Of a stretch of 64,000 nt of DNA, positions 1 to 64,000 are shown in pieces. Position 1 is the stretch's first letter. Every line of letters starts with the position of its first letter. The position numbers were made by a program, and so were the translations under genes. Below the pieces are notes generated by a model. It made no database searches. It saw nothing but the letters and a program-made list of their open reading frames with translations, and was not told where the DNA came from. This DNA is from Hemileia vastatrix (Eukaryota; Basidiomycota; Pucciniomycetes; Pucciniales; Zaghouaniaceae), in NCBI GenBank assembly GCA_030280995.1, contig JASXTE010000008.1, forward strand, positions 20,821,693 to 20,885,692. Direction: 5' to 3'.

Positions 1-779
1 TCTCATTAAATTTTGATGAACTATGTCATTAAGAGTTTCAATATATCATATATGTATTAAATTTACGAAATATATCTTACAAAAAATCTTAGCAGTTGTG
101 AAATAACTAGAAGAGATAAAAGGGCAAAAATTAATTTTGTTTTAATTGTAATCATCTTCCTGTTTTTAAAAAGTACAAAAACTGGATTAAAATCTACTAT
201 TATTAGAATTATACTTCTTTTCAGACATATTATCAAATAATTTATCAATTATTAGTGCTTAGTATAAAATATCTGTGAGAGTACTTCATTGAGTAATAAA
301 TTGGGAAAACACATGTCTATCTTTTATTTGTATTTTCATGTGTGTTTTGACTTTATTCTAGGACATAAAAACTAATATTGAAAGTCCAATATCTTTTTTA
401 GATAAATCAGCTCAATTAAAACTAATTATCTTGCATAATCAAAAATTAGAAAAACACATCAAAAAAGTTATGTGATATGGTTTAAATCTAAAAAGTAAAG
501 CTTCAAATTCTGGGTTAAAAGGAGTATTCAATAGAAAGAGCCATTGATTTTCTTTTAAATTTTTTCCAAAAAAAATTATTAAAATGGTTAGACTGGTTAA
601 AAGTGATACTTTTAGAAAAAAATATAAGTTTCAGCCTTTTTAATGATCAATTGCAATTCAAAATGAGCATTAAATTGTTTTTTATAAAAAAAATACAGCA
701 AACCAATCAGATTCTTAAGCTCTCTTTGTTTACCTTTCTATTAATTTTTTATTAAATTATTTCTATTATTTCAGCACAT
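1..779. other. AT-rich stretch without recognisable gene
   Basis: I see only AT-rich, poly-A/poly-T-interrupted sequence. The short ORFs show no domain, no repeat and no codon bias that would support a gene. It is probably decayed transposon or intergenic DNA. Confidence 0.5.
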
Positions 780-922
780 TACCATTTATCCTTGGTTGAG
801 AGCTCAAGATGAGCTCAAATTAGAGTTCAGTATCAGCTCATTATAGGTTCCATCTGAGATAAGTCTGAGTTCCATCTGAGTTCAATCTGACTTCAAGTTA
901 AGGACTTTCTAGCAAGTCCCCC
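780..922 (-). repeat. Old LTR end with polypurine tract (minus strand)
   Basis: On the minus strand a purine run (complement of 915-922) is followed by a TG-starting sequence at 914, which looks like a polypurine tract followed by the start of a 3' LTR. The putative LTR contains several degenerate CTGAG/GAGCTC-type motifs. A similar structure (motif-rich sequence, then TG after a purine tract) occurs at 52184. No partner LTR was found, so the boundaries towards lower coordinates are unknown. Confidence 0.35.
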
Positions 923-929
923 CTCAAAT

Positions 930-2420
930 ATTGTGTGGTGGATCTATGTACACAAGGTATGGAAATTTTTATGATGAAATGGAGCTAATATTTAAAAAGG
1001 AAGAAGGATTATTACACTTGATAGTACTCAAAACCCATTTTCTACCATGCAAATCAATAATTCCAAATAATATTTTAGTACTATCATGTGAAAGTAAAAT
1101 CTCTTTATCTAAATACATAGAAAGTATCACCCCAGATTCAACTAAATCAAAAGAGATATTGATATTGTCCTTATTTGTTTACAAATGAAAACATTCTTAA
1201 TAATGAGAACACAGCCTAGTTCTATGAGTTTTACATCACTGGTATTAGTGATCAATGATGGAGCACCATTAGTTTCCACTTTTACCAGAATATGAGGGGA
1301 GATAGGTTTGAAATTAAACATTATACTAACATCTCCCTTGAAATGATGAGTTTCTCCAGAATTAATGACAGCTTCTGAGCCAGTAGAAGATATTTATTTT
1401 TGCCATTCAAAACCCTTCAAGTCAATTCAACCAATGGCAGTGGATAAATTCTCAACAGAGTTATTTTCAACTTCAACAACTTGATCATCTGTGTTGGCAA
1501 GATGGAATTTGATTTTTCTTTATTTTCCTGAGTGATCTTGGGTAATTTTCCCAGTTTAGAAATTTTTTGATTCAGTTTGTAATAAATTTTTGGCATGGGG
1601 AAATTAAAAGAGGTTCAAAGATCATAAAGGCAGTTGGGATACATATGTTTAAAATAGCCACAATCTTGACAATAAAATTGTGAGTTGGGTGGGCAATAAG
1701 AGTCAACAGGAAGTTGTCAATCATAATAAGGTCTGAAGGCATTAATGGAAACATAAGAAATTTTGGGTGAGTCATTTGCTGATTTGATTAATGAAAGACT
1801 TTTCTCAGAAGTCGTCATCTCCATCAAGTAATTCTCAGAGAATAAGGTAAGTGATGATACTTTATATTCAATGACTCTTCTAAGTTCTGCAGATATTACT
1901 ACTTGGGACAGATAATGAAATTGACTCATTATTGCTTCAATAGTATCTTCTACTTTCTTGCATTGCTTGGAAACAGAGATAAACAGTTGAAAAGGGATAA
2001 CAAGAAGAGATTTAAACAACAACAAGAATGAGGTGTGTGTTTCACAGTTCAATATTTTGAAGAGGGTCAGATATTACACATTACAAGTAGTGTTGGATAA
2101 TAGGAGTTGTTGGAGATAGATGTCAATTGTGTTGAACATGATATTCAAAGCCAATAGATCAATGAAATTGTCTCCAGCATGTGTATTATCTTTGATGGCA
2201 TAAGGCAAGGATCCAACATAATTATTCATGATTATCTTGATCTTCCAATTTCAGTTGTTCTAGTTGGAGCCATCTGCTAGCATTTTTGGCATTCCAGTTG
2301 TGGCTTTGACAAAGCCATTGATTTCCTTATAGTGACATTGAATTTCCTCAAGGGTAAGAGAGGAAGAGGAAAGAGGGGAGGAATGGAATGATGTTTGAGA
2401 GGGAGCTTGAGAAGGCATAT
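930..2420 (-). pseudogene. Decayed Ty1/copia gag-protease remnant (element E)
   Basis: Read on the minus strand from an ATG near 2419, this gives a copia Gag: a Ser-rich start, a UBN2-like helical region (best preserved at 1717-2052), and a CX2CX4HX4C zinc knuckle near 1640-1690. A degenerate protease-to-preintegrase linker follows, including an FYFH-type segment near 1080-1110. Many stops and frameshifts interrupt it, so it is not functional. It ends abruptly near 950 next to another element's LTR end; pol is missing. Confidence 0.6.
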
Positions 2421-2702
2421 TGAAGAGATTTAGGGTTTATAACACTGAAGGCATGTAGAGGATGCACTACCATGGGGAGAAGGGGTGGGAGTGTCTTCTG
2501 GAAAAAAGTTAGAAGCTCTTCAGGAGGGCATATGTAGCATATATTGGAAATTATAGCCTAATTGGTGTATAGGAAAAATTTTGAGAAAGGACAGATTCCT
2601 AGCTGGTTTAAGGCTATTTAAATTTTAACATTGGGAAGTGTACCAGACACAATTCAAATCTTGGCAGTAAAAACACAAACTTATTTAATGACAAGTGCTA
2701 AA

Positions 2703-2715
2703 GGGTCTCATAACC
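2703..2715 (-). other. Primer-binding site of copia element E
   Basis: The minus strand reads GGTTATGAGACCC directly after a CA-ending LTR. This is complementary to a GGGTCTCATAACC anticodon arm, the initiator tRNA-Met signature that copia-type elements use for half-tRNA priming. Three other copia elements here have the same core. Confidence 0.55.
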
Positions 2716-2835
2716 TGTAAGAATGTGTCAGTAACAGAACTCTGAGAGGAATTAGAGTTAGTCAAATGCGTAAACTACAGTCTATATACGGGAGTCACAT
2801 GATATCTAAGTACAAATATGTCTAAGTACATAACA
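2716..2835 (-). repeat. Probable 5' LTR of copia element E (~120 bp)
   Basis: On the minus strand it starts TGTTATGTACTTAG and ends ...TTACA just before the PBS. Its start closely resembles the start of the 97-bp LTR of copia F (30856-30952), which suggests a related short-LTR copia lineage. A matching 3' LTR was not found. Confidence 0.45.
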
Positions 2836-2987
2836 ACTCTTTCATAACAAGTTATTCATTGAGGAAAATGAATGAAATGCATAAAAAATTAGCAGTCAAG
2901 GTTTATCTAACAACTGAAAAATTGCCAGGGTTGAATATTAACTAAATGTGGTGATTAGTAAAAGATACTGCATAGGGCATTTGAATA

Positions 2988-3113
2988 TGAAAAAGTTAAG
3001 ATGGTTGTTTAACTTAGAAATCTGATACTTTAATTTCTATAATCTACTTAGGGTTATATACATGCTTTTATGTAGTTGATTATCTTTATCACTATGTGTC
3101 TTAGGTCTCAAAA
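2988..3113 (-). repeat. 3' LTR of copia D
   Basis: About 126 bp, matching 18317-18441 over its full length with scattered substitutions. On the minus strand it is preceded by a G-rich polypurine tract (complement of 3114-3122). Such a short LTR is unusual for copia but is shared with elements E and F. Confidence 0.8.
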
Positions 3114-3124
3114 CCCCCTCCGTT

Positions 3125-4547
3125 GACTACATTCTGCCATCCTAACTTTGTATTGTAAACATTAATATATATCCTGGATTTATATATTATATTTGGTCCT
3201 AAGTTTTTTGTCAAATATTGGCTTTTTATTCTTTAGTGCTGATCCATTCTAAATTAGTCCTTTTTTTGTATAATTCTGAGTTAAAATAAAAAAAATTCCT
3301 TTCAATATGTATAATTCCCTGGTTCAAAGGCTGATATGCTGCAACTTTAATTGCTGATTCATTTTTTCAGTAAATTTTCACTATTGATTTGTTACCTGTA
3401 ATGTCTTATAGAATATTTCATATTCAAATTTCTGTTTTTGTTACCACCACTAGGGCTTCTAATTCTGACTTAAATGTTGATAAGGCTACCAGTTGTTGTT
3501 GTTTTGAGGAATAGTTCACTGGGAATCTTTTGAAAAAAATTATACCTCTGTTTGCACATCTTGATAATTTATTATTCCAATCAACATCCCCAAAAGCTTC
3601 AATACCTTTATTGTTGTCTGAGAATATGTGAAAATGGTATTTTTTTGTAGAAATTATGTATTTGGTTAAGTGGATTAATGCTTCCCAGTGATCACCATTT
3701 GAATGATTTTCAAATCTTGCTAGATAGTTTACTGCAAAGGAGATATTGGGTTGTGTCCCTACTTCCAAATATTTAGTGGAACCTACTAAACTCAAATAAT
3801 AAGTAGGTCTTACTTTCATATTAATTCCTGTCTTTAAACTAAAATCTTTTAGAAGTACTGTATTTTTGTGTAACAGATCAACTTTTAACTTTTTAGCTAG
3901 TTTTTTAATAAAAGTAGGTTGAGAAAGTACAAATCTGAAGTTATTTCTTATCACTTCCACTCAAACTATGTTATTTAATTTGTCTTTCCATTTTATTTGG
4001 ACAAGTTTGTGTAACATATTTTAAAATATTTTTAGTATATTCATGTTGTTTCCAGTAATAACACCATTATCTACATGGATCCATAGAGCACCAGTGTTTT
4101 CTATGTCTCTCAAAAGGTATATTGAATAGTCATAATAGCTTAGTTTATATCTTATTGATCTAAGTTTTTATTTAAGATTTTGTTACCAACATTTTTCTGC
4201 TTGTTTTGTTCCTTAAAATGCCTTCTTTAGTTTCATTTTTTACCCTCTTCATGACCAAAACCAGGTGGCTCTTTGACCCATATGTGTTTTTCTATTGGTG
4301 AATTAAGGTAAGCTGTTACCGCATCAAAATTGTGTACTTTCCAATTTTTAATAGGAGTCTCAAAGAGGTAAACATGGCCATTGGTGCAAAGGTCTCTGAT
4401 TAGTCAATACCTTCTTTTTTTAAATATCCTTTTGCTACATACCTGGATTTTTGTTTAATCAATTTCCCATCACTATTGGTTTTTTTGGAAAAAATCCATT
4501 TTTAATCTGTTACCATTGTATTGGGAGGTAGTGTGGATTAAAACGTA
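3125..4547 (-). pseudogene. Copia D pol part 3: reverse transcriptase and RNase H
   Basis: The minus strand from 4547 contains the RT entry motif KWIFSKKTNSDGK and then a YVAKGYLKKEGID-type block. The catalytic segment WIHVDNGVITG near 4080 has the family VDDG changed to VDNG, so one catalytic Asp is lost. The best open piece, 3424-3960, holds the RT C-terminus and RNase H (about 178 aa, with SKQQQLVALSTFKSE near its end). Stops and frameshifts make it a pseudogene. Confidence 0.75.
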
Positions 4548-5874
4548 ACATTGTGGTACACTCATCGCAGATAGACTATCTTTTGGACCAATCAGCTTGT
4601 GTAGCCCAGGAAGAAAAAAGAGGAATAATAGCGCAGTAAATAGCACTATTATAAATATGTAATTATGGTTTTAAAAGAAAAAAGTGAAAGAGAAGCACAG
4701 AAGAGGATTTAGGGTCTGTGCACTCAGATTTTGCAGCAAGATGTGCTGCCCAAAGGGAATTGTGTGTTATCAACTTAGGAGTGCAAGCGGTGAACATTAT
4801 GGATTTGTATTTTCCAATAATTGTTTGTTATGCATTAAGAAAGGAATTATGGCTCAAGGAAGGCCTCAAGTACATAGTATACTGCACAGTAGCTAGTGTG
4901 GTAACTTACTGAAACAGGTAATGTAAGTTTCAGAGGCTAACTATTTAAGTGAATTTTAAGAACTATGGGCTTAGTAACGAAGTGAGGAGGATGAGGACTC
5001 AATCACAAAACTACCCAAGATTCAAAGAGACAAGGATCAGCGCTGAAAGGTGTCAATGTGGGAAGTAGAGCTGAAACAATGCAAAGGTAAAGTCATAAGT
5101 TCCCATATGGAATAGGAGTGAAACAAGTTAATGCTAGTATTAGTAAGCATAGGGTATGTTTAGGCGCTGTAGTTGTTACAAGTGGTGTATTTAGTTTACT
5201 AATGGATTAGTTATTATTTTACTAAAGTGGTGCTAGAGACAGCGCTGGAGATCCACTAGGGAAATTGTGTCTGGAGCACTGAAAAATATAAGAAGGAAAG
5301 GCTATCTAAAAGAGGGAGAGTAGTAGTTGTTAGATACAAAAATTATTATTCAAATCAGTCATTAGATTACAAATATTAGAGCCTCATATTATATACTTTT
5401 GAAATATATTGTGATATATAGAGATTGGTCTATTTTTGTGATTACTCTGATAACAGTAAGAGATTGGATTTTTCTGAAATTAAGTGTTAAAGAGTGTATT
5501 GGAGATATTCTGAGTCTTTTTAGAGTTTGTGCGTCTGTGTGTGTATTTCATATAGTATAGTGAAAAAGCGCAACACAGAGAGAATATATAGATTCAGTTA
5601 GATAAACTATTATTAGAGTTATTTTATTGCTATAATAAAGCATATTCAAAGAGATTGCTTAAAGAGGGAGTAGCTGTGGATACTAGCGCTTATTAAGAAT
5701 AGAAATATCCAGATAGTAATATTTGTTTTTCCTTATCTTTTAAACTCATCTCTCAACTTATAAACTATCTATTCAGATATTAGTGTTACACATTATTGCG
5801 CTGTCTTTAGAATAAGAGTGGAAGGCACTTCTTTTTAGAAATTGAAAAGAAGAACCAACCCATCTCACATTGTG
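4548..5874. mobile_element. Unidentified 1.3-kb insertion with perfect 8-bp target duplication
   Basis: ACATTGTG occurs at 4548-4555 and again at 5867-5874, flanking 1311 bp (4556-5866). Removing the insert and one repeat restores a continuous copia D RT frame (through SRHNV to STLPPNTMV), so this is a clean insertion. The ends show no terminal inverted repeat, no TG..CA termini and no poly-A. No convincing ORF is inside; several GCGC-containing words recur (near 4632, 5165, 5243, 5568, 5685, 5798). An 8-bp duplication is typical of hAT elements, but the class is unknown. Confidence 0.65.
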
Positions 5875-6326
5875 TCTACTGCTTATTACTCTAGAACTTT
5901 CTACAACGTCTAGAAATTTTAAGTTGTTGACCTCTTCTTTAAAGACAATTAACCACTCACTTTTTTCTGTTGATTTCATGGCTTGCAAAAATGTGTTTGG
6001 GACACAACTAGCTATTGATTTTTCTCTTGCTTCTATTTCACTTATTAAATGTTCTTGCTCAAAAAACTTGGTTTCCTCTCTAAAATTATTGAAAGAAATT
6101 TTTTTAGTGATAAAATCAATATTAATTTTGTTATTTTGATCACTTTTATTACTAATGTATTTTTTTGTTTTTTTTTATGAAATGAGCCCATGCTGATGAT
6201 ATTGTTTTATATTTTTCCAAATCTACAAACAACAAACCTTTAGAAAATTATAAATAACCAATTACTTTTCATTTTCTTCCCCTTTTATCTAGTTTTTGTC
6301 TCTTTTCCTTTGGAACATATATATAT
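5875..6326 (-). pseudogene. Copia D pol part 2: integrase C-terminus and RT N-terminus
   Basis: Continuing the integrase broken by gypsy A, the minus strand reads AYIYVPKEKRQKLD across the insertion point, as in copia integrase C-terminal regions. After a decayed linker comes the RT entry MKSTEKSEWLIVFKEEV (5773-5988 reading frame). It is then broken by the 8-bp-TSD insert. Confidence 0.65.
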
Positions 6327-7465
6327 TGTCAGCCAGGCTATTCCAGGAGTCCAGTAAATGATATATAAATTATAAAACCCTAAAAAGTGGGTAAGACTTG
6401 TATTTAATGAATATAACCTAATATTTTATTGTATAATGAAATTATATAAAAATTTTATTATATACAAGTGTTACATTAAATTTATTGGTTATATATATTT
6501 TTATATACAATTAAATTGAGCATAATATAATAACTTCTACAAATAATGGCGCATTTTTATGTATTTAATAATTATAAATTTATATTTAATTAATTAAAAA
6601 ACATATATTATAATTACAAGTGTAAATTTGATTTATAATATATTTAAATTAATTACTTAAATTTATATATTAAATAATACCTCTCATATGATACTAAACA
6701 ATAATTAATGACGCTTCTTTTGGCCCTTAATTGTGTTAGAAAAAACAAATAAATTAATTTGGACTAAATTGAGATTAATTGCTTGTTTTGTTGCGTCAAA
6801 TTATTTTTTTGTTTCACTTAAAATGTCCTGTAATCAGAATGTACCATCTGTTTGGAATTATATTTCTCATAGTTCCTATGTTTCCAATCTTGTTTAGTTA
6901 TTCACTATTGTCACTTACTGATTTGGGAATTAATGGCGGGGAAATTGGATTCTTGATTGGGCTTTTAATTATTTGTTTCATGTTTTTCTCTATATTGTTA
7001 TGTTTCATTTATTCTTTTGATATGTTTGTTTTATTCCATTCTAATCATTGTATTTACAAATATAGTAGCGCTTCAGAGGACCCATTGCCTATAAAAGGGC
7101 CTTGGATAATCCCCTGTAGCCGGATCACTTATTACACACTCAACAAATTAAATAACCAATTTATTACGTTTATATTTTTTTTTATTAGTAATACAAATCT
7201 AACTTAAATTCTATACAACAAATCAAAGGTTGCTTTAAGTCTGATAGTAATTAAAATTGTTTGCCGCGCAGAACCCTTACATTTAATAATATTATTGTTA
7301 ATAAAAACCAAGTTTTTGTCACCTCTCAAAATTGCTCACCGTTGTTTCCCTCTCAAATAAATTAAATATATATTTTTGGTTTATTTATTTATTTTCCCTT
7401 GTCCTCCTACTTCTCTCCTCCTTTTTCTCCTATTTTTCTTACCTCTTCTAGACGACTGACCGACA
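6327..7465 (+). repeat. 5' LTR of chromovirus A
   Basis: 1139 bp, starting TGTCAGCCAGGCTA and ending CCGACA. The start is shared with the LTR of element B (minus strand from 44090), which places A and B in one family. It contains a TATA box at 7090. Confidence 0.95.
7090..7098 (+). promoter_or_regulatory. LTR TATA box (element A)
   Basis: TATAAAAGG. The same box with similar flanks (CCTATAAAAGG) occurs in the element B LTR at 43552-43560 on the minus strand and in the 3' LTR of A at 15120-15128. It is a likely core promoter for the element's RNA. Confidence 0.65.
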
Positions 7466-7467
7466 AC

Positions 7468-7483
7468 TGGGGGCCTTTCCAAA
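7468..7483 (+). other. Candidate primer-binding site of chromovirus A
   Basis: Two bases after the LTR there is TGGGGGCCTTTCCAAA. Element B has TGGGATCCTTTCCAAA at the same place (minus, 43252-43267). Conserved position and a TGG start fit a tRNA-primed PBS, but I could not assign the tRNA. Confidence 0.55.
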
Positions 7484-8153
7484 CGACAACGACAATCGAG
7501 CCTGGCGACGAATGACAAAACGCACGGACCACCTAGCAAAACGAAACTTTTGCTGCGACTGTGTTTCGAACTTGGGTTCGACATCTTAGGTTTATATAAT
7601 ATTAATTTTTATATTATTTTGAAGTGATTTTTCGATCACTATAGTAAGTTCACCTTTGCGCCTCTCACTCATATTACTATATTTTTATTGCAATAACAGT
7701 GATTGTGGCTTAATTGCTGATTCACTGAGTGTAAGTGTTCAATTTTTAAAATTTTTTTTTCCTAGTTGACCATTATAGAGTGTTAAATCCTCTTAGTCCT
7801 AGAAGAATTGACATTATTATTAATACAAATTGAATTATTAATTTAATTTTTTTTTATTATTAATTATTGTTAATTTTGGTTGACATAAAAGTACTTTGTG
7901 CTTAGTCCCAAATATATTGCCATATTTAATATTGGTAATTAATTGGTTGAATTAACTTACTTGTTATTCCCAATTTAACCTTGCAATCCATTTTTTTAAA
8001 AAATTAATTTTTTAATTATTACTTTATATTGAAAATTATTTTTTCTATAATTTAATTAATTAAATATTTTTTTTTTTTATTTGCAGCAATTATTGACTAA
8101 CTTTTATTATTTTTTTATAAAGTAAAAAGTAAAATATAAATCTTCCCACTAGT
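7484..8153 (+). other. Leader (5' UTR) of chromovirus A
   Basis: AT-rich untranslated leader. It holds two weak copies of a GTTGAC...CTTAGTCC module (7761-7802 and 7878-7909). The same module is present in the B leader, where a related GTTGACA/TGTCC motif is expanded into an array. Confidence 0.6.
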
Positions 8154-8893
8154 ATGTCCAACAATTTGGCAGAAAAAATGGATAACATGCAAGTGGATGA
8201 GATAGAAATTGACTATGATGCTGACACTGTAAGTTCTTCTAAAGTTGGTCATAAAAAATCTTATGCTAACACAAAGAATTCACATACTGCAGGATGTGGA
8301 AATGACAGGGAATGCAAACAAACCAAACCCCCTTCCCCCAGTACCACAGAAGGAAGTAAAGCCTCTAGTGCCTCAAGAAGGTCTTCCAAAAGGCTTCAAA
8401 ATAAAAAAGCTTCCTCTGCCACAACAAATCAGCAACCTATCCAGTCATATAAAAGAGTTGAAGACAGAAAATATGACGTACAAAGCAAAGGTAGAAACAT
8501 TGTGGGATCAGGTCCAAGAACTCAGGAACCAGATTCAGGCCCAGGCCCCTCCTCAATTGCCTCCCAATCAGCTTCAATTTCAGGCTCAACCTTCACAGCC
8601 ACCCAGCTCAACCATCCAAAATCCAAATACTATGGAAGTAGAGCAATGGAAATGGGATTATCTAATGAGTCACTACCAACAGAATGTGCAACACCCTCCT
8701 CATCATCAGCCTGGCCCATCCAGAACACCCAATTTCCATCCACCTCCTCATCCCTACCAACAAAGCAGGAGAAAGAAGGCCCAAGCACAATCCCAAACCC
8801 AGTCCCAGGGGAAGTTTCCTCCTCTGCCATGGTAAGTAATTTGGTTGATAGTCACTTGGGTATGTTTTCTAATAAATCTTCTTCTGCAGGTAA
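8154..8893 (+). CDS. Overlapping spliced accessory ORF of chromovirus A (predicted 205 aa)
   Basis: Proposed exons are 8154-8228, 8293-8831 and 8890-8893. The first 25 codons are those of gag. A GTAAGT donor at 8229, a GCTAAC branch site and a CAG acceptor at 8290-8292 then shift reading by one frame at a codon boundary, starting DVEM. The frame stays open about 180 codons and ends PLPW-stop; the Trp codon spans the second junction (GTAAGT at 8832, CAG at 8887-8889). Visible content: GFKIKK and HIKELKT (helical, basic), a Pro/Gln-rich middle, a WKWDYL motif, GPSR, PPHPYQ and a basic RRKK. Element B has the same exon structure and a better conserved protein in this frame than in gag. The function is unknown; it could be an RNA-binding or regulatory accessory protein. 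Expression is inferred, not shown. Confidence 0.7.
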
Positions 8894-11800
8894 TATTATT
8901 GAACATGGTGAAAGAACAGTTAAACCTGTTAAAAGACAGCTTCCTGTAACTAGTAGCCCTATTGATGTAATTAGCAAATTGTCATTTGATGAACCTTTAC
9001 ATTTAACTTCTACATCTTTAATTAATCCTTCTCTTGCAATTAAAAATGATTCTGTTCCCCCTGAAATCTATAACTTAATTGAAAAAACTTCTGAGGAAAT
9101 ATTGAAAGATACCCTTGATTTTAATATTGTGAAAGACAAACATGTGAGAGACGTGTTAATCCATGAAAATGATAGATTAAATAATTTACACTTGCAATGT
9201 AAAGTGAGTTCTTCTGTACAAGATACAGCTTATTTAAAAATCAAAGAAATCTTGAATATTGTTCTTAGTCAACAAAAACAAATAAGAAGTGACCATAGAG
9301 CTATCTCAGATAGAAATATCAGTCTACATAAGACCTTGAGTGAATTGAAACCCCTTATTGAGGAAAATTATTCATTCAAAAATGAAATAAAATCTCTGCA
9401 AAATGAGTTTAAGAAGCTAAAAAATGATTTCCATGCACTAAGTACCAAGCACTCAGTTTCTGAGGACAGAAATGTTCTATCTCTTGCAAAAGTAAATGAC
9501 CAGATGTCTGAAATTCCAAGAATAAGAAACTATGTGTCTGACCTACAGGAAAAGTTTTCAACCTTAACCATCAATAATGAATTAAATGAGATTTCTGCAA
9601 ATAAGCTGCATAAAAATAAAGGGAAAAAACCTGAACAAAGTTCATCCTTTCTTCCTCATATTTCAACCATTAAACAAACTGACAATGAGTCTGTAAAATC
9701 TTTTGCTACTAGCAAAAAATCTTGTGATGGTCATGCACCAGCTGTTTCTGTAAATAATGAAATTTCTGAACACCTGGCTAAACTTCAGGAATTATTACTA
9801 ATAAATAATTCAAACCAAAAAGTGGACCATCCCAGTAGTCAGAAAAATTGGCCTAAGTTAGACCAATATCCTACCTTTGATGGTGATTCTTCCTCTGATT
9901 GGCAACACTTTATCCAGAGAATTGATAATTTAAAGAGATCTTATAAACTACCTGATGAGGAAATTGTTTCTAAGCTAATTTCTTTATTTTCCAATGTAGC
10001 CTTGATGTGGTATGAATCTGTCCTCTTAGATAACAATCATTATACATGGAATGATTGGAAATCCTTGATTGAGAATCAGTTTGGTGGTTCAAAATTCAGG
10101 TTAGCTCAGCAAAGACTGTATGAGAATACTAGATATGTATCCTCCTCTGTTGAAAAGCCCATTGTTTTTCTGATGAAAATAACTAAAATCCTTAGAGCAA
10201 TTGATCCAAAGATGGATTATGATACTTGGAGAGATAAAATCTTGTATAAATTACCAAATTCTCTTAGGGATTTGATTGTTGCTAGAACTGAGCATGTAAG
10301 GGAAAATTCTTCTTTCATTAATATCTGTAATGAAGTACTACTCAACCATAGATATGAACCAAAGAATTACCTTAGTAAATCTTATAATGATCAAAATAAT
10401 CCTTCTATAAAGCTCCCAGAAAAATCTGGTAAACCCTCTGCCCCAGTTGCACCTAAAAAATATGCAACAAATACTTGTTATAAATGTAACAAACCGTGGC
10501 AGAAGGGTCATGTTTGTGACAAGAAAATTCATCTTGTTGAACAAAATGAAGACACTGATGAAATTGAACTTGATGTCAATAATTCTTCCAGTGACTGTGA
10601 AAGTAATATCTCCTATGACAATGAATCTGTTAAAGATGTTTTAATGTTGGAACATGATGTCCATTATTTAAATAATATATCTGAAGATTGTGTATTGAAT
10701 TTATCTTCAGTAGAAAATGCTGAGATAATTAAAGATATTACTAACAATTCTATTCCTATATCCCCTTTAAAGGCACCTGTTATCATTAATGGTAAAAATG
10801 TTGATGTAGTTCTTGATTCTGGTGCTGGAGGAAGTGTAGTATCTGAAAAAGCTTTGGCTTCAGTGGATAAGGAATATTTGAGTAAATTATTGCCTATAAC
10901 TTCTGAAAAATGGAGAGGGTATGGTTCGACCTTATTTCCTATTGGCAAATACAAAACCTCTGTATTCTTCAAATATAATGGTGGTTTTGTCAGAGCTATT
11001 TGTGAGTTTGTTGTCATGAAAAATGATAATTTGAGCAATTGGTTTATTATGGGAAATGATATTTTAACCATGTTTGGTGTGAAACTGGACCCAGCAAATA
11101 ATTGCTTTACCTTAGGAATGAATGGGAAAAGAAAATTCAAAATTTCTTTGCCTAAACCTTCTGGGCATTTGTTGAAATCTTGTAACTCACTGACCCAATG
11201 TAAAGGTAGAACAACAACTGAAATGGATGCTTTATTACATGAAATAAATACCGCTTCTTTTGGTGATCATTTGACTAATGAACAAAAGGATTCTATTGTT
11301 GCCTCTATTACCTCTTTCCCTATGGCTTTTGCTCATGGTTCTCATGTCTTGGGAATTGTTCAGGAAGAGATGAAAATTACCTTATCCTGTAATTTGAGTG
11401 ATATTCCTCCTTCCCTTAAGAAAAAACCATATCCTGCTTCTCCATCAAAAAGAAAAGATATTGAAGATAATATTGAAACATTATTGAAAATGAATATCAT
11501 TGAGAAAGTGAATGTCACCCCCAAATATTGTGTCATCTCCCCAGTCTTGATTTCATATGAAAAAGATAAAGCTAGATTATGTGGAGATTACAGAGCTTTA
11601 AATACTTATACTGTTGATGATATTTATCCTTTACCCAGAATTAATTCAATAAATGCTACCTTGCAAGGTGCAAAATTTATTAGTTGTCTGGATGGTAATA
11701 AAGGTTATCATCAAGTTCCAGTTGAGAAAAATTCTCAAAATTTTTTGCTTATTGCTACTCATATGGGAATATATAAGTATGTTAGGATGCCATTTGGCCC

Positions 11801-14321
11801 TAAAAATGCTCCTTCAGTTTTCCAGAAAGTCATGGATAACACTTTCCATCAAGAAATTTTTGAAGGTTGGCTCATGGTTTATATTGATGATATTATTGTT
11901 TTTTCTAAAACTTTTGATGAACATATGATTCACTTGAATAGAGTTTTCCAAAAAATGGATGAAATCAATATGACCTTATCTTTAAAAAAGTGTAAATTTG
12001 GTTTTCAATCTTTGAAAGTCCTTGGCCATGTTGTGTCAGGCTTACAAATTTGTGTAGACCATAATAAAGTTGCTGCCATTCAAAATGTTAAAGCACCAAC
12101 TTCTGTAAGAGAAATCCAAAGTTTTTTGGGTATGTGTGGCTATTATAGACAATATATTAAAAATTATCAGGTCATAGCCTTGCCTCTTACAAAACTAACC
12201 AGAAAAGATGTTGCTTTTCTCTGGAATGATGACTGTCAGAAAGCTTTTAATACATTGAAAAATTGCTTAATGACAGCCCCTATATTGGCTCTCCCAGATT
12301 TTAACAAGCCATTTGTACTTTATACAGATGCTAGCTTTATTGGTCTGGGTGCTGCCCTTCACCAAAAGCAAATTATTAATGATAAATCCTCAGAGGTTGT
12401 AATTTGTTATATTTCAAGAACCTTAAGGAATAGTGAATTGAAATATGGTGCCACTCAATTGGAGTGCTTAGCAGTTGTTTGGGCTCTTGAGAAACTTCAT
12501 TACTACTTGGATGACCAAAAATTTGAGTTGGTAACTGACTGTAGTGCTGTGAAATCTCTCTTAAACCTCAAAACGCCTAACAGACATATGTTCAGGTGGC
12601 AACTTGCTGTTCAGGAATACAGAGGAAGGATGACTATTATCCACAGAGCTGGAAATGTTCACTCTAATGTTGATATGCTCTCCAGATTGCCTCTGCCAAA
12701 TAATGACTCCAATCCTGCTTATGTACCTGAGGATAACACTGTTCATATACATGGTATATTTATAGTTGATATGGAAGAAGAGTTATTACAGTTAATACTG
12801 GATTCATATGATAAAGATTCTGACTTAAATAAATTAGTTACTATTTTGAATGATCCTAAGAATGCTTCAATTCAAGCATTAATAAAAACTCTTCCTGCAA
12901 AGTACCAAAATGCTTTAAATAAAGGAAAGTTTTCTATTGAAGATGGTTATATATATTATAGAAGGAAGCTTACCAATGTAATTGTTATTCCTCCTTCAAT
13001 GAAAGAAACTATCCTCAAACTTTGTCATGATGACATATTAGCTGGTCATTTTGATCTTGAAAAAACATTGATTAGAATCAAAAACACTGCATGGTGGGCT
13101 AATATGTCTGAAGACACAAAATTATATGTTGAATCTTGTGATTCCTGCCAAAAATCTAAAAGGTTAACAGGTAAGAGAGCAGGGTTATTACAACATATTG
13201 AAGCACCTAGTGCTCCCTGGCAAATCATTAATATGGATTTTGTCACTGGTCTTCCTGTTGCAGGTAAAGACAGCTTTAACTCTTGTTGGGTAATAGTTGA
13301 TAGATTCACAAAAATGTGCAAATTTATTCCAACCCACAAAGATGTATCCACCAAGGAATTAGCTTTCTTATGGTGGTCTTACATGTTTAATATTATTGGT
13401 TTTCCAAAAGCCATTATCTCTGATAGAGATCCAAAATTCACTTCTGAGTTTTGGACCTCTTTGATGGATATTTGTGGCTGTGAGTTAAAATTGTCTACAG
13501 CTCATCATCCTCAGACTGATGGTCTAGCTGAAAGAATGATTCAAACTCTGGAAGATATGATTAGAAGGTATTGTGCCTTTGGTTTAGAATATAAAGATAA
13601 TGACAGATTTACTCATGATTGGGTCACTCTTTTGCCTGGTCTTGAATTTGCATATAATAGCACTGTTCATTCTGTCACTGAGAAAAAGCCTTTTGAGCTT
13701 TGGTTAGGTTATGTCCCAAACACTCCTGCTCAAATTCTCAATAATAAATTACCTAAGTTGGAACTGCACCCTGGTGTAAAATCTTTTATGCAAATGCAAC
13801 AGCTATGCAGAAAACATGCTCAGAGTTGTATTGATAAAGCATTTGAATATGAAAAGAAAAGATGGGATAAATCCCATAAAGAATACACATTTAACAAGGG
13901 TGATGAAGTGTTGATCTCTACTGTCCATTTCAATTTACAAGGTAACCACAAATTAAAAGATCCTTTTGTAGGACCATTTGTTGTTAAAAGAATGGTTGGT
14001 GATAATGCAGTAGAAGTTGTATTGTATTCTCCATATGATAGGAAACATCCTGTCTTTCCCATTTCTTTGCTTAAACCTTATACTTCCAACAGTGACTTAT
14101 TTCCAAAAAGAAGAGGAAGACCTAAGAAGAACCCTCAGGAAGTCACAGAAACAGCAGAAATTGATAAAATTCTCAATGATAGAATTATCACTTCTGAAAG
14201 AGGTACTGAATATTTATTGAGATATAAGAACAAATCATCTGAACATGATGCATGGATACCTGGCAAGGAAATTTCAAATCTGCCTGCTCTGTTGAAAAAA
14301 TACAAAAAGAAAAAATCTTAG
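8154..14321 (+). CDS. Gag-Pol polyprotein of chromovirus A, 2055 aa, intact
   Basis: A single frame encodes every function of a Ty3/gypsy chromovirus. Order: long Ser-rich N-terminus with basic RRSSKRLQNKK near residue 75; coiled-coil-like region (about 300-480); Gag capsid domain (about 565-750); zinc knuckle CYKCNKPWQKGHVC (near 773); aspartic protease with DSGAGGSVV (near 887). RT with YIDDIIVFS follows (near 1242), then RNase H with YTDAS (near 1389), an H2C2 integrase finger (near 1622) and the integrase core. In the core the second catalytic Asp of SDRDPKF and the Glu of GLAERM are separated by exactly 35 residues. The C-terminus has an AT-hook-like KRRGRPKKN (near 1985) and a chromodomain (about 2002-2052). 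No frameshift separates gag and pol. The ATG at 8154 is chosen because the matching ATG in B gives the same acidic 24-25-residue start. Confidence 0.95.
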   Translation: MSNNLAEKMDNMQVDEIEIDYDADTVSSSKVGHKKSYANTKNSHTAGCGNDRECKQTKPPSPSTTEGSKASSASRRSSKRLQNKKASSATTNQQPIQSYKRVEDRKYDVQSKGRNIVGSGPRTQEPDSGPGPSSIASQSASISGSTFTATQLNHPKSKYYGSRAMEMGLSNESLPTECATPSSSSAWPIQNTQFPSTSSSLPTKQEKEGPSTIPNPVPGEVSSSAMVSNLVDSHLGMFSNKSSSAGNIIEHGERTVKPVKRQLPVTSSPIDVISKLSFDEPLHLTSTSLINPSLAIKNDSVPPEIYNLIEKTSEEILKDTLDFNIVKDKHVRDVLIHENDRLNNLHLQCKVSSSVQDTAYLKIKEILNIVLSQQKQIRSDHRAISDRNISLHKTLSELKPLIEENYSFKNEIKSLQNEFKKLKNDFHALSTKHSVSEDRNVLSLAKVNDQMSEIPRIRNYVSDLQEKFSTLTINNELNEISANKLHKNKGKKPEQSSSFLPHISTIKQTDNESVKSFATSKKSCDGHAPAVSVNNEISEHLAKLQELLLINNSNQKVDHPSSQKNWPKLDQYPTFDGDSSSDWQHFIQRIDNLKRSYKLPDEEIVSKLISLFSNVALMWYESVLLDNNHYTWNDWKSLIENQFGGSKFRLAQQRLYENTRYVSSSVEKPIVFLMKITKILRAIDPKMDYDTWRDKILYKLPNSLRDLIVARTEHVRENSSFINICNEVLLNHRYEPKNYLSKSYNDQNNPSIKLPEKSGKPSAPVAPKKYATNTCYKCNKPWQKGHVCDKKIHLVEQNEDTDEIELDVNNSSSDCESNISYDNESVKDVLMLEHDVHYLNNISEDCVLNLSSVENAEIIKDITNNSIPISPLKAPVIINGKNVDVVLDSGAGGSVVSEKALASVDKEYLSKLLPITSEKWRGYGSTLFPIGKYKTSVFFKYNGGFVRAICEFVVMKNDNLSNWFIMGNDILTMFGVKLDPANNCFTLGMNGKRKFKISLPKPSGHLLKSCNSLTQCKGRTTTEMDALLHEINTASFGDHLTNEQKDSIVASITSFPMAFAHGSHVLGIVQEEMKITLSCNLSDIPPSLKKKPYPASPSKRKDIEDNIETLLKMNIIEKVNVTPKYCVISPVLISYEKDKARLCGDYRALNTYTVDDIYPLPRINSINATLQGAKFISCLDGNKGYHQVPVEKNSQNFLLIATHMGIYKYVRMPFGPKNAPSVFQKVMDNTFHQEIFEGWLMVYIDDIIVFSKTFDEHMIHLNRVFQKMDEINMTLSLKKCKFGFQSLKVLGHVVSGLQICVDHNKVAAIQNVKAPTSVREIQSFLGMCGYYRQYIKNYQVIALPLTKLTRKDVAFLWNDDCQKAFNTLKNCLMTAPILALPDFNKPFVLYTDASFIGLGAALHQKQIINDKSSEVVICYISRTLRNSELKYGATQLECLAVVWALEKLHYYLDDQKFELVTDCSAVKSLLNLKTPNRHMFRWQLAVQEYRGRMTIIHRAGNVHSNVDMLSRLPLPNNDSNPAYVPEDNTVHIHGIFIVDMEEELLQLILDSYDKDSDLNKLVTILNDPKNASIQALIKTLPAKYQNALNKGKFSIEDGYIYYRRKLTNVIVIPPSMKETILKLCHDDILAGHFDLEKTLIRIKNTAWWANMSEDTKLYVESCDSCQKSKRLTGKRAGLLQHIEAPSAPWQIINMDFVTGLPVAGKDSFNSCWVIVDRFTKMCKFIPTHKDVSTKELAFLWWSYMFNIIGFPKAIISDRDPKFTSEFWTSLMDICGCELKLSTAHHPQTDGLAERMIQTLEDMIRRYCAFGLEYKDNDRFTHDWVTLLPGLEFAYNSTVHSVTEKKPFELWLGYVPNTPAQILNNKLPKLELHPGVKSFMQMQQLCRKHAQSCIDKAFEYEKKRWDKSHKEYTFNKGDEVLISTVHFNLQGNHKLKDPFVGPFVVKRMVGDNAVEVVLYSPYDRKHPVFPISLLKPYTSNSDLFPKRRGRPKKNPQEVTETAEIDKILNDRIITSERGTEYLLRYKNKSSEHDAWIPGKEISNLPALLKKYKKKKS
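8229..8292 (+). other. Putative intron 1 (element A), 64 nt
   Basis: It starts GTAAGTTCTTC, has GCTAAC about 20 nt before the end, and ends ACTGCAG. Length and signals match the other introns in the window. Its counterpart in B is 42080-42137 (58 nt, starting GTAAGTTCT). 64 is not a multiple of three, so retention keeps Gag-Pol in frame while removal switches to the overlapping frame. Confidence 0.7.
8832..8889 (+). other. Putative intron 2 (element A), 58 nt
   Basis: It starts GTAAGTAATTTGG, has TCTAAT before a pyrimidine-rich stretch, and ends CTTCTGCAG. The counterpart in B is 41540-41597, also 58 nt. In both copies the first downstream bases are G TAA, giving Trp-stop across the junction. 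Confidence 0.6.
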
Positions 14322-14344
14322 CATTTTTTTTTATTGTTTTTTTT

Positions 14345-14356
14345 AGAGTGAGGGAG
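14345..14356 (+). other. Polypurine tract of chromovirus A
   Basis: AGAGTGAGGGAG lies immediately before the 3' LTR, the expected position for priming plus-strand DNA synthesis. Confidence 0.85.
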
Positions 14357-15495
14357 TGTCAGCCAGGCTATTCCAGGAGTCCAGTAAATGATATATAAAT
14401 TATAAAACCCTAAAAAGTGGGTAAGACTTGTATTTAATGAATATAACCTAATATTTTATTGTATAATGAAATTATATAAAAATTTTATTATATACAAGTG
14501 TTACATTAAATTTATTGGTTATATATATTTTTATATACAATTAAATTGAGCATAATATAATAACTTCTACAAATAATGGCGCATTTTTATGTATTTAATA
14601 ATTATAAATTTATATTTAATTAATTAAAAAACATATATTATAATTACAAGTGTAAATTTGATTTATAATATATTTAAATTAATTACTTAAATTTATATAT
14701 TAAATAATACCTCTCATATGATACTAAACAATAATTAATGACGCTTCTTTTGGCCCTTAATTGTGTTAGAAAAAACAAATAAATTAATTTGGACTAAATT
14801 GAGATTAATTGCTTGTTTTGTTGCGTCAAATTATTTTTTTGTTTCACTTAAAATGTCCTGTAATCAGAATGTACCATCTGTTTGGAATTATATTTCTCAT
14901 AGTTCCTATGTTTCCAATCTTGTTTAGTTATTCACTATTGTCACTTACTGATTTGGGAATTAATGGCGGGGAAATTGGATTCTTGATTGGGCTTTTAATT
15001 ATTTGTTTCATGTTTTTCTCTATATTGTTATGTTTCATTTATTCTTTTGATATGTTTGTTTTATTCCATTCTAATCATTGTATTTACAAATATAGTAGCG
15101 CTTCAGAGGACCCATTGCCTATAAAAGGGCCTTGGATAATCCCCTGTAGCCGGATCACTTATTACACACTCAACAAATTAAATAACCAATTTATTACGTT
15201 TATATTTTTTTTTATTAGTAATACAAATCTAATTTAAATTCTATACAACAAATCAAAGGTTGCTTTAAGTCTGATAGTAATTAAAATTGTTTGCCGCGCA
15301 GAACCCTTACATTTAATAATATTATTGTTAATAAAAACCAAGTTTTTGTCACCTCTCAAAATTGCTCACCGTTGTTTCCCTCTCAAATAAATTAAATATA
15401 TATTTTTGGTTTATTTATTTATTTTCCCTTGTCCTCCTACTTCTCTCCTCCTTTTTCTCCTATTTTTCTTACCTCTTCTAGACGACTGACCGACA
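14357..15495 (+). repeat. 3' LTR of chromovirus A
   Basis: 1139 bp, the same as the 5' LTR except T at 15233. It is followed by the target duplication TATAT (15496-15500). Confidence 0.95.
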
Positions 15496-15500
15496 TATAT

Positions 15501-17080
15501 GCTGTAGATCCAAATATACAGAGATGATCTAGTTGTGGTTTAGTCTTAAATATTTTCATGCAGGGTTTCATATATCTACTGTAAGTATTAGGAAGTCAGT
15601 TTTGGGTGTAGACTGCCCAAAGAAAAGTAGGGCCCCAAAAATATTTTGGAAAGGTACTATCAAGTAAAATGGTTGTACCCATGTCAGAAATTGTTTGATT
15701 GAAGAGTTAAATGTCACCATTTTGCCCATGGTAATAGGGAAGGGAAAATTCATGATCTATTCTGTGTAAGTAAAGCCATTTTTTCATCTTTTTATTGAAA
15801 AAATCACCTCTATTTTTTCTCTTCATAAGTTTGATTTTGATGTCAGCTCTTCTCTCTTGCCAAGTTATATAATTTTTAATAATCTTGTTAGATTTTTCTT
15901 TTATTTTTATAATTCCTACATTACCATAGCTTGATCCCAATTCCAACATTGTTAATAAATACATACCTCCATTTATAGTGTTTTCTTTAAAAAGTTGCAT
16001 TATATTGATTTGACAGGCTTATTGGATCAGTACATTTTGATCTTGAAATTTTTCATTCTTCACAGTAAATTTTTCCTGTTAGAAGCATATCAGGGATACT
16101 GTCAGATAATTTATGGCTGAATAATTTTCTTATTTGCTGAAGGCTTCTGTGACCAAAGGTTGTATGCCCATATTATAATGTCTCAGTATTATCAATGTCA
16201 ATTTTTAATTTATTTAGTTTAACATCAGTCTCTTTAAATATTTTGTAAGTGAAGGGTTTATATTGCATATCAGTTAACAAATTGCTAAATACAGAATTGG
16301 TATCAGATAGTAAAACATTAAGTAAATGTCTTGGAAATGGTCATGGAAGAGTCCAGTTCCTGTTATTGAATTTTGCCATAAAAATTAACATTCCATCTTT
16401 AGAGAAGATATTTATATCTTTACAGTTGAAATTTATCTTACAGCCAGCCAAGATCAATGATTCTTGTGATATAAGTGTACCCAAGGCTCTGTCTCAATAA
16501 TAAAAAAATTTAGTTTCAATGTTATTCCCATTTGGCCCTGGGAAAATGAGACATCCCTTTCCTGTAATGAAATTTTTGGAGCCATTAGTTGCTACTTTAA
16601 GTGGTATTGGATTGGACAGGTTAACATATGTCAAAAAGTTGCTTTTTTTACTGTAATATGGTGAGTAGCCCCACTTTCTAAAATAGGAAGCAGTCCACTG
16701 TCAGAGATTGATAGCATTTCTATTTCTATTTCTGATGGTTCTTGAGAATTGTCAATTTTTAGTAGTTTTGATTTAAATGGTCTTATGTCTTTATCATAGT
16801 TTGAGTGATAATAGTCAGATTTTCTATTTTCTTGATTAGTTTTCCTAGGTGGTTGAGGTAAGTGTTGAAAAATAATTTGATAAGGGTATTCTGTATAGAA
16901 AGGAACAGGGTAATGAGCAGTATAGCTATGACTTGTATTGTTGGACATGCTTTTTCTGTTAGAGACTTGACAGTCTGAAGCAAAATGACCTGGTCAATTT
17001 CACCAATAAAAACAGTCTTTTTTGTGCATTTCTTATCAAAATCTTCTTTAATTGATTTGGATTTTCTTGAAATGAGATTT
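15501..17080 (-). pseudogene. Copia D pol part 1: zinc knuckle, protease and integrase
   Basis: The minus strand shows a decayed zinc knuckle (PGHFASDCQVSN near 16980) and a protease motif LESGATHHIT near 16670, where the family DSGA is now ESGA. The integrase has NRGDFFNKKMKKW and HEFSLPYYHGQNG near 15730-15800. Stops and frameshifts are frequent. The frame continues on the far side of gypsy A at 6326. Confidence 0.75.
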
Positions 17081-17159
17081 CAAATTGTTGGGGTATAGTT
17101 ATTTTATCTTCAGATGGTTTTTGATTTGAGTGCCTCTTGCATTTGGCAATCTATGAAGA

Positions 17160-17835
17160 CTTGGGAAAATTCTTTCAATTAAGGTATATCACTAAGACAA
17201 TATAATGTGTTTATTTGAGTCATTATATAATATTCTAATCTGGAACGGCCTTGAGCTTGTTGTTGTAAAATTAATCCCATGATATTTTCCATGGCAAGAT
17301 CCATTCCAAAGGCTCTTATGGTCCTGAATTTTTTGTATATGGCTTGCATATATTTGACACCCAAAGGATAATCTTTAAAATGTGTATTCAAACATTCTTT
17401 CCAGAGGTTAAGATGATGAATCTGGGTACTTTGATTGAAACTGGTGAAAAGAAATGCATGTAGATTGAATGCTGATGGATAGGTACCATTTTCAATCAAT
17501 TCTTGGATGTGGTGGTCAACATATTCTATGAGGAGTGTATTGACTAAGTAGTCTTTGTGAAGATTGATTTTCTGTTTCCTGTTGTCCACATAATATTTGT
17601 CCCAGATGAAATTTCAAATCAGCTGTTGAAATTTTCATAACCAGTTTAGGAAATTTTCACCTGTTGTGTTCAGCTTGGGAGTGGCATCAATCCAGGGCTT
17701 TGCCTTTTTCAATTTTCCAAAAGTGAAATGTTTGTTCCATCCAGCTTCTTTAAATGTCCTGACTTGTTGTGGTTTTTCAGGTTGATTTTTGTGTTGTTCA
17801 GCAGTACTTGCTGGAGACTCTCGCAGTGTTGCCAT
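17160..17835 (-). pseudogene. Copia D gag
   Basis: It starts at an ATG at 17835 (MATLRESPAST) and continues, after a break near 17600, in the 136-aa frame 17179-17589. That frame is helical and leucine-rich, as in the UBN2/Gag family. It lies just downstream of the PBS and 5' LTR, as expected. Confidence 0.65.
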
Positions 17836-18302
17836 ATTTTCATGTTGACACCTGGTTGGTAGGGAGGAAGCTCATGACATTCAAAATTATACTGGTAAGA
17901 AAAGGAAAAAGAAAGAAAAAATATATATTAAAAGGGAGAATAATAATGATTGAAGCAATAAGAAATGAGAATTTGGTTTGTTAATAAAGAAAGAAAAAAA
18001 AGAGAAGAAGTAATATATATATATATATTTTTATATTTAATTTATTGTTTTTTATACTTTCAGTAATTGGGTCCATCCGCACCAATCAGAATGTTTTTTA
18101 CTTTTGAGCTACCAAAAATGACCTAATTGTATTTATTTTTTTATTTTTATTTGATTTTTTAAAAGGAAAAAGAAAAAGAAGAGAGATAAGAAGTGCTAGG
18201 AAGAGGAAAGAAGAAGAAAAGAAAAATATTTGTGGGAAAACTTTATATCTTCTAAGGTAAGGTCACCCTTTGCAGCAAATGAAAAAATATTCTTTTAGGT
18301 GG

Positions 18303-18316
18303 GAAAGCCCATAACC
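18303..18316 (-). other. Primer-binding site of copia D
   Basis: The minus strand reads GGTTATGGGCTTTC next to the LTR. The GGTTATGGGC core is complementary to the initiator tRNA-Met anticodon arm. Confidence 0.65.
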
Positions 18317-18441
18317 TGAGAAAGTCAAGATGGTTGTTTAGCTTAGAAATCTAATACTTTAATTTCTATCATTTACTTAGGTTTATATACTGCTGTTATG
18401 TAGTCAAGTATCTTAATCACTATGTGTCTTAGGTCTCAACA
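18317..18441 (-). repeat. 5' LTR of copia D (~125 bp)
   Basis: On the minus strand it starts TGTTGAGACC and ends TTTCTCA. It matches 2988-3113 and is flanked by GAATA at 18442-18446. Confidence 0.8.
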
Positions 18442-18532
18442 GAATATTGAAATTCATTATGAAATGACCAAGTAACATGCAATTAAATACTTATTTTTTA
18501 CCAACATGAAGGTAGATGCTCTGATGAATATT

Positions 18533-18717
18533 TCAATTCAGTAACAATTGGTGCCAGTGTACTGCATATAGCTACTGAATATTTGCTGAAATGGCTGTGG
18601 ATTCTCTAACTTGTTTTTGGTTAAATTTTTTGCATATGGGTGATGTATATTGCAATCAAGTAACAAATGGCGCCTGTAAAATGCATTTAGCCAATGAATA
18701 TTTTCTAGAACTTCTGG
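18533..18717 (+). repeat. Two diverged tandem units (~117-bp period)
   Basis: The segment beginning TTCAATTCAGTAACAATTGG is repeated about 117 bp later as TGCAATCAAGTAACAAATGG, with related sequence to TGAATATTT and beyond. The rest of 18447-18915 is AT-rich and shows no gene. Confidence 0.5.
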
Positions 18718-18915
18718 AGATGGTTTTAGGACTTTGTATATATTTACCCTATATTATTTTATCTATTGTTTTATTTCTTTCAATATAACCCAAGTTGAAG
18801 CATAAAAGAGATAAAAGGCTATATGTTAGGGTTATATGTGCATATATATATTTGTGTTTCAGTATAAAAATAATTATATAAACTTATTCAAGTGGTGATA
18901 ACCATTAGTCATTGG

Positions 18916-19331
18916 CACTACACACCAAGTAAGATATCTCTGATGGGGATATTCATGTGCAAGTTTGGGATATTGTAGGGAGTGACATAAGGACAGAAAA
19001 ATAAGTGCAAGAAAAATACATATGTGCAAAAAAAATATGTGCAAAAAAATATGTGTGAGAAAAATAAGAAGTATATCTTGCAAATACAAGAAATTTTGTT
19101 TTTCTTATTTTTTTTATTTTTTTATTTTTTTTCTTATTTTTTTACAATTTTTTTGTTTTGAGAAAAAAAATTCTCATGGTTCCAAATGATTTTTTACACT
19201 TACTTTTCTCATCCTTATTTTCTTGAACTTGATTTTGTTACTTTATTTTTCTGTCCTTATGCTCCTCCCTAAAATATCCCCCACTCACGCATAAATATCC
19301 CCATTGTGGATATTTTACTTGGTGTGTAGTG
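18916..19331. mobile_element. CACTA-like foldback element / MITE (416 bp)
   Basis: The two ends are imperfect inverted repeats of roughly 90 bp: 18916 reads CACTACACACCAAGTAA inward, and so does the complement from 19331. The arms share GGACAGAAAAATAA at their inner ends. The centre is A/T-rich with repeated ATGTGCAAAAAAA words. CACTA termini point to the EnSpm/CACTA superfamily. The flanking triplets TGG and TGA differ at one base, so the usual 3-bp duplication is not perfect. No coding capacity. Confidence 0.7.
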
Positions 19332-20868
19332 TGAGAAGAATCAACCAATTCAATAACATCATAAAGAGGAACTAAACTTGCAAACATCCATTCAAACCCC
19401 CCTTTACTAAACCATGATGGTTCCCTGGTAACAGACAACCTACTGAAGGCCCAGCTTCTCTTTGAAGGCACCTCAGTAGTGTCTACTTCTTGTGACCTCT
19501 CAGATATCATTGTGCCCCCCCTCTCAGATCCCTCCTCCCCCCTTCACAGTCCAGGAGATCACTGCAGCCCTCTTGAGAACAATGAAAATTAAAGCACCTG
19601 GTCTGGACGGGATACCCAACTCTCTCCTTAACTAGAACCCTAATGTGGTAGCCAAACTTCTCCTCCCCCTCTTTCAGAATTGTCTTGACCTAGGGCACTA
19701 TTCCAACCCTTGGAAGATTGCAAAAACAGTCATTATACCCAAGCCAGGCTGCCTGGATTACTCTGTCCCATAGCTCTCCTTAATACTGTGGGGAAGCTTC
19801 TTGAAGCATTATTAACCAGGAGCTTATCTTATCTCATTGAAAATAGTCACCTTCTCCCTGACACTCATTATGGAGGCTGCCCCCTCAGAAGCACCTCCGA
19901 CACTCTCCTCCACCTGACCACCTGGACCAAGGATCAATGGAGGAAAGGTAACACCTTTGGAGCTCTGTCTCTGGATGTTAAGGGAGCCCTCCCATCAACA
20001 AATACAACAAGACTATCCCACTTTTTACACTCACTGCCTCTCCCCCACAACTTAGTCTCCCTTATTGATGATTCATTGACAGGAAAGAAAACTAGAATTA
20101 CCTTCTCTTCCTACAAATCCCCTGCCTCCTTCTCTCACAAGGGACTCCCACAGGGATCCACACTCTCTCTTCTCCTATATGTTATATATAATTTCATACC
20201 ACAATGATGTGGTATTCCTAACTGCAAGCAAGGATCCTGAGAAGGTGGTGGATGTACTCTCACAACTGGGAACAGAAGCAACAGCATGGGGTTTTAAACA
20301 TGCCATAGTTTTTGATTTATGCAAGACAAAATGGATGCTGTTTTCCAATTGCAAACATATATTAGCCTCCCCTCACTCTCTCTCCTTTGACAGACATCTC
20401 CTTTGCCCTTCTCCTTCTCTGAAATGGATGGGAGCCCTCCTTGATCCCCAACTATCATTTACTCCTAATGGAAACAAATTAATAGCAATTGGCCATCAAG
20501 CAGCCACATCCATCCACCATCTTGTGTTGTCAGGTTGGGGTATCCCTCTGAGACAATACAGAGCACTGATTACTTCCTTAGTACATTCTAGAGCAGATTA
20601 CACTGCTATTGTCTAGCACAATCCTAAGAAGAACTCAAGAACTACTCAACTCTTACAGGTGGTAGATAACAAAGCACTAAGAAGAGCCTTGGGTTGCTTT
20701 TTCTCTACCTTGTTAATCCTTCTCTTACATGGTTCAAACTCTCTCACCTGCAAACAGCACTTGGACCTTATGGTCAACACAGCATGGGCAAGACTCCTCA
20801 CCATCCCATCCACAAACCCAATGGCCCAATTGGAAAAATCCCTCCTCAACTCTCACCTCCCCAAAACA
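19332..20868 (+). pseudogene. LINE (non-LTR retrotransposon) 5'-truncated RT region
   Basis: In several frames the RT of a non-LTR element is visible: KAPGLDGIPNSLL near 19590, KTVIIPKPG near 19730, the fingers/palm block at 19710-20207 and KGLPQGSTLS near 20140. A decayed catalytic site near 20205 reads YHNDVVFLTA where YADDVVFL is expected, after a frameshift. The sequence is richer in G+C and C-runs than its surroundings. It breaks off at 20868, where a solo LTR was inserted, and resumes at 21482. Upstream it abuts the CACTA-like element. Confidence 0.75.
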
Positions 20869-21481
20869 TGTCAATTATATATATATTCATATACATGTTA
20901 TGTTCACTTATACTTATTATGTATCTTCGTTTCTGTTTATTCAACTTCTACATTTTCTACATTACTATTCTTTTTAACCTAGCATTTCTTTTAACCTAAC
21001 TCAATGATAACTCAGCATTATATATGGTTGCCGATACGTCTATGTATCGCATCCATTTTTCCTCTTATCTAATTTATTATTACTTTATTTCTAACTAAAT
21101 CATATTATTTACTTTAAAGTCTTTCACTTCATTTGTCCCAGTTGTCCCGTGTCCTATTGTCCTTGAGTCCCAAACTTACCTGTTGTTCATTCTTATCAGG
21201 TATTATTGTACATATGCTCTACGACAGCTAATCCATTTTTCGTCTTATCTAATTTATTATTATTTTATTTCTAACTAAATCATATTATTTACTTTAAAGT
21301 CTTTCACTTCATTTGTCCCAGTTGTCCCGTGTCCTGTTGTCCCTTGTCCTATTGTCCTTGAGTCCCAAACTTACCTGTTGTTCATTCTTATCAGATATTA
21401 TTTCTTTCACTTCATTTGTCCCAGTTGTCCCGTGTCCTATTGTCCTTGAGCCCCAAACTTACCTGTTGTTCATTCTTATCA
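20869..21481 (+). repeat. Solo LTR of the copia C family inside the LINE
   Basis: It starts TGTCAATTATATATA and ends TTCTTATCA as in copia C, with perfect target duplications AAACA at 20864-20868 and 21482-21486. The 3' part has been expanded: a module ending CTTATCA occurs three times (to about 21198, 21392 and 21481). Removing it rejoins the LINE frame (LPKTHQHQLH). Confidence 0.9.
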
Positions 21482-22602
21482 AAACACACCAACACCAGCT
21501 GCACATATTTGCAGAAACAAACATATTTCCCCCCTCTCTTCCCTTAGCTTCCCTGGACTCCCAACACCATTCCCCATTTCAGCCTTGCCCCCCCCCCCTC
21601 TTCTCTGCAGAAATTGATAACACAAAGGAGTTGGCACGTGTCAAGACAAACAACCTAATTTCTTCCAAATCCAATTTGTCATACTTCATCTACACTGGTG
21701 GCTCTAAATCACAGTCCGGGACTTTTGCAGCTGCTTTTGACCCCGGCCAATCTCTACCTTTTGTGGCACACCTTGGTGACCAACACCTCTTCTCAGTTTT
21801 TGAGTTGAAGATGTTTGGAATATACCTAGGCTTACGCCTCTTTCTCAATAATCCGTTTCACCCCCTTTACAAAACACTTACTCTCCTTTCAGACAACCAG
21901 TCGATTATCAGAAGTTTATCCTCATCCTCACCAACAACCCACAACTACTCCCTACTCAACTCAATTGCTAAGTCAGTCCTTGCGATAAAGAAAGCAAACC
22001 CAGATATTGTCCTCACCCTTCATTGGTGCCCGGGCCATGCTGGGGTGAAAGGAAATGAGATGGCTGGCCAACTAGCCAATGGATCACACCTGATGGCTTC
22101 CTTAGCTGAGTCACTCTTGTCTTTTACCTCCCCCCCTCCTTCTATGTTAGCCCTAAAATTCCACATTAAGTCACACTCAAAAAAAATACTCCTATCCCCT
22201 CCCAACAGTACCACACTTAGAAAACTCCGGGGTCGCTTCAATCCTCCCCAGTGTTTCCAGGTGTTGTCAAGCCTCCCCAGAGCACATGCGACAGCATTTG
22301 TGTAGTGCCGCTCAGGCCACTCTCCATTGAAACATTATCTCTTCCGATTTAAAGCTGTCTCCTCACCCATTTGTACTCTCTGCAACTTCCGTGCCTCAGA
22401 CACACCAGAACACGTACTACTCGTCTGCCCAGCGCATGTTGCTGAGCGCAAAGCCTTGTTTGGCTTAGCCGATAAAAACAAACTCAAATTCACTACTTCA
22501 ATTTTGTTATCCCCTTCACCAATTACATTCTATGTTGCTTCCTTTCTTATTAATACTAATAGATTCCCAAACAATGTTCCCCTCGCCCAAATGATTTTCT
22601 AA
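21482..22602 (+). pseudogene. LINE C-terminal part: RNase H and zinc-knuckle domain
   Basis: The frame to 22305 contains an RNase HI domain: YFIYTGGSKS (family DGS changed to GGS), ELKMFGIYLGL, LLSDNQSI and HWCPGHAGVKGNEMA. After a stop or shift, 22327-22602 holds the C-terminal region with a FKAVSSPICTLCNF...EHVLLVCP zinc-binding pattern. This domain order is typical of fungal Tad-type elements. The catalytic Asp change and broken frame argue that it is dead. Confidence 0.8.
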
Positions 22603-22740
22603 TTTGTTTCCCTCTAAATGCCCCACCATGATCCTTTCACCTTATCACGCCTACTAAGCTTGTATCTAACATATTTGTCTGCTTTCTTCATGCCCCAAGT
22701 CGGGTGGGGTTGCACGAAATAAAAAAAATAAAAAAACATC
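22603..22740 (+). other. LINE 3' UTR and A-rich tail
   Basis: Short untranslated tail ending in A-rich repeats (about 22717-22738), as expected for the 3' end of a non-LTR element. Confidence 0.6.
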
Positions 22741-23462
22741 CACTCAAGTATATGAATCAGCACTCAGGATCAAGACATTGCATACTTGATGATTGTGTGC
22801 AAATTGAAAGCTACTCTATGTAGTAAATATAACTTGTGATTTGCTAGGTGGAAGTCACATGCTATCTACAAAGTGTGGGATGGAGGAAGCGGCAAAGTGC
22901 AAAAATACAAGATATTGTCCTATTGGGGAAGTTGGATATTGTAGCCAAGATAGTTACAGTCCAACTCAAATGAAGAACGTTAGGCTTTTCTGGGATTAAC
23001 ATCATAAAAAACGCGTCTTGTATCGATATACCGTTCGGTACCAGAATAGCAAATCTCCTTCATTTTCAACACATCAAGCTGGCTATCTAAAGAAAAAATA
23101 GACTACACATCATATAAACTAACAAACAGTCACAAATGGAAATCGATTTACGTTTTTACAACTTGTTAAACTAAACTCAAAGACATTTTATGTACACGTA
23201 TCAGCCCGCTATCCTTTCAAACTATCTTAGCTTTAGTTAGACGTTGTTTATTTATTTATTTTTTTCGTTAATTTTTGTTTAATCTTTGTAAGGATATAGG
23301 TATCAAAAACAAATATATCTTTATAAACAAACAACCTTTTTTAAAAAAAATACAACTACAAAACCTCCAATTTTTTTGATAGATGGAGTGCAACATTCGG
23401 TGGGAAGATCAAATTTTTGGAACAAATATATTTACAAGTGTGAGAAAAATGGAAGTTTTTTT
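22741..23462. other. Intergenic, 3' flank of the HMG gene
   Basis: No ORF or repeat was recognised. It probably contains the 3' UTR and terminator of the HMG gene on the minus strand, but I cannot place a poly(A) site with confidence. Confidence 0.4.
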
Positions 23463-26400
23463 CTAAATTGCGTCTGGAGAGACCGGTCGGCCTATAGACT
23501 CGTCAAATATCGGGATGCCAGTTATGACATCAGAATTTGCCATGGTATTTATTGAAGAGTTGTAAGGTACATCTTGTTCCGGTGAATTTAAATCGGAAAC
23601 AATTTGTGGATTGGCTTCTGATTCAAAGGTGACTCCGAATCCCGCCGCAAGGATGTGATTAATGAGATCTTGTTGCTTAGACTGCTCTTTTGTCAGGTAA
23701 AGATATTGTGGCTGTTCTTGTTGATCTTGACCCGACGAGAGAGAAGGATTTAGTCGTTCAGAATAATGGTAATCAGCACCCACATTTTCAGACTTGTAAG
23801 GTTGTTCTGAGGTAGATTGAATAATATCAGTTGATGTAAGATAAGAGACCATTCCTGATCGATCAGCGTTCAATTTTTTTAAAGTAGTTCCAATTTCACT
23901 GGGTGATCCCCACTCTCCATGAGTTTGTTCTTCAGTAATGCACTCTAGTGTAGTCTGATGTGCAGCAGTGGAGCAACTCTCATCGGCTTTAGAAAAATGA
24001 TCAAATCCCAAATTATTGCCATATGCATTTTCAGCTGAATTAGAATATAATCCAGCCAACTGAGTTTCTTGGTTTGTTTCGAAAGCATTGGAATAGAGGT
24101 GCAACTCTCCATCGTCCAGCGTTGAATTTTCATTTGAAATGTGAGATTGATCCTCGAAAGAGCCATTCACGTTGGATATGCAGAACAGCCCATTTGTCTC
24201 TGTCGAGAAGGGTTTGGCTTTAAAACATCAAAAATAAACAAAGCTTATTAACCTGTGGAGGGAAAAGGCAACATTTTCTACTCTATTAAAAATAATAAGT
24301 GGCAAGTACCTTCACTGTCAATATTGTACGGCCAGTGTTGCTCGCCTGAATAATTATTCAAAAAATCGGGGTTGAAATTTAATACCGGAAATTCGCCTAA
24401 CCCTTCCAGCAATACGGATTTTCTCCGAGCTGATTGACATTGCTCACCAGAGCCCAACCCTGCTGCATCCTTTCGAGCAGAGTCTATGGCTTCCACTAAA
24501 GCACCTGTTTTAGGAATTATCGTGAAGCTGCGACGTCTTGATTCCATACCATCAATAAAATTTACCGAGGCTTTTCTAAAGAAAGAATTTGAGGGACACG
24601 TGAGCATAAATTCGTTGTCTCCGTTAAAATTTTCTTCGAAACGATAAGTCGATTCATTTCTTGACTCAAATCCACAGTGTTGATTATCATTCATTGACCT
24701 AGGAACGGGATCACCTGCAAGTAATGAAGAGCTCGCGATGCTGTTTCCGAAAGTGTAATTGTCCATCTGACTTTTTAGAGCATCATTGTTCTCTCCGTTT
24801 ACCTCATCCATTATTGAATCTCTAAAAAAACCACATCCTGTAACAAACCCCCCACTCTCTTCACCACAATCGCCAAATGGACCGTTGAGCGGGTGAGTGT
24901 CAAAATATGGATTTGAGTTTAACTCATACATTGAAACTGGGGCATAAAAAGCGCTGGGATCTAACTGAGTAGATAAATTGGATGCCGTAGGGCAAAATTG
25001 AAGGCCCCCAGAATTTTCGAGAAACATCCCATCTGAAAAAATGGGAAGGTTAAGATTATTTGGTGAACCTTCGCCAAGATGATAGTTAGACGGCTGATCA
25101 TGCGTAGGAAATATAAATTCATCATGTCCAAATGTGAGCTGGGGCAGGGAACTTGTGTAGAGGTGCGGATACTCTCCTCCTTGTTCAAAAGTTCTAGGCT
25201 TAGGGAAATCAGGTGATAATTCTGCGCATGAGAAGCTTCAGTTAAAAGGAAATACTTGTGTAAATCGATCAAGTAAACTAAAAAATGGACAAACCTCGGT
25301 TACCTCTTGCTTTTGGATTGTAAACCTCTTCCCGAAGATGCATTATCCTGACTGGACTGGGTGGTGGTGGAGCGCTATTAGCTCTGCTAAATATTGATTT
25401 TCTATGCGAAAGTCTCAAGGTGGTGCCACTCTTCGTTTTTTGATTGTTTTCGCCAGAATTCTGTGGAGCTTCTTGATGAGACTGATTAGATAAATCCTTT
25501 AGAATATCTTCACAAGAATAATGTTGATCGGGATACTCGAAATTCATTCGATTCCTGACTTCAGCTTTTCTTTTGGCTGCTTGAACTTCTTCCCATACCC
25601 TTTCTTCCATTTGAGTTTCGTCAAGCTCTATGCCAGATACTCTGGCTTCCATAACAACTTTGGCTACTGCTTCACACCGAATTTCTTCCTCTCTATCGTG
25701 GGTTTTCTCAGTTTTTTTGCTGCATTGAAAATTTTCAGCCATAAGATAATGTGACTTAGCCATTTGAGGTAATGTTGCGCCATAGACGGTAACCTCTGGA
25801 GAGTTTTCTATATCTCGGGCGTTTTTCTTCATCAATACATGTTTTCTAGAAGCATGGGAATTGTTTGCACTACCGTTTCCAGTTTTTTTCTTGGACGGTG
25901 AATCTTTTCGATAAACAGGCTTATAGCGATAATCTGGGTGAAGTTTACGGTGTAGTTCTTTTTCTGCTTCAGCATCTTGTTCCCATTTAGCTCGTTCTTG
26001 AGGATCTAGATTCTTCCATAGATGACTGACAATGCGGCTGATTTGACGGTGATCCTTTTCAACGCTAGGAGGAATGAGGTTGGAAGAACACGCAAAAGAC
26101 CTGAAGAGTATAAATGCATTTCGCGGACGTTTAACATGCCCCGGTGGTGTTTTACGCGCATGTGAAGGCCTTCCTGTAGAGGTGAGTGGACGCTGATATT
26201 TTCCTGTGATGGCGCCGTCCGGGCCGTGTTGTACGACAATTTGATTAATAAATGGAGAAGCTTGAACTTGATTCAAAGCCGAGGGATCTTTTCTTAAGTT
26301 TGTAGCTTTACTTAATGGAGGCTTTAGTGCCGTAGGATCGATGGATAAAAAGTCGCTTTTGGGCTCAATGTTTGGAGAGGTTCCAGAAGAACATGCAGTT

Positions 26401-27053
26401 GAAACTTCTCGTTGAGAGCGTTTTCTTTTAGAACCCACCATAGGCTCCACTGAATCTTGGAAAGCAGCTTTTCCAGGCGATGTTGAGCGAGCAATGGGTT
26501 GGCCATAGCTTAATCGGGTTGAAAATGATGATGGATCTGCTCTTGGAAAAGACTTTTGGTTAGAATTTCGTTCCCTCACCTTTGATAGTTCTGAAAATCA
26601 TTAAAAAATGAGTAAATATCAAGCACAAAGAGATAAGGAAAAAAATGAACCTGAATTTCCGGAAAATCGAGATGTATTTCTTGCTGTGGATGAAATTTGG
26701 GCAGTTGAAAATCCATTTTCAATGGGGGTAGGTGGCTCAAATGCTAAGGTGGGTGCTGACATTGATTCAAATGCCTAATAAAATTGCAAGAAAACTAGAT
26801 CAATCAATAGGTTCTTAAATGAAATGCATTTTTTAATACATTCTTTCAAAATTTTGGGGTTTCAAAGGCTGGCACTTACCTTCTTTGTTGCGGATGCTTT
26901 GATCTTATCGACCTTTTGCCCTCTGGGATTAGTTGGTGGGCTGCCTCTTGATAAGCAAGGTTTCTTGACTTTTTGAACCGGTAAATATGAGCTTGATGGA
27001 CTCTCTTCTCCTGAAACAGGTCCAGATACTACTGTTCTACATAAGTCATCCAT
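23463..27053 (-). CDS. HMG-box transcription factor, five exons, 1077 aa
   Basis: Exons: 27053-26880, 26774-26651, 26590-25304, 25221-24310, 24199-23463. All phases agree and the total is 1078 codons including the stop. Introns are 105, 60, 82 and 110 nt; donors are GTAAGT, GTTCAT, GTAACC and GTACTT, all with AG acceptors. The MATA/SOX-type HMG box is at about residues 251-326: HVKRPRNAFILFRS, then EKDHRQISRIVSHLWK and HPDYRYKP. Basic patches KRKR (near 154) and SKKK follow the usual pattern for nuclear import. The C-terminal 600 residues are Ser/Asn/Gln-rich, as in activation regions. Length and layout resemble basidiomycete pheromone-response or mating regulators (Prf1/Ste11-like), but the exact orthologue is unproven. 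The start could also be the in-frame ATG at 27122. It is CpG-rich compared with the surrounding elements, so it is the one likely host gene. Confidence 0.88.
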
Positions 27054-30000
27054 TACATAAAAGAGCGTATAGACAAAAATATCCTTTATTAGTCTAAAGC
27101 CAAAAAAATGAGAATATAACACGAAATTTTAAAAGATCAGATAAATGAAAATAATGGACAGAAAAGTATTTTACAAAAATGAGCAAATATTCAAGAAAGG
27201 AAGACGAGTATTAAAAATTCCAAAAAACCTAAAAACTAATCACAAAGAAAAACTATGTTGCTTAAGAAAGTAGAGACGTTGACGTTATGATTTTACACAA
27301 ATTCAAACTTACCTTACGGGAAGATAACAATTATTCTAGGTATCTCTCAAGCTGGTATGGTAGGAGTTGATACTTGAATGATAGATAGAAGATTGAGGAA
27401 AAATGATACAAAGGCAGATGCTTTGGTGCTTGTAGCCGCTTTGTTTGAAAATTTAAATAAAATATCCCGAGTTAAATGGCGGGAGGAAAATACATGCAGG
27501 GCAAAAAGCAATGCAGAAGCAATTTTCGGACGGTGAGAAGCCAGGTATTTTTTTTAACAACGTAAATAAAGCAAAGAAAACAAACAGGTAGAAGGGTTAA
27601 GCCACCGAATATTTTGTGGCGTGAGGGTAAAAAAAAACTTTGCGGCAAAGGGACTAAACAATAATTTTTGGCCTCAAATAAAGGATATTATGGCTTGGAA
27701 TATACAGGTGCTCCGAACAGTTATGATCCAAGCGCAAGGCCGGCTGAAATCAGACAGGTGCAAACGTGATGGAAAATCGTGTTTTACGATCAGCGGAATA
27801 CTGACACACAAGCAGAGAAAGGACAAATTTGAAAGATAGACAAACAGATAGATTTGATAGAAGAAAGGGCGTTCAGATAGGTCAACTTTATATTCGAAAT
27901 TTTGCCTGGGGTAATTTCTGATTCAATTATATACTTCCTTCAATCTATGTTTGCCAGATGCTGACTAGTTGAATATAGTTTGTAAAATGTAAGCGTTCAA
28001 TAAATGAATAGATAACTTAAGATGGAAGAAAAATCGGAATAAATTTGTTTTATTATTGCAATAAATCTTAAAAAATGAGTTGGAAAACTGCTAAATGCAA
28101 CTCTCTCAAACTGCAAGCTTGGAGTAAGCTAGAATGAATTACGGGACTACCTCAAAAAGCCACATTCTCTCCACAAATCTACTTCATAGGATTCATCTAG
28201 ATTATGTACATGCAACACCACGATTTACATGTTTAGTACAATGGGCAAATACTTTAAGCCAAATTCATACACCAAGTAAATATTTTTCCACAAAAGAAGT
28301 GCGCTGGCAGATGCGCGAAGCTCGGCAACAAGAACACCCCTTAGTTCTTGCGCTTTTCTTTGTGCTTAACTCGCAGTCGCGGTTGCTATCAGTTATTTAG
28401 TCTGAGAGTTCTTACCACTTCGGCAATTTCAATTCAGCTTTTCCCCCATTGCCGATGAAAAAAAAGGGGTTGGCTGTTAACCCACGTTAAGAAGGGAGAA
28501 GTGTAAATGTGGCCAAATTTTAATCCCCCGCCCCCCCCCCCCAAAAAAAAAGGGAGCGAAAAAGAAAGGATAGAATGGGGGTGGGGGTTGGGAAAAATAA
28601 ATGAATAATAAAATAAAAAAAAGAACAGCAAAAAAGAACAGTAAAGAAAAAGCAAGTCATGATAAAACTATCTCATCTCATAAAAACCAATATAATACCT
28701 TAGATGGTTTGACATAGGTGCAGCGTTTTCATTCTTTCTTGATCACGAGCATCTGATAATCCATTTAACGACAGAGCAGGCATTTTTACGTTGATCTGAT
28801 GACCAACTTGACTGTACATACAACTACTGAAGAGATAAATCTCTTCAATCAACGACACAAATCTAAAGGAACGTGACTCTTTTCTCTTCTTTAACCTTCT
28901 TGTCTTTATCAATTGAATTTCACCATGATAAATTAAATCCCTTTCAAAATGAAGTACAACCAACTTGATTTAGCTTTGTTTATTTGTTTGGGATTTTTCA
29001 TGTAAAAATTATTGTGGCAAAAAAAAAAAAAAAAAAAGCAGTTTCCAGCCTGATAACCTCAAATACAACAATATACGTAAGTATGTACTCATTTCAGCAT
29101 ATTCTTAGAATACGCGAAGCAACGGGCTAGATTAAACTGTTGAGGCGTACCTCTGCCTACAGTTCAATCTAAAGTCCCTTTGATCTACAAAAATTGAGAT
29201 GAACTTGAGGCCGATCATCATTAATTGAAACTGCAATGTCTATCCTTTATCTTGTCCCTATTATAGATACAATTTTACTTGTAATCATGAGAGTGAAATC
29301 GTCTCTATGTAAGTATTTTGAATATGTATCCAAGTTGTCAACTTCAACTCAGCCTGGCGTTCCTCGAATAAGATGACTTTTTTCTTCGGTTTTGCACAAC
29401 AAAAAAGTTAACTAAGTTATACATTTAAATATTTATTTATATAAACGGTACAACAGCTGTAAAAATCTTCACTTTCTCTCCGATCGGACACAATTGGTTG
29501 GAAGTAGGGTGTGTTCCTAATTGCCTGAAGCGTCAATAGTTCATGTAACCTCTTAAAAAGATATCCGACCATTTCTTTGGCCATTCTATTGTGTTTTTAC
29601 AAATAAATTTAAAGCGGCGATATTGCTCCTGAACACGCCACTCGCCTCATTTGAAGTTTTTGGGGTCATGTAGTTGATTTTTTTTTTGATAACCGAACCA
29701 TATACGTGTTAGCATAAAATATATAAGTATTCATATTACTAATAAAGATGTCGTCTATGAATGTGTCCAACACAGAGTAATTATTTAATAATTATTTTGG
29801 TACAAGAGGGAGGCAATGCTAAGTATTCAGTCAGATAAAGTAACTTGAAAAAGAATAAATTTAATCAGTTGTGATGTGAAAAAAGCTGTTCAAATAATCA
29901 CCCAAAACCATTATTTAGATTTATAATACTTTGAAATATCGAAGGTACAGCTAATTGAAAAAACCTTGCTCTTTTTTTGCCCCTCATCACCGCTAAAAGC

Positions 30001-30855
30001 GACCTAAATTCATGTTTTTGGCGGGGGATGGAAGATGAAAACACAGCAAGCTTTTTTCAAGTCACTGTATCTTTCAAAAATGTCCTAAATTTCACTCATG
30101 CTCTATCAAATTCAACAGTATAGCCAAGTTGTAATGGGGAAAATCCTTTTAAGGAATAGAAGGTTTGAGTTATTCTCTGTACAACATATTTATTGTGGAG
30201 CTAATCATTGATATTCATTATTGTGATTACACCTTTTTCACTCTAGAAGTACTATTTACCTATTGTTCTGGAATATTCTACTGTCTTCCTGCAACTATTA
30301 AACTATTCCATAACAATTTTCATAAAGAATAAAAAATTAACATAATGCTACATAATTTAACTCATCTTTTGAAATAAATGGATGTTCAAATGAGATCTCA
30401 CCACTGCCTTTGAAATTTAAATTTTCTTCTAAACTAAATAGAAAACTGAATACATCTATTGTTAGACTAATGTGCTTGGCTGTTGTGTATAGAATCTGTT
30501 GTCACGGCATCCAGCTTCCCCGGTTCTTTCCAGAGTTATGAGTGCTGATGCCGTGAGACAGGTATGTAATCCAAATTTTTGGCTCTCTAACGTTCTGTGT
30601 GCTGAAACTGCGCAATAGACTTGAAGGGCTCTGGACTGTACAGGCATGCTAATTATATAAGTTCTTTTTTGACTCTACTTCATTAAAAAAAGTGTACTAA
30701 TAGTAAAAGAAAGGCCATAGTATATGTCTGATAAAGGCCTACCCTCAAATGCTGGAAAAATTTCAAATCCTTCATACCCTACATCAAAGCAAGAATTCAA
30801 ATTTCTGGGTATTATCCCCACCAAGTAACTGAACCTTCATCATGACCTTTTCTAT
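27054..30855. other. Gene-poor intergenic region upstream of the HMG gene
   Basis: It probably contains the HMG promoter near 27054-27600. Two homopolymer features stand out: a C-run joined to an A-run (28529-28551) and a 20-nt A-run near 29020. Small ORFs at 28134-28400 (+) and 28700-28963 (-) have no recognisable domain. I see no RNA gene or repeat. Confidence 0.5.
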
Positions 30856-30952
30856 TGTTGCACGGTATCAGCCAACTGGACTCCGGAAAGAACCGGAGAA
30901 CAGGAGGTACCGCTGCAACAGTATATCTAAAACAATGACTAAGTACATAACA
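30856..30952 (-). repeat. 3' LTR of copia F (97 bp)
   Basis: On the minus strand it runs TGTTATGTACTTAGTC ... GCAACA, directly after the polypurine tract AAGTGGGGGGA (complement of 30953-30963). Confidence 0.88.
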
Positions 30953-31211
30953 TCCCCCCACTTAGTCATTAAAACCAGTTTAAAACTACCACCATGATCT
31001 CCCCCATTAACCATTCCACCCAACAAAATAACCAACTCTGTAGGGAAAAAAAAGATGACATAAAAAAGACAAAATTAAATTAAATAAAATAAAAATTAGA
31101 ATGAAATGAAAATTATGACTCTTCTTCTCTTATTATTATTATTATTTATTTATTTAATTTTGTTTTTTTACCACACACAAACATCCTTCCTTCTTAGAAA
31201 AGTGAGAGATG
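30953..31211 (-). pseudogene. Copia F 3' end (pol tail and 3' UTR)
   Basis: The minus strand continues the end of RNase H after the copia C insertion. Joining 36148 to 31211 reads DILTKALGLS then HFSKKEG, followed by AT-rich 3' UTR and the polypurine tract. AGATG (31207-31211) and AGATA (36148-36152) are the one-mismatch target duplication of copia C. Confidence 0.65.
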
Positions 31212-31568
31212 TGTCAATTATATATACATTCATATACATGTTATGTTCACCTATACTTATTATATATCTACATTTCTATTTATTCAACTTCTACATTTTC
31301 TACATTACTATTCTTTCCTAACCTAGCTTTTCCTTTAACCTAACTCAATGATAACTCAGCATTATATATGGTTGCCAATACGTCTATGTATTGCATCCAT
31401 TTTTCCTTTTATCTAATTTATTATTATTTTATTTCTAACTAAATCATATTATTTACTTTAAAGTCTTTCACTTCATTTGTCCAAGTTGTCCCGTGTCCTG
31501 TTGTCCTGTCCTATTGTCCTGTCCTATTGTCCTTGAGTCCCAAACTTACCTGTCATTCATTCTTATCA
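31212..31568 (+). repeat. 5' LTR of copia C (357 bp)
   Basis: It starts TGTCAATTATATATACA and ends TTCTTATCA. Near its 3' end is a small minisatellite of TGTCCTGT/TGTCCTAT words. Confidence 0.9.
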
Positions 31569-31569
31569 G

Positions 31570-31583
31570 GGTTATGGGCCCAG
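31570..31583 (+). other. Primer-binding site of copia C
   Basis: GGTTATGGGCCCAG, the exact complement of CTGGGCCCATAACC, the anticodon arm of eukaryotic initiator tRNA-Met. This implies priming by a cleaved tRNA half, as known for Drosophila copia. Confidence 0.8.
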
Positions 31584-31674
31584 CGCCCCTGCAAATCATC
31601 TAAAACTGGCAACTCCTGATTCCACCAATACTAGCTCATCATCATCCAGCTCCTCATCTTCCACGTATACTGCC

Positions 31675-32724
31675 ATGGCTAATTCTCCCCCTTCACCTCC
31701 TAATTTTCCATACCTGCAAGATAACTCTAATTTTTCCAAAATTAAAGGTATTGAAAAATTAAACGATAAAAATTATAGTACATGGAAAACAGACCTCAAA
31801 TATGCTCTCACTGTCAGAAATCTGGATCAATTTCTCAATGAGGAAAATCCGGTTCCAACGAATCCTGAACTACTCTCAGTGTTTAAATTACGGCAACGTC
31901 AAACAAATACTATTATCAAGATGTTTATGGATCATGCCAACCAACACAAATTTATTCTTGATGATGAGGCTGTGGAACCAGCCCAACTCTGGACACGTAT
32001 AAAAAACCATTACGCCTCTAAATCCAGTCAAAACTGCTCTTATGTCATCAATAAACTGTTTAAAATAAAATTCTCAGAAAGCAACATCTTAGGGGCTATG
32101 GACGAATTCAGAAGCAGCATCAAGCTACTACGTGATGTCGCTTCTGATCTGTTTAAAGAAAACATACTGTCTTACATTATGGTCAATTATGTTCTAAATC
32201 TCCTACCCAAATCTTATCAAACAGCAGCTACTATAATACTCAGTAAATATGATATCACCAATCAACGACCTACTATAGAAAGCGTGTTTGCTGACATTGA
32301 GACTGAAGTTACACGTTGTCAAGTACTAGGCTCATCAAGTAACTCTTCTGGTGCTGTTTTGGCAATGGACAACAAAAAAAAAATTTTCTGCTCAAAAGGA
32401 AAACATAATCCTCTTGCTCTTCATTCGGAAGACTCATGTTTTCAATTACATCCTAAAAAACGTGATGAATTTCTCAAACGTAAAAAGGACCAAGAAAATA
32501 AGGACAACAGTAATAGTTACAAAGTTTACTCTATATTTTCTGACTTACTGGACAACTACGCCATACTGGACAGTGGTGCATCTTTTTCAATATTCAACAA
32601 CAAAACTCTCTTTAAAGACTTTAAATCAACAAAAATTTCATTATCCATGGCAAATGGGGACGAAGTGCTTGCCCTTGGACAAGGCAATGTATCTTTCAAC
32701 TCATCATCTGGCCACAAATTCTAA
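31675..32724 (+). CDS. Copia C Gag and protease N-part (349 aa)
   Basis: The frame starts ATG at 31675 with a Ser/Pro-rich head and then a UBN2-type Gag (KLNDKNYSTWKTDLKYAL, near residue 27). A Cys/His-rich segment follows (FCSKGKHN ... HSEDSCF, near 237), then the aspartic protease site ILDSGASFSIF (near 298). It ends at a TAA at 32722-32724, after which the same frame continues, so the stop is probably a lesion. Confidence 0.8.
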   Translation: MANSPPSPPNFPYLQDNSNFSKIKGIEKLNDKNYSTWKTDLKYALTVRNLDQFLNEENPVPTNPELLSVFKLRQRQTNTIIKMFMDHANQHKFILDDEAVEPAQLWTRIKNHYASKSSQNCSYVINKLFKIKFSESNILGAMDEFRSSIKLLRDVASDLFKENILSYIMVNYVLNLLPKSYQTAATIILSKYDITNQRPTIESVFADIETEVTRCQVLGSSSNSSGAVLAMDNKKKIFCSKGKHNPLALHSEDSCFQLHPKKRDEFLKRKKDQENKDNSNSYKVYSIFSDLLDNYAILDSGASFSIFNNKTLFKDFKSTKISLSMANGDEVLALGQGNVSFNSSSGHKF

Positions 32725-35678
32725 ATCAACAATGCTTTATTTGTACCTTTGATTAAAGTTACTCTAATTTCTGTTTTTGATTTACTTCATAACAACTGGA
32801 GTTTTATCAATGATAATAACGTATTCAAAATTAAATATAAAGGAGACACATTAATCACCTGCTCTACTAAGGGACAAATTATCAGCTTTCCCCTGTCACC
32901 TGATCCTATTTATCAGATTGGTACTGCTTCATTGAGCAATCAAAACAAACTTAAACTTATTCATCATAGTTTTGGTCACCCTAATAATCAAATCATGAAA
33001 TTACTATTTCCTACACTAAATTTTACCAATTTCTCATGTAAAACTTGCACTTTAGCTAAGTCACACATCCTATCCTACTCAGGCACTTTTCCTACTCCTG
33101 ATCAACCTCTGTATGTTATACACATGGATCTGTGTGGACCAATTACCCCCAAATCAAAAGGAGGGAAATCTTATTTCTACCAAATTTTTGACAGTCACTC
33201 ACGATACCGACATGTTTACTTCCTTGATCTCAAATCTGAGACCTTTGAAAAATACAAGGAATATGAAAATCTAGTTGAAAATCAACAAGAACATAAAATT
33301 AAATGTATCATATTGGACAATGGTGGAGAATTCACAAGTAATGCCGTCAGCAATCACCTTAGACAAAAAGGAATTATACACCTACGAACGGGTCCCTATT
33401 CTCCTCAACAGAACCCCTTTTCCAAACAAGGAAATCGATCAATAGTAGAAAAGGCTAAATGTCTACTGATCAAATCTGGGTTAGACTCACACTGGTGGGC
33501 TGAAGCAGTTAGCATGGCTACTTTTCTACTTAACATACTTCCCTATTTGTCCCTTAAAAACTATAAATCTCCATGGGAATTATGGCATGGATCAAGCTCA
33601 AAGGTTCCTCGTGATTTACATCCTTTTGGTTCAGATGTAGTTTTCTATGTTCAGAAACATAAAAGAGATGGAAAGTTTGACAAAAGTGGGGAAGAAGGGA
33701 TCTTTTTAGGTTATTGTGAGGGTCATATTAACTTTCGCATTTATTCTCCTAATACTGATAGTATTTTATTCTCCCATGATGTAAAATTCTTGAATACTTT
33801 CAATTTAGCCCACTCTATTTCAATGGGAAAACCTATTTATACTCTTATATTTCCTGAATTAGAAAACTCATTCACCACCTCATTCAAGGAAGTCAATGAA
33901 ATTCAAGCTGAATTACCCAAGGATACACCTCAAGACTTTTCCCACTACAACAACTATTCCAAAAATAATGAATCCAATTGTTTGGAAGAATTTCCCTCAG
34001 CTCCTACTTCCTCTAAACACTACAATTACATAGACAAAAACACAGGACCCTCAAATGAAATCAACTCTGATATTGATTTCTCTAACATTCTTTCATCTAA
34101 ACGTAGAGGCAATGCTATTAACATGGTTGTCACTCCTTACCATACACTCAAAAATTTCTATGAAGCTATCAATTCACCTGAAAGTGACGAATGGCTTAAA
34201 GTCATTAAAGCTGAACTCAATAGCATTCCTAAACATGGAGTTTGGAATGAATCACCATTCCTGATCACAATCACCTATTAGGGACCACTTGGACTTTCAA
34301 ACAGAAAACTGACTCAGAAGGCAATGTAATCAAGTACAAAGCCAGATTATGCGTTCAAGGATTTTCACAGATAGAGGGTATAGAGAATAATGACACCTAT
34401 GCCCCCACTTGGCGTCTAACCACTTTACAATTTTTACTAGGTGTCTCTGCCTTCAAATATTGGGAACTTCATCAAATGGATGTTAAGTCCGCATTTCTTC
34501 ATGGTGAAGCCTCTGAAAACTTACACCTAAGATTCCCGTGTGGCTACATTCCAAAAAATAAAAATCTATGTCTACATCTCAAAAAGTCATTATACGGGTT
34601 AAAACAGAGCCCTAGATGTTGGTACCTGAAATTATCCTCATTCTTCAAAGATATTGGTTTTAAACCTAGAATCGCAGACCCATGTCTTTTTGTCAATAGT
34701 GATAAATCAAATCCTTGTTACGTATTCATACATTTAGACTATCTCATCATAGGTGGACCCTCTTTCCAAAGCTTCAAAGACAAAATCTCTGCGATTTTTT
34801 ACATGGATGACCAAGGAGAACTAAACTGGGTCTTGGAAATGAAAGTTACCAGAAATAGAAAAGATTGCACCATCAACTTATCCCAATACCTATTTATCAA
34901 TAAATTACTCAATGAATTTAACTATCAAGATTGTCATCCAGTCTCTACTCCTTTAGTACCTAACTCTCAATTCTCTTCTGAATCCAAATCTAATACAACA
35001 CCTCCCTTCAACTATCGTCGGGCCATTGGCTTACTTAATTATTTAGTTTTATGTACTTGTCCTGACTTAGCCTTTACTGCTAGCTCACTGGCTCAATATC
35101 TTAACAAACCCACAGTTCAACAATTCAATGCCTTCTTTCACGTACTAAGATACCTTCAATCTACCAAAGATTATGGTTTGTCTCTCGGCAATGTTAAAGA
35201 CAGCAAACTGGGTAGCCTCATTGGATATGCCGACTCCAATTATAACAAGGAAACTGATTCAAAATTCACCTCTGGAATTCTTATCTTTCACCTTGGACTC
35301 ATAGGCTGAAGGTCTTCTAAACAACAGTCAGTGGCTCTTACCACCTCTGAAACGGAATACTATTCCATGACAGAGTGAGGCCAAGATCTGCTTTGGGTAA
35401 AAGAATTATTCAATGATTTCTCCATCAATTTAGAATGTTCAAAACTTAAAGGCAATAATCAAGGGGTAATCAGTTTGACTTTGAACCCTCTATATCAACA
35501 TAGAACTCGTCACATTAACACAAGAGTACAATGGTTACGCGAAAGAGTTAATAAGGCTGAATTCCAAATTGAATATATCTCGACTAGTAATATGTTAGCT
35601 GATATGCTAACTAAATCTCTTCCTTGTCCTAAGCATCATACTTTCCTGAAGGCACTCAATCTCAATCCGCTGTCTTGA
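32725..35678 (+). pseudogene. Copia C pol: integrase, RT and RNase H, broken
   Basis: 32749-34281 encodes the pre-integrase finger and integrase (HMDLCGPITPKS, ILDNGGEFTSN). The catalytic Glu block reads PFSKQGNRS where copia G has PFSERGNRN, so Glu is Lys here. A frameshift near 34265 leads to RT (34476-35309). Its active site reads FIHLDYLIIGG where an LDDL-type site is expected, so a catalytic Asp is lost. Two further stops at 35307-35309 and near 35377 (each TGA in place of probable TGG) interrupt RNase H, which ends at 35678 (MLADMLTKSLP). It is not functional in its present form. Confidence 0.82.
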
Positions 35679-35689
35679 GCACGGGAGGG

Positions 35690-36147
35690 TGTCAATTATA
35701 TATACATTCATATACATGCAATGTTCACTTATACTTATTATATATCTACATTTCTATTTATTCAACTTCTACATTTTATACATTACTATTCTTTCCTAAC
35801 CTAGCTTTTCTTTTAACCTAACTCAATGATAACTTAGCATTATATGTGGTTGCCCATATGTCTATGTATCACATCCATTTTTCCTTTTATCTAATTTATT
35901 ATTATTTTATTTCTAACTAAATCATATTATTTACTTTAAAGTATTTCAATTCATTTGTCCAAGTTGTCCCGTGTCCTGTTGTCCTGTCCTATTGTCCTTG
36001 AGTACCAAACTTACCTGTTGTTCATTCTTATCAGATATTATTTCTTTCATTTCATTTGTCCAAGTTGTCCCATGTCCTGTTGTCCTGTCCTATTGTCCTG
36101 TCCTATTGTCCTTGAGTCCCAAACTTACCTGTTGTTAATTCTTATCA
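35690..36147 (+). repeat. 3' LTR of copia C with internal duplication (458 bp)
   Basis: Same ends as the 5' LTR, but about 100 bp longer: the module from TTTCA..TTTGTCC to CTTATCA occurs twice. LTRs are identical at insertion, so the duplication arose afterwards. Confidence 0.88.
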
Positions 36148-36680
36148 AGATAGGCCCAGTGCCTTAGTGAGAATATCAGCATGCATTTGAGAAGTAGGAA
36201 CCCATTATAAAGTAGCTTATTGAAGAAGAGTTGTTCATTTACAGTGTAAAAAGATCTATCAACATGCCTTGTTATTTTATTTCCAGGATTTTTTTTTGCA
36301 TTTTAAATTGCACCATTGTTGTCACAAGATATTTTAATTGGAGGAATTTCAGGGAAGATATCTTTGAGGATATTTGAGATCCAGATAGAATCTTTCATAC
36401 CCAACCCAAGTGAGACATATTCCACCGTCATTGAGGAGTGACTAACTGTCAGTTGATGCCTCAAATTCTAAACAATGGGGCATGAACTAAGCAGAAGAAG
36501 ATTACCTGAATGGACTCTAGAGAATTCTTTATTATTCCAGGTTGCATCATAGAAGGAGAAGAGTCCAAGGGGAAGATCACAGTTAGGATGAATTTGGAGT
36601 TGAAGTTTAGCTGTGTGTTGAAGATAACAAAGCAGATGATTGAGTTTATTCCAGTGATCAGAGGTAGGTTTGGAAGATAA
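36148..36680 (-). pseudogene. Copia F RNase H
   Basis: The minus strand shows a CDNNGAI-type block, NPGNKITRHVDRSF and HADILTKALGL, the usual C-terminal copia RNase H. Stops are present. Confidence 0.65.
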
Positions 36681-38532
36681 TCAAGCTAGAAAGTTAACTG
36701 GGAAATAAAGATCTGGCCTTGTTTCCACTGCCACATAACTGAGAGCACCCAAGATAGATAGATACTTAGTGGTATTGATAGCTTCATCTTCATCATTGGC
36801 TGTTTCAATGACCATATTATTGGGAAGGGGGGAATGAGTAGTGTGGCCACAAGGATTGTGAGTCTTCAAAATCTTCTCAATGAGCTGGAAATTGTTAAGA
36901 TCATAACCTTCAGAAACTTCATTGATTGCTACTCCCACTATTCCATCTACCTTATCACTCCACCTCACCTTCAAACTACCATCCAAATGATCCTCCAGTT
37001 CCTTCAGCACCACCTCATCACTACCAGTTACAATTCCATCATCCACATGAATCCAAATTACACCCATCAAATCTTTATTTGTGAGAATATAAAATGAATT
37101 ATCATATTTACTTTCTTAATATCCCAGAGCATCCAACTTGCTGGCTATGTGGAGCCACCAGCATCTTACAGCTTTCTTTGTGCTATACAGAGCTTTCTTG
37201 AGATGTAAAGCACTATCTTTATCCTTCAGTTGATAGCCCTCAGGAGGACATACCCAGATTATTTCATAAATAGGACTGTGAAGGTAGGCTTCAGTGAAAT
37301 CAAAAAACTTAATAGGACACTGGTGATAAGCTTCAAGAGTAAGAAGAATGCACTGGGAGGAACAAGTTGCAGTAGGAGCAGAAGTTTCAGTGAAATCAAT
37401 GCCATATTGCTTAAGAAAACTATTTTCTACATAGTGAGCCTTGAATGTTGGAGATAGGGAAGAAGGATTTTTTATGGTGAAGACCCATTTGGAATTTATA
37501 ATCTTGACACCTGCAGGGACTTTTTCTTCATACCACCCATCCATGTCCTTCATTTTATCCAATTCTCTTTTGCAAGCTTGTTCCCATTTTTGGCAATCAG
37601 GTGAAAGCATGGCTTGCAAGTGTGTTCTTGGAATGACAGTTGAGTGAGACATACCCTTTTTAATAACATTAGGAACTGATTTTTCTTGAGAAAGAAGAGT
37701 TTCTTCATCCTGGAAATCACAAAGCTTTAAATTATTGAGGATGTGATCAATAGAGCTTTTGGATGGTGGATCAGGTGGTAGGGCTTGGAGAGAAATATCA
37801 TGGGATGGTGGATTGTCACCAGGAAATTTGGCAATTTCAGATTCAATAAAGATGTTTGCCTCTTCATTCCAAAAAATCCCACAAGCATTTTTCAAGGAGT
37901 AACCCACACACTTAAAAATGAGAGATATTTGATCAAGTTTTTGTTGAGTTTCCTTGTGGATATCAACATAAGCAGTTTCACCAAAGATTCAAAAATTAGA
38001 GTAGTTAGAGTCACAATTGTGCATCAGATGTAAGGGAGTTTTGACACCAGTTTTGAAGTTGGGGAGGCAATTGTGAACATGAGCCACCCATTTGTAAGCA
38101 AGTTCCCAGAAACATTCAGGTAGTTTTCTAGCAAAAAGAACTTTATTTGAAATATCACCAACAGTGAAGTTGAAACATTGAGCTGTGCCATTTTGCTCAT
38201 TATGGTGAGAACAAGAAATTTCATGAGTTGAACCAATTTCAGCCAGTATTTGAGCCATCTTTTTACTATGCATTTCACCTCCATCTGTCCTTAGAGCTTG
38301 AAGTTTCTTGCCAGTGACATTTTCCAACTTTTTATATAAGGATACAAAAGCTGAAGTAGCATCAGATTTGGCTTTGAGCAATAAAACTTTGTCATATGAG
38401 GCTGAACTTTCTCTAAACATAGCAGCCCATCTAGCGCCATTGAATGTGGGATACATAGGTCCAAAAAATTCACAAACAATAAGACTCATTAAAGATTCAG
38501 TTGTTTTTTCTTGTTTCCAATGCTTTTCTTTT
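36681..38532 (-). pseudogene. Copia F integrase and reverse transcriptase
   Basis: Integrase 37989-38489 contains LRTDGGEMHSKKM and HHNEQNGTAQCF (catalytic Glu region altered). RT entry KIINSKWVFTIK is in 37116-37907, and the RT active site WIHVDDGIVTGSDE, with both Asp intact, is in 36681-37070. Frames are separated by stops. The integrase is interrupted at 38532 by copia G and its N-terminal part continues beyond 47101. Confidence 0.75.
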
Positions 38533-38536
38533 TGAT

Positions 38537-39293
38537 CTGAACCAAATTAAAAATAAGAATCAATTAATAAAGCTTTAGACTAAAGTCTAAGATACAAGTG
38601 AAGCAGCGCTGAATGAGGCAAACTGAAAATAATGAAAAAGTAAATAAAGATAAGTAAAAGATGAAAAAGGGAAAGAAACAAAAAGTGCAATAAAAGGAGA
38701 TCAATTCATTGCAGCAGAAGAGCACACTAACACAAAAATACCTGAACCAAAGTAAAAATCAGAGTCAATTAATAAAGCTTTAGACTAAAGTCTAAGATAC
38801 AAGTGAAGCAGTGCTTAATGAGGGAAACTGAAAATAATGAAAAAGTAAATAAAGATAAGTAAAAGATGAAAAAGGGAAAGAAACAAAAAGTGCAATAAAA
38901 GGAGATCAATGCATTTCAGCAGAAGAGCACACTAACACAACAATACCTGAACCAAAGTAAAAATCAGAGTCAATTAATAAAGCTTTAGACTAAAATCTAA
39001 GATACGAGTGAAGCAGTGCTGAATGAGGGAAACTGAAAATAACAAAAAAGTAAATAAAGATAAGTAAAAGATGAAAAAGGGAAAGAAACAAAAAGTTGAA
39101 TAAAAGGAGATGCAGAAAAAGTAACAAGAAGCAGCTCCTTTTATTTTACAGTTACAAAAAATTAATAGCTCATCTCTCACATACCAAAATGAATGAGGAA
39201 ATGAAGAAATAATGAAGTAGACACACAGATGTTAATAATTATGACTAAGCTAACTATCTATGTGAATATAACAATTAATATCTTATTCTAACA
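38537..39293 (-). repeat. 3' LTR of copia G with 205-bp tandem units
   Basis: The motif CTGAACCAAA starts units at 38537, 38742 and 38947, exactly 205 bp apart. Only the last continues into the full LTR (to 39293). Each of the first two units ends with a ~45-bp tail (AGCAGAAGAGCACACTAACA) that is absent from the 5' LTR. Confidence 0.88.
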
Positions 39294-39300
39294 CCCTCCC

Positions 39301-40628
39301 ATGCTCAATGCTGCAAATCAGAAAGACCCAAGGTAGTACAGAATTCTTCATGCTTTTGACACCACAGAGATTTTGTTAATAAATCAGCTAACATTTCAGT
39401 TGTAGGAATATAATTTAATTTTAACAACTTAGAATCAATTGCTTCACGTATCCGGTGAAGTCTTAAATTGACGTGCCTTGTTCAATGTTGATACAGAGGA
39501 TTTTTGGCCAATGAAATTGCACCTTGATTGTTGCTATTCAATGTTGGAACATTATGTTAGATTTGTAAACCTTCAAATAGTTGATTAAACCATGTGAGAT
39601 CTTGGCCATTTTCAGATATGGCAAAATATTCAGCTTCTGTAGTTGAAAGAGCAACAATTTGTTGCTTTCTTGATCTCCAACCTTGTAGACCATTATGAAA
39701 CACCAAGGCCCCAAAGTAGATTTACATCCAATTGAAGAACCCCAGTCAGCATCTGCATAAACATCAATGTTATTAGTGAATTTTAAACCTGTTAAAGTAA
39801 TTCCAAAATTGCAAGTTTTTTGTAAATAACAAAGGACATGTCTAAAATGCAAAACATGATCTCCAGAAGGATTCTTGAGAAATTGTGACAAAGAGCTTGC
39901 AGAAAAAGCCAAATTAGGTCTTTTACAAGAGACTAAGTAATTCAATAGGCAAATAGCTCGGCGATAGTTGAAATTACAAATAGGTTAATTGGAAGCTTTG
40001 GAAGTAAATTTGACGTTTGGAACCAATGGAGTGGAGGCAGTATGGCAATCAGACATGTTAAATTCATCCAACATGTTTATGATATAGATAGGTTGAGATA
40101 AATAAAACTCTTTCTTTTCTCAGTTTCTAGTTACCTTCATGCCCAATATCCATGATAACTCTCCTTGATTTTCCATTTCAAAATAAGTTTTAAGAAGATT
40201 TTTAATTTTTGTGACATTCTTGGCACATATAACTAAATCATTGACATGAATAAAAATGAAGCAAGGATCTTCCCTTGAGAGATTAGAAAAGACACATGGA
40301 TCCGCAGGATTAGGAGAGAAAACAATAGAAGCAAAATAATTTTTAATACATTTAAACCAGCAACAAGGACTCTTTTTAAGTCCATACAAAGATTTGTAAA
40401 GTTTAAGACATGTATTAGGATTTTGAGAACCATTATATCCTTCAGGGTACCTAATGTATATATATTCTTCTGGGACACCATGGAGAAAAGCAGTTCAAAC
40501 ATCCATCTGATTTACCTCAAAATTATTTTGTGCAGAAAAACTCAAAAGAGTTTGTATGAAACAAGTCAACCAGTTGGAGCAAAAGTATCATTGTAGTCAA
40601 TGCCTTCCATTTGAGAGAAGCCTTGAAC
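39301..40628 (-). pseudogene. Copia G RT C-terminal part and RNase H
   Basis: It starts VQGFSQMEGIDYNDTFAPTG at the junction with B (40628), then MYGLKKSPCCWF. The RT active site is FIHVNDLVICA near 40240: VDDL has become VNDL in the context GTCAAT, a CpG-type transition. 39538-39945 holds the RNase H region. Several stops. Confidence 0.75.
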
Positions 40629-42209
40629 AGGGTACTGGTCAAGTTTTGGCCAATTCTTTTGATTTGAAGGAGTCTCCTTAGTACTAGCTTGTTTCTGAGT
40701 AAGAAGCAGCTGTAATTTCTCTAATTGTGCTGAAATCTCATTGTTTAATCCTTCTGTTGCAGATCCTGGTGCATCATCAGTTTTTGATGGAAAATCAGTG
40801 TTATCAACAGGTATTTCTGGAGCTATTTTTACTTTAGATGAACTAGCCACAGGTACTATTTGAGCATCCTGCACTATATGTTCCTTCACAGAATTTTCAG
40901 AATATTTTTGGTCATTTAACAATGAGTTCAATGTTTCTTCAATGGTTGTTAGTCTTGTTTTCATTCTTGGAAGACTAGATAAACTTTCATTGATAGTTGC
41001 AAAAGATAATTGGTTTTTATGTTGAAAAGATGACAAATGGTCACTCAATCTTTTCAGATTTATCTTATCTATTTCTACCTCCTGGCAACAGGCAGATACA
41101 GTATCTTTTAGTTTAGACAAATCATTTTTTATATTTTGCCATAAAGCAATTTTCATTTCATGGGTTGCTTTGTAATGAGACAATTCATCAGAGACTCTCT
41201 GTGCTTCACTTTTTAATGCTTGATAACCCTGATCAGTTAAAAAATTATTATATCTCTGAGTCAATTGCATATTGTTCATTATATGATTTTGCTTGGCAAT
41301 AATATCTCTCAAGTGCTCATCATTAATTCTTGCTAAATCTGGAGTGTTTCTCAATAAGGAAACTGAGTAACTTTCCAGACTCTCATAGAACTCAGGGTCA
41401 AGAGTTTCATCAATCACAGCCATATCAGGATTAATCATTGAGGTAGCAATTAAAAGTAATGGATTGGATACATGAGATAACTGTCTACTATTCCCAGCCT
41501 CTATAGGTCTCAAGGTTTCATCCTGCCTTCCAGATTTACCTGAAGGAACAGAGTCAGCCACAAGAAAAGGCACTTGAGAATCAATAGAGGGACGTACCAG
41601 GGTTTGCTGGGTATCACCATATTGGGCTTCCTTCTTCTTTTGCCTCCTTGATAAGGGTGGGGAGGAGTGGGGTTGGCCTGGGTGGGCCTTGATGGACCTA
41701 CCTGAGGTAACTGATGCTGATTTTGAGCTAAGTAGTCCCACTGTGTGTTGAGCCAGTCCCACTGCCACTTGGACACTTCCACCATCTCTTGGGATTGGGG
41801 AGCCAATTGTTGTTGATCCCTGGGAGGAAGAGGTTTCCTTTTCTCTTGGAGAGAAGTATTTGTTCTTTTCTCCCTTTCTTCCAAGGCATCTACCCTTACC
41901 TTTAGTTTCAAGCTGTCTGTCTTTAACTCCTTTATGTGGGTTGACAGATTCTTTATCTGCTGGGACAACGGCATCTTTTTTATCTTGAAGCCTCTTGGAA
42001 GCTCTTCTGGTGGGTTTGTCCTGGGCTTCTGATCCTGAGTATTGTCCACTAGGATTTCTACTTCTTCCATTTCTACATCCTGTTTGGGGCAAGGATTTAT
42101 TAGTTTGAGAAATTCTTCTTGTTAAAGGAGAACTTACAGAAGTAGGCTCATCATAATCAATTAAGTCTAGTTCTTTTTCACGTGCAGCAAAACCACTTTG
42201 ATCAGTCAT
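40566..42209 (-). CDS. Chimeric ORF: chromovirus B Gag N-half fused in frame to copia G RT
   Basis: A 547-aa open frame starts at the ATG at 42209. Residues 1-527 match the N-terminal Gag of chromovirus A: acidic start, RRASKRLQDKK, coiled-coil region and NQKNWPKLDQYP at the start of the capsid domain. It then passes without a stop into copia RT, VQGFSQMEGIDYNDTFAPTG. The junction is at 40628/40629. It arose because B is truncated and its broken end lies in copia G. The chimera has neither a complete capsid nor a complete RT, so a function is doubtful, but the frame is open. Confidence 0.8.
   Translation of the reverse strand: MTDQSGFAAREKELDLIDYDEPTSVSSPLTRRISQTNKSLPQTGCRNGRSRNPSGQYSGSEAQDKPTRRASKRLQDKKDAVVPADKESVNPHKGVKDRQLETKGKGRCLGRKGEKNKYFSPREKETSSSQGSTTIGSPIPRDGGSVQVAVGLAQHTVGLLSSKSASVTSGRSIKAHPGQPHSSPPLSRRQKKKEAQYGDTQQTLVRPSIDSQVPFLVADSVPSGKSGRQDETLRPIEAGNSRQLSHVSNPLLLIATSMINPDMAVIDETLDPEFYESLESYSVSLLRNTPDLARINDEHLRDIIAKQNHIMNNMQLTQRYNNFLTDQGYQALKSEAQRVSDELSHYKATHEMKIALWQNIKNDLSKLKDTVSACCQEVEIDKINLKRLSDHLSSFQHKNQLSFATINESLSSLPRMKTRLTTIEETLNSLLNDQKYSENSVKEHIVQDAQIVPVASSSKVKIAPEIPVDNTDFPSKTDDAPGSATEGLNNEISAQLEKLQLLLTQKQASTKETPSNQKNWPKLDQYPVQGFSQMEGIDYNDTFAPTG
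41536..42209 (-). CDS. Overlapping spliced accessory ORF of chromovirus B (predicted 185 aa)
   Basis: Proposed exons are 42209-42138, 42079-41598 and 41539-41536. As in A, a GTAAGT donor follows codon 24 at a codon boundary. The acceptor CAG (42082-42080) opens the +1 frame with DVEM. The frame contains ELPRGFKIKKMPLSQQI, HIKELKT, KWQWDWL, GPSR and PPHPYQ. The second donor GTACGT (41597-41592) and acceptor TTCAG (41540), with CTGAC upstream, give PW-stop. Unspliced, this frame would read on for about 27 more codons, so splicing is needed to reach the same end as in A. The function is unknown. Confidence 0.68.
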
Positions 42210-42361
42210 TTTAAGATTCTACTGAAATGAAGGAAAAGAGACAAAAAATTAATTAGTCTTTATTTTTAATTTTTATTTAACAGAAATAAAATAAAAATAA
42301 TAAAAAAAATCTTTTTAGGATAAAAATCAACTTTAATAAAATTAATAAAAAAAATTTAAAA

Positions 42362-42808
42362 CCAGGATAATGCAATCAACTGTAGAAATAAATTAGAATT
42401 TCTATTAATTTTTATTTTCAGGATTTAAATCAACTAATTTATTACCAGGATTTATTGTCAACTGAAATAATCAAATATGAATCTTTATTAATAAAAATTA
42501 TTTTAACTGATTACTTAACTACCAGGACTTAATGTCAACTGAAGTAATTTAAATATGAATTTTATTACTTAAAAAGATTTATTGGATTTCCAGGACTCAA
42601 AGTCAACTGAAGTAATGAAATGTTAATTATTTATTAAAAAAAAATATAATTGTCAGGACAATTTGTCAACTGGAACAATTAATTAATCAGGACAAATGTC
42701 AACTGAAAAATTATAATAATTATTTTATTTAATAAAAAATATTATTGTCAGGACAGTTTGTAAACTGGAACAATTAAAATTCAAATTAATCAGGACAATT
42801 GTCAACTG
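42362..42808 (-). repeat. Array of ~9 palindromic units in the B leader
   Basis: The plus strand has repeated CAGGACAATTGTCAACTG-type units (starts near 42362, 42419, 42446, 42533, 42591, 42654, 42688, 42749, 42791). The core GACAATTGTC is a perfect palindrome in the best copy (42793-42802). Spacers are AT-rich and vary from 27 to 87 bp between starts. The units lie between PBS and gag, where packaging or dimerisation signals are expected. Confidence 0.75.
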
Positions 42809-43251
42809 AAAAATGATAATAATTAATATTAATATATAATTATTTTATTACCTCTGGGACTAAGAACAGTTATTGCTCTATTATGGTCAACCAGGAAAAA
42901 TAAAAAAAAATATAATAATAAAAATAAATTCCAATTACCAGACACCTCCCCCTGCAAAATGAGCAAATTAATGCCACTTACAGAGTGCTGAGTAAAAGGA
43001 AATACGTAGCAAATGAAGAGTGAAGAGTAACCCACAAATAGTAATCACAATAATTACCACGATATATACGATCTTTAGTCAGTATATGAACTTAAGTTTT
43101 GGAGCGCGGTTCGATTCCCGTTCGCAGCAAAAAACTTTTATCACGTGATGTATGACGTTCATCGTTTTCTCGCTTCCACTCGTCCTTTACAGGTACTTGT
43201 ACGCCGATGGTCCCCTCGATTACGCCTCAAGTAACGTTGCGCCGTCGATAT

Positions 43252-43267
43252 TTTGGAAAGGATCCCA
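43252..43267 (-). other. Candidate primer-binding site of chromovirus B
   Basis: The minus strand reads TGGGATCCTTTCCAAA two bases after the LTR end, matching the A site in position and in its CCTTTCCAAA half. Confidence 0.55.
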
Positions 43268-43269
43268 AT

Positions 43270-44090
43270 TGTCAAGGGTCACTTTTGGTCTAGAAGCTTT
43301 GGTACAGTATAATATGAAGATTTTAAGGATTATTTGACTCTCAAAAGTTAGGTACGTATTTCTCAATCAAGTATGATTTCTTTTACTCAAAGTAAGAGGT
43401 AGATTTAAATATTTTATATAATTTATAGAAAAGAATTACGTTTATTGTAAGTACTAAAGATATAAAATATAATAAATAAGTTTTAGTGTTGTTGTTATTG
43501 TAATAAATGAGTTGGTAAAATAGAATGATCAAAAGACAACAAAAAGAGAGGCCTTTTATAGGCAAAGGAGAGACAAAGCACGGAAATCAAATTCTAAAAA
43601 CAGTAGGAAGAGAGAGAGAAAAAGAACATTCCAGAAAGAGTATTTCAAATAATAAAGTTATTCCAAAAAGAAGGCGTCAAAAAGATGTATTTACAGAGTA
43701 TGTCAGAAATACATCAATATTTTTAATATTTACTGTAAATGTCAATCCTAAATAAGAAATTTGATTTTTTTGTTTATATTTAATATTATTTGAATATTTA
43801 AATCTTATTTTATCTTTGTATTTTATTTTTTAAATATAAAGTTTTATTTTTTCCCAACCTGTCAAATGAGCACGGTGTTAGAGAAAAATATAAGGGACAA
43901 AATTATAATTATAATTTTACTTATTTATTTAATTAATTAATTTAATTTTAACATTCTGTAACTAGTTAATTTATAACTAATTTTAATGTAACTAAATGAT
44001 AATTAAATAATAATTAAAGATAATAAGGTGCGGCTTCATCCAGTAAATAATTAATTATTTCACTGGGTAAGTCTAGTAGCCTGGCTGACA
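43270..44090 (-). repeat. 5' LTR of chromovirus B (821 bp)
   Basis: On the minus strand it starts TGTCAGCCAGGCTACTAG and ends CTTGACA, with a TATA box TATAAAAGG at 43560-43552. It is shorter than the A LTR and similar mainly at the ends and around the TATA box. Confidence 0.82.
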
Positions 44091-46713
44091 GTCTGGCTTT
44101 AAATCTGGATAAATTTCCATTACTTTCCATTTTATTTTAAAATACCCACACTGAACCAAGCAATGATCTTCCATCAGGAATGGGGACAGAATGCCAAACT
44201 TGATGTTTTTTGATAGAATTAAGCTCTGAATCAATGGCTTCTTTCGATTTGGAAGACTCTGGTCCTGAAGTTGCTTGGGGGTAACATTTGGAAACATCTC
44301 CAAAATCAACAATCATGTTGCATTGATTCCAAAGACAACGGAAGAGTTCAGGTAAGATGTTTTGAGTATTTATACTGCTATCAATATTTTTAGGAGGTGG
44401 TAGAATTTCAGGTGCCCATCTTTAATGTTTGTTCTCAATAGATGGAGGAAAAGATTTCATTGGTGTACCCGTTTCAATGATGGCGTTAACATTTTCAGTT
44501 GATTGATTACTAGCAGTAATTATAGGGTTGGAAGAAATGATTGGAATGTCCGGGAAAGGAATGATGGAGGAAGCTTTTTCAATGAGTTGAAAGCCAAAGT
44601 AAAAGAGTCAACACAAAATTTAACATCATGGGTAATGATAAAGCAGTCCAATGTTGGAGAATATATTTTATAATTGTGGTGACCCTTGGCATAACCAATA
44701 AAATTTCCTCTTTTGCCTGTAGGGGAAAATTTGGAAACACGTCTAAATTTTGGCACATTATATATAATGTGACAACCAAAAACATGGAGCTTACCATATG
44801 AAATTAAGACTTTTGGCTTCCATAATTCCATTGGCATTTTATTGTTGATGGAAGTTGAATTTAATAAGTATTTGGCAGTACTAATTGCTTCTGCCCACCA
44901 AATCCCATCAAGTCCACAGGTAACTAACATGGCACAAGCTTTTTCAACCAGGTTCCTGTTTCCTCTTTCAGAAAATGGGTTCTGTTGTGGGATGTAGGGT
45001 GCGGTAGTGAGATGTTCAATACCTTTCTCCGTGTAAAAGTTGTTGAAGGCATTATTGACAAACTTTCCTCCATTATTGGAGACCACAGTTTTAATTTTTC
45101 TGTCACATTTGTTTTCAGCAAAAGTAAGGTAAGATTTGAATAGGTTGAACGTATTGGATTTTAGATTTAGGAAAAAGATGGTCCTGAACCTGGAATAAAC
45201 ATTAACAATTTGTAGGAAATATTTGTTTCCCCCTTTTGATGCAGGTGAGATCGGACCACACAAATCCATATGGATCATATCAAGCGGTTGACTGGGGATT
45301 GGAAAAGATCTAGAAAAAGTAAGTCTATTAGACTTTGACAAGAGACATGGTGTACAGATAACTTGAGATAAATTTTTATCAGGGAACATAAGTTTTCAAC
45401 TGAGTTTTTAGGATGACTGATTGCATTGTGAAGATTTAAAAGAGTGTTTGAAGAAGTGATTGAAAAGATGGAGTTTTCCTTATTTAAGGGAACTGAGAGT
45501 ACGTCTTCTTCTAATGAACACTTGAAAATTGGTTTATTATTTTCATCCAACACATTGGCATGTAAACCACAGCCTTTAATTGTATATTTTTTCTTAAGGA
45601 ACCAAGCAGCAGATATGAGTGTGGATTGGACTTCTGGAACAAACAAGGAATTAGGGACAGCAAAAATTTTATTGTTTATTTTAAAACTGGCTTTTCCAAT
45701 ACCACTAGCTTTGATTATAGAACCATTGAATGTGAGAAGAGTTTTGGAAGTAGTGATAAGGTTATTGAAGAAATCTTTATCATTAAAAATTGAAAATGAA
45801 GCCCTGCTATCTAGTATGGCTAAGGTGTGCCAATCATTACTTTTTTGGACGGTTAGAGATTTTCCTTCTTGTTCTTTCTTTCTTCAATAATAATCATCAC
45901 GTTTCTCTGGATGTAATTGAAAGAAATTTTCTTCAGAGTGAGGTGCAGTCGGGTTGTGTTTGCCATTGGTACACATAGTTTTGCCTTTAACGTTAAAAGC
46001 TAAACTAGATTTAGGATTATCAGCTTTTCTTGTTTGGAGTACTTTTGAAGTTCAAATAAGACTTCCTGAATTGTAGGATTTTTCTTTGTGACCTTGACAT
46101 TAGTGAAAATAAGGCTGGAGAAATTTTGGAAGGTTTCAGGAATGACATGAAGAATATAAAACTCAATGATAGTTTTAAGGACTTTGCCTTAAAATAGAGT
46201 TGGAGAGACTTCCTTAAGAAGTTTAAGGGTGGAGCAAAAATCTTTGATGGAGGTGTGAATGTCTGTTACTTAGAATTGGACATTAAAAAGGTCTGCAATT
46301 ATACTTGCACAATTTTCAGCAGACATAGAGGCATAGTAATCCCTAATGCTTTCCCAAAGATCAGCAGGTTTGAATTTATCATTATTGGGAACAAATTGTG
46401 TATGATTATTGGCATCAAGGAACATTCACAAAATCATTTCTGTTTGTTTCTTTTTGAAAATAAAAATTTCAAGAGCAGTGGCATCCGTAGGAGCAAGAGT
46501 AGTTTTGAGTAAAAACTTATCCAGGTTGCGTATTTCTAGGGCATAATACATTTGGTTCTTCCACGTGGCATAGTTTTTGTTAGTTAATATTTCAACTCCT
46601 TTGATTTCATAAAAATGAGAATCTATATTAGTCAAGATAGAACTAGAGTCAGGTACAGTAGTGATGGTAGATTCAAATGAGGATTCGGAGCTATCAATTA
46701 GTGATGAAGCCAC
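44091..46713 (-). pseudogene. Copia G gag, protease, integrase and RT start
   Basis: Gag starts at 46713, where the start codon position is now GTG; it has KGVEILTNKNYATWKNQMYYAL and is homologous to copia C Gag. Integrase 44520-45389 has HMDLCGPISPASKG, then VSNNGGKFVNN where DNGGEF is usual: Asp to Asn and Glu to Lys, both G-to-A changes. The Glu motif PFSERGNRN is intact. 44073-44312 carries the RT entry and is cut at 44090 by chromovirus B. Several stops and shifts. Confidence 0.78.
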
Positions 46714-46734
46714 AATGGATTAGTTAAAATGACA

Positions 46735-46748
46735 CTGGGCCCATAACC
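46735..46748 (-). other. Primer-binding site of copia G
   Basis: The minus strand reads GGTTATGGGCCCAG, identical to copia C and complementary to the initiator tRNA-Met anticodon arm. Confidence 0.8.
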
Positions 46749-46751
46749 TTT

Positions 46752-47101
46752 TGATCTGAACCAAAGTAAAAATAAGAGTCAATTAATAAAGCTTTAGACT
46801 AAAGTCTAAGATACAAACAAAGCAGCTCTGAATGAGGGAAACTGATAATAACAAAAAAATAAATAAAGATAAGTAAAAGATGAAAAAGGGAAAGAAAAAA
46901 AAGTGCAATACAAGGAGATGCAGAAAAAGTAACAAGAAGCAGCTCCTTTTATTTTACAGATACAACAAATTAATAGCTCATCCTTCACATACCAAAATGA
47001 ATGAGGAAATGAATAAATAATAAAGTAGACACATGGATGTTGATAATTATGACTAAACTAACTATCTATGTGAATATAACAATTAATATCTTATTCTAAC
47101 A
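46752..47101 (-). repeat. 5' LTR of copia G (350 bp)
   Basis: On the minus strand it starts TGTTAGAATAAGATATTAA and ends TTCAGATCA. It matches the 3' LTR at 38947-39293. Confidence 0.88.
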
Positions 47102-47920
47102 GTTCTTGTACTCTTGGAAATTGCACAAATTTTACAGTTGAGTGATCCAGGTGGACTTGACAAAGGAAGACCAGAGCCTAAAGATTGACAGATGACTTGT
47201 TTGACAATTTTTTCACTTCATGACCTAGTTGCTGGTGCCAATCCATATGGGAATCTTTCATGGAAGGTGGACAATTAATAACTGCATTTTTTTCAATGTT
47301 TGAAAAAATAAGGGGAGCAAGAAAGAATTAGAAGAGGGAGAAGAATATCCAGCCACACATTCACCACCTGAAGTTACACCAACAGTAATAAACTTGTTAT
47401 ATGGTTCTTCAATATCAAAACTTTAAATAAATTCTTCCAGAAAAAAATCCTTAGATTCCTCCAGTTTTGAATTGATCCAATCAACAAATTTTTTGAGTTT
47501 CTCTATTTTTGCAGCTGAAATGTGGGATAAATGGATGTAGTTGAATTCCTCAAGTAAGTAGTGGTAAAATTGATATGGTGTCCTATCTGTGTAAATATTG
47601 AGTTTGAGTTCTGAAGTGAGCATTTGATAAATGATGTTGAATGTCATAAGTTCAGATTCTTTATCAGCCGGAATTCTTTGATTGGAAGCATAGCCAATGG
47701 TACCACCAATGCCTTTGACTAATGCCAAGGTGCTTTTGTGCCAAACCTCCCAATTTTCTAAGTCTTTTTTGAGATTAAAAATGTTTTCAGTAAGATAAAA
47801 AACTAATTTCATTGAATCTAGATGTTTCTTCATAAACAAAAGACTATTTACACATTGAGTGGACTAGGCAGATTCATAGGAGGGAGCCAATGAGGCATTG
47901 GATGACAAAGACAAAGGCAT
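47102..47920 (-). pseudogene. Copia F gag and pre-integrase remnant
   Basis: The frame starts near 47920 (MPLSLSSNASLAPSYES); the long piece 47423-47839 gives a helical Gag (ENWEVWHKSTLALVKGI). Only about 320 nt remain before the integrase junction. They include a C-x2-C-like ICAISK segment but no DSGA protease, so a deletion is likely. Confidence 0.65.
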
Positions 47921-48311
47921 GATGTCACAATGATGAGTATAAGAAAGGAGATTGGGAGGAAAGGATTCCAAGACAGAGAGAGGTATTCTAAGACAGGGGG
48001 AGAGGTTTTAAGGGAGAGGGACAGTTTACAAGGTAAGAAAGGGGTTTCCAAGAAAGGGAGAGAAATTCCAAAAGAGAGGGAGGATTTCTGAAAGAATGAG
48101 AGGGTTTATTAGGGGCAGGGGGACAGGTTAAGAGAGAGAGGAGTGTTCAGAAATGAGTTTTGTGAGTTAGATATGTTAGGAAGTTTAAATTTTACCAGTG
48201 CTTAGGAGTAAGTCTTTTCAGACTACACTGGGGGTCTTTCTGATACTCACACTGCTCTTTTGCTAATGTAGTGGAGTCTTGGGTCACTGATAGCTACTTA
48301 CACCAATGCAG
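47921..48311 (-). repeat. Copia F leader with degenerate GA-rich repeats
   Basis: On the plus strand 47940-48140 is a chain of units like GGGAGAGGTTTTAAGG and GGAGGATTTCTGAAAG at roughly 20-30 bp intervals. It is strongly purine-rich on the plus strand (pyrimidine-rich in the element's RNA). Confidence 0.55.
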
Positions 48312-48325
48312 GACAGCCCATAGCC
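48312..48325 (-). other. Primer-binding site of copia F
   Basis: The minus strand reads GGCTATGGGCTGTC beside the LTR. It differs from the initiator tRNA-Met anticodon-arm complement at a few bases, in keeping with age. Confidence 0.6.
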
Positions 48326-48422
48326 TGTTGCACAGTATCAGCCAACTGTTCTCTGTAAAGAACCTGAGAACAAGAGGTACCTCTGCAACAGTATATCTAC
48401 AATAATGACCAAGTACATTACA
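48326..48422 (-). repeat. 5' LTR of copia F (97 bp)
   Basis: On the minus strand it starts TGTAATGTACTTGGTC and ends GTGCAACA. The target duplication TCTAT follows at 48423-48427. Confidence 0.88.
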
Positions 48423-48427
48423 TCTAT

Positions 48428-51400
48428 CTTGCTTGATTTATTTTTGATCCATTTAAAATCAAATAAAGATAAAACATTATGAGTTAAATTTTAAGAATTT
48501 GTTGTGGAATCTCCACTCTGGCCATCTCCTGAGACAATTTAACAGACTGACATACTTAATCTCCTCTCCTTATCCAAAATCCTAGCTGGCACATATTTGT
48601 ATAATACAAACAATGCAATTCTTAATGATGAAATAGACAGAAGGACTTTCAGTAATATTCACTGAGGTAAAAAATGATAACCAGTTCTCTAGTGGATTTA
48701 TTGAAACCCAACAGAGATTTGAGACAAAAAATAGACTAAAATGTGAGTAAAATAAGTAGTAGTTAGGTTTCAAAAAGATGTTTAAAAAGGGAGGGAATCT
48801 ACACTTGTGGTATGCATATTTTAATACCCACTTAAACACTTGTTTTATTAAAAGCATCTCCCCTTTTAGAAGTAGCTTTTTATTGGTTATATGCATGTTA
48901 CACTTCAACAAATATTTGTTTTTTTCTTGGGGTTAAACAGTGGCTTAACAATTACACAACAATTGTTTTTAGCACTTAAAGCTCTTAATGGGTATTAAGT
49001 GCAAAAAGAAATTTTTTGGTAATTTTTGCCCCACATGGAGAAACAAATGTGTCTTAGTGTTACTTGCATAAATGTATACAAATTTTTATTATTTATTTAT
49101 ACTATGCAGTAGATTTACCTGCTTGTAACATCTACACAATATTCATTCTTAAAATCCCAATTAAATTTTTATTTTATAACTTTGTCATTCCACTCAACAT
49201 TTATGATGAGCTGCTTGAGATAGAGGGAGAATAATACATGATTTGTAGTAGAACTAAAAACTACATGGAAAAAAGTGTAGCAAACTGTTTTGAAACAAAC
49301 AGACTGAGGCATGCTTCAGCACAGGCCTTCCTACTTTCAAAAATTAAAATGGCCAAGGACAGCGACTTGTGGCCTGTGAAAAAGAATGATTTTGTTATAT
49401 TTTAATTCCCTTTCTTTGAGCCTATTTATTTTCTTCCTTTTGTCTTTTTTTTTATTAAAATGTTATTTTTTCAAAAAATATCATAATTATAACACCCATT
49501 GAGATTTTAGTTTAAATCTGAGCAGGATGGTTTTAATTAATCCAGGTGAGTTCTTTCATTTTGTATCAAAAAATAACAATGGGTATATTTTCACTCTCTC
49601 CTCCCTCCCCCACCACCCACTACTACCTTTCTACCACCTCATGACCACCTTCACCCACACCACACATCCTTCTTACCACCTCTTCCACCACTAACTGAAC
49701 CAACAAAACCACCCACCACTACCCAACATCAACCACAACCACCTTACTATTACCTCACCTCCACCCACCAGCACATCACTACCACCAGATATATATATAT
49801 ATGTGCGTGTGCATGTATTATAATAAAGTGAACTCTAGGTTTTTATTTATATATACAAGCCTGTTACCCATGTGCAAGCAGAAAAAATACAGGCTCAGGT
49901 TTACTTCACCTAGGATCTGACTAGCTATCCTGTATCAACCAGGTAGATTGACAAAAGAAAAATAAATTTAGTGTGTCTGTATGATTTTAAGATGCATATA
50001 TATGTATGTTAAAAAGAAGAAGGAATACCTTATTTGGTGATCTGGAACTCATGAATTGATCTCTATTCATAATAAAAAATGATGAAGTGTAAATGCTAAA
50101 AACTGAGAGAGAGACAAAATAAAATGATAAAAATTGAGCAGAAAAAATTCAAAGGGGTGTGCAGAGAGCTTAGAACTGTCAAAATACACATATAGCTGTA
50201 GAAGCCCATTGTGATATGTTCTTTGTGATTTTAAAGGCCAGTTTTTGGCTTGAAATTTGTTGTAGAACAACAGCCTGTGTCACCACTTTCCCACATAGTG
50301 GAAGGATTACTGCAAGTGGAGAGGAGAGGTTTTAGAGGACTCAGAAAGCCTTGTGGGTTGATGAGAAAAACTGTGTGATAAATAGAGAGTTAGTGATGGA
50401 TAGTCACTAGCCAGTAATAAAAATAATTCATAAACTCAAATGATCATGAATATCAGTTATTAGTGGAGGGGCTTAGAGAACAGAGTTATGAATATCAACT
50501 CAAAATTCATTGATTTTTTGCATACCAAACAACCTTACAGACATGGGGGAAGATGTTCTAAGTCCCTTTATTCAGTCATAAACTCAGAAACCGTTTAGAA
50601 CCACATTTTTATGTTACTGAGGCCTACTTCATATTAATAAATATTTCATAAAATACAAAAGAAATGAGGGGAGGACTTGAATGTAAATACCCATATTTTA
50701 TCCTAGTCACCAGGAAAAATCATGGAGGGGCCTGCATGCAAGTCCAAAATGAGGGTTTTTTACTTTGACAAGAATTCATCCAGAAAATTATCCACATTTG
50801 AACAAAACTCAGTTTGTAGTTTTTTATTTATCTACCAGTGAAGTTCTTTTACTTTATAGCTACTTAATCTGTTCATAAAACATCACTATTATTCATATTG
50901 AAAAAGTTTTACCTTATTCATGAGTCTCACTTACCAAATTTCTATAACAATTTTATATTAAGATATCACATTTCATCATTTACTAAATTTTCACTCTTTT
51001 TAATTCTCACTTTACCATTTTAACTTTACAATCATATAACACAAATAATCATTCGCTAAAAATTTACTTTTCTTAGTTGTCATTTTTTCATCAAAATTTT
51101 ACACTCACAGAAAAAATTTGATCATTTGATAGCTGTTTTCTCATCAAATTTGACACTTTTATAGCTCAATTTTATACTCAATTATCATAAGTCATCATCT
51201 ACTAAAATTTGGATCATCTCACTTTACCTTTTTCCATAAACATTCTTTTCTCAAATATCACATTTTATTGATTGATAGCTTTTTTCTCATCTCAAAACTA
51301 TCATAGATAAGTCAGGGATGGAAAACTGCTAGCAGGTACCATATTTGTTTCTGCTTATTGGTAATTTCTATGGGGTTTTCCTTCTCCTGTAATATTTCAA

Positions 51401-51559
51401 TGTCAAAATAAGTGATCTGGTACATCAAGTTTAAACTAAAAGTGAATCATACCTACAAAAATTGATATATGAAGTAAAATTATTCAGGTGAGAATTTTCA
51501 ATTCCAGAAGTGAAAAATAACTGATAATTTTTGAAATATGTAGAAAATTTTTTTCAATT
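48428..51559. other. AT-rich region with low-complexity tract, no supported gene
   Basis: It contains a C/ACC-rich stretch (about 49600-49790) and a segment at 50050-50300 that recurs at 55030-55275. At 50880-51300 there is a loose repetition of TCATCA/TTTACTAAATTTT words. No ORF shows a domain. Confidence 0.5.
50050..50300 (+). repeat. Dispersed repeat, copy 1
   Basis: It contains GGCCAGTTTTTGGCTTGA (50238) followed by ACAGCCTG...CACC...CCCACATAGTG. The same order occurs at 55030-55275, about 5 kb downstream in the same orientation. Both copies follow an ACC-rich tract. Confidence 0.6.
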
Positions 51560-51569
51560 AAAATACATG

Positions 51570-52193
51570 TTACTGAGAACTGGATGGAATTGACTAAGAA
51601 AAGGCTCAGAATTAACTGTGAAATGGCTTTTTAGTGGCTGAGAAATGTTTTAGTAGTGACTTAGCACTGGCTTAGAGGTTACAGGGAGCTGGCTCCTCAG
51701 TGACTGAGCCCTGGTTCAGTGAATGAGAATTCAGCAAAAAATATGGGAGGTGGAATTTCTAGAAATTCAACAACCTTTAGCCCTAACTAACCCAGAAATA
51801 GAAAACACACTGGTGTATTGATAAATTTATCTAATAATAAATGTGAATATTTAATGAGCTTAAATTGAAGGCAAATTGATATTCAGTTGAAGCTTAGTAA
51901 TTTTTAACCTTAAATCTTTTCTCAGCCATTTCTGAGTTAAATCTCAGTCATTTTTGAGTGAATTCTTAGTTGGTTCTGAGCCAATTCTTAATAATTTCTG
52001 AGCTAATTCTTCTTCATTTATCTGTAATTTATCAGTCGTTTCCAAGCCAATTCATGGTAAATTTTGGTTGAAAGTCAATAAGTTTTTATCAGGTGTTCAT
52101 GTAGCCTAGTGTTAAAGGTCAGTCATAGCTCCATAATACTTCAGTCTGAGTTTCATCTCACTTAAACTTTTAGACATTCTAACAATTCCTCCC
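51570..52193 (-). repeat. Motif-rich LTR-like sequence with polypurine tract
   Basis: Dense degenerate CTGAG/CTCAG words occur in both orientations (51600-52170). On the minus strand a purine tract (complement of 52185-52193) is followed by TGTTAGAATGTC at 52184, as expected for the start of a 3' LTR. It resembles the structure at 780-922. No pol was found beside it. Confidence 0.4.
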
Positions 52194-54180
52194 AACAATT
52201 CTAATATGATTAGAACAGGAATGACTAAGAAATGACTCAGAAGTGACTGAAATTTGGATCAGTAGTGACAAAGTAAAAAATTAGAATTAACACCTACTTA
52301 GTTACAATTGAGTCTTAATTTTTCTTTAAGTTTACTTCCTAAAATATTCACCTTTACTCTTCAATTGCTTCTTTATTACCTTAAATATAATTTAATTTTT
52401 AGTTTATTAGGCTTTATGTTTTCTGACTCACTAATAATTCAACCTCCTTTTTTTGAGATGATTCATGCTTTTCTCAACCCATATATACTAGATTTCTCAA
52501 ATCAAATGATCACAGATAGTTTTGAATCTCTAAATTGCTATATATTATTCATAAAGTAATAATAATATTATCAGGGATGATTCTATTGATATAATAAATT
52601 GTTCAACTCAGTTTCATGAACAATAATACCAATTAATGTTTAATATTCTATGCTATTTATGTTTCATGACTTGAGTTTTAATAATGATAATATATAATGG
52701 AGGAAGAATATAATATGCAGATTTTTTCAAACTATTTAAAAACTTAAAGAGATGTAGGAACCTCCTGGTGGATATATTTTTTAAATTATAAAAAAATTAA
52801 TAAAATTTAATTTAGTTTCCATAAACTTAAAAATTTTCAAGAAAATTAAACTGAGCCAGCTTCATACAGCTCATTTATCATCCAGGTTTTTTTATTTTCC
52901 TTTGTACAAGAGTTAAAAGAGTAAGCTCAGGCTCAAGTGTGTATAAGAAAAATCTTATTACCTATCTAAAAAAACAGAAAAAAGATGTTTTTATCAAGTT
53001 GTGTTTGTCTTCCCATGTTGAGAACATTAATGTAAAGTTATATTTGGGTTAGACTTGAAAATTAAAAATTAATAGGGCTACTTTATAGAAAACTTTAAAT
53101 CTATTAAAATAGATAGGATGAATAAATTTATCACAGAAAATAAATTATCTTTAATCACAAAAAATCACCCTGAGAATGCTATCAGGTGCCAATCCCTTGA
53201 TACATTTGTGACTCAAGAGTATCTCAGATTTGATAGAATGGAAGCTGGAATACTCTATGTTCATTGTGAAGTCTTCTCAGAATAATAATAGCAGAGATAA
53301 AACTGAATCAAATCAAAGATAGGGAAAAGAGCCTTATATCAGATCCTCAAATTTATTTTCTGGTGTTTCATTGAGAAAATGATTAATTTACTTAAAATTA
53401 TCCGTCTAGCTTCCTGAGTGAGGCAATATTTTATGCATGGAATATTCAAAAATATTTATTCTAAAAATTTATTTTCCAATTAATTTGAAAAAATAAAATT
53501 AAATATATTTTCATAATTTTTTATTCAAAATAATCAAGTCAGTCTTAAGGGCCAGATTATTCATGGTCTCAAAACTTTATTTTTTTCAAGGCATAAGGAT
53601 AATTTTCCAATTACAATAAAATGAAAGGATAAAAGTAATCTGTGTTATGTTAACACTATGCAGAAAAATAGTTTTTCAATCTGACCTGCAACAAATAAAC
53701 TAAGGTATGGTGCATCACAAAACTTGCAACATTTAAGCCTTAAAATGTACCAATTATTCTTTTTGTGCCTGGAAAATGCAAGCACTGTTGCCGCAAACTT
53801 CAATCCCCTTCTTATAATCTTTTCCCACTGCTCCCATTCATTTCCATTTCTCTAAATGTTTCACTTTTTACTACCTTACGTCCTCCTCTCCCCATCCCTT
53901 ACCTCTAATTTTGCCTGATTCTCTTCCCTTACAGCTAAATCACAAATTCTCCTTGTATTTTTTATAAAAAAAATTCAAAGTTACTCTCATAAAAATGATT
54001 TTACTATTGAAAATGGACTCCCCCCAACTCATCTCTAACACTTAAGTATAGAAAAATCATTTTTTTGAGTGTAAATGTGATTTTTTTGTCAAAATTTCAA
54101 CAAGTACTTCTGATTTGGCTGTATCTTAACTTCCATCCCTCTTTGTTCCATTCTTTTTTTACATCGTACATTTTTTTGTT
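52194..54180. other. AT-rich region, nothing recognised
   Basis: No domain-bearing ORF, RNA gene or clear repeat. An 83-aa hydrophobic ORF at 52308-52559 is probably chance. Confidence 0.45.
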
Positions 54181-54239
54181 TCACATACCACAACTTCCTC
54201 ACTTTCTCTTCAAACAACTTAAGTAACCCTCTTTATCCC

Positions 54240-54560
54240 CTCTTCTTTCTTTTTCTACCCATTGCCTCATCGCCACTAAATTTATCATTGACTAACTACC
54301 ACCACCTCACTCATCAACTCATAACCACCACCTTTCTAACCACCTCATGATCACCACCTGACCTACCACCCCACCACCCCATCATCACCACCACTATCAT
54401 TCTCATTTCCTTACCACCACCACTTCACTCATCAACTCATCACCACCACCTTTCTCATCACCTCATGCTCACCACCTGACTTACCAATCCTCCACCCCAT
54501 CATCACCCTGTGGCTTGCCACCTCAGCACCTCACTCACCACCCCACCACAATCTCCCTCA
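54240..54560 (+). repeat. ACC/CACC-rich low-complexity tract
   Basis: Imperfect repeats such as ACTCATCAACTCAT and ACCACCACCTTTCT occur twice about 130 bp apart. It resembles the tract at 49600-49790. Confidence 0.65.
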
Positions 54561-55029
54561 TGGCCCTTCCAACTTTCTCCAAAATTCTGAATTGATCTAA
54601 TAATTAGTGAAGTCAAAACAAATTTAAAAACTAACTATTTAGGACTCTAAATAATAAATTTAACCAGAATACAATAAATGAGCTTTTTTTCTCATTTTCA
54701 CAGTGATATCTAAGTAAAAAACTAAGTATGAAGCCATCTAACTTAAAATGTAACAAAAATTCAAAAAATTGAGCTAATTTTTTTTATAGATTGATTCCTA
54801 ACTCAAAAACTCACTATGCAACCATCTAAACAAATATATGGATAAACCAAAATAAAAAAGACTGAAATTATTTTGTCATCCATAAAGTCATTCTAAGATC
54901 AAAACTAATTATTTAGCCATTAAAATAATTAAAATAACTAAAATACTAAAAACTAGAACTTATTTTATTGACTTTCAAGTGATTCCTAAAAATAGAAATC
55001 ACTATGTAGGCTATTTTTGAGAACTGAGG

Positions 55030-55275
55030 AGACCATGGATCCTTATTAAAATTTGTGTTGTATGTGAAATAATAATTATAATAAAGGAAGGATAAGAATC
55101 AAAAAGATTCAAGCCAAATGAAGGGATGTGCAGTGAAAGTCAACACTTTTGCAAGACACATTTAGCAGTAGCAGGATACCTTAATTTGTCTTTGGTAATT
55201 TTTAAGGCCAGTTTTTGGCTTGACATTGGTTATCCCATTACAGCCTGAAGCACCAATTTCCCATGTAGTGTAAGA
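55030..55275 (+). repeat. Dispersed repeat, copy 2
   Basis: Counterpart of 50050-50300, sharing GGCCAGTTTTTGGCTTGA (55210) and the following ACAGCCTGAAGCACC...CCCATGTAGTG order. Confidence 0.6.
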
Positions 55276-57363
55276 GTTTGAAGTTCAATAATAATTTGAG
55301 CCACTCATTCATTTTTCTTGGCTGATAAAGCACTTGTGGGACATGAAGTTTCATAATGTGTCTTAAGATAAATATTGATGTATTTTCATTTTTTCAATAG
55401 ATGTTCTGTAAAATGGGGTTGAAATTAATAAGTGTATTATTGCAAAATTTCAAAAAAAAATTAATCTAATTGGTTTTTCCCTTATTTACTCAGTTAGTAT
55501 ATGTATATTTTCAATATTTAAAATTATAAGGATATTTAATTTAGAATAAAGCTATTTCTAAAATTTCACATATGTTCTGATGAAAATAAGTTAACCATAT
55601 CTAGCTGTGATACTACTATTAATAATTATTGATATGTGAGAAATTTGAACTGACTTGAATAATGGTGGTTCCATTTTTACATGTGAAAGATTGTCCCTTA
55701 GAGATCCTACAAAAAATAACCCACCTGTCCTATGCAAAGATGTGCACAAGTAACAGTAAAAGACATTACTTAAAGTCATCCAGGTTTCTTATTAAGTATC
55801 ATTCATTATGTAGGTAAAAGCCCTTACTTTGAAGATAAATTTTAATTCTTCTATTGTCTTCTTAAAAACTGTTACCTAGCATCATAAAGCCAAAATATCT
55901 ACCACAAAAAAGATCTGAGCTGGAAGCTTCCAATGTGTTTATTATTCAAGCCTCAAAAAAGATATTATAAATGTGTCTTACAAGATTTCTCAAAATTTTG
56001 AATCTGATTCAACTTCAACCTTTTTTCAAAATCAGTTTCTACAATCTCCAGAATGAATCATATACCAGAATTGCATTTACCATTTTCTGACTGGGCTCAA
56101 ATGAGAATGGTTCTGCTATAAAATAATTCAAAACAAATGTTTTATTGGGATAAATAAGTGTATGTCTTCATACAAAATTCTGAAGAATTTGTATTCCTTT
56201 CCTTCATTCATATTTTTTTAGATGGCCAAATAAAGAAGAGTCCTTCAAAACTATCAAATGATACAAGCTAAGAGATTTAAAGGGTGTATTTAATATATGG
56301 ATGTTACCATCATTTCTTTGATCCAGAACTCATGGTGGGAACCATTTTTCTGATAAAAAAATGTTTTACTGACCAATTTTCATAAATTTAATATGTAAAA
56401 CTTATGGAAAGTAGTGCAATATGGTAATATATTTCCATATAACATGTTTGTGATACTAAAAAAAAACTTATTGTATTTAAATCTGGATTTCAAGACTCTT
56501 TAAATGTCTCATCTGAGTTCCAGGAAATGAAAATTTTACATGAACCCAAAACATATTACAATAAACAGAAGTATCTGATTTCTGATTCAGCCTGTCAAAA
56601 TGGCTCCCAAAAAAAAACTGGAACCTACTATCAGGTTTTAATTACCCAATCCAATTTTTATTTGAAAGTAACTGATATTTTATTGCTCAAGAATTGGAAC
56701 TCTCATTTTTTGATTTCACAGTATTCTTGTTATAATTAAAGCTAAGAAACTACTTAATCAAATCAAAGAGAGGGATTTGCACCTGATATAAAATTAACAC
56801 ATTTACTTTATGGTAGGAAATATGTAATACCAGTTTTCTGTGGTTCATCTTTGGAAGATATCCAAAATTCAAAATTTAATTTCCAACTTCCACAAGTTTG
56901 TGTAAAAATTGAGCATGCTTTTGGAATTTTAAAAGGAAACTTTGCCATTTTTTGAGAAATTCAGGCTTAATTTCATAACAAAGCTGAAAGAAAACCAAAA
57001 ATTGAGTGGATAATAGCTTATTTTCTTTTACATAATTTACTAACAGATTGAGGGGAATTGAATGAAATATACAAGGATGAAATACTGTAAAACTTCCTTA
57101 TTTCACCAACAAATAACTTTTTAACATCCCAAAATACTTGAATATGCTGATACAATGTTTCAAATACAATTTTGTACTACACAAAAAATTTGAGACACTA
57201 AATATTATTTTAAATATTATGTTATATTATTTTACTTTTTTTTCATTTATTCTTTACCTGGCTGGGAGGGCATAAAATTTAAATAATTAATTTTTAGGAA
57301 ACATCAATAAATAATTGAGAAATTTTGCTAATTTATTTACAGAAATTTCATTACTGAGAAGGA
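55276..57363. other. AT-rich region, nothing recognised
   Basis: Only short ORFs without domains; probably decayed repeats. Confidence 0.45.
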
Positions 57364-58165
57364 CTGATGATTTTATATAAGTTAGTAACTTAGTAATGAA
57401 TAAGGACAAGGGCAAGGAACTGTGGACTAAGGACTTGGACTGGTGGACTTGATAGGTACAGAGGGAAAGTTACCTGATGATTTTATATAAGTTAGTAACT
57501 TAGTAATAAATAAGGACAAGGAAAAGTAACTGTGGACTAAGGACTTGGACTGGTGGAATTGACAAATTAAATAATATAATGAATTTTTAGTGCAAACAAA
57601 ATAAATAAAAGAGAAACAAGATATATACTGACTTGTTGTAGCAGAGCATAGATAAAAGTTACCTGAAGATTTTATATAAGCTAGTAGCTCAGTAATAAAT
57701 AAGGACAAAAACAAGGGACTTTGGACTAAGGACTTGGACTGGTGGAGTTGAAAAATAAAATAATATAATGAATTTTTAGAGTTAGTAAAATAAATAAAAG
57801 AGAAACAAGATACATGCAGAATTAAGCAATGTATCTGTATCTTATGGATAATACAGTATATTGTCATGTTAGGTTAAAAGATAAACTAGGAAGTAACTAC
57901 TATATGAGAGAGAATAAGATATGCTTAAGTAACCAAGTGATATTAGTAAATTAGTATTGAGAACCATATTATATTGACACTCCCCCGTGCTCAAGACAGC
58001 AACAGAGTTAAATGAAGTTGATTTATGAATTCCAAATATTTTGGTCAAGGAAGAGACTTTTTCATGATTTCAGCTGTCATATTTACAGTGGGTATATATT
58101 TGATTAGTAATTCTTTGTTGTTGACTTGTTCTTGCAACCAGCATATTTTAGTAATGTGTCACCGG
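57364..58165 (-). mobile_element. Copia fragment H: 3' LTR with tandem units plus pol tail
   Basis: The minus strand 58165-57980 encodes the last part of copia RNase H (KSLPWPKYLEFINQL after a break) and a polypurine tract GGGGGAG; the LTR then starts TGTCAATATAATATGG at 57979. The LTR contains three copies of a unit beginning CTGATGATTTTATATAA (57364, 57474, 57663). The pol end and LTR start resemble copia C. The rest of the element is missing. Confidence 0.7.
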
Positions 58166-58977
58166 ACAACCTACGCACAAGGTCGAGAGTGTTCCTGGAA
58201 GTGAGATGGAGGGAGGAGTTTAGAAACTTCTTTGATGCACAGAGGAAATGTTCAAGGAAGTGATTTGAAGATGACTCGAAGGAAGAGCTACGGCTTCAAG
58301 ATATGTTTGAGAAGAATTCTAATATAGTTTAAAGGTAATATTAAAATTCTTAAGATCTCACAAAGGGTTGGAAACTCAATAATCAAAGATTTAGGATTTA
58401 GAAATGATTACTGAGAAAATAAGGAAAGATACAATAATAATGATATAACCTAAAGTTTTACCACTATTAACTATATATACGTTTTATAATTTAATTCTAA
58501 AGAATGTCAAAACAAAAAACCCAACCCCTTTTATATCCTTTACTCCTCCTCGCATTGACCTCATACCCATCCACTATTCCGCACACCACAGACCATTAAA
58601 AAATACACCCGTTACACCTGGACCCTCCTCACTAACATCAGTCAACCCTTTAATCCTCCACTAACCATTCCCTCCATGCTCACTACCCCTTTTAATAATT
58701 CACAGACATTTAATAAACCTTTTAGTGTACTATTACATTGACTATTGCGCTGTGCGTTGCTTATTGAGGAAAAGACTGAGACACACTATTGAGAGATTGA
58801 CTAATTTAGATTTAGAGTTTATACTAGCGCGGTTGAATAGTGAGTACACAAAGGAAAGTTTCAGTTGCTATGTAGAATTTCTTTCTGCGCTTTGAGTATG
58901 GATTTAAACCTCTGTATTATTGATTTAATGAGCTGCTTTTGCCTCAAGTGTCACGTGGCGCATGACAGATGCCCGGG
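58166..58977. other. Region upstream of the zinc-finger gene, no gene seen
   Basis: It contains a C-rich stretch (58500-58700) and GCGC/GCGTTGC words near 58747. A TG-starting sequence at 58157 (TGTCACCGGACAACC) could be an LTR start, but no partner was found. Confidence 0.4.
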
Positions 58978-58985
58978 TATAAAAA
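58978..58985 (+). promoter_or_regulatory. Candidate TATA box
   Basis: TATAAAAA at 58978, about 86 nt before the ATG of the zinc-finger gene. The position suits a core promoter. Confidence 0.45.
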
Positions 58986-59063
58986 TGCGAGCTCCGTTGA
59001 GCATGAGACATATACTTCCCACACTATTTTCCATTTATTTAATTCTTGTTTATTATTATTATT

Positions 59064-59957
59064 ATGTCAGCTTATCCAACTCCAGCTCCCATGCCTCCTC
59101 ACCCCAAAGCGGATGGTGGGCTTGTTACTCGACAGTACTCCCAAGCATGCACAGCTTGTGAAACAATGGAATACTTCTGTGTTGAAAGCACAGCTACTCA
59201 AGTTCCTTGCCAGAAATGCAAGTTTTGCCGATGGAGACGGGTGGTGTGCAATGCTTTTGCTAAAAATTCTGACATCAAACGAAGGTTTACCAAGACCAAA
59301 GAAGTAGTCAAAGATATATGGGACATGTCAATCAGTGATGATCAATAAGAAGCAGTTGAGGAGGAAGTTGAGGACACCATGGCGACCTTGTTACCCCAAG
59401 CCACGGGTACAAAACAAAGGGTGGAAGAGGAGGTGGATGAATTGGTGGAGGAAGATGAGGAGGAAGTCCCCATCTTAAGGCGGACACCAAAGAAGCAGCA
59501 GATGGTCATCGAAGATGACGAAGAAGAGAAAGAAGTGACGGTGGAAGTCACATCGAAGTTATTTTAAGAAGCTGACCCATTATTCGAAGTAAGTCCATTC
59601 ATCTGTTGTTTTTTTAAAACTTTGTTACTGATGATCTTGTTTTAGAATTCAGATGTCATTGCAGAAGTTCTGATTGCGGAAGCTGCACCATTGCTTCCAG
59701 TTGAGGCAGATCAACCAGTGGCTGATTTGAGGGAAGACAACGAAGAGACTCTTGACCAGGTATGGTCGAAGAAACCTTGCCAAGGTCAGCTAATTAGATT
59801 CATGGAAGAGTTAAGCGGTGAAGTCGATAAGATTGTCGATGCTGCCTCCTTTGACATGGCCAAAGAATTACTGGAAATTGGGGAAGTGGTACCAGTAGGT
59901 GAGGAAGAGGTTTTTGAGAAATGTAGGAAGGAAAAAAGGTGGTTTTGGAGAAGATGA
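59064..59957 (+). pseudogene. Cys-rich/acidic protein gene with one intron, two in-frame stops
   Basis: Proposed exons are 59064-59588 and 59646-59957, with a 57-nt intron (GTAAGT donor, TTACTGAT branch region, TTTTAG acceptor). The N-terminus has a cysteine cluster (CTACETMEYFC, then VPCQKCKFCRWRRVVC) that looks like a DNA- or RNA-binding finger. After it come long Glu/Asp-rich stretches. Stops at 59346-59348 and 59565-59567 (TAA, each one C-to-T from CAA) interrupt the frame; beyond each, the same frame stays open. I do not recognise the family. It could be a transposon-borne gene, since it lies just beyond the end of chromovirus J and opposite in strand. Confidence 0.6.
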
Positions 59958-60925
59958 AGAGATTGGTTCGAGAAAATATAAAGGAGAAAATTTAAAATGG
60001 AAGGAAAAAGGAAAAGAAAGAAAGAGGGGAAGAAAAAAAATAGAAAGCAATTTGTGTATTTATTTATTTATTTTTATTTTCTTGTTTTAATTAAAAATTT
60101 TAATATTTATTTTATAAGATTTTGAGAGAAAAAGAAAAAAAGAAGAAAGAAAAAGATTTGAATAAAATTTTGTTTAATATTTATGAAAGAAGAAAAAATT
60201 TTAATGAAAGAAGAAAAGAAAGAATATTTAATTGAAGGAATTTCAGTTTAAAATTTAAAAAGAAAAAATTTAAGTAAGAAAAAAGAAATGGTTGATTGAA
60301 ATAATTTTGTTTGAAATGAAAATCTAATGAAAGAAAAAATTGTTATTTATGAAAGTTTATTTATTGAAGTTTTGAGGAATTTCAGTTATTTGAAAAGAAA
60401 TAATGAAAAGAAGAGAAGAAATAATATTTTAAAAAGAATTTGAAAGAAAGAAGTAATTTTTTCAAAGAATTTTAAAAGAGAGATTTAAAGGTTGAAGTGA
60501 AGTTTGAAAAAGATTGTCTTATTGGGTTGGTAAAAAATTTTGATAGTTTGAAGAAAAAGAAATAAGGGAAATAAGAAAAAGTTTGAAAAGAGAAAAGAAA
60601 ATTTAAAGGAATTTATTGATTTTTTAAGATTTTAATTTTATTATTTTATTTTATTTATTTATTTTTTAATTTAATTTTAATTTTAGTTTATTTTATTTTA
60701 TTTTATTTTATTTTATTTTTTAATTTTATTTTTAATTTAATTTAATTTTAATTTAATTTAATTTATTTTAAAGAAGGTTGAAAACTTTTGAAAGAAAATA
60801 GAAGAAAGAAGAAAAGAAAACAAAGAATAAAGAAATTTTTAGAGGTAAATATATTTTATATTTTAAAGAGAAGAAGTTTTAGAGTTTTAAGAAAAGAAAA
60901 AGAAAAGAGAAAGAAGAGAAAAAAT
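59958..60925 (+). repeat. ~1-kb strand-asymmetric purine-rich tract
   Basis: The plus strand is dominated by AAGAAA/GAAAAG words with T-rich islands. 60640-60770 is a TTTTA pentamer repeat block. On the minus strand, where chromovirus J lies, it would be the pyrimidine-rich 3' side of that element. No coding signal. Confidence 0.6.
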
Positions 60926-63900
60926 AAAAGAGATTTCTAAGGTTTTGTTTTAAAGGATATTTAAGATGAAAAGATTTTAGGAGTTCAGGGGTGTTAGAAA
61001 CATTGATGGCTGGCTCCCAGGATGTTTTGACTGAGTCATTGAGGAAGCCTTCCCATTTTAATAGGTATTGAAGTTTCCCCTTGTGCATTCTTGAATCAAG
61101 AATACAGCTTACTTCCCACTCTAGATGGTCTTCTACTTTGACCGGTTCCGGAGGAGGTTGGTTCCTTCCCGGGTATGTTTCTCGAGCCAGTTCCAGGAGA
61201 GATACATGAAAAACAGGGTTAATAGCCTTCCATTTAGGAGGTAGCTTGAGTCGAAATGCAGTTTTAGAGACTTCGGAGTCGATTTCAAATGGTCCCAAGC
61301 GTTTTTCAGCCAGTTTCTTTGATGGTCAAGTCGTTCAAATTTTTTGTGCGTCGAGCCATACTTTGTCACCTGGTTTAAAAGAAGGAGCAGATTGTCGATG
61401 TTTTTTGGCCTGTTCCTTGTACCTTCGAATCTCTAATTCCAAGTTTGATTTTAGTTCCTCTTGGAGTCATGATATGGTTCAAAGATAATGTTCAGCAGGA
61501 TGACTAGTTCCTACGTGGATTGAGTTGAATCGAGGATGTCTTCCATAAACAGTTTCAAAAGGAGATTGTCTTGTCGAAGAATGAGTCAAGTTATTATAAG
61601 TAAATTTGGCCAATGGTAACCATGTGATCCAACTTTCATGTTGGTAACTGACATACATTCAAAGGTATTGTTTGAGGATTTGGTTGACCCTTTCCGTTTG
61701 CCCATTGGTTTCAGGATGATAGGCCGTGGAGAGATTCCTCGTGATATTGAGTTGTCGACACAGTTGAGTCCAGAATGTGGATACAAATAACAAGCCTCTA
61801 TCTGAAATAATATCATTGGGTAATCCATGTTTGGAAAATACATATTCTAGAAACAATTTTGACAAATCTTCTGCTGTAGCAGTAGTAGTGGTTTTAAAAA
61901 AATAAGCATCTTTGAAAATCTATCTACTATTACTAATATAGCATCAAAATTATTAGAAAGAGGAAGTTGAGAAATGAAATCCATCGATAAAGATTCCCGA
62001 GGTTTAGAGGGAATAGGAAGCGGTTGAAGCAACCCATGCTTCCGGTGACGGGGAGCCTTATTCCTATTACATTTGTAACAAGCTCTTATATAGGCCTTGA
62101 TTTCTCTGGTCATTCCTGGCCAGAAGAAATCCCTCGCTATTAACTGGTAGGTTTTATCAACCCCAAAATGACCAGCTAATGGAGAATCATGTCGACTATT
62201 GAAAATCCATATTTTTACTTCATTGTATTGGGTATGACTACTCTACCTTCAAAAACTAATAGACCTGATTCAATACTGAATCTTTTGGCCCCTTGCTTCA
62301 AGAGTATTTTGTCTTTTAACCCTAAATAATAATTGTCCTTCGACTGAGCTTCGAGGATGTTGGATAATGGATTTTGAAAAGATTAAATTGTCATTGAATT
62401 AAGTTGATGAGTCTTTAACATTGATTTGTTGAAGATTGATTTCACATTTGCTGGGTTCTTGTCAGCAAATGCGTCCCCCCGCTGTGGATAAACATTTTCC
62501 CGAGGTGACAAGGTATCTGGGACAATACAGTTCTTACCTGGGTGATAGGAAATAGAAAAAGGAAATTCAGACAGAAATTCAGCCCACCTGGGTTGATGCC
62601 TGGTTAACACTTTGGAAGACATAAAGTATTTCAAAGCATTATGGTCTGTTAGAATTTAAAAAGGACTACCTAGGCTGAGAAGAAAAGAGCACCTTTTTTT
62701 GAGACAATGAATAATAGCTAAAAGCTCCTTGTCATGAATTTCATAATTTAATTATGCTGCAATGAGTTTGTGCGACTCAAAAGCAACAGGATGAAACAAT
62801 TTTGTTTCAGGATTGAATTGAGAAATGACTCCTGCAATAGCATAATCGCTTGCATCTGTCTTGACTATTGTCAAAGCAGAAGGATCAAAGTGTTGAAGAA
62901 TTGGAGCTGTGGTGAACGCCATCTTCAATGCTTCAAATTCCTTTCATGCTGTAGCAGTAAAAACAAAAGGAATATATTTTCTAAGAAGAGAAGTAAGATT
63001 GGAAATAGTTTTAGCGTAATCTTTGAAAAATCTTCTATAGAAATTTGCAAAACCCAAAAATCCTTGGAGGGATTTAATGGTTTTGGGCTCAGGCCATTCC
63101 AGGACTTTTTGGACCTTTTTGTTGTCCATGACTAAACCATCAGTAGATAACATAAAACCCAAAAAATCTATTGATTTAAGATGGAATTCGCATTTATTGT
63201 GTTTAGCGTAGAGTGCGTGATCTCAAAGTCAATTTAGAACTTGTCGAACATGATGAATATGTTCATCCAGTGTCTTTGAGAAAATTAAAATAATGTCTAA
63301 GTAGACGACAACATCTTGAAAGATGTCATTGACAAAAGTTTGAAAAGTCAATGGTGCATTGCACAATCCAAAAGGCATAACTAAATATTCAGAACTACCA
63401 AATATAGTGCACATTTCAGTCAGTGGTTCATGACCTTCCGCAATGCGAATAAGATTGTAATTGCCTCTAAGATCAATTTTAGAAAAGAAATTAGCACCAT
63501 TGAAAAGAGTAAGAAGCAATGACATAGGAGGAACAGGGTATGCATTCTTCTTAGTGACTGTGTTGAGCTTTCTATAGTCAACACACAACCTAAGGCTACC
63601 ATCCTTTTTCTTTACAAAAAGAACAGGGGAGCCGTTTGGAGATTTACTGGCTCTGATGAAACCTTTGGCTAAATTCTCTGCAATGTAATCTCAAAGAAAT
63701 TGAGATTTGTCCTTCGACAAAGAATAGACAGGACCTGCCGGAGGTACTGGACCTATTAACTCTATTTGATGGTCGTAGGGTTGATGCGGTGGTAACTTAT
63801 TGGCCTTGCGGATTAAGAAAACATCAAGGAAATCATGATAGATTTCCAGTAGAGTTGATTTAATGGCTTCAACATTGACTTGGTCGTCCTCATCATCTTC

Positions 63901-64000
63901 AAGAGAATCTGTTGAGGAAAAACCAGAATTGAGATAGCATAATTTGATTACTTCGAGGCAATATAAATCCTCTTTGAGTGATGTCATTGAGCTAGAAGGG
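60926..64000 (-). pseudogene. Chromovirus J pol (RT, RNase H, integrase, chromodomain), decayed, cut by window end
   Basis: From the window end: protease-RT linker (HPYDHQIEL-type block, 63691-63987); RT with [14 protein letters not shown] and [11 protein letters not shown] (63229-63600), whose active site reads [11 protein letters not shown], missing the second Asp of YLDD. Then the RT thumb (62944-63162), RNase H (62383-62900), integrase finger and core (61586-62113, with AYHPETNGQTERV), and the C-terminal GPFEI/chromodomain (60926-61298, with LQYLLKWEG). About ten in-frame stops are all explained by CGA->TGA or CAA->TAA, for example at 63691, 63229, 63223, 62944, 62752, 62656, 61479, 61467, 61335 and 61326. 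It is a different lineage from A/B. Confidence 0.85.

What the first reader, a model, noticed from the sequence alone, without database searches (positions are those of the whole stretch)
8154..8893. Spliced overlapping gene hidden inside the gag of a fungal chromovirus
Within element A, removing a 64-nt GT-AG intron after gag codon 25 switches translation exactly in phase into a +1 frame. That frame is open for ~180 codons and ends Trp-stop at a second 58-nt intron. Element B (41536-42209, minus) has the same start, both introns at matching positions and the same Trp-stop end. Between A and B, a ~40-residue block (from LPxGFKIKK) is 26/40 identical in the overlapping frame, while the gag frame over the same bases is about 16/41. 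That is the opposite of what is expected if only Gag were under selection. The model: retained introns give Gag-Pol, and splicing gives a 185-205 aa accessory protein sharing Gag's N-terminus. Complex retroviruses use such a strategy; I know of no fungal LTR element described this way.
Basis: partly seen in the sequence, partly recalled or inferred. Interest (0 to 1): 0.96.

Follow-up and report, generated by a model that had tools for sequence, protein, structure and literature searches.

The report
Spliced hidden gene inside fungal gag
A fungal LTR retrotransposon carries, inside its gag gene, a second and better conserved reading frame that splicing would join to the start of gag to make a small extra protein; dozens of genomic copies lack exactly the predicted introns, so this splicing very likely happens, and the protein may help the element's unspliced RNA leave the nucleus.

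Summary
Element A (8154-14321) is an intact-looking chromovirus with one 2055-codon gag-pol frame. Two predicted GT-AG introns (8229-8292, 8832-8889) lie at the same places in the diverged element B. Removing intron 1 joins 25 gag codons to a +1 frame; the spliced products are 205 aa (A) and 185 aa (B).

Two tests favour the model. First, searches of the window's own 747.6-Mb genome for the exact exon junctions found places lacking intron 1 (A 17, B 29) or intron 2 (A 28, B 37); reversed-pattern controls gave 0. Intron-1-only, intron-2-only and double losses occur in both families. One double-loss element has both LTRs and a 5-bp target duplication, so a doubly spliced RNA was probably reverse-transcribed. 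Second, the overlapping frame is the constrained one: dN/dS-like ratios 0.21-0.55 in 30 (non-independent) pairs, against 0.36-1.55 for gag over the same bases. Gag is still kept open.

No RNA or protein was seen. Function is inferred: most likely export of intron-containing RNA, as by Rev or nematode CERV. CERV of Cer1 is a close precedent in layout, so this is a new variant; no fungal case was listed in seven paper searches.

The parts
6327..7465 (+). 5' LTR of element A
   Evidence: 1139 nt, one mismatch to the 3' LTR; TATAT on both sides of the element, in an AT-repeat context
14357..15495 (+). 3' LTR of element A
8154..14321 (+). gag-pol ORF of A, 2055 aa, reading through both introns
   Evidence: RVT_1, RNase H, Integrase_H2C2 and Chromo above Pfam cut-offs, rve and protease below them
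8154..8228 (+). exon 1 of A: 25 codons shared by Gag and the spliced product
   Evidence: junction to exon 2 found at 17 genomic places
8229..8292 (+). intron 1 of A, 64 nt, GTAAGT..CTAAC..CTGCAG, stop-free in the gag frame
   Evidence: missing exactly in 17 of 17 copies read
8293..8831 (+). exon 2 of A: overlapping +1 frame inside gag (180 codons with the split Trp codon)
8832..8889 (+). intron 2 of A, 58 nt, GTAAGT..CTAAT..CTGCAG, stop-free in the gag frame
   Evidence: exon 2|exon 3 junction at 28 places
8890..8893 (+). start of exon 3: last base of the Trp codon, then TAA stop of the doubly spliced product (with intron 2 kept, the TAA at 8833-8835 is read instead)
40566..42209 (-). gag-frame ORF of element B, running into copia-like sequence at about codon 527
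42138..42209 (-). exon 1 of B, 24 codons
   Evidence: junction at 29 places
42080..42137 (-). intron 1 of B, 58 nt
41598..42079 (-). exon 2 of B: overlapping frame
41540..41597 (-). intron 2 of B, 58 nt; its removal creates the Trp-TAA end
   Evidence: exon 2|exon 3 junction at 37 places
43270..44090 (-). 5' LTR of B (start TGTCAGCCAGGC; the inner end is read by comparison with its relative in L039/L041)

Best explanation
The 5' end of this fungal chromovirus's gag is an overlap of two conserved or kept-open reading frames, and splicing at two small introns would switch translation from Gag-Pol to a likely accessory protein of 185-205 residues that shares only Gag's first 24-25 residues. Unspliced RNA keeps both introns, which are stop-free in the gag frame, and would give Gag-Pol and the genome. 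RNA that has lost intron 1 reads the overlapping frame; in A the stop comes straight after the same Trp with or without intron 2, in B the Trp-stop end needs intron 2 removed. Shown here: frames, intron-like signals, conservation, selection in the overlapping frame, and genomic copies lacking exactly the predicted introns. Inferred: that those copies come from spliced RNA, and that the protein is made. Inferred with less certainty: its job. It has an acidic start, one confidently predicted 42-residue helix that reads as a coiled coil, Pro-rich stretches predicted as unstructured, a second weakly predicted helix (around EVxxWxWDxL) and a basic tail (KRRRK / RRKK). The mechanism I commit to is Rev- or CERV-like: a self-associating basic protein made from spliced RNA that helps the intron-retaining RNA escape splicing and leave the nucleus.
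For: Junction searches: exon 1|exon 2 at 29 B and 17 A places, exon 2|exon 3 at 37 B and 28 A places, reversed controls 0 in all four. Copies read: 17 of 17 A and 29 of 29 B places lack intron 1 exactly; 8 of 17 and 8 of 29 also lack intron 2; of intron-2-only places 15 of 21 (A) and 6 of 31 (B) were read and all keep intron 1. One double-loss element has LTRs 98.9% alike and TACTT on both sides. Frame-specific conservation: 95/144, 92/143, 54/142. Overlap ratios 0.26-0.47 in 12 B-lineage pairs and 0.21-0.55 in 18 A-family pairs; gag 0.36-1.12 and 0.41-1.55. Gag open with the overlap protein fixed: 0 of 5000 (A), 3 of 5000 (B) shuffles. Helix 42-83 of A exon 2, block pLDDT 84-94. Export role by analogy with CERV (PMC10309623, passages).
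Against: No RNA or peptide evidence. No relative of the spliced protein in the protein database. Of 21 intron-1-lacking B copies with ungapped exon 2, 7 have a stop in the overlapping frame and 3 in gag (third frame 21 of 21): decay after insertion would explain it, but it does not favour the overlapping frame. Intron-2-only copies are as common as intron-1 losses, and their RNA would give only a truncated Gag end (245 aa in A, 213 in B), so not every splice product serves the model. In B, RNA lacking only intron 1 would give a longer tail instead of Trp-stop. The intron-lacking label clusters on the tree (6 changes, shuffles 13-24), so not every place is an independent event. Nothing here tests export.
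Confidence: 0.7

Rival explanations
1. The overlapping protein is real but is not an exporter: it acts on Gag, for example as a coiled-coil assembly partner, RNA chaperone or copy-number control, and splicing only sets its dose.
For: It shares Gag's first residues and has one confident long helix and basic stretches; such features fit several roles. No export test was possible.
Against: Only 24-25 residues are shared with Gag, so it is not a simple dominant-negative Gag fragment; the need to export an intron-retaining RNA favours an export role by analogy with CERV.
Confidence: 0.35
2. The introns are real but the overlapping product is a by-product: splicing is noise or a way to switch off Gag-Pol, and the conservation reflects RNA signals or base composition.
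For: Intron-2-only losses are common and lead only to a truncated Gag. The open frame alone is not rare.
Against: Conservation follows overlap-codon positions, with the wobble position the most variable; RNA signals would not produce a three-base period. The Trp-stop end is shared by A and B.
Confidence: 0.08
3. The overlapping frame is normally joined to the rest of Gag-Pol by an alternative splice of intron 2, so it is an N-terminal domain of a Gag isoform and not a separate protein.
For: My junction searches look only for the predicted junctions and could miss another acceptor.
Against: Removal of the predicted intron 2 gives a stop in both A and B, and the intron-2 losses read are of the full 58 nt.
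Confidence: 0.06
4. Chance: an open +1 frame in T-poor sequence with splice-like motifs.
For: With the gag protein fixed the frame is open in 19% (A) and 6% (B) of codon shuffles.
Against: Exact junction copies with zero control matches and frame-specific conservation.
Confidence: 0.02

Closest known systems
CERV of Cer1, a Gypsy/Ty3-type LTR element of Caenorhabditis (PMC10309623; passages read)
   Same: Spliced mRNA; N-terminal exons in the gag frame, one exon in another frame overlapping gag; leucine zipper and basic motif; gag-pol in one frame without a stop between them; the genomic RNA keeps usable splice sites.
   Different: [quoted passage not shown] here two introns wholly inside gag and a 185-205 aa product that ends inside gag. 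Host a nematode, not a fungus. Sequence relation was not tested directly.
Rev/Rex of complex retroviruses (recalled; abstracts in the listing only)
   Same: Regulator from spliced RNA, overlapping other genes, basic stretch and self-association.
   Different: No sequence relation known; position in gag differs; export activity untested here.
BARE1 of barley (PMC3735527; abstract and outline seen)
   Same: One gag-pol frame and a spliced subgenomic RNA.
   Different: BARE1 splicing favours an RNA encoding only Gag; here intron 1 removal leaves the gag frame.
Gag-pols of Puccinia striiformis and other Pucciniomycotina
   Same: Same broad pol lineage; the listed P. striiformis proteins are 33-37% identical, most over about 99% of residues 560-1500.

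Membership tests
Ty3/gypsy chromovirus | RT - RNase H - integrase order and a C-terminal chromodomain | tested here: met
   RVT_1, RT_RNaseH, Integrase_H2C2, rve (28.8 bits, below its 32.6 cut-off), Chromo 31.0 bits (cut-off 25.1) in this order
Ty3/gypsy chromovirus | LTRs with TG..CA ends and 5-bp target duplication | tested here: met
   A: TATAT on both sides, in an AT-repeat context; a related double-loss element: TACTT on both sides
CERV-type spliced accessory gene of an LTR element | N-terminus shared with gag | tested here: met
   25 (A) or 24 (B) codons
CERV-type spliced accessory gene of an LTR element | An exon read in another frame within gag | tested here: met
   exon 2
CERV-type spliced accessory gene of an LTR element | Spliced mRNA | tested here: inconclusive
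   Only genomic copies lacking the introns were seen; no RNA
[quoted passage not shown]
   The product ends at a stop after exon 2
CERV-type spliced accessory gene of an LTR element | Sequence homology to CERV | not tested
   No direct comparison was made; database profile search found nothing at E <= 1
Rev-like regulator of complex retroviruses | Nuclear export of intron-containing element RNA | not testable with these tools
   -
Rev-like regulator of complex retroviruses | Basic stretch and self-association region | tested here: inconclusive
   Basic tail and a 42-residue helix predicted; binding and oligomers untested
BARE1-type subgenomic RNA | Spliced RNA still encodes Gag | tested here: not met
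   Removing intron 1, alone or with intron 2, leaves the gag frame in A and B

The most novel reading that the evidence does not exclude
A fungal chromovirus is organised like a complex retrovirus: two tiny introns inside a dual-coding gag act as a switch, with spliced RNA giving a Rev-like regulator and intron-retaining RNA giving Gag-Pol and the genome. The regulator is a fungal-lineage invention, independent of Rev, Rex and CERV.
Probability: 0.35. Interest if true: 0.92.

Novelty: new variant of a known kind. Interest (0 to 1): 0.84.

Why it matters
Spliced accessory genes that overlap gag are a hallmark of complex retroviruses; outside them the case I found is CERV of the nematode element Cer1. 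A fungal example in an abundant, young element family would suggest that the strategy arises repeatedly in LTR elements, and it makes a question directly testable: how a fungus exports an intron-retaining retrotransposon RNA. It also shows a useful trick: intron-lacking copies in the same genome can check predicted introns without RNA data. Annotation that masks elements or keeps one ORF per element would miss such genes.

Tried and rejected
Protein database: spliced A protein, 43 candidates, none at E <= 0.01; profile of five spliced proteins, 1642 candidates, none at E <= 1. Viral contigs: exon 2 alignment, 224 pattern matches, no relative; gag-pol A and P0014, no match. A leader intron 5' of the ATG was considered: in L046/L047 one block covers leader and exon 1 (window-B reference 372-1973; 94 gap positions in the identical L022), so no exact leader intron loss was seen, but the leader is repetitive and this is not excluded. 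A bacterial promoter scan is irrelevant here. The neighbouring chromovirus-like element (60960-63630, extended as L089) shows an ordinary-looking gag start and no comparable frame in the ORFs listed. The young-B comparison (overlap ratio 0.07) was dropped because those copies had been picked by overlap-protein similarity. The structure model has mean pLDDT 62.5, pTM 0.27, from two sequences; only the long helix is trusted and no fold search was run. Subfamilies without A- or B-like junctions were not reached: the pattern search for them did not complete. Intron-bearing copies were not counted, so no fraction of intron loss is given. The host was guessed from memory (a rust; name looked up) and not tested.

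Full report
WHAT IS THERE. The window lies in a 747.6-Mb assembly of 791 contigs (G000:C2:20821693-20885692). Element A is a full-length LTR element: LTRs 6327-7465 and 14357-15495 differ at one of 1139 bases, with TATAT on both sides. Its single ORF 8154-14321 (2055 aa) carries reverse transcriptase, RNase H, integrase zinc finger and chromodomain above Pfam cut-offs. The 740-nt stretch of the finding gave 1469 first-look candidates in the genome, of which 40 were scored, all over their full length at about 100% identity, so family A looks abundant and young. Element B (minus strand) has a 5' LTR from 44090 and a gag frame from 42209 that runs into copia-like sequence at about codon 527.

THE OVERLAPPING FRAME. 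Removing intron 1 joins 25 (A) or 24 (B) gag codons to a +1 frame. With both introns removed, A gives 205 aa ending PPLPW and B 185 aa ending SKPW. In A a TAA follows the same Trp whether intron 2 is kept or not; in B only after intron 2 is removed, which itself suggests that intron 2 is used. All four introns are 1 mod 3 long, have no gag-frame stop and contain CTAAC, CTAAT, CTAAT or CTGAC 18-27 nt before their end.

NOT JUST AN OPEN FRAME. Exon 2 is T-poor, so an open +1 frame is not rare: with the gag protein fixed and its codons shuffled it stays open in 19% (A) and 6% (B) of 5000 trials. The reverse is rare: with the overlap protein fixed, gag stays open in 0 of 5000 (A) and 3 of 5000 (B). 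So gag seems to be kept open, while the residues under constraint are mostly in the overlapping frame. In an alignment of A and B made on nucleotides alone, exon 2 identity by overlap-codon position is 95/144, 92/143 and 54/142 (p 6.5e-7). Guided by protein, overlap identity is 68/157, gag 37/157 on the same columns and 43/153 aligned by itself; downstream gag is 97/284.

SELECTION IN BOTH FAMILIES. I sorted single-base differences by their effect on each frame and divided by opportunity (kappa fixed at 2.5). In 12 chosen pairs of B-lineage copies the overlap ratio is 0.26-0.47 and the gag ratio 0.36-1.12. In 18 A-family pairs they are 0.21-0.55 and 0.41-1.55. Pairs share sequences and are not independent. 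All partners of L009 in the B set are intron-1-lacking copies, in which gag is no longer read from the ATG, which may raise their gag ratio; in family A the intron-1-bearing copies L096, L098 and L102 give, against A, overlap ratios 0.21-0.24 and gag ratios 0.41-0.98. One set (27 young B copies against L010; overlap 0.07, gag 0.85) was dropped because it had been chosen by overlap-protein similarity.

GENOMIC COPIES WITHOUT THE INTRONS. A protein search with B exon 2 scored 150 of 20589 candidates, all 98-100% identical; by my count of the table 12 of 150 have one stop. Of the 30 copies fetched, two lacked both introns exactly; they are one event, since 13.4 kb around them are identical. The other 28 keep intron 2. 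I then searched the genome for the predicted junctions with up to 3 mismatches. Exon 1|exon 2: 29 B and 17 A places. Exon 2|exon 3: 37 B and 28 A places. Reversed-pattern controls: 0 in each of the four searches. Reading the copies: 17 of 17 A places lack intron 1 exactly and 8 of 17 also lack intron 2; 29 of 29 B places lack intron 1, 8 of 29 lack both and 21 keep intron 2. Of places lacking intron 2 and not in the intron-1 list, 15 of 21 in A and 6 of 31 in B were read, and all keep intron 1. Some places are not independent (L046/L047; probably the neighbours L083/L084 and L087/L088, about 8 kb apart).

INDEPENDENCE AND MECHANISM OF LOSS. On a tree of 57 B rows (one intron-lacking place entered twice, as L021 and L046; rows L030 and L058 have aberrantly long branches), intron-1-lacking copies L045, L046, L055, L059 and L061 sit among intron-bearing ones. 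The label changes 6 times (shuffles 13-24): losses recur, but the label also clusters, partly because intron-bearing copies were sampled only near B. The double-loss element read in full has LTRs 98.9% alike over 825 nt and TACTT on both sides. The simplest reading is that spliced element RNAs were reverse-transcribed and integrated by the element machinery. Eight of the 17 A copies keep the complete 205-codon frame. Against: of 21 intron-1-lacking B copies with ungapped exon 2, 7 have a stop in the overlapping frame and 3 in gag, and RNA lacking only intron 2 would give a truncated Gag of 245 (A) or 213 (B) aa.

THE PROTEIN. Five spliced sequences share an acidic IDYD..T start, DVEM, a (G)F(K/R)IKK motif, a region of which exon 2 residues 42-83 are predicted as one helix (block pLDDT 84-94), Pro/Gln-rich parts, an EV..WD motif, GPSR, PPHPYQ, a basic tail and a final PW. 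Pfam gives only a weak bZIP-type match in A, below its cut-off. No relative was found in the protein database. The gag-pol itself is related to proteins of Puccinia striiformis (33-37%), Austropuccinia and Rhodotorula among others (182 hits, 120 listed), so the host is probably of the Pucciniomycotina; no tool named it.

HOW IT LIKELY WORKS. Unspliced RNA must leave the nucleus with two usable introns to make Gag-Pol. A small basic coiled-coil protein made only from spliced RNA is the layout of Rev and Rex (recalled) and of CERV in Cer1, where export of the unspliced RNA requires CERV (PMC10309623, passages). I favour an export or splicing-control role at about 0.35-0.4; a role in assembly or copy-number control is the main rival. 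That the spliced protein exists and is functional I hold at about 0.85; the 0.7 given for the best explanation blends the two.

NOVELTY. CERV shares gag-frame exons and has an exon in another frame, so the kind is known. What differs is the lineage, the compact two-intron design wholly inside gag, and the dense genomic record of intron loss. Seven paper searches listed no fungal LTR element with a spliced overlapping accessory gene; the library lacks most subscription papers, and of the listed papers I opened three (passages of PMC10309623 and PMC7264820, abstract and outline of PMC3735527).

Noticed in passing
L090-L104; B places: Copies lacking only intron 2 are at least as common as copies lacking only intron 1 (A 21 places against 9). 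Their RNA would give a truncated N-terminal Gag (245 aa in A), perhaps a third product or a dead end.
   Followed up: partly
G000:C2:8196145, 8204090, 8212035; L083/L084; L087/L088: Copies about 7.9-8.2 kb apart in the same state look like tandem elements sharing LTRs.
   Followed up: no
window 42210-43000: The untranslated leader of B holds imperfect repeats of a GTTGACA..TCCTG unit, and related copies differ there in length. Function unknown.
   Followed up: no
window 40566-44090: B sits inside a copia-like element, and its 3' part is missing where copia-like coding sequence resumes.
   Followed up: partly
P0014, metagenome protein of 2107 aa: Its N-terminus DEDLLDYEDPNDTTMQDAP resembles exon 1 (DLIDYDEPTS|DVEM) and is followed by a Ser/Arg-rich stretch that could be the shadow of another frame. 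No DNA was available.
   Followed up: partly
window 60960-63630 and L089: A separate, ordinary-looking chromovirus-like element, with a gag start MAPVQRTLPTG and no comparable frame in the ORFs listed.
   Followed up: partly
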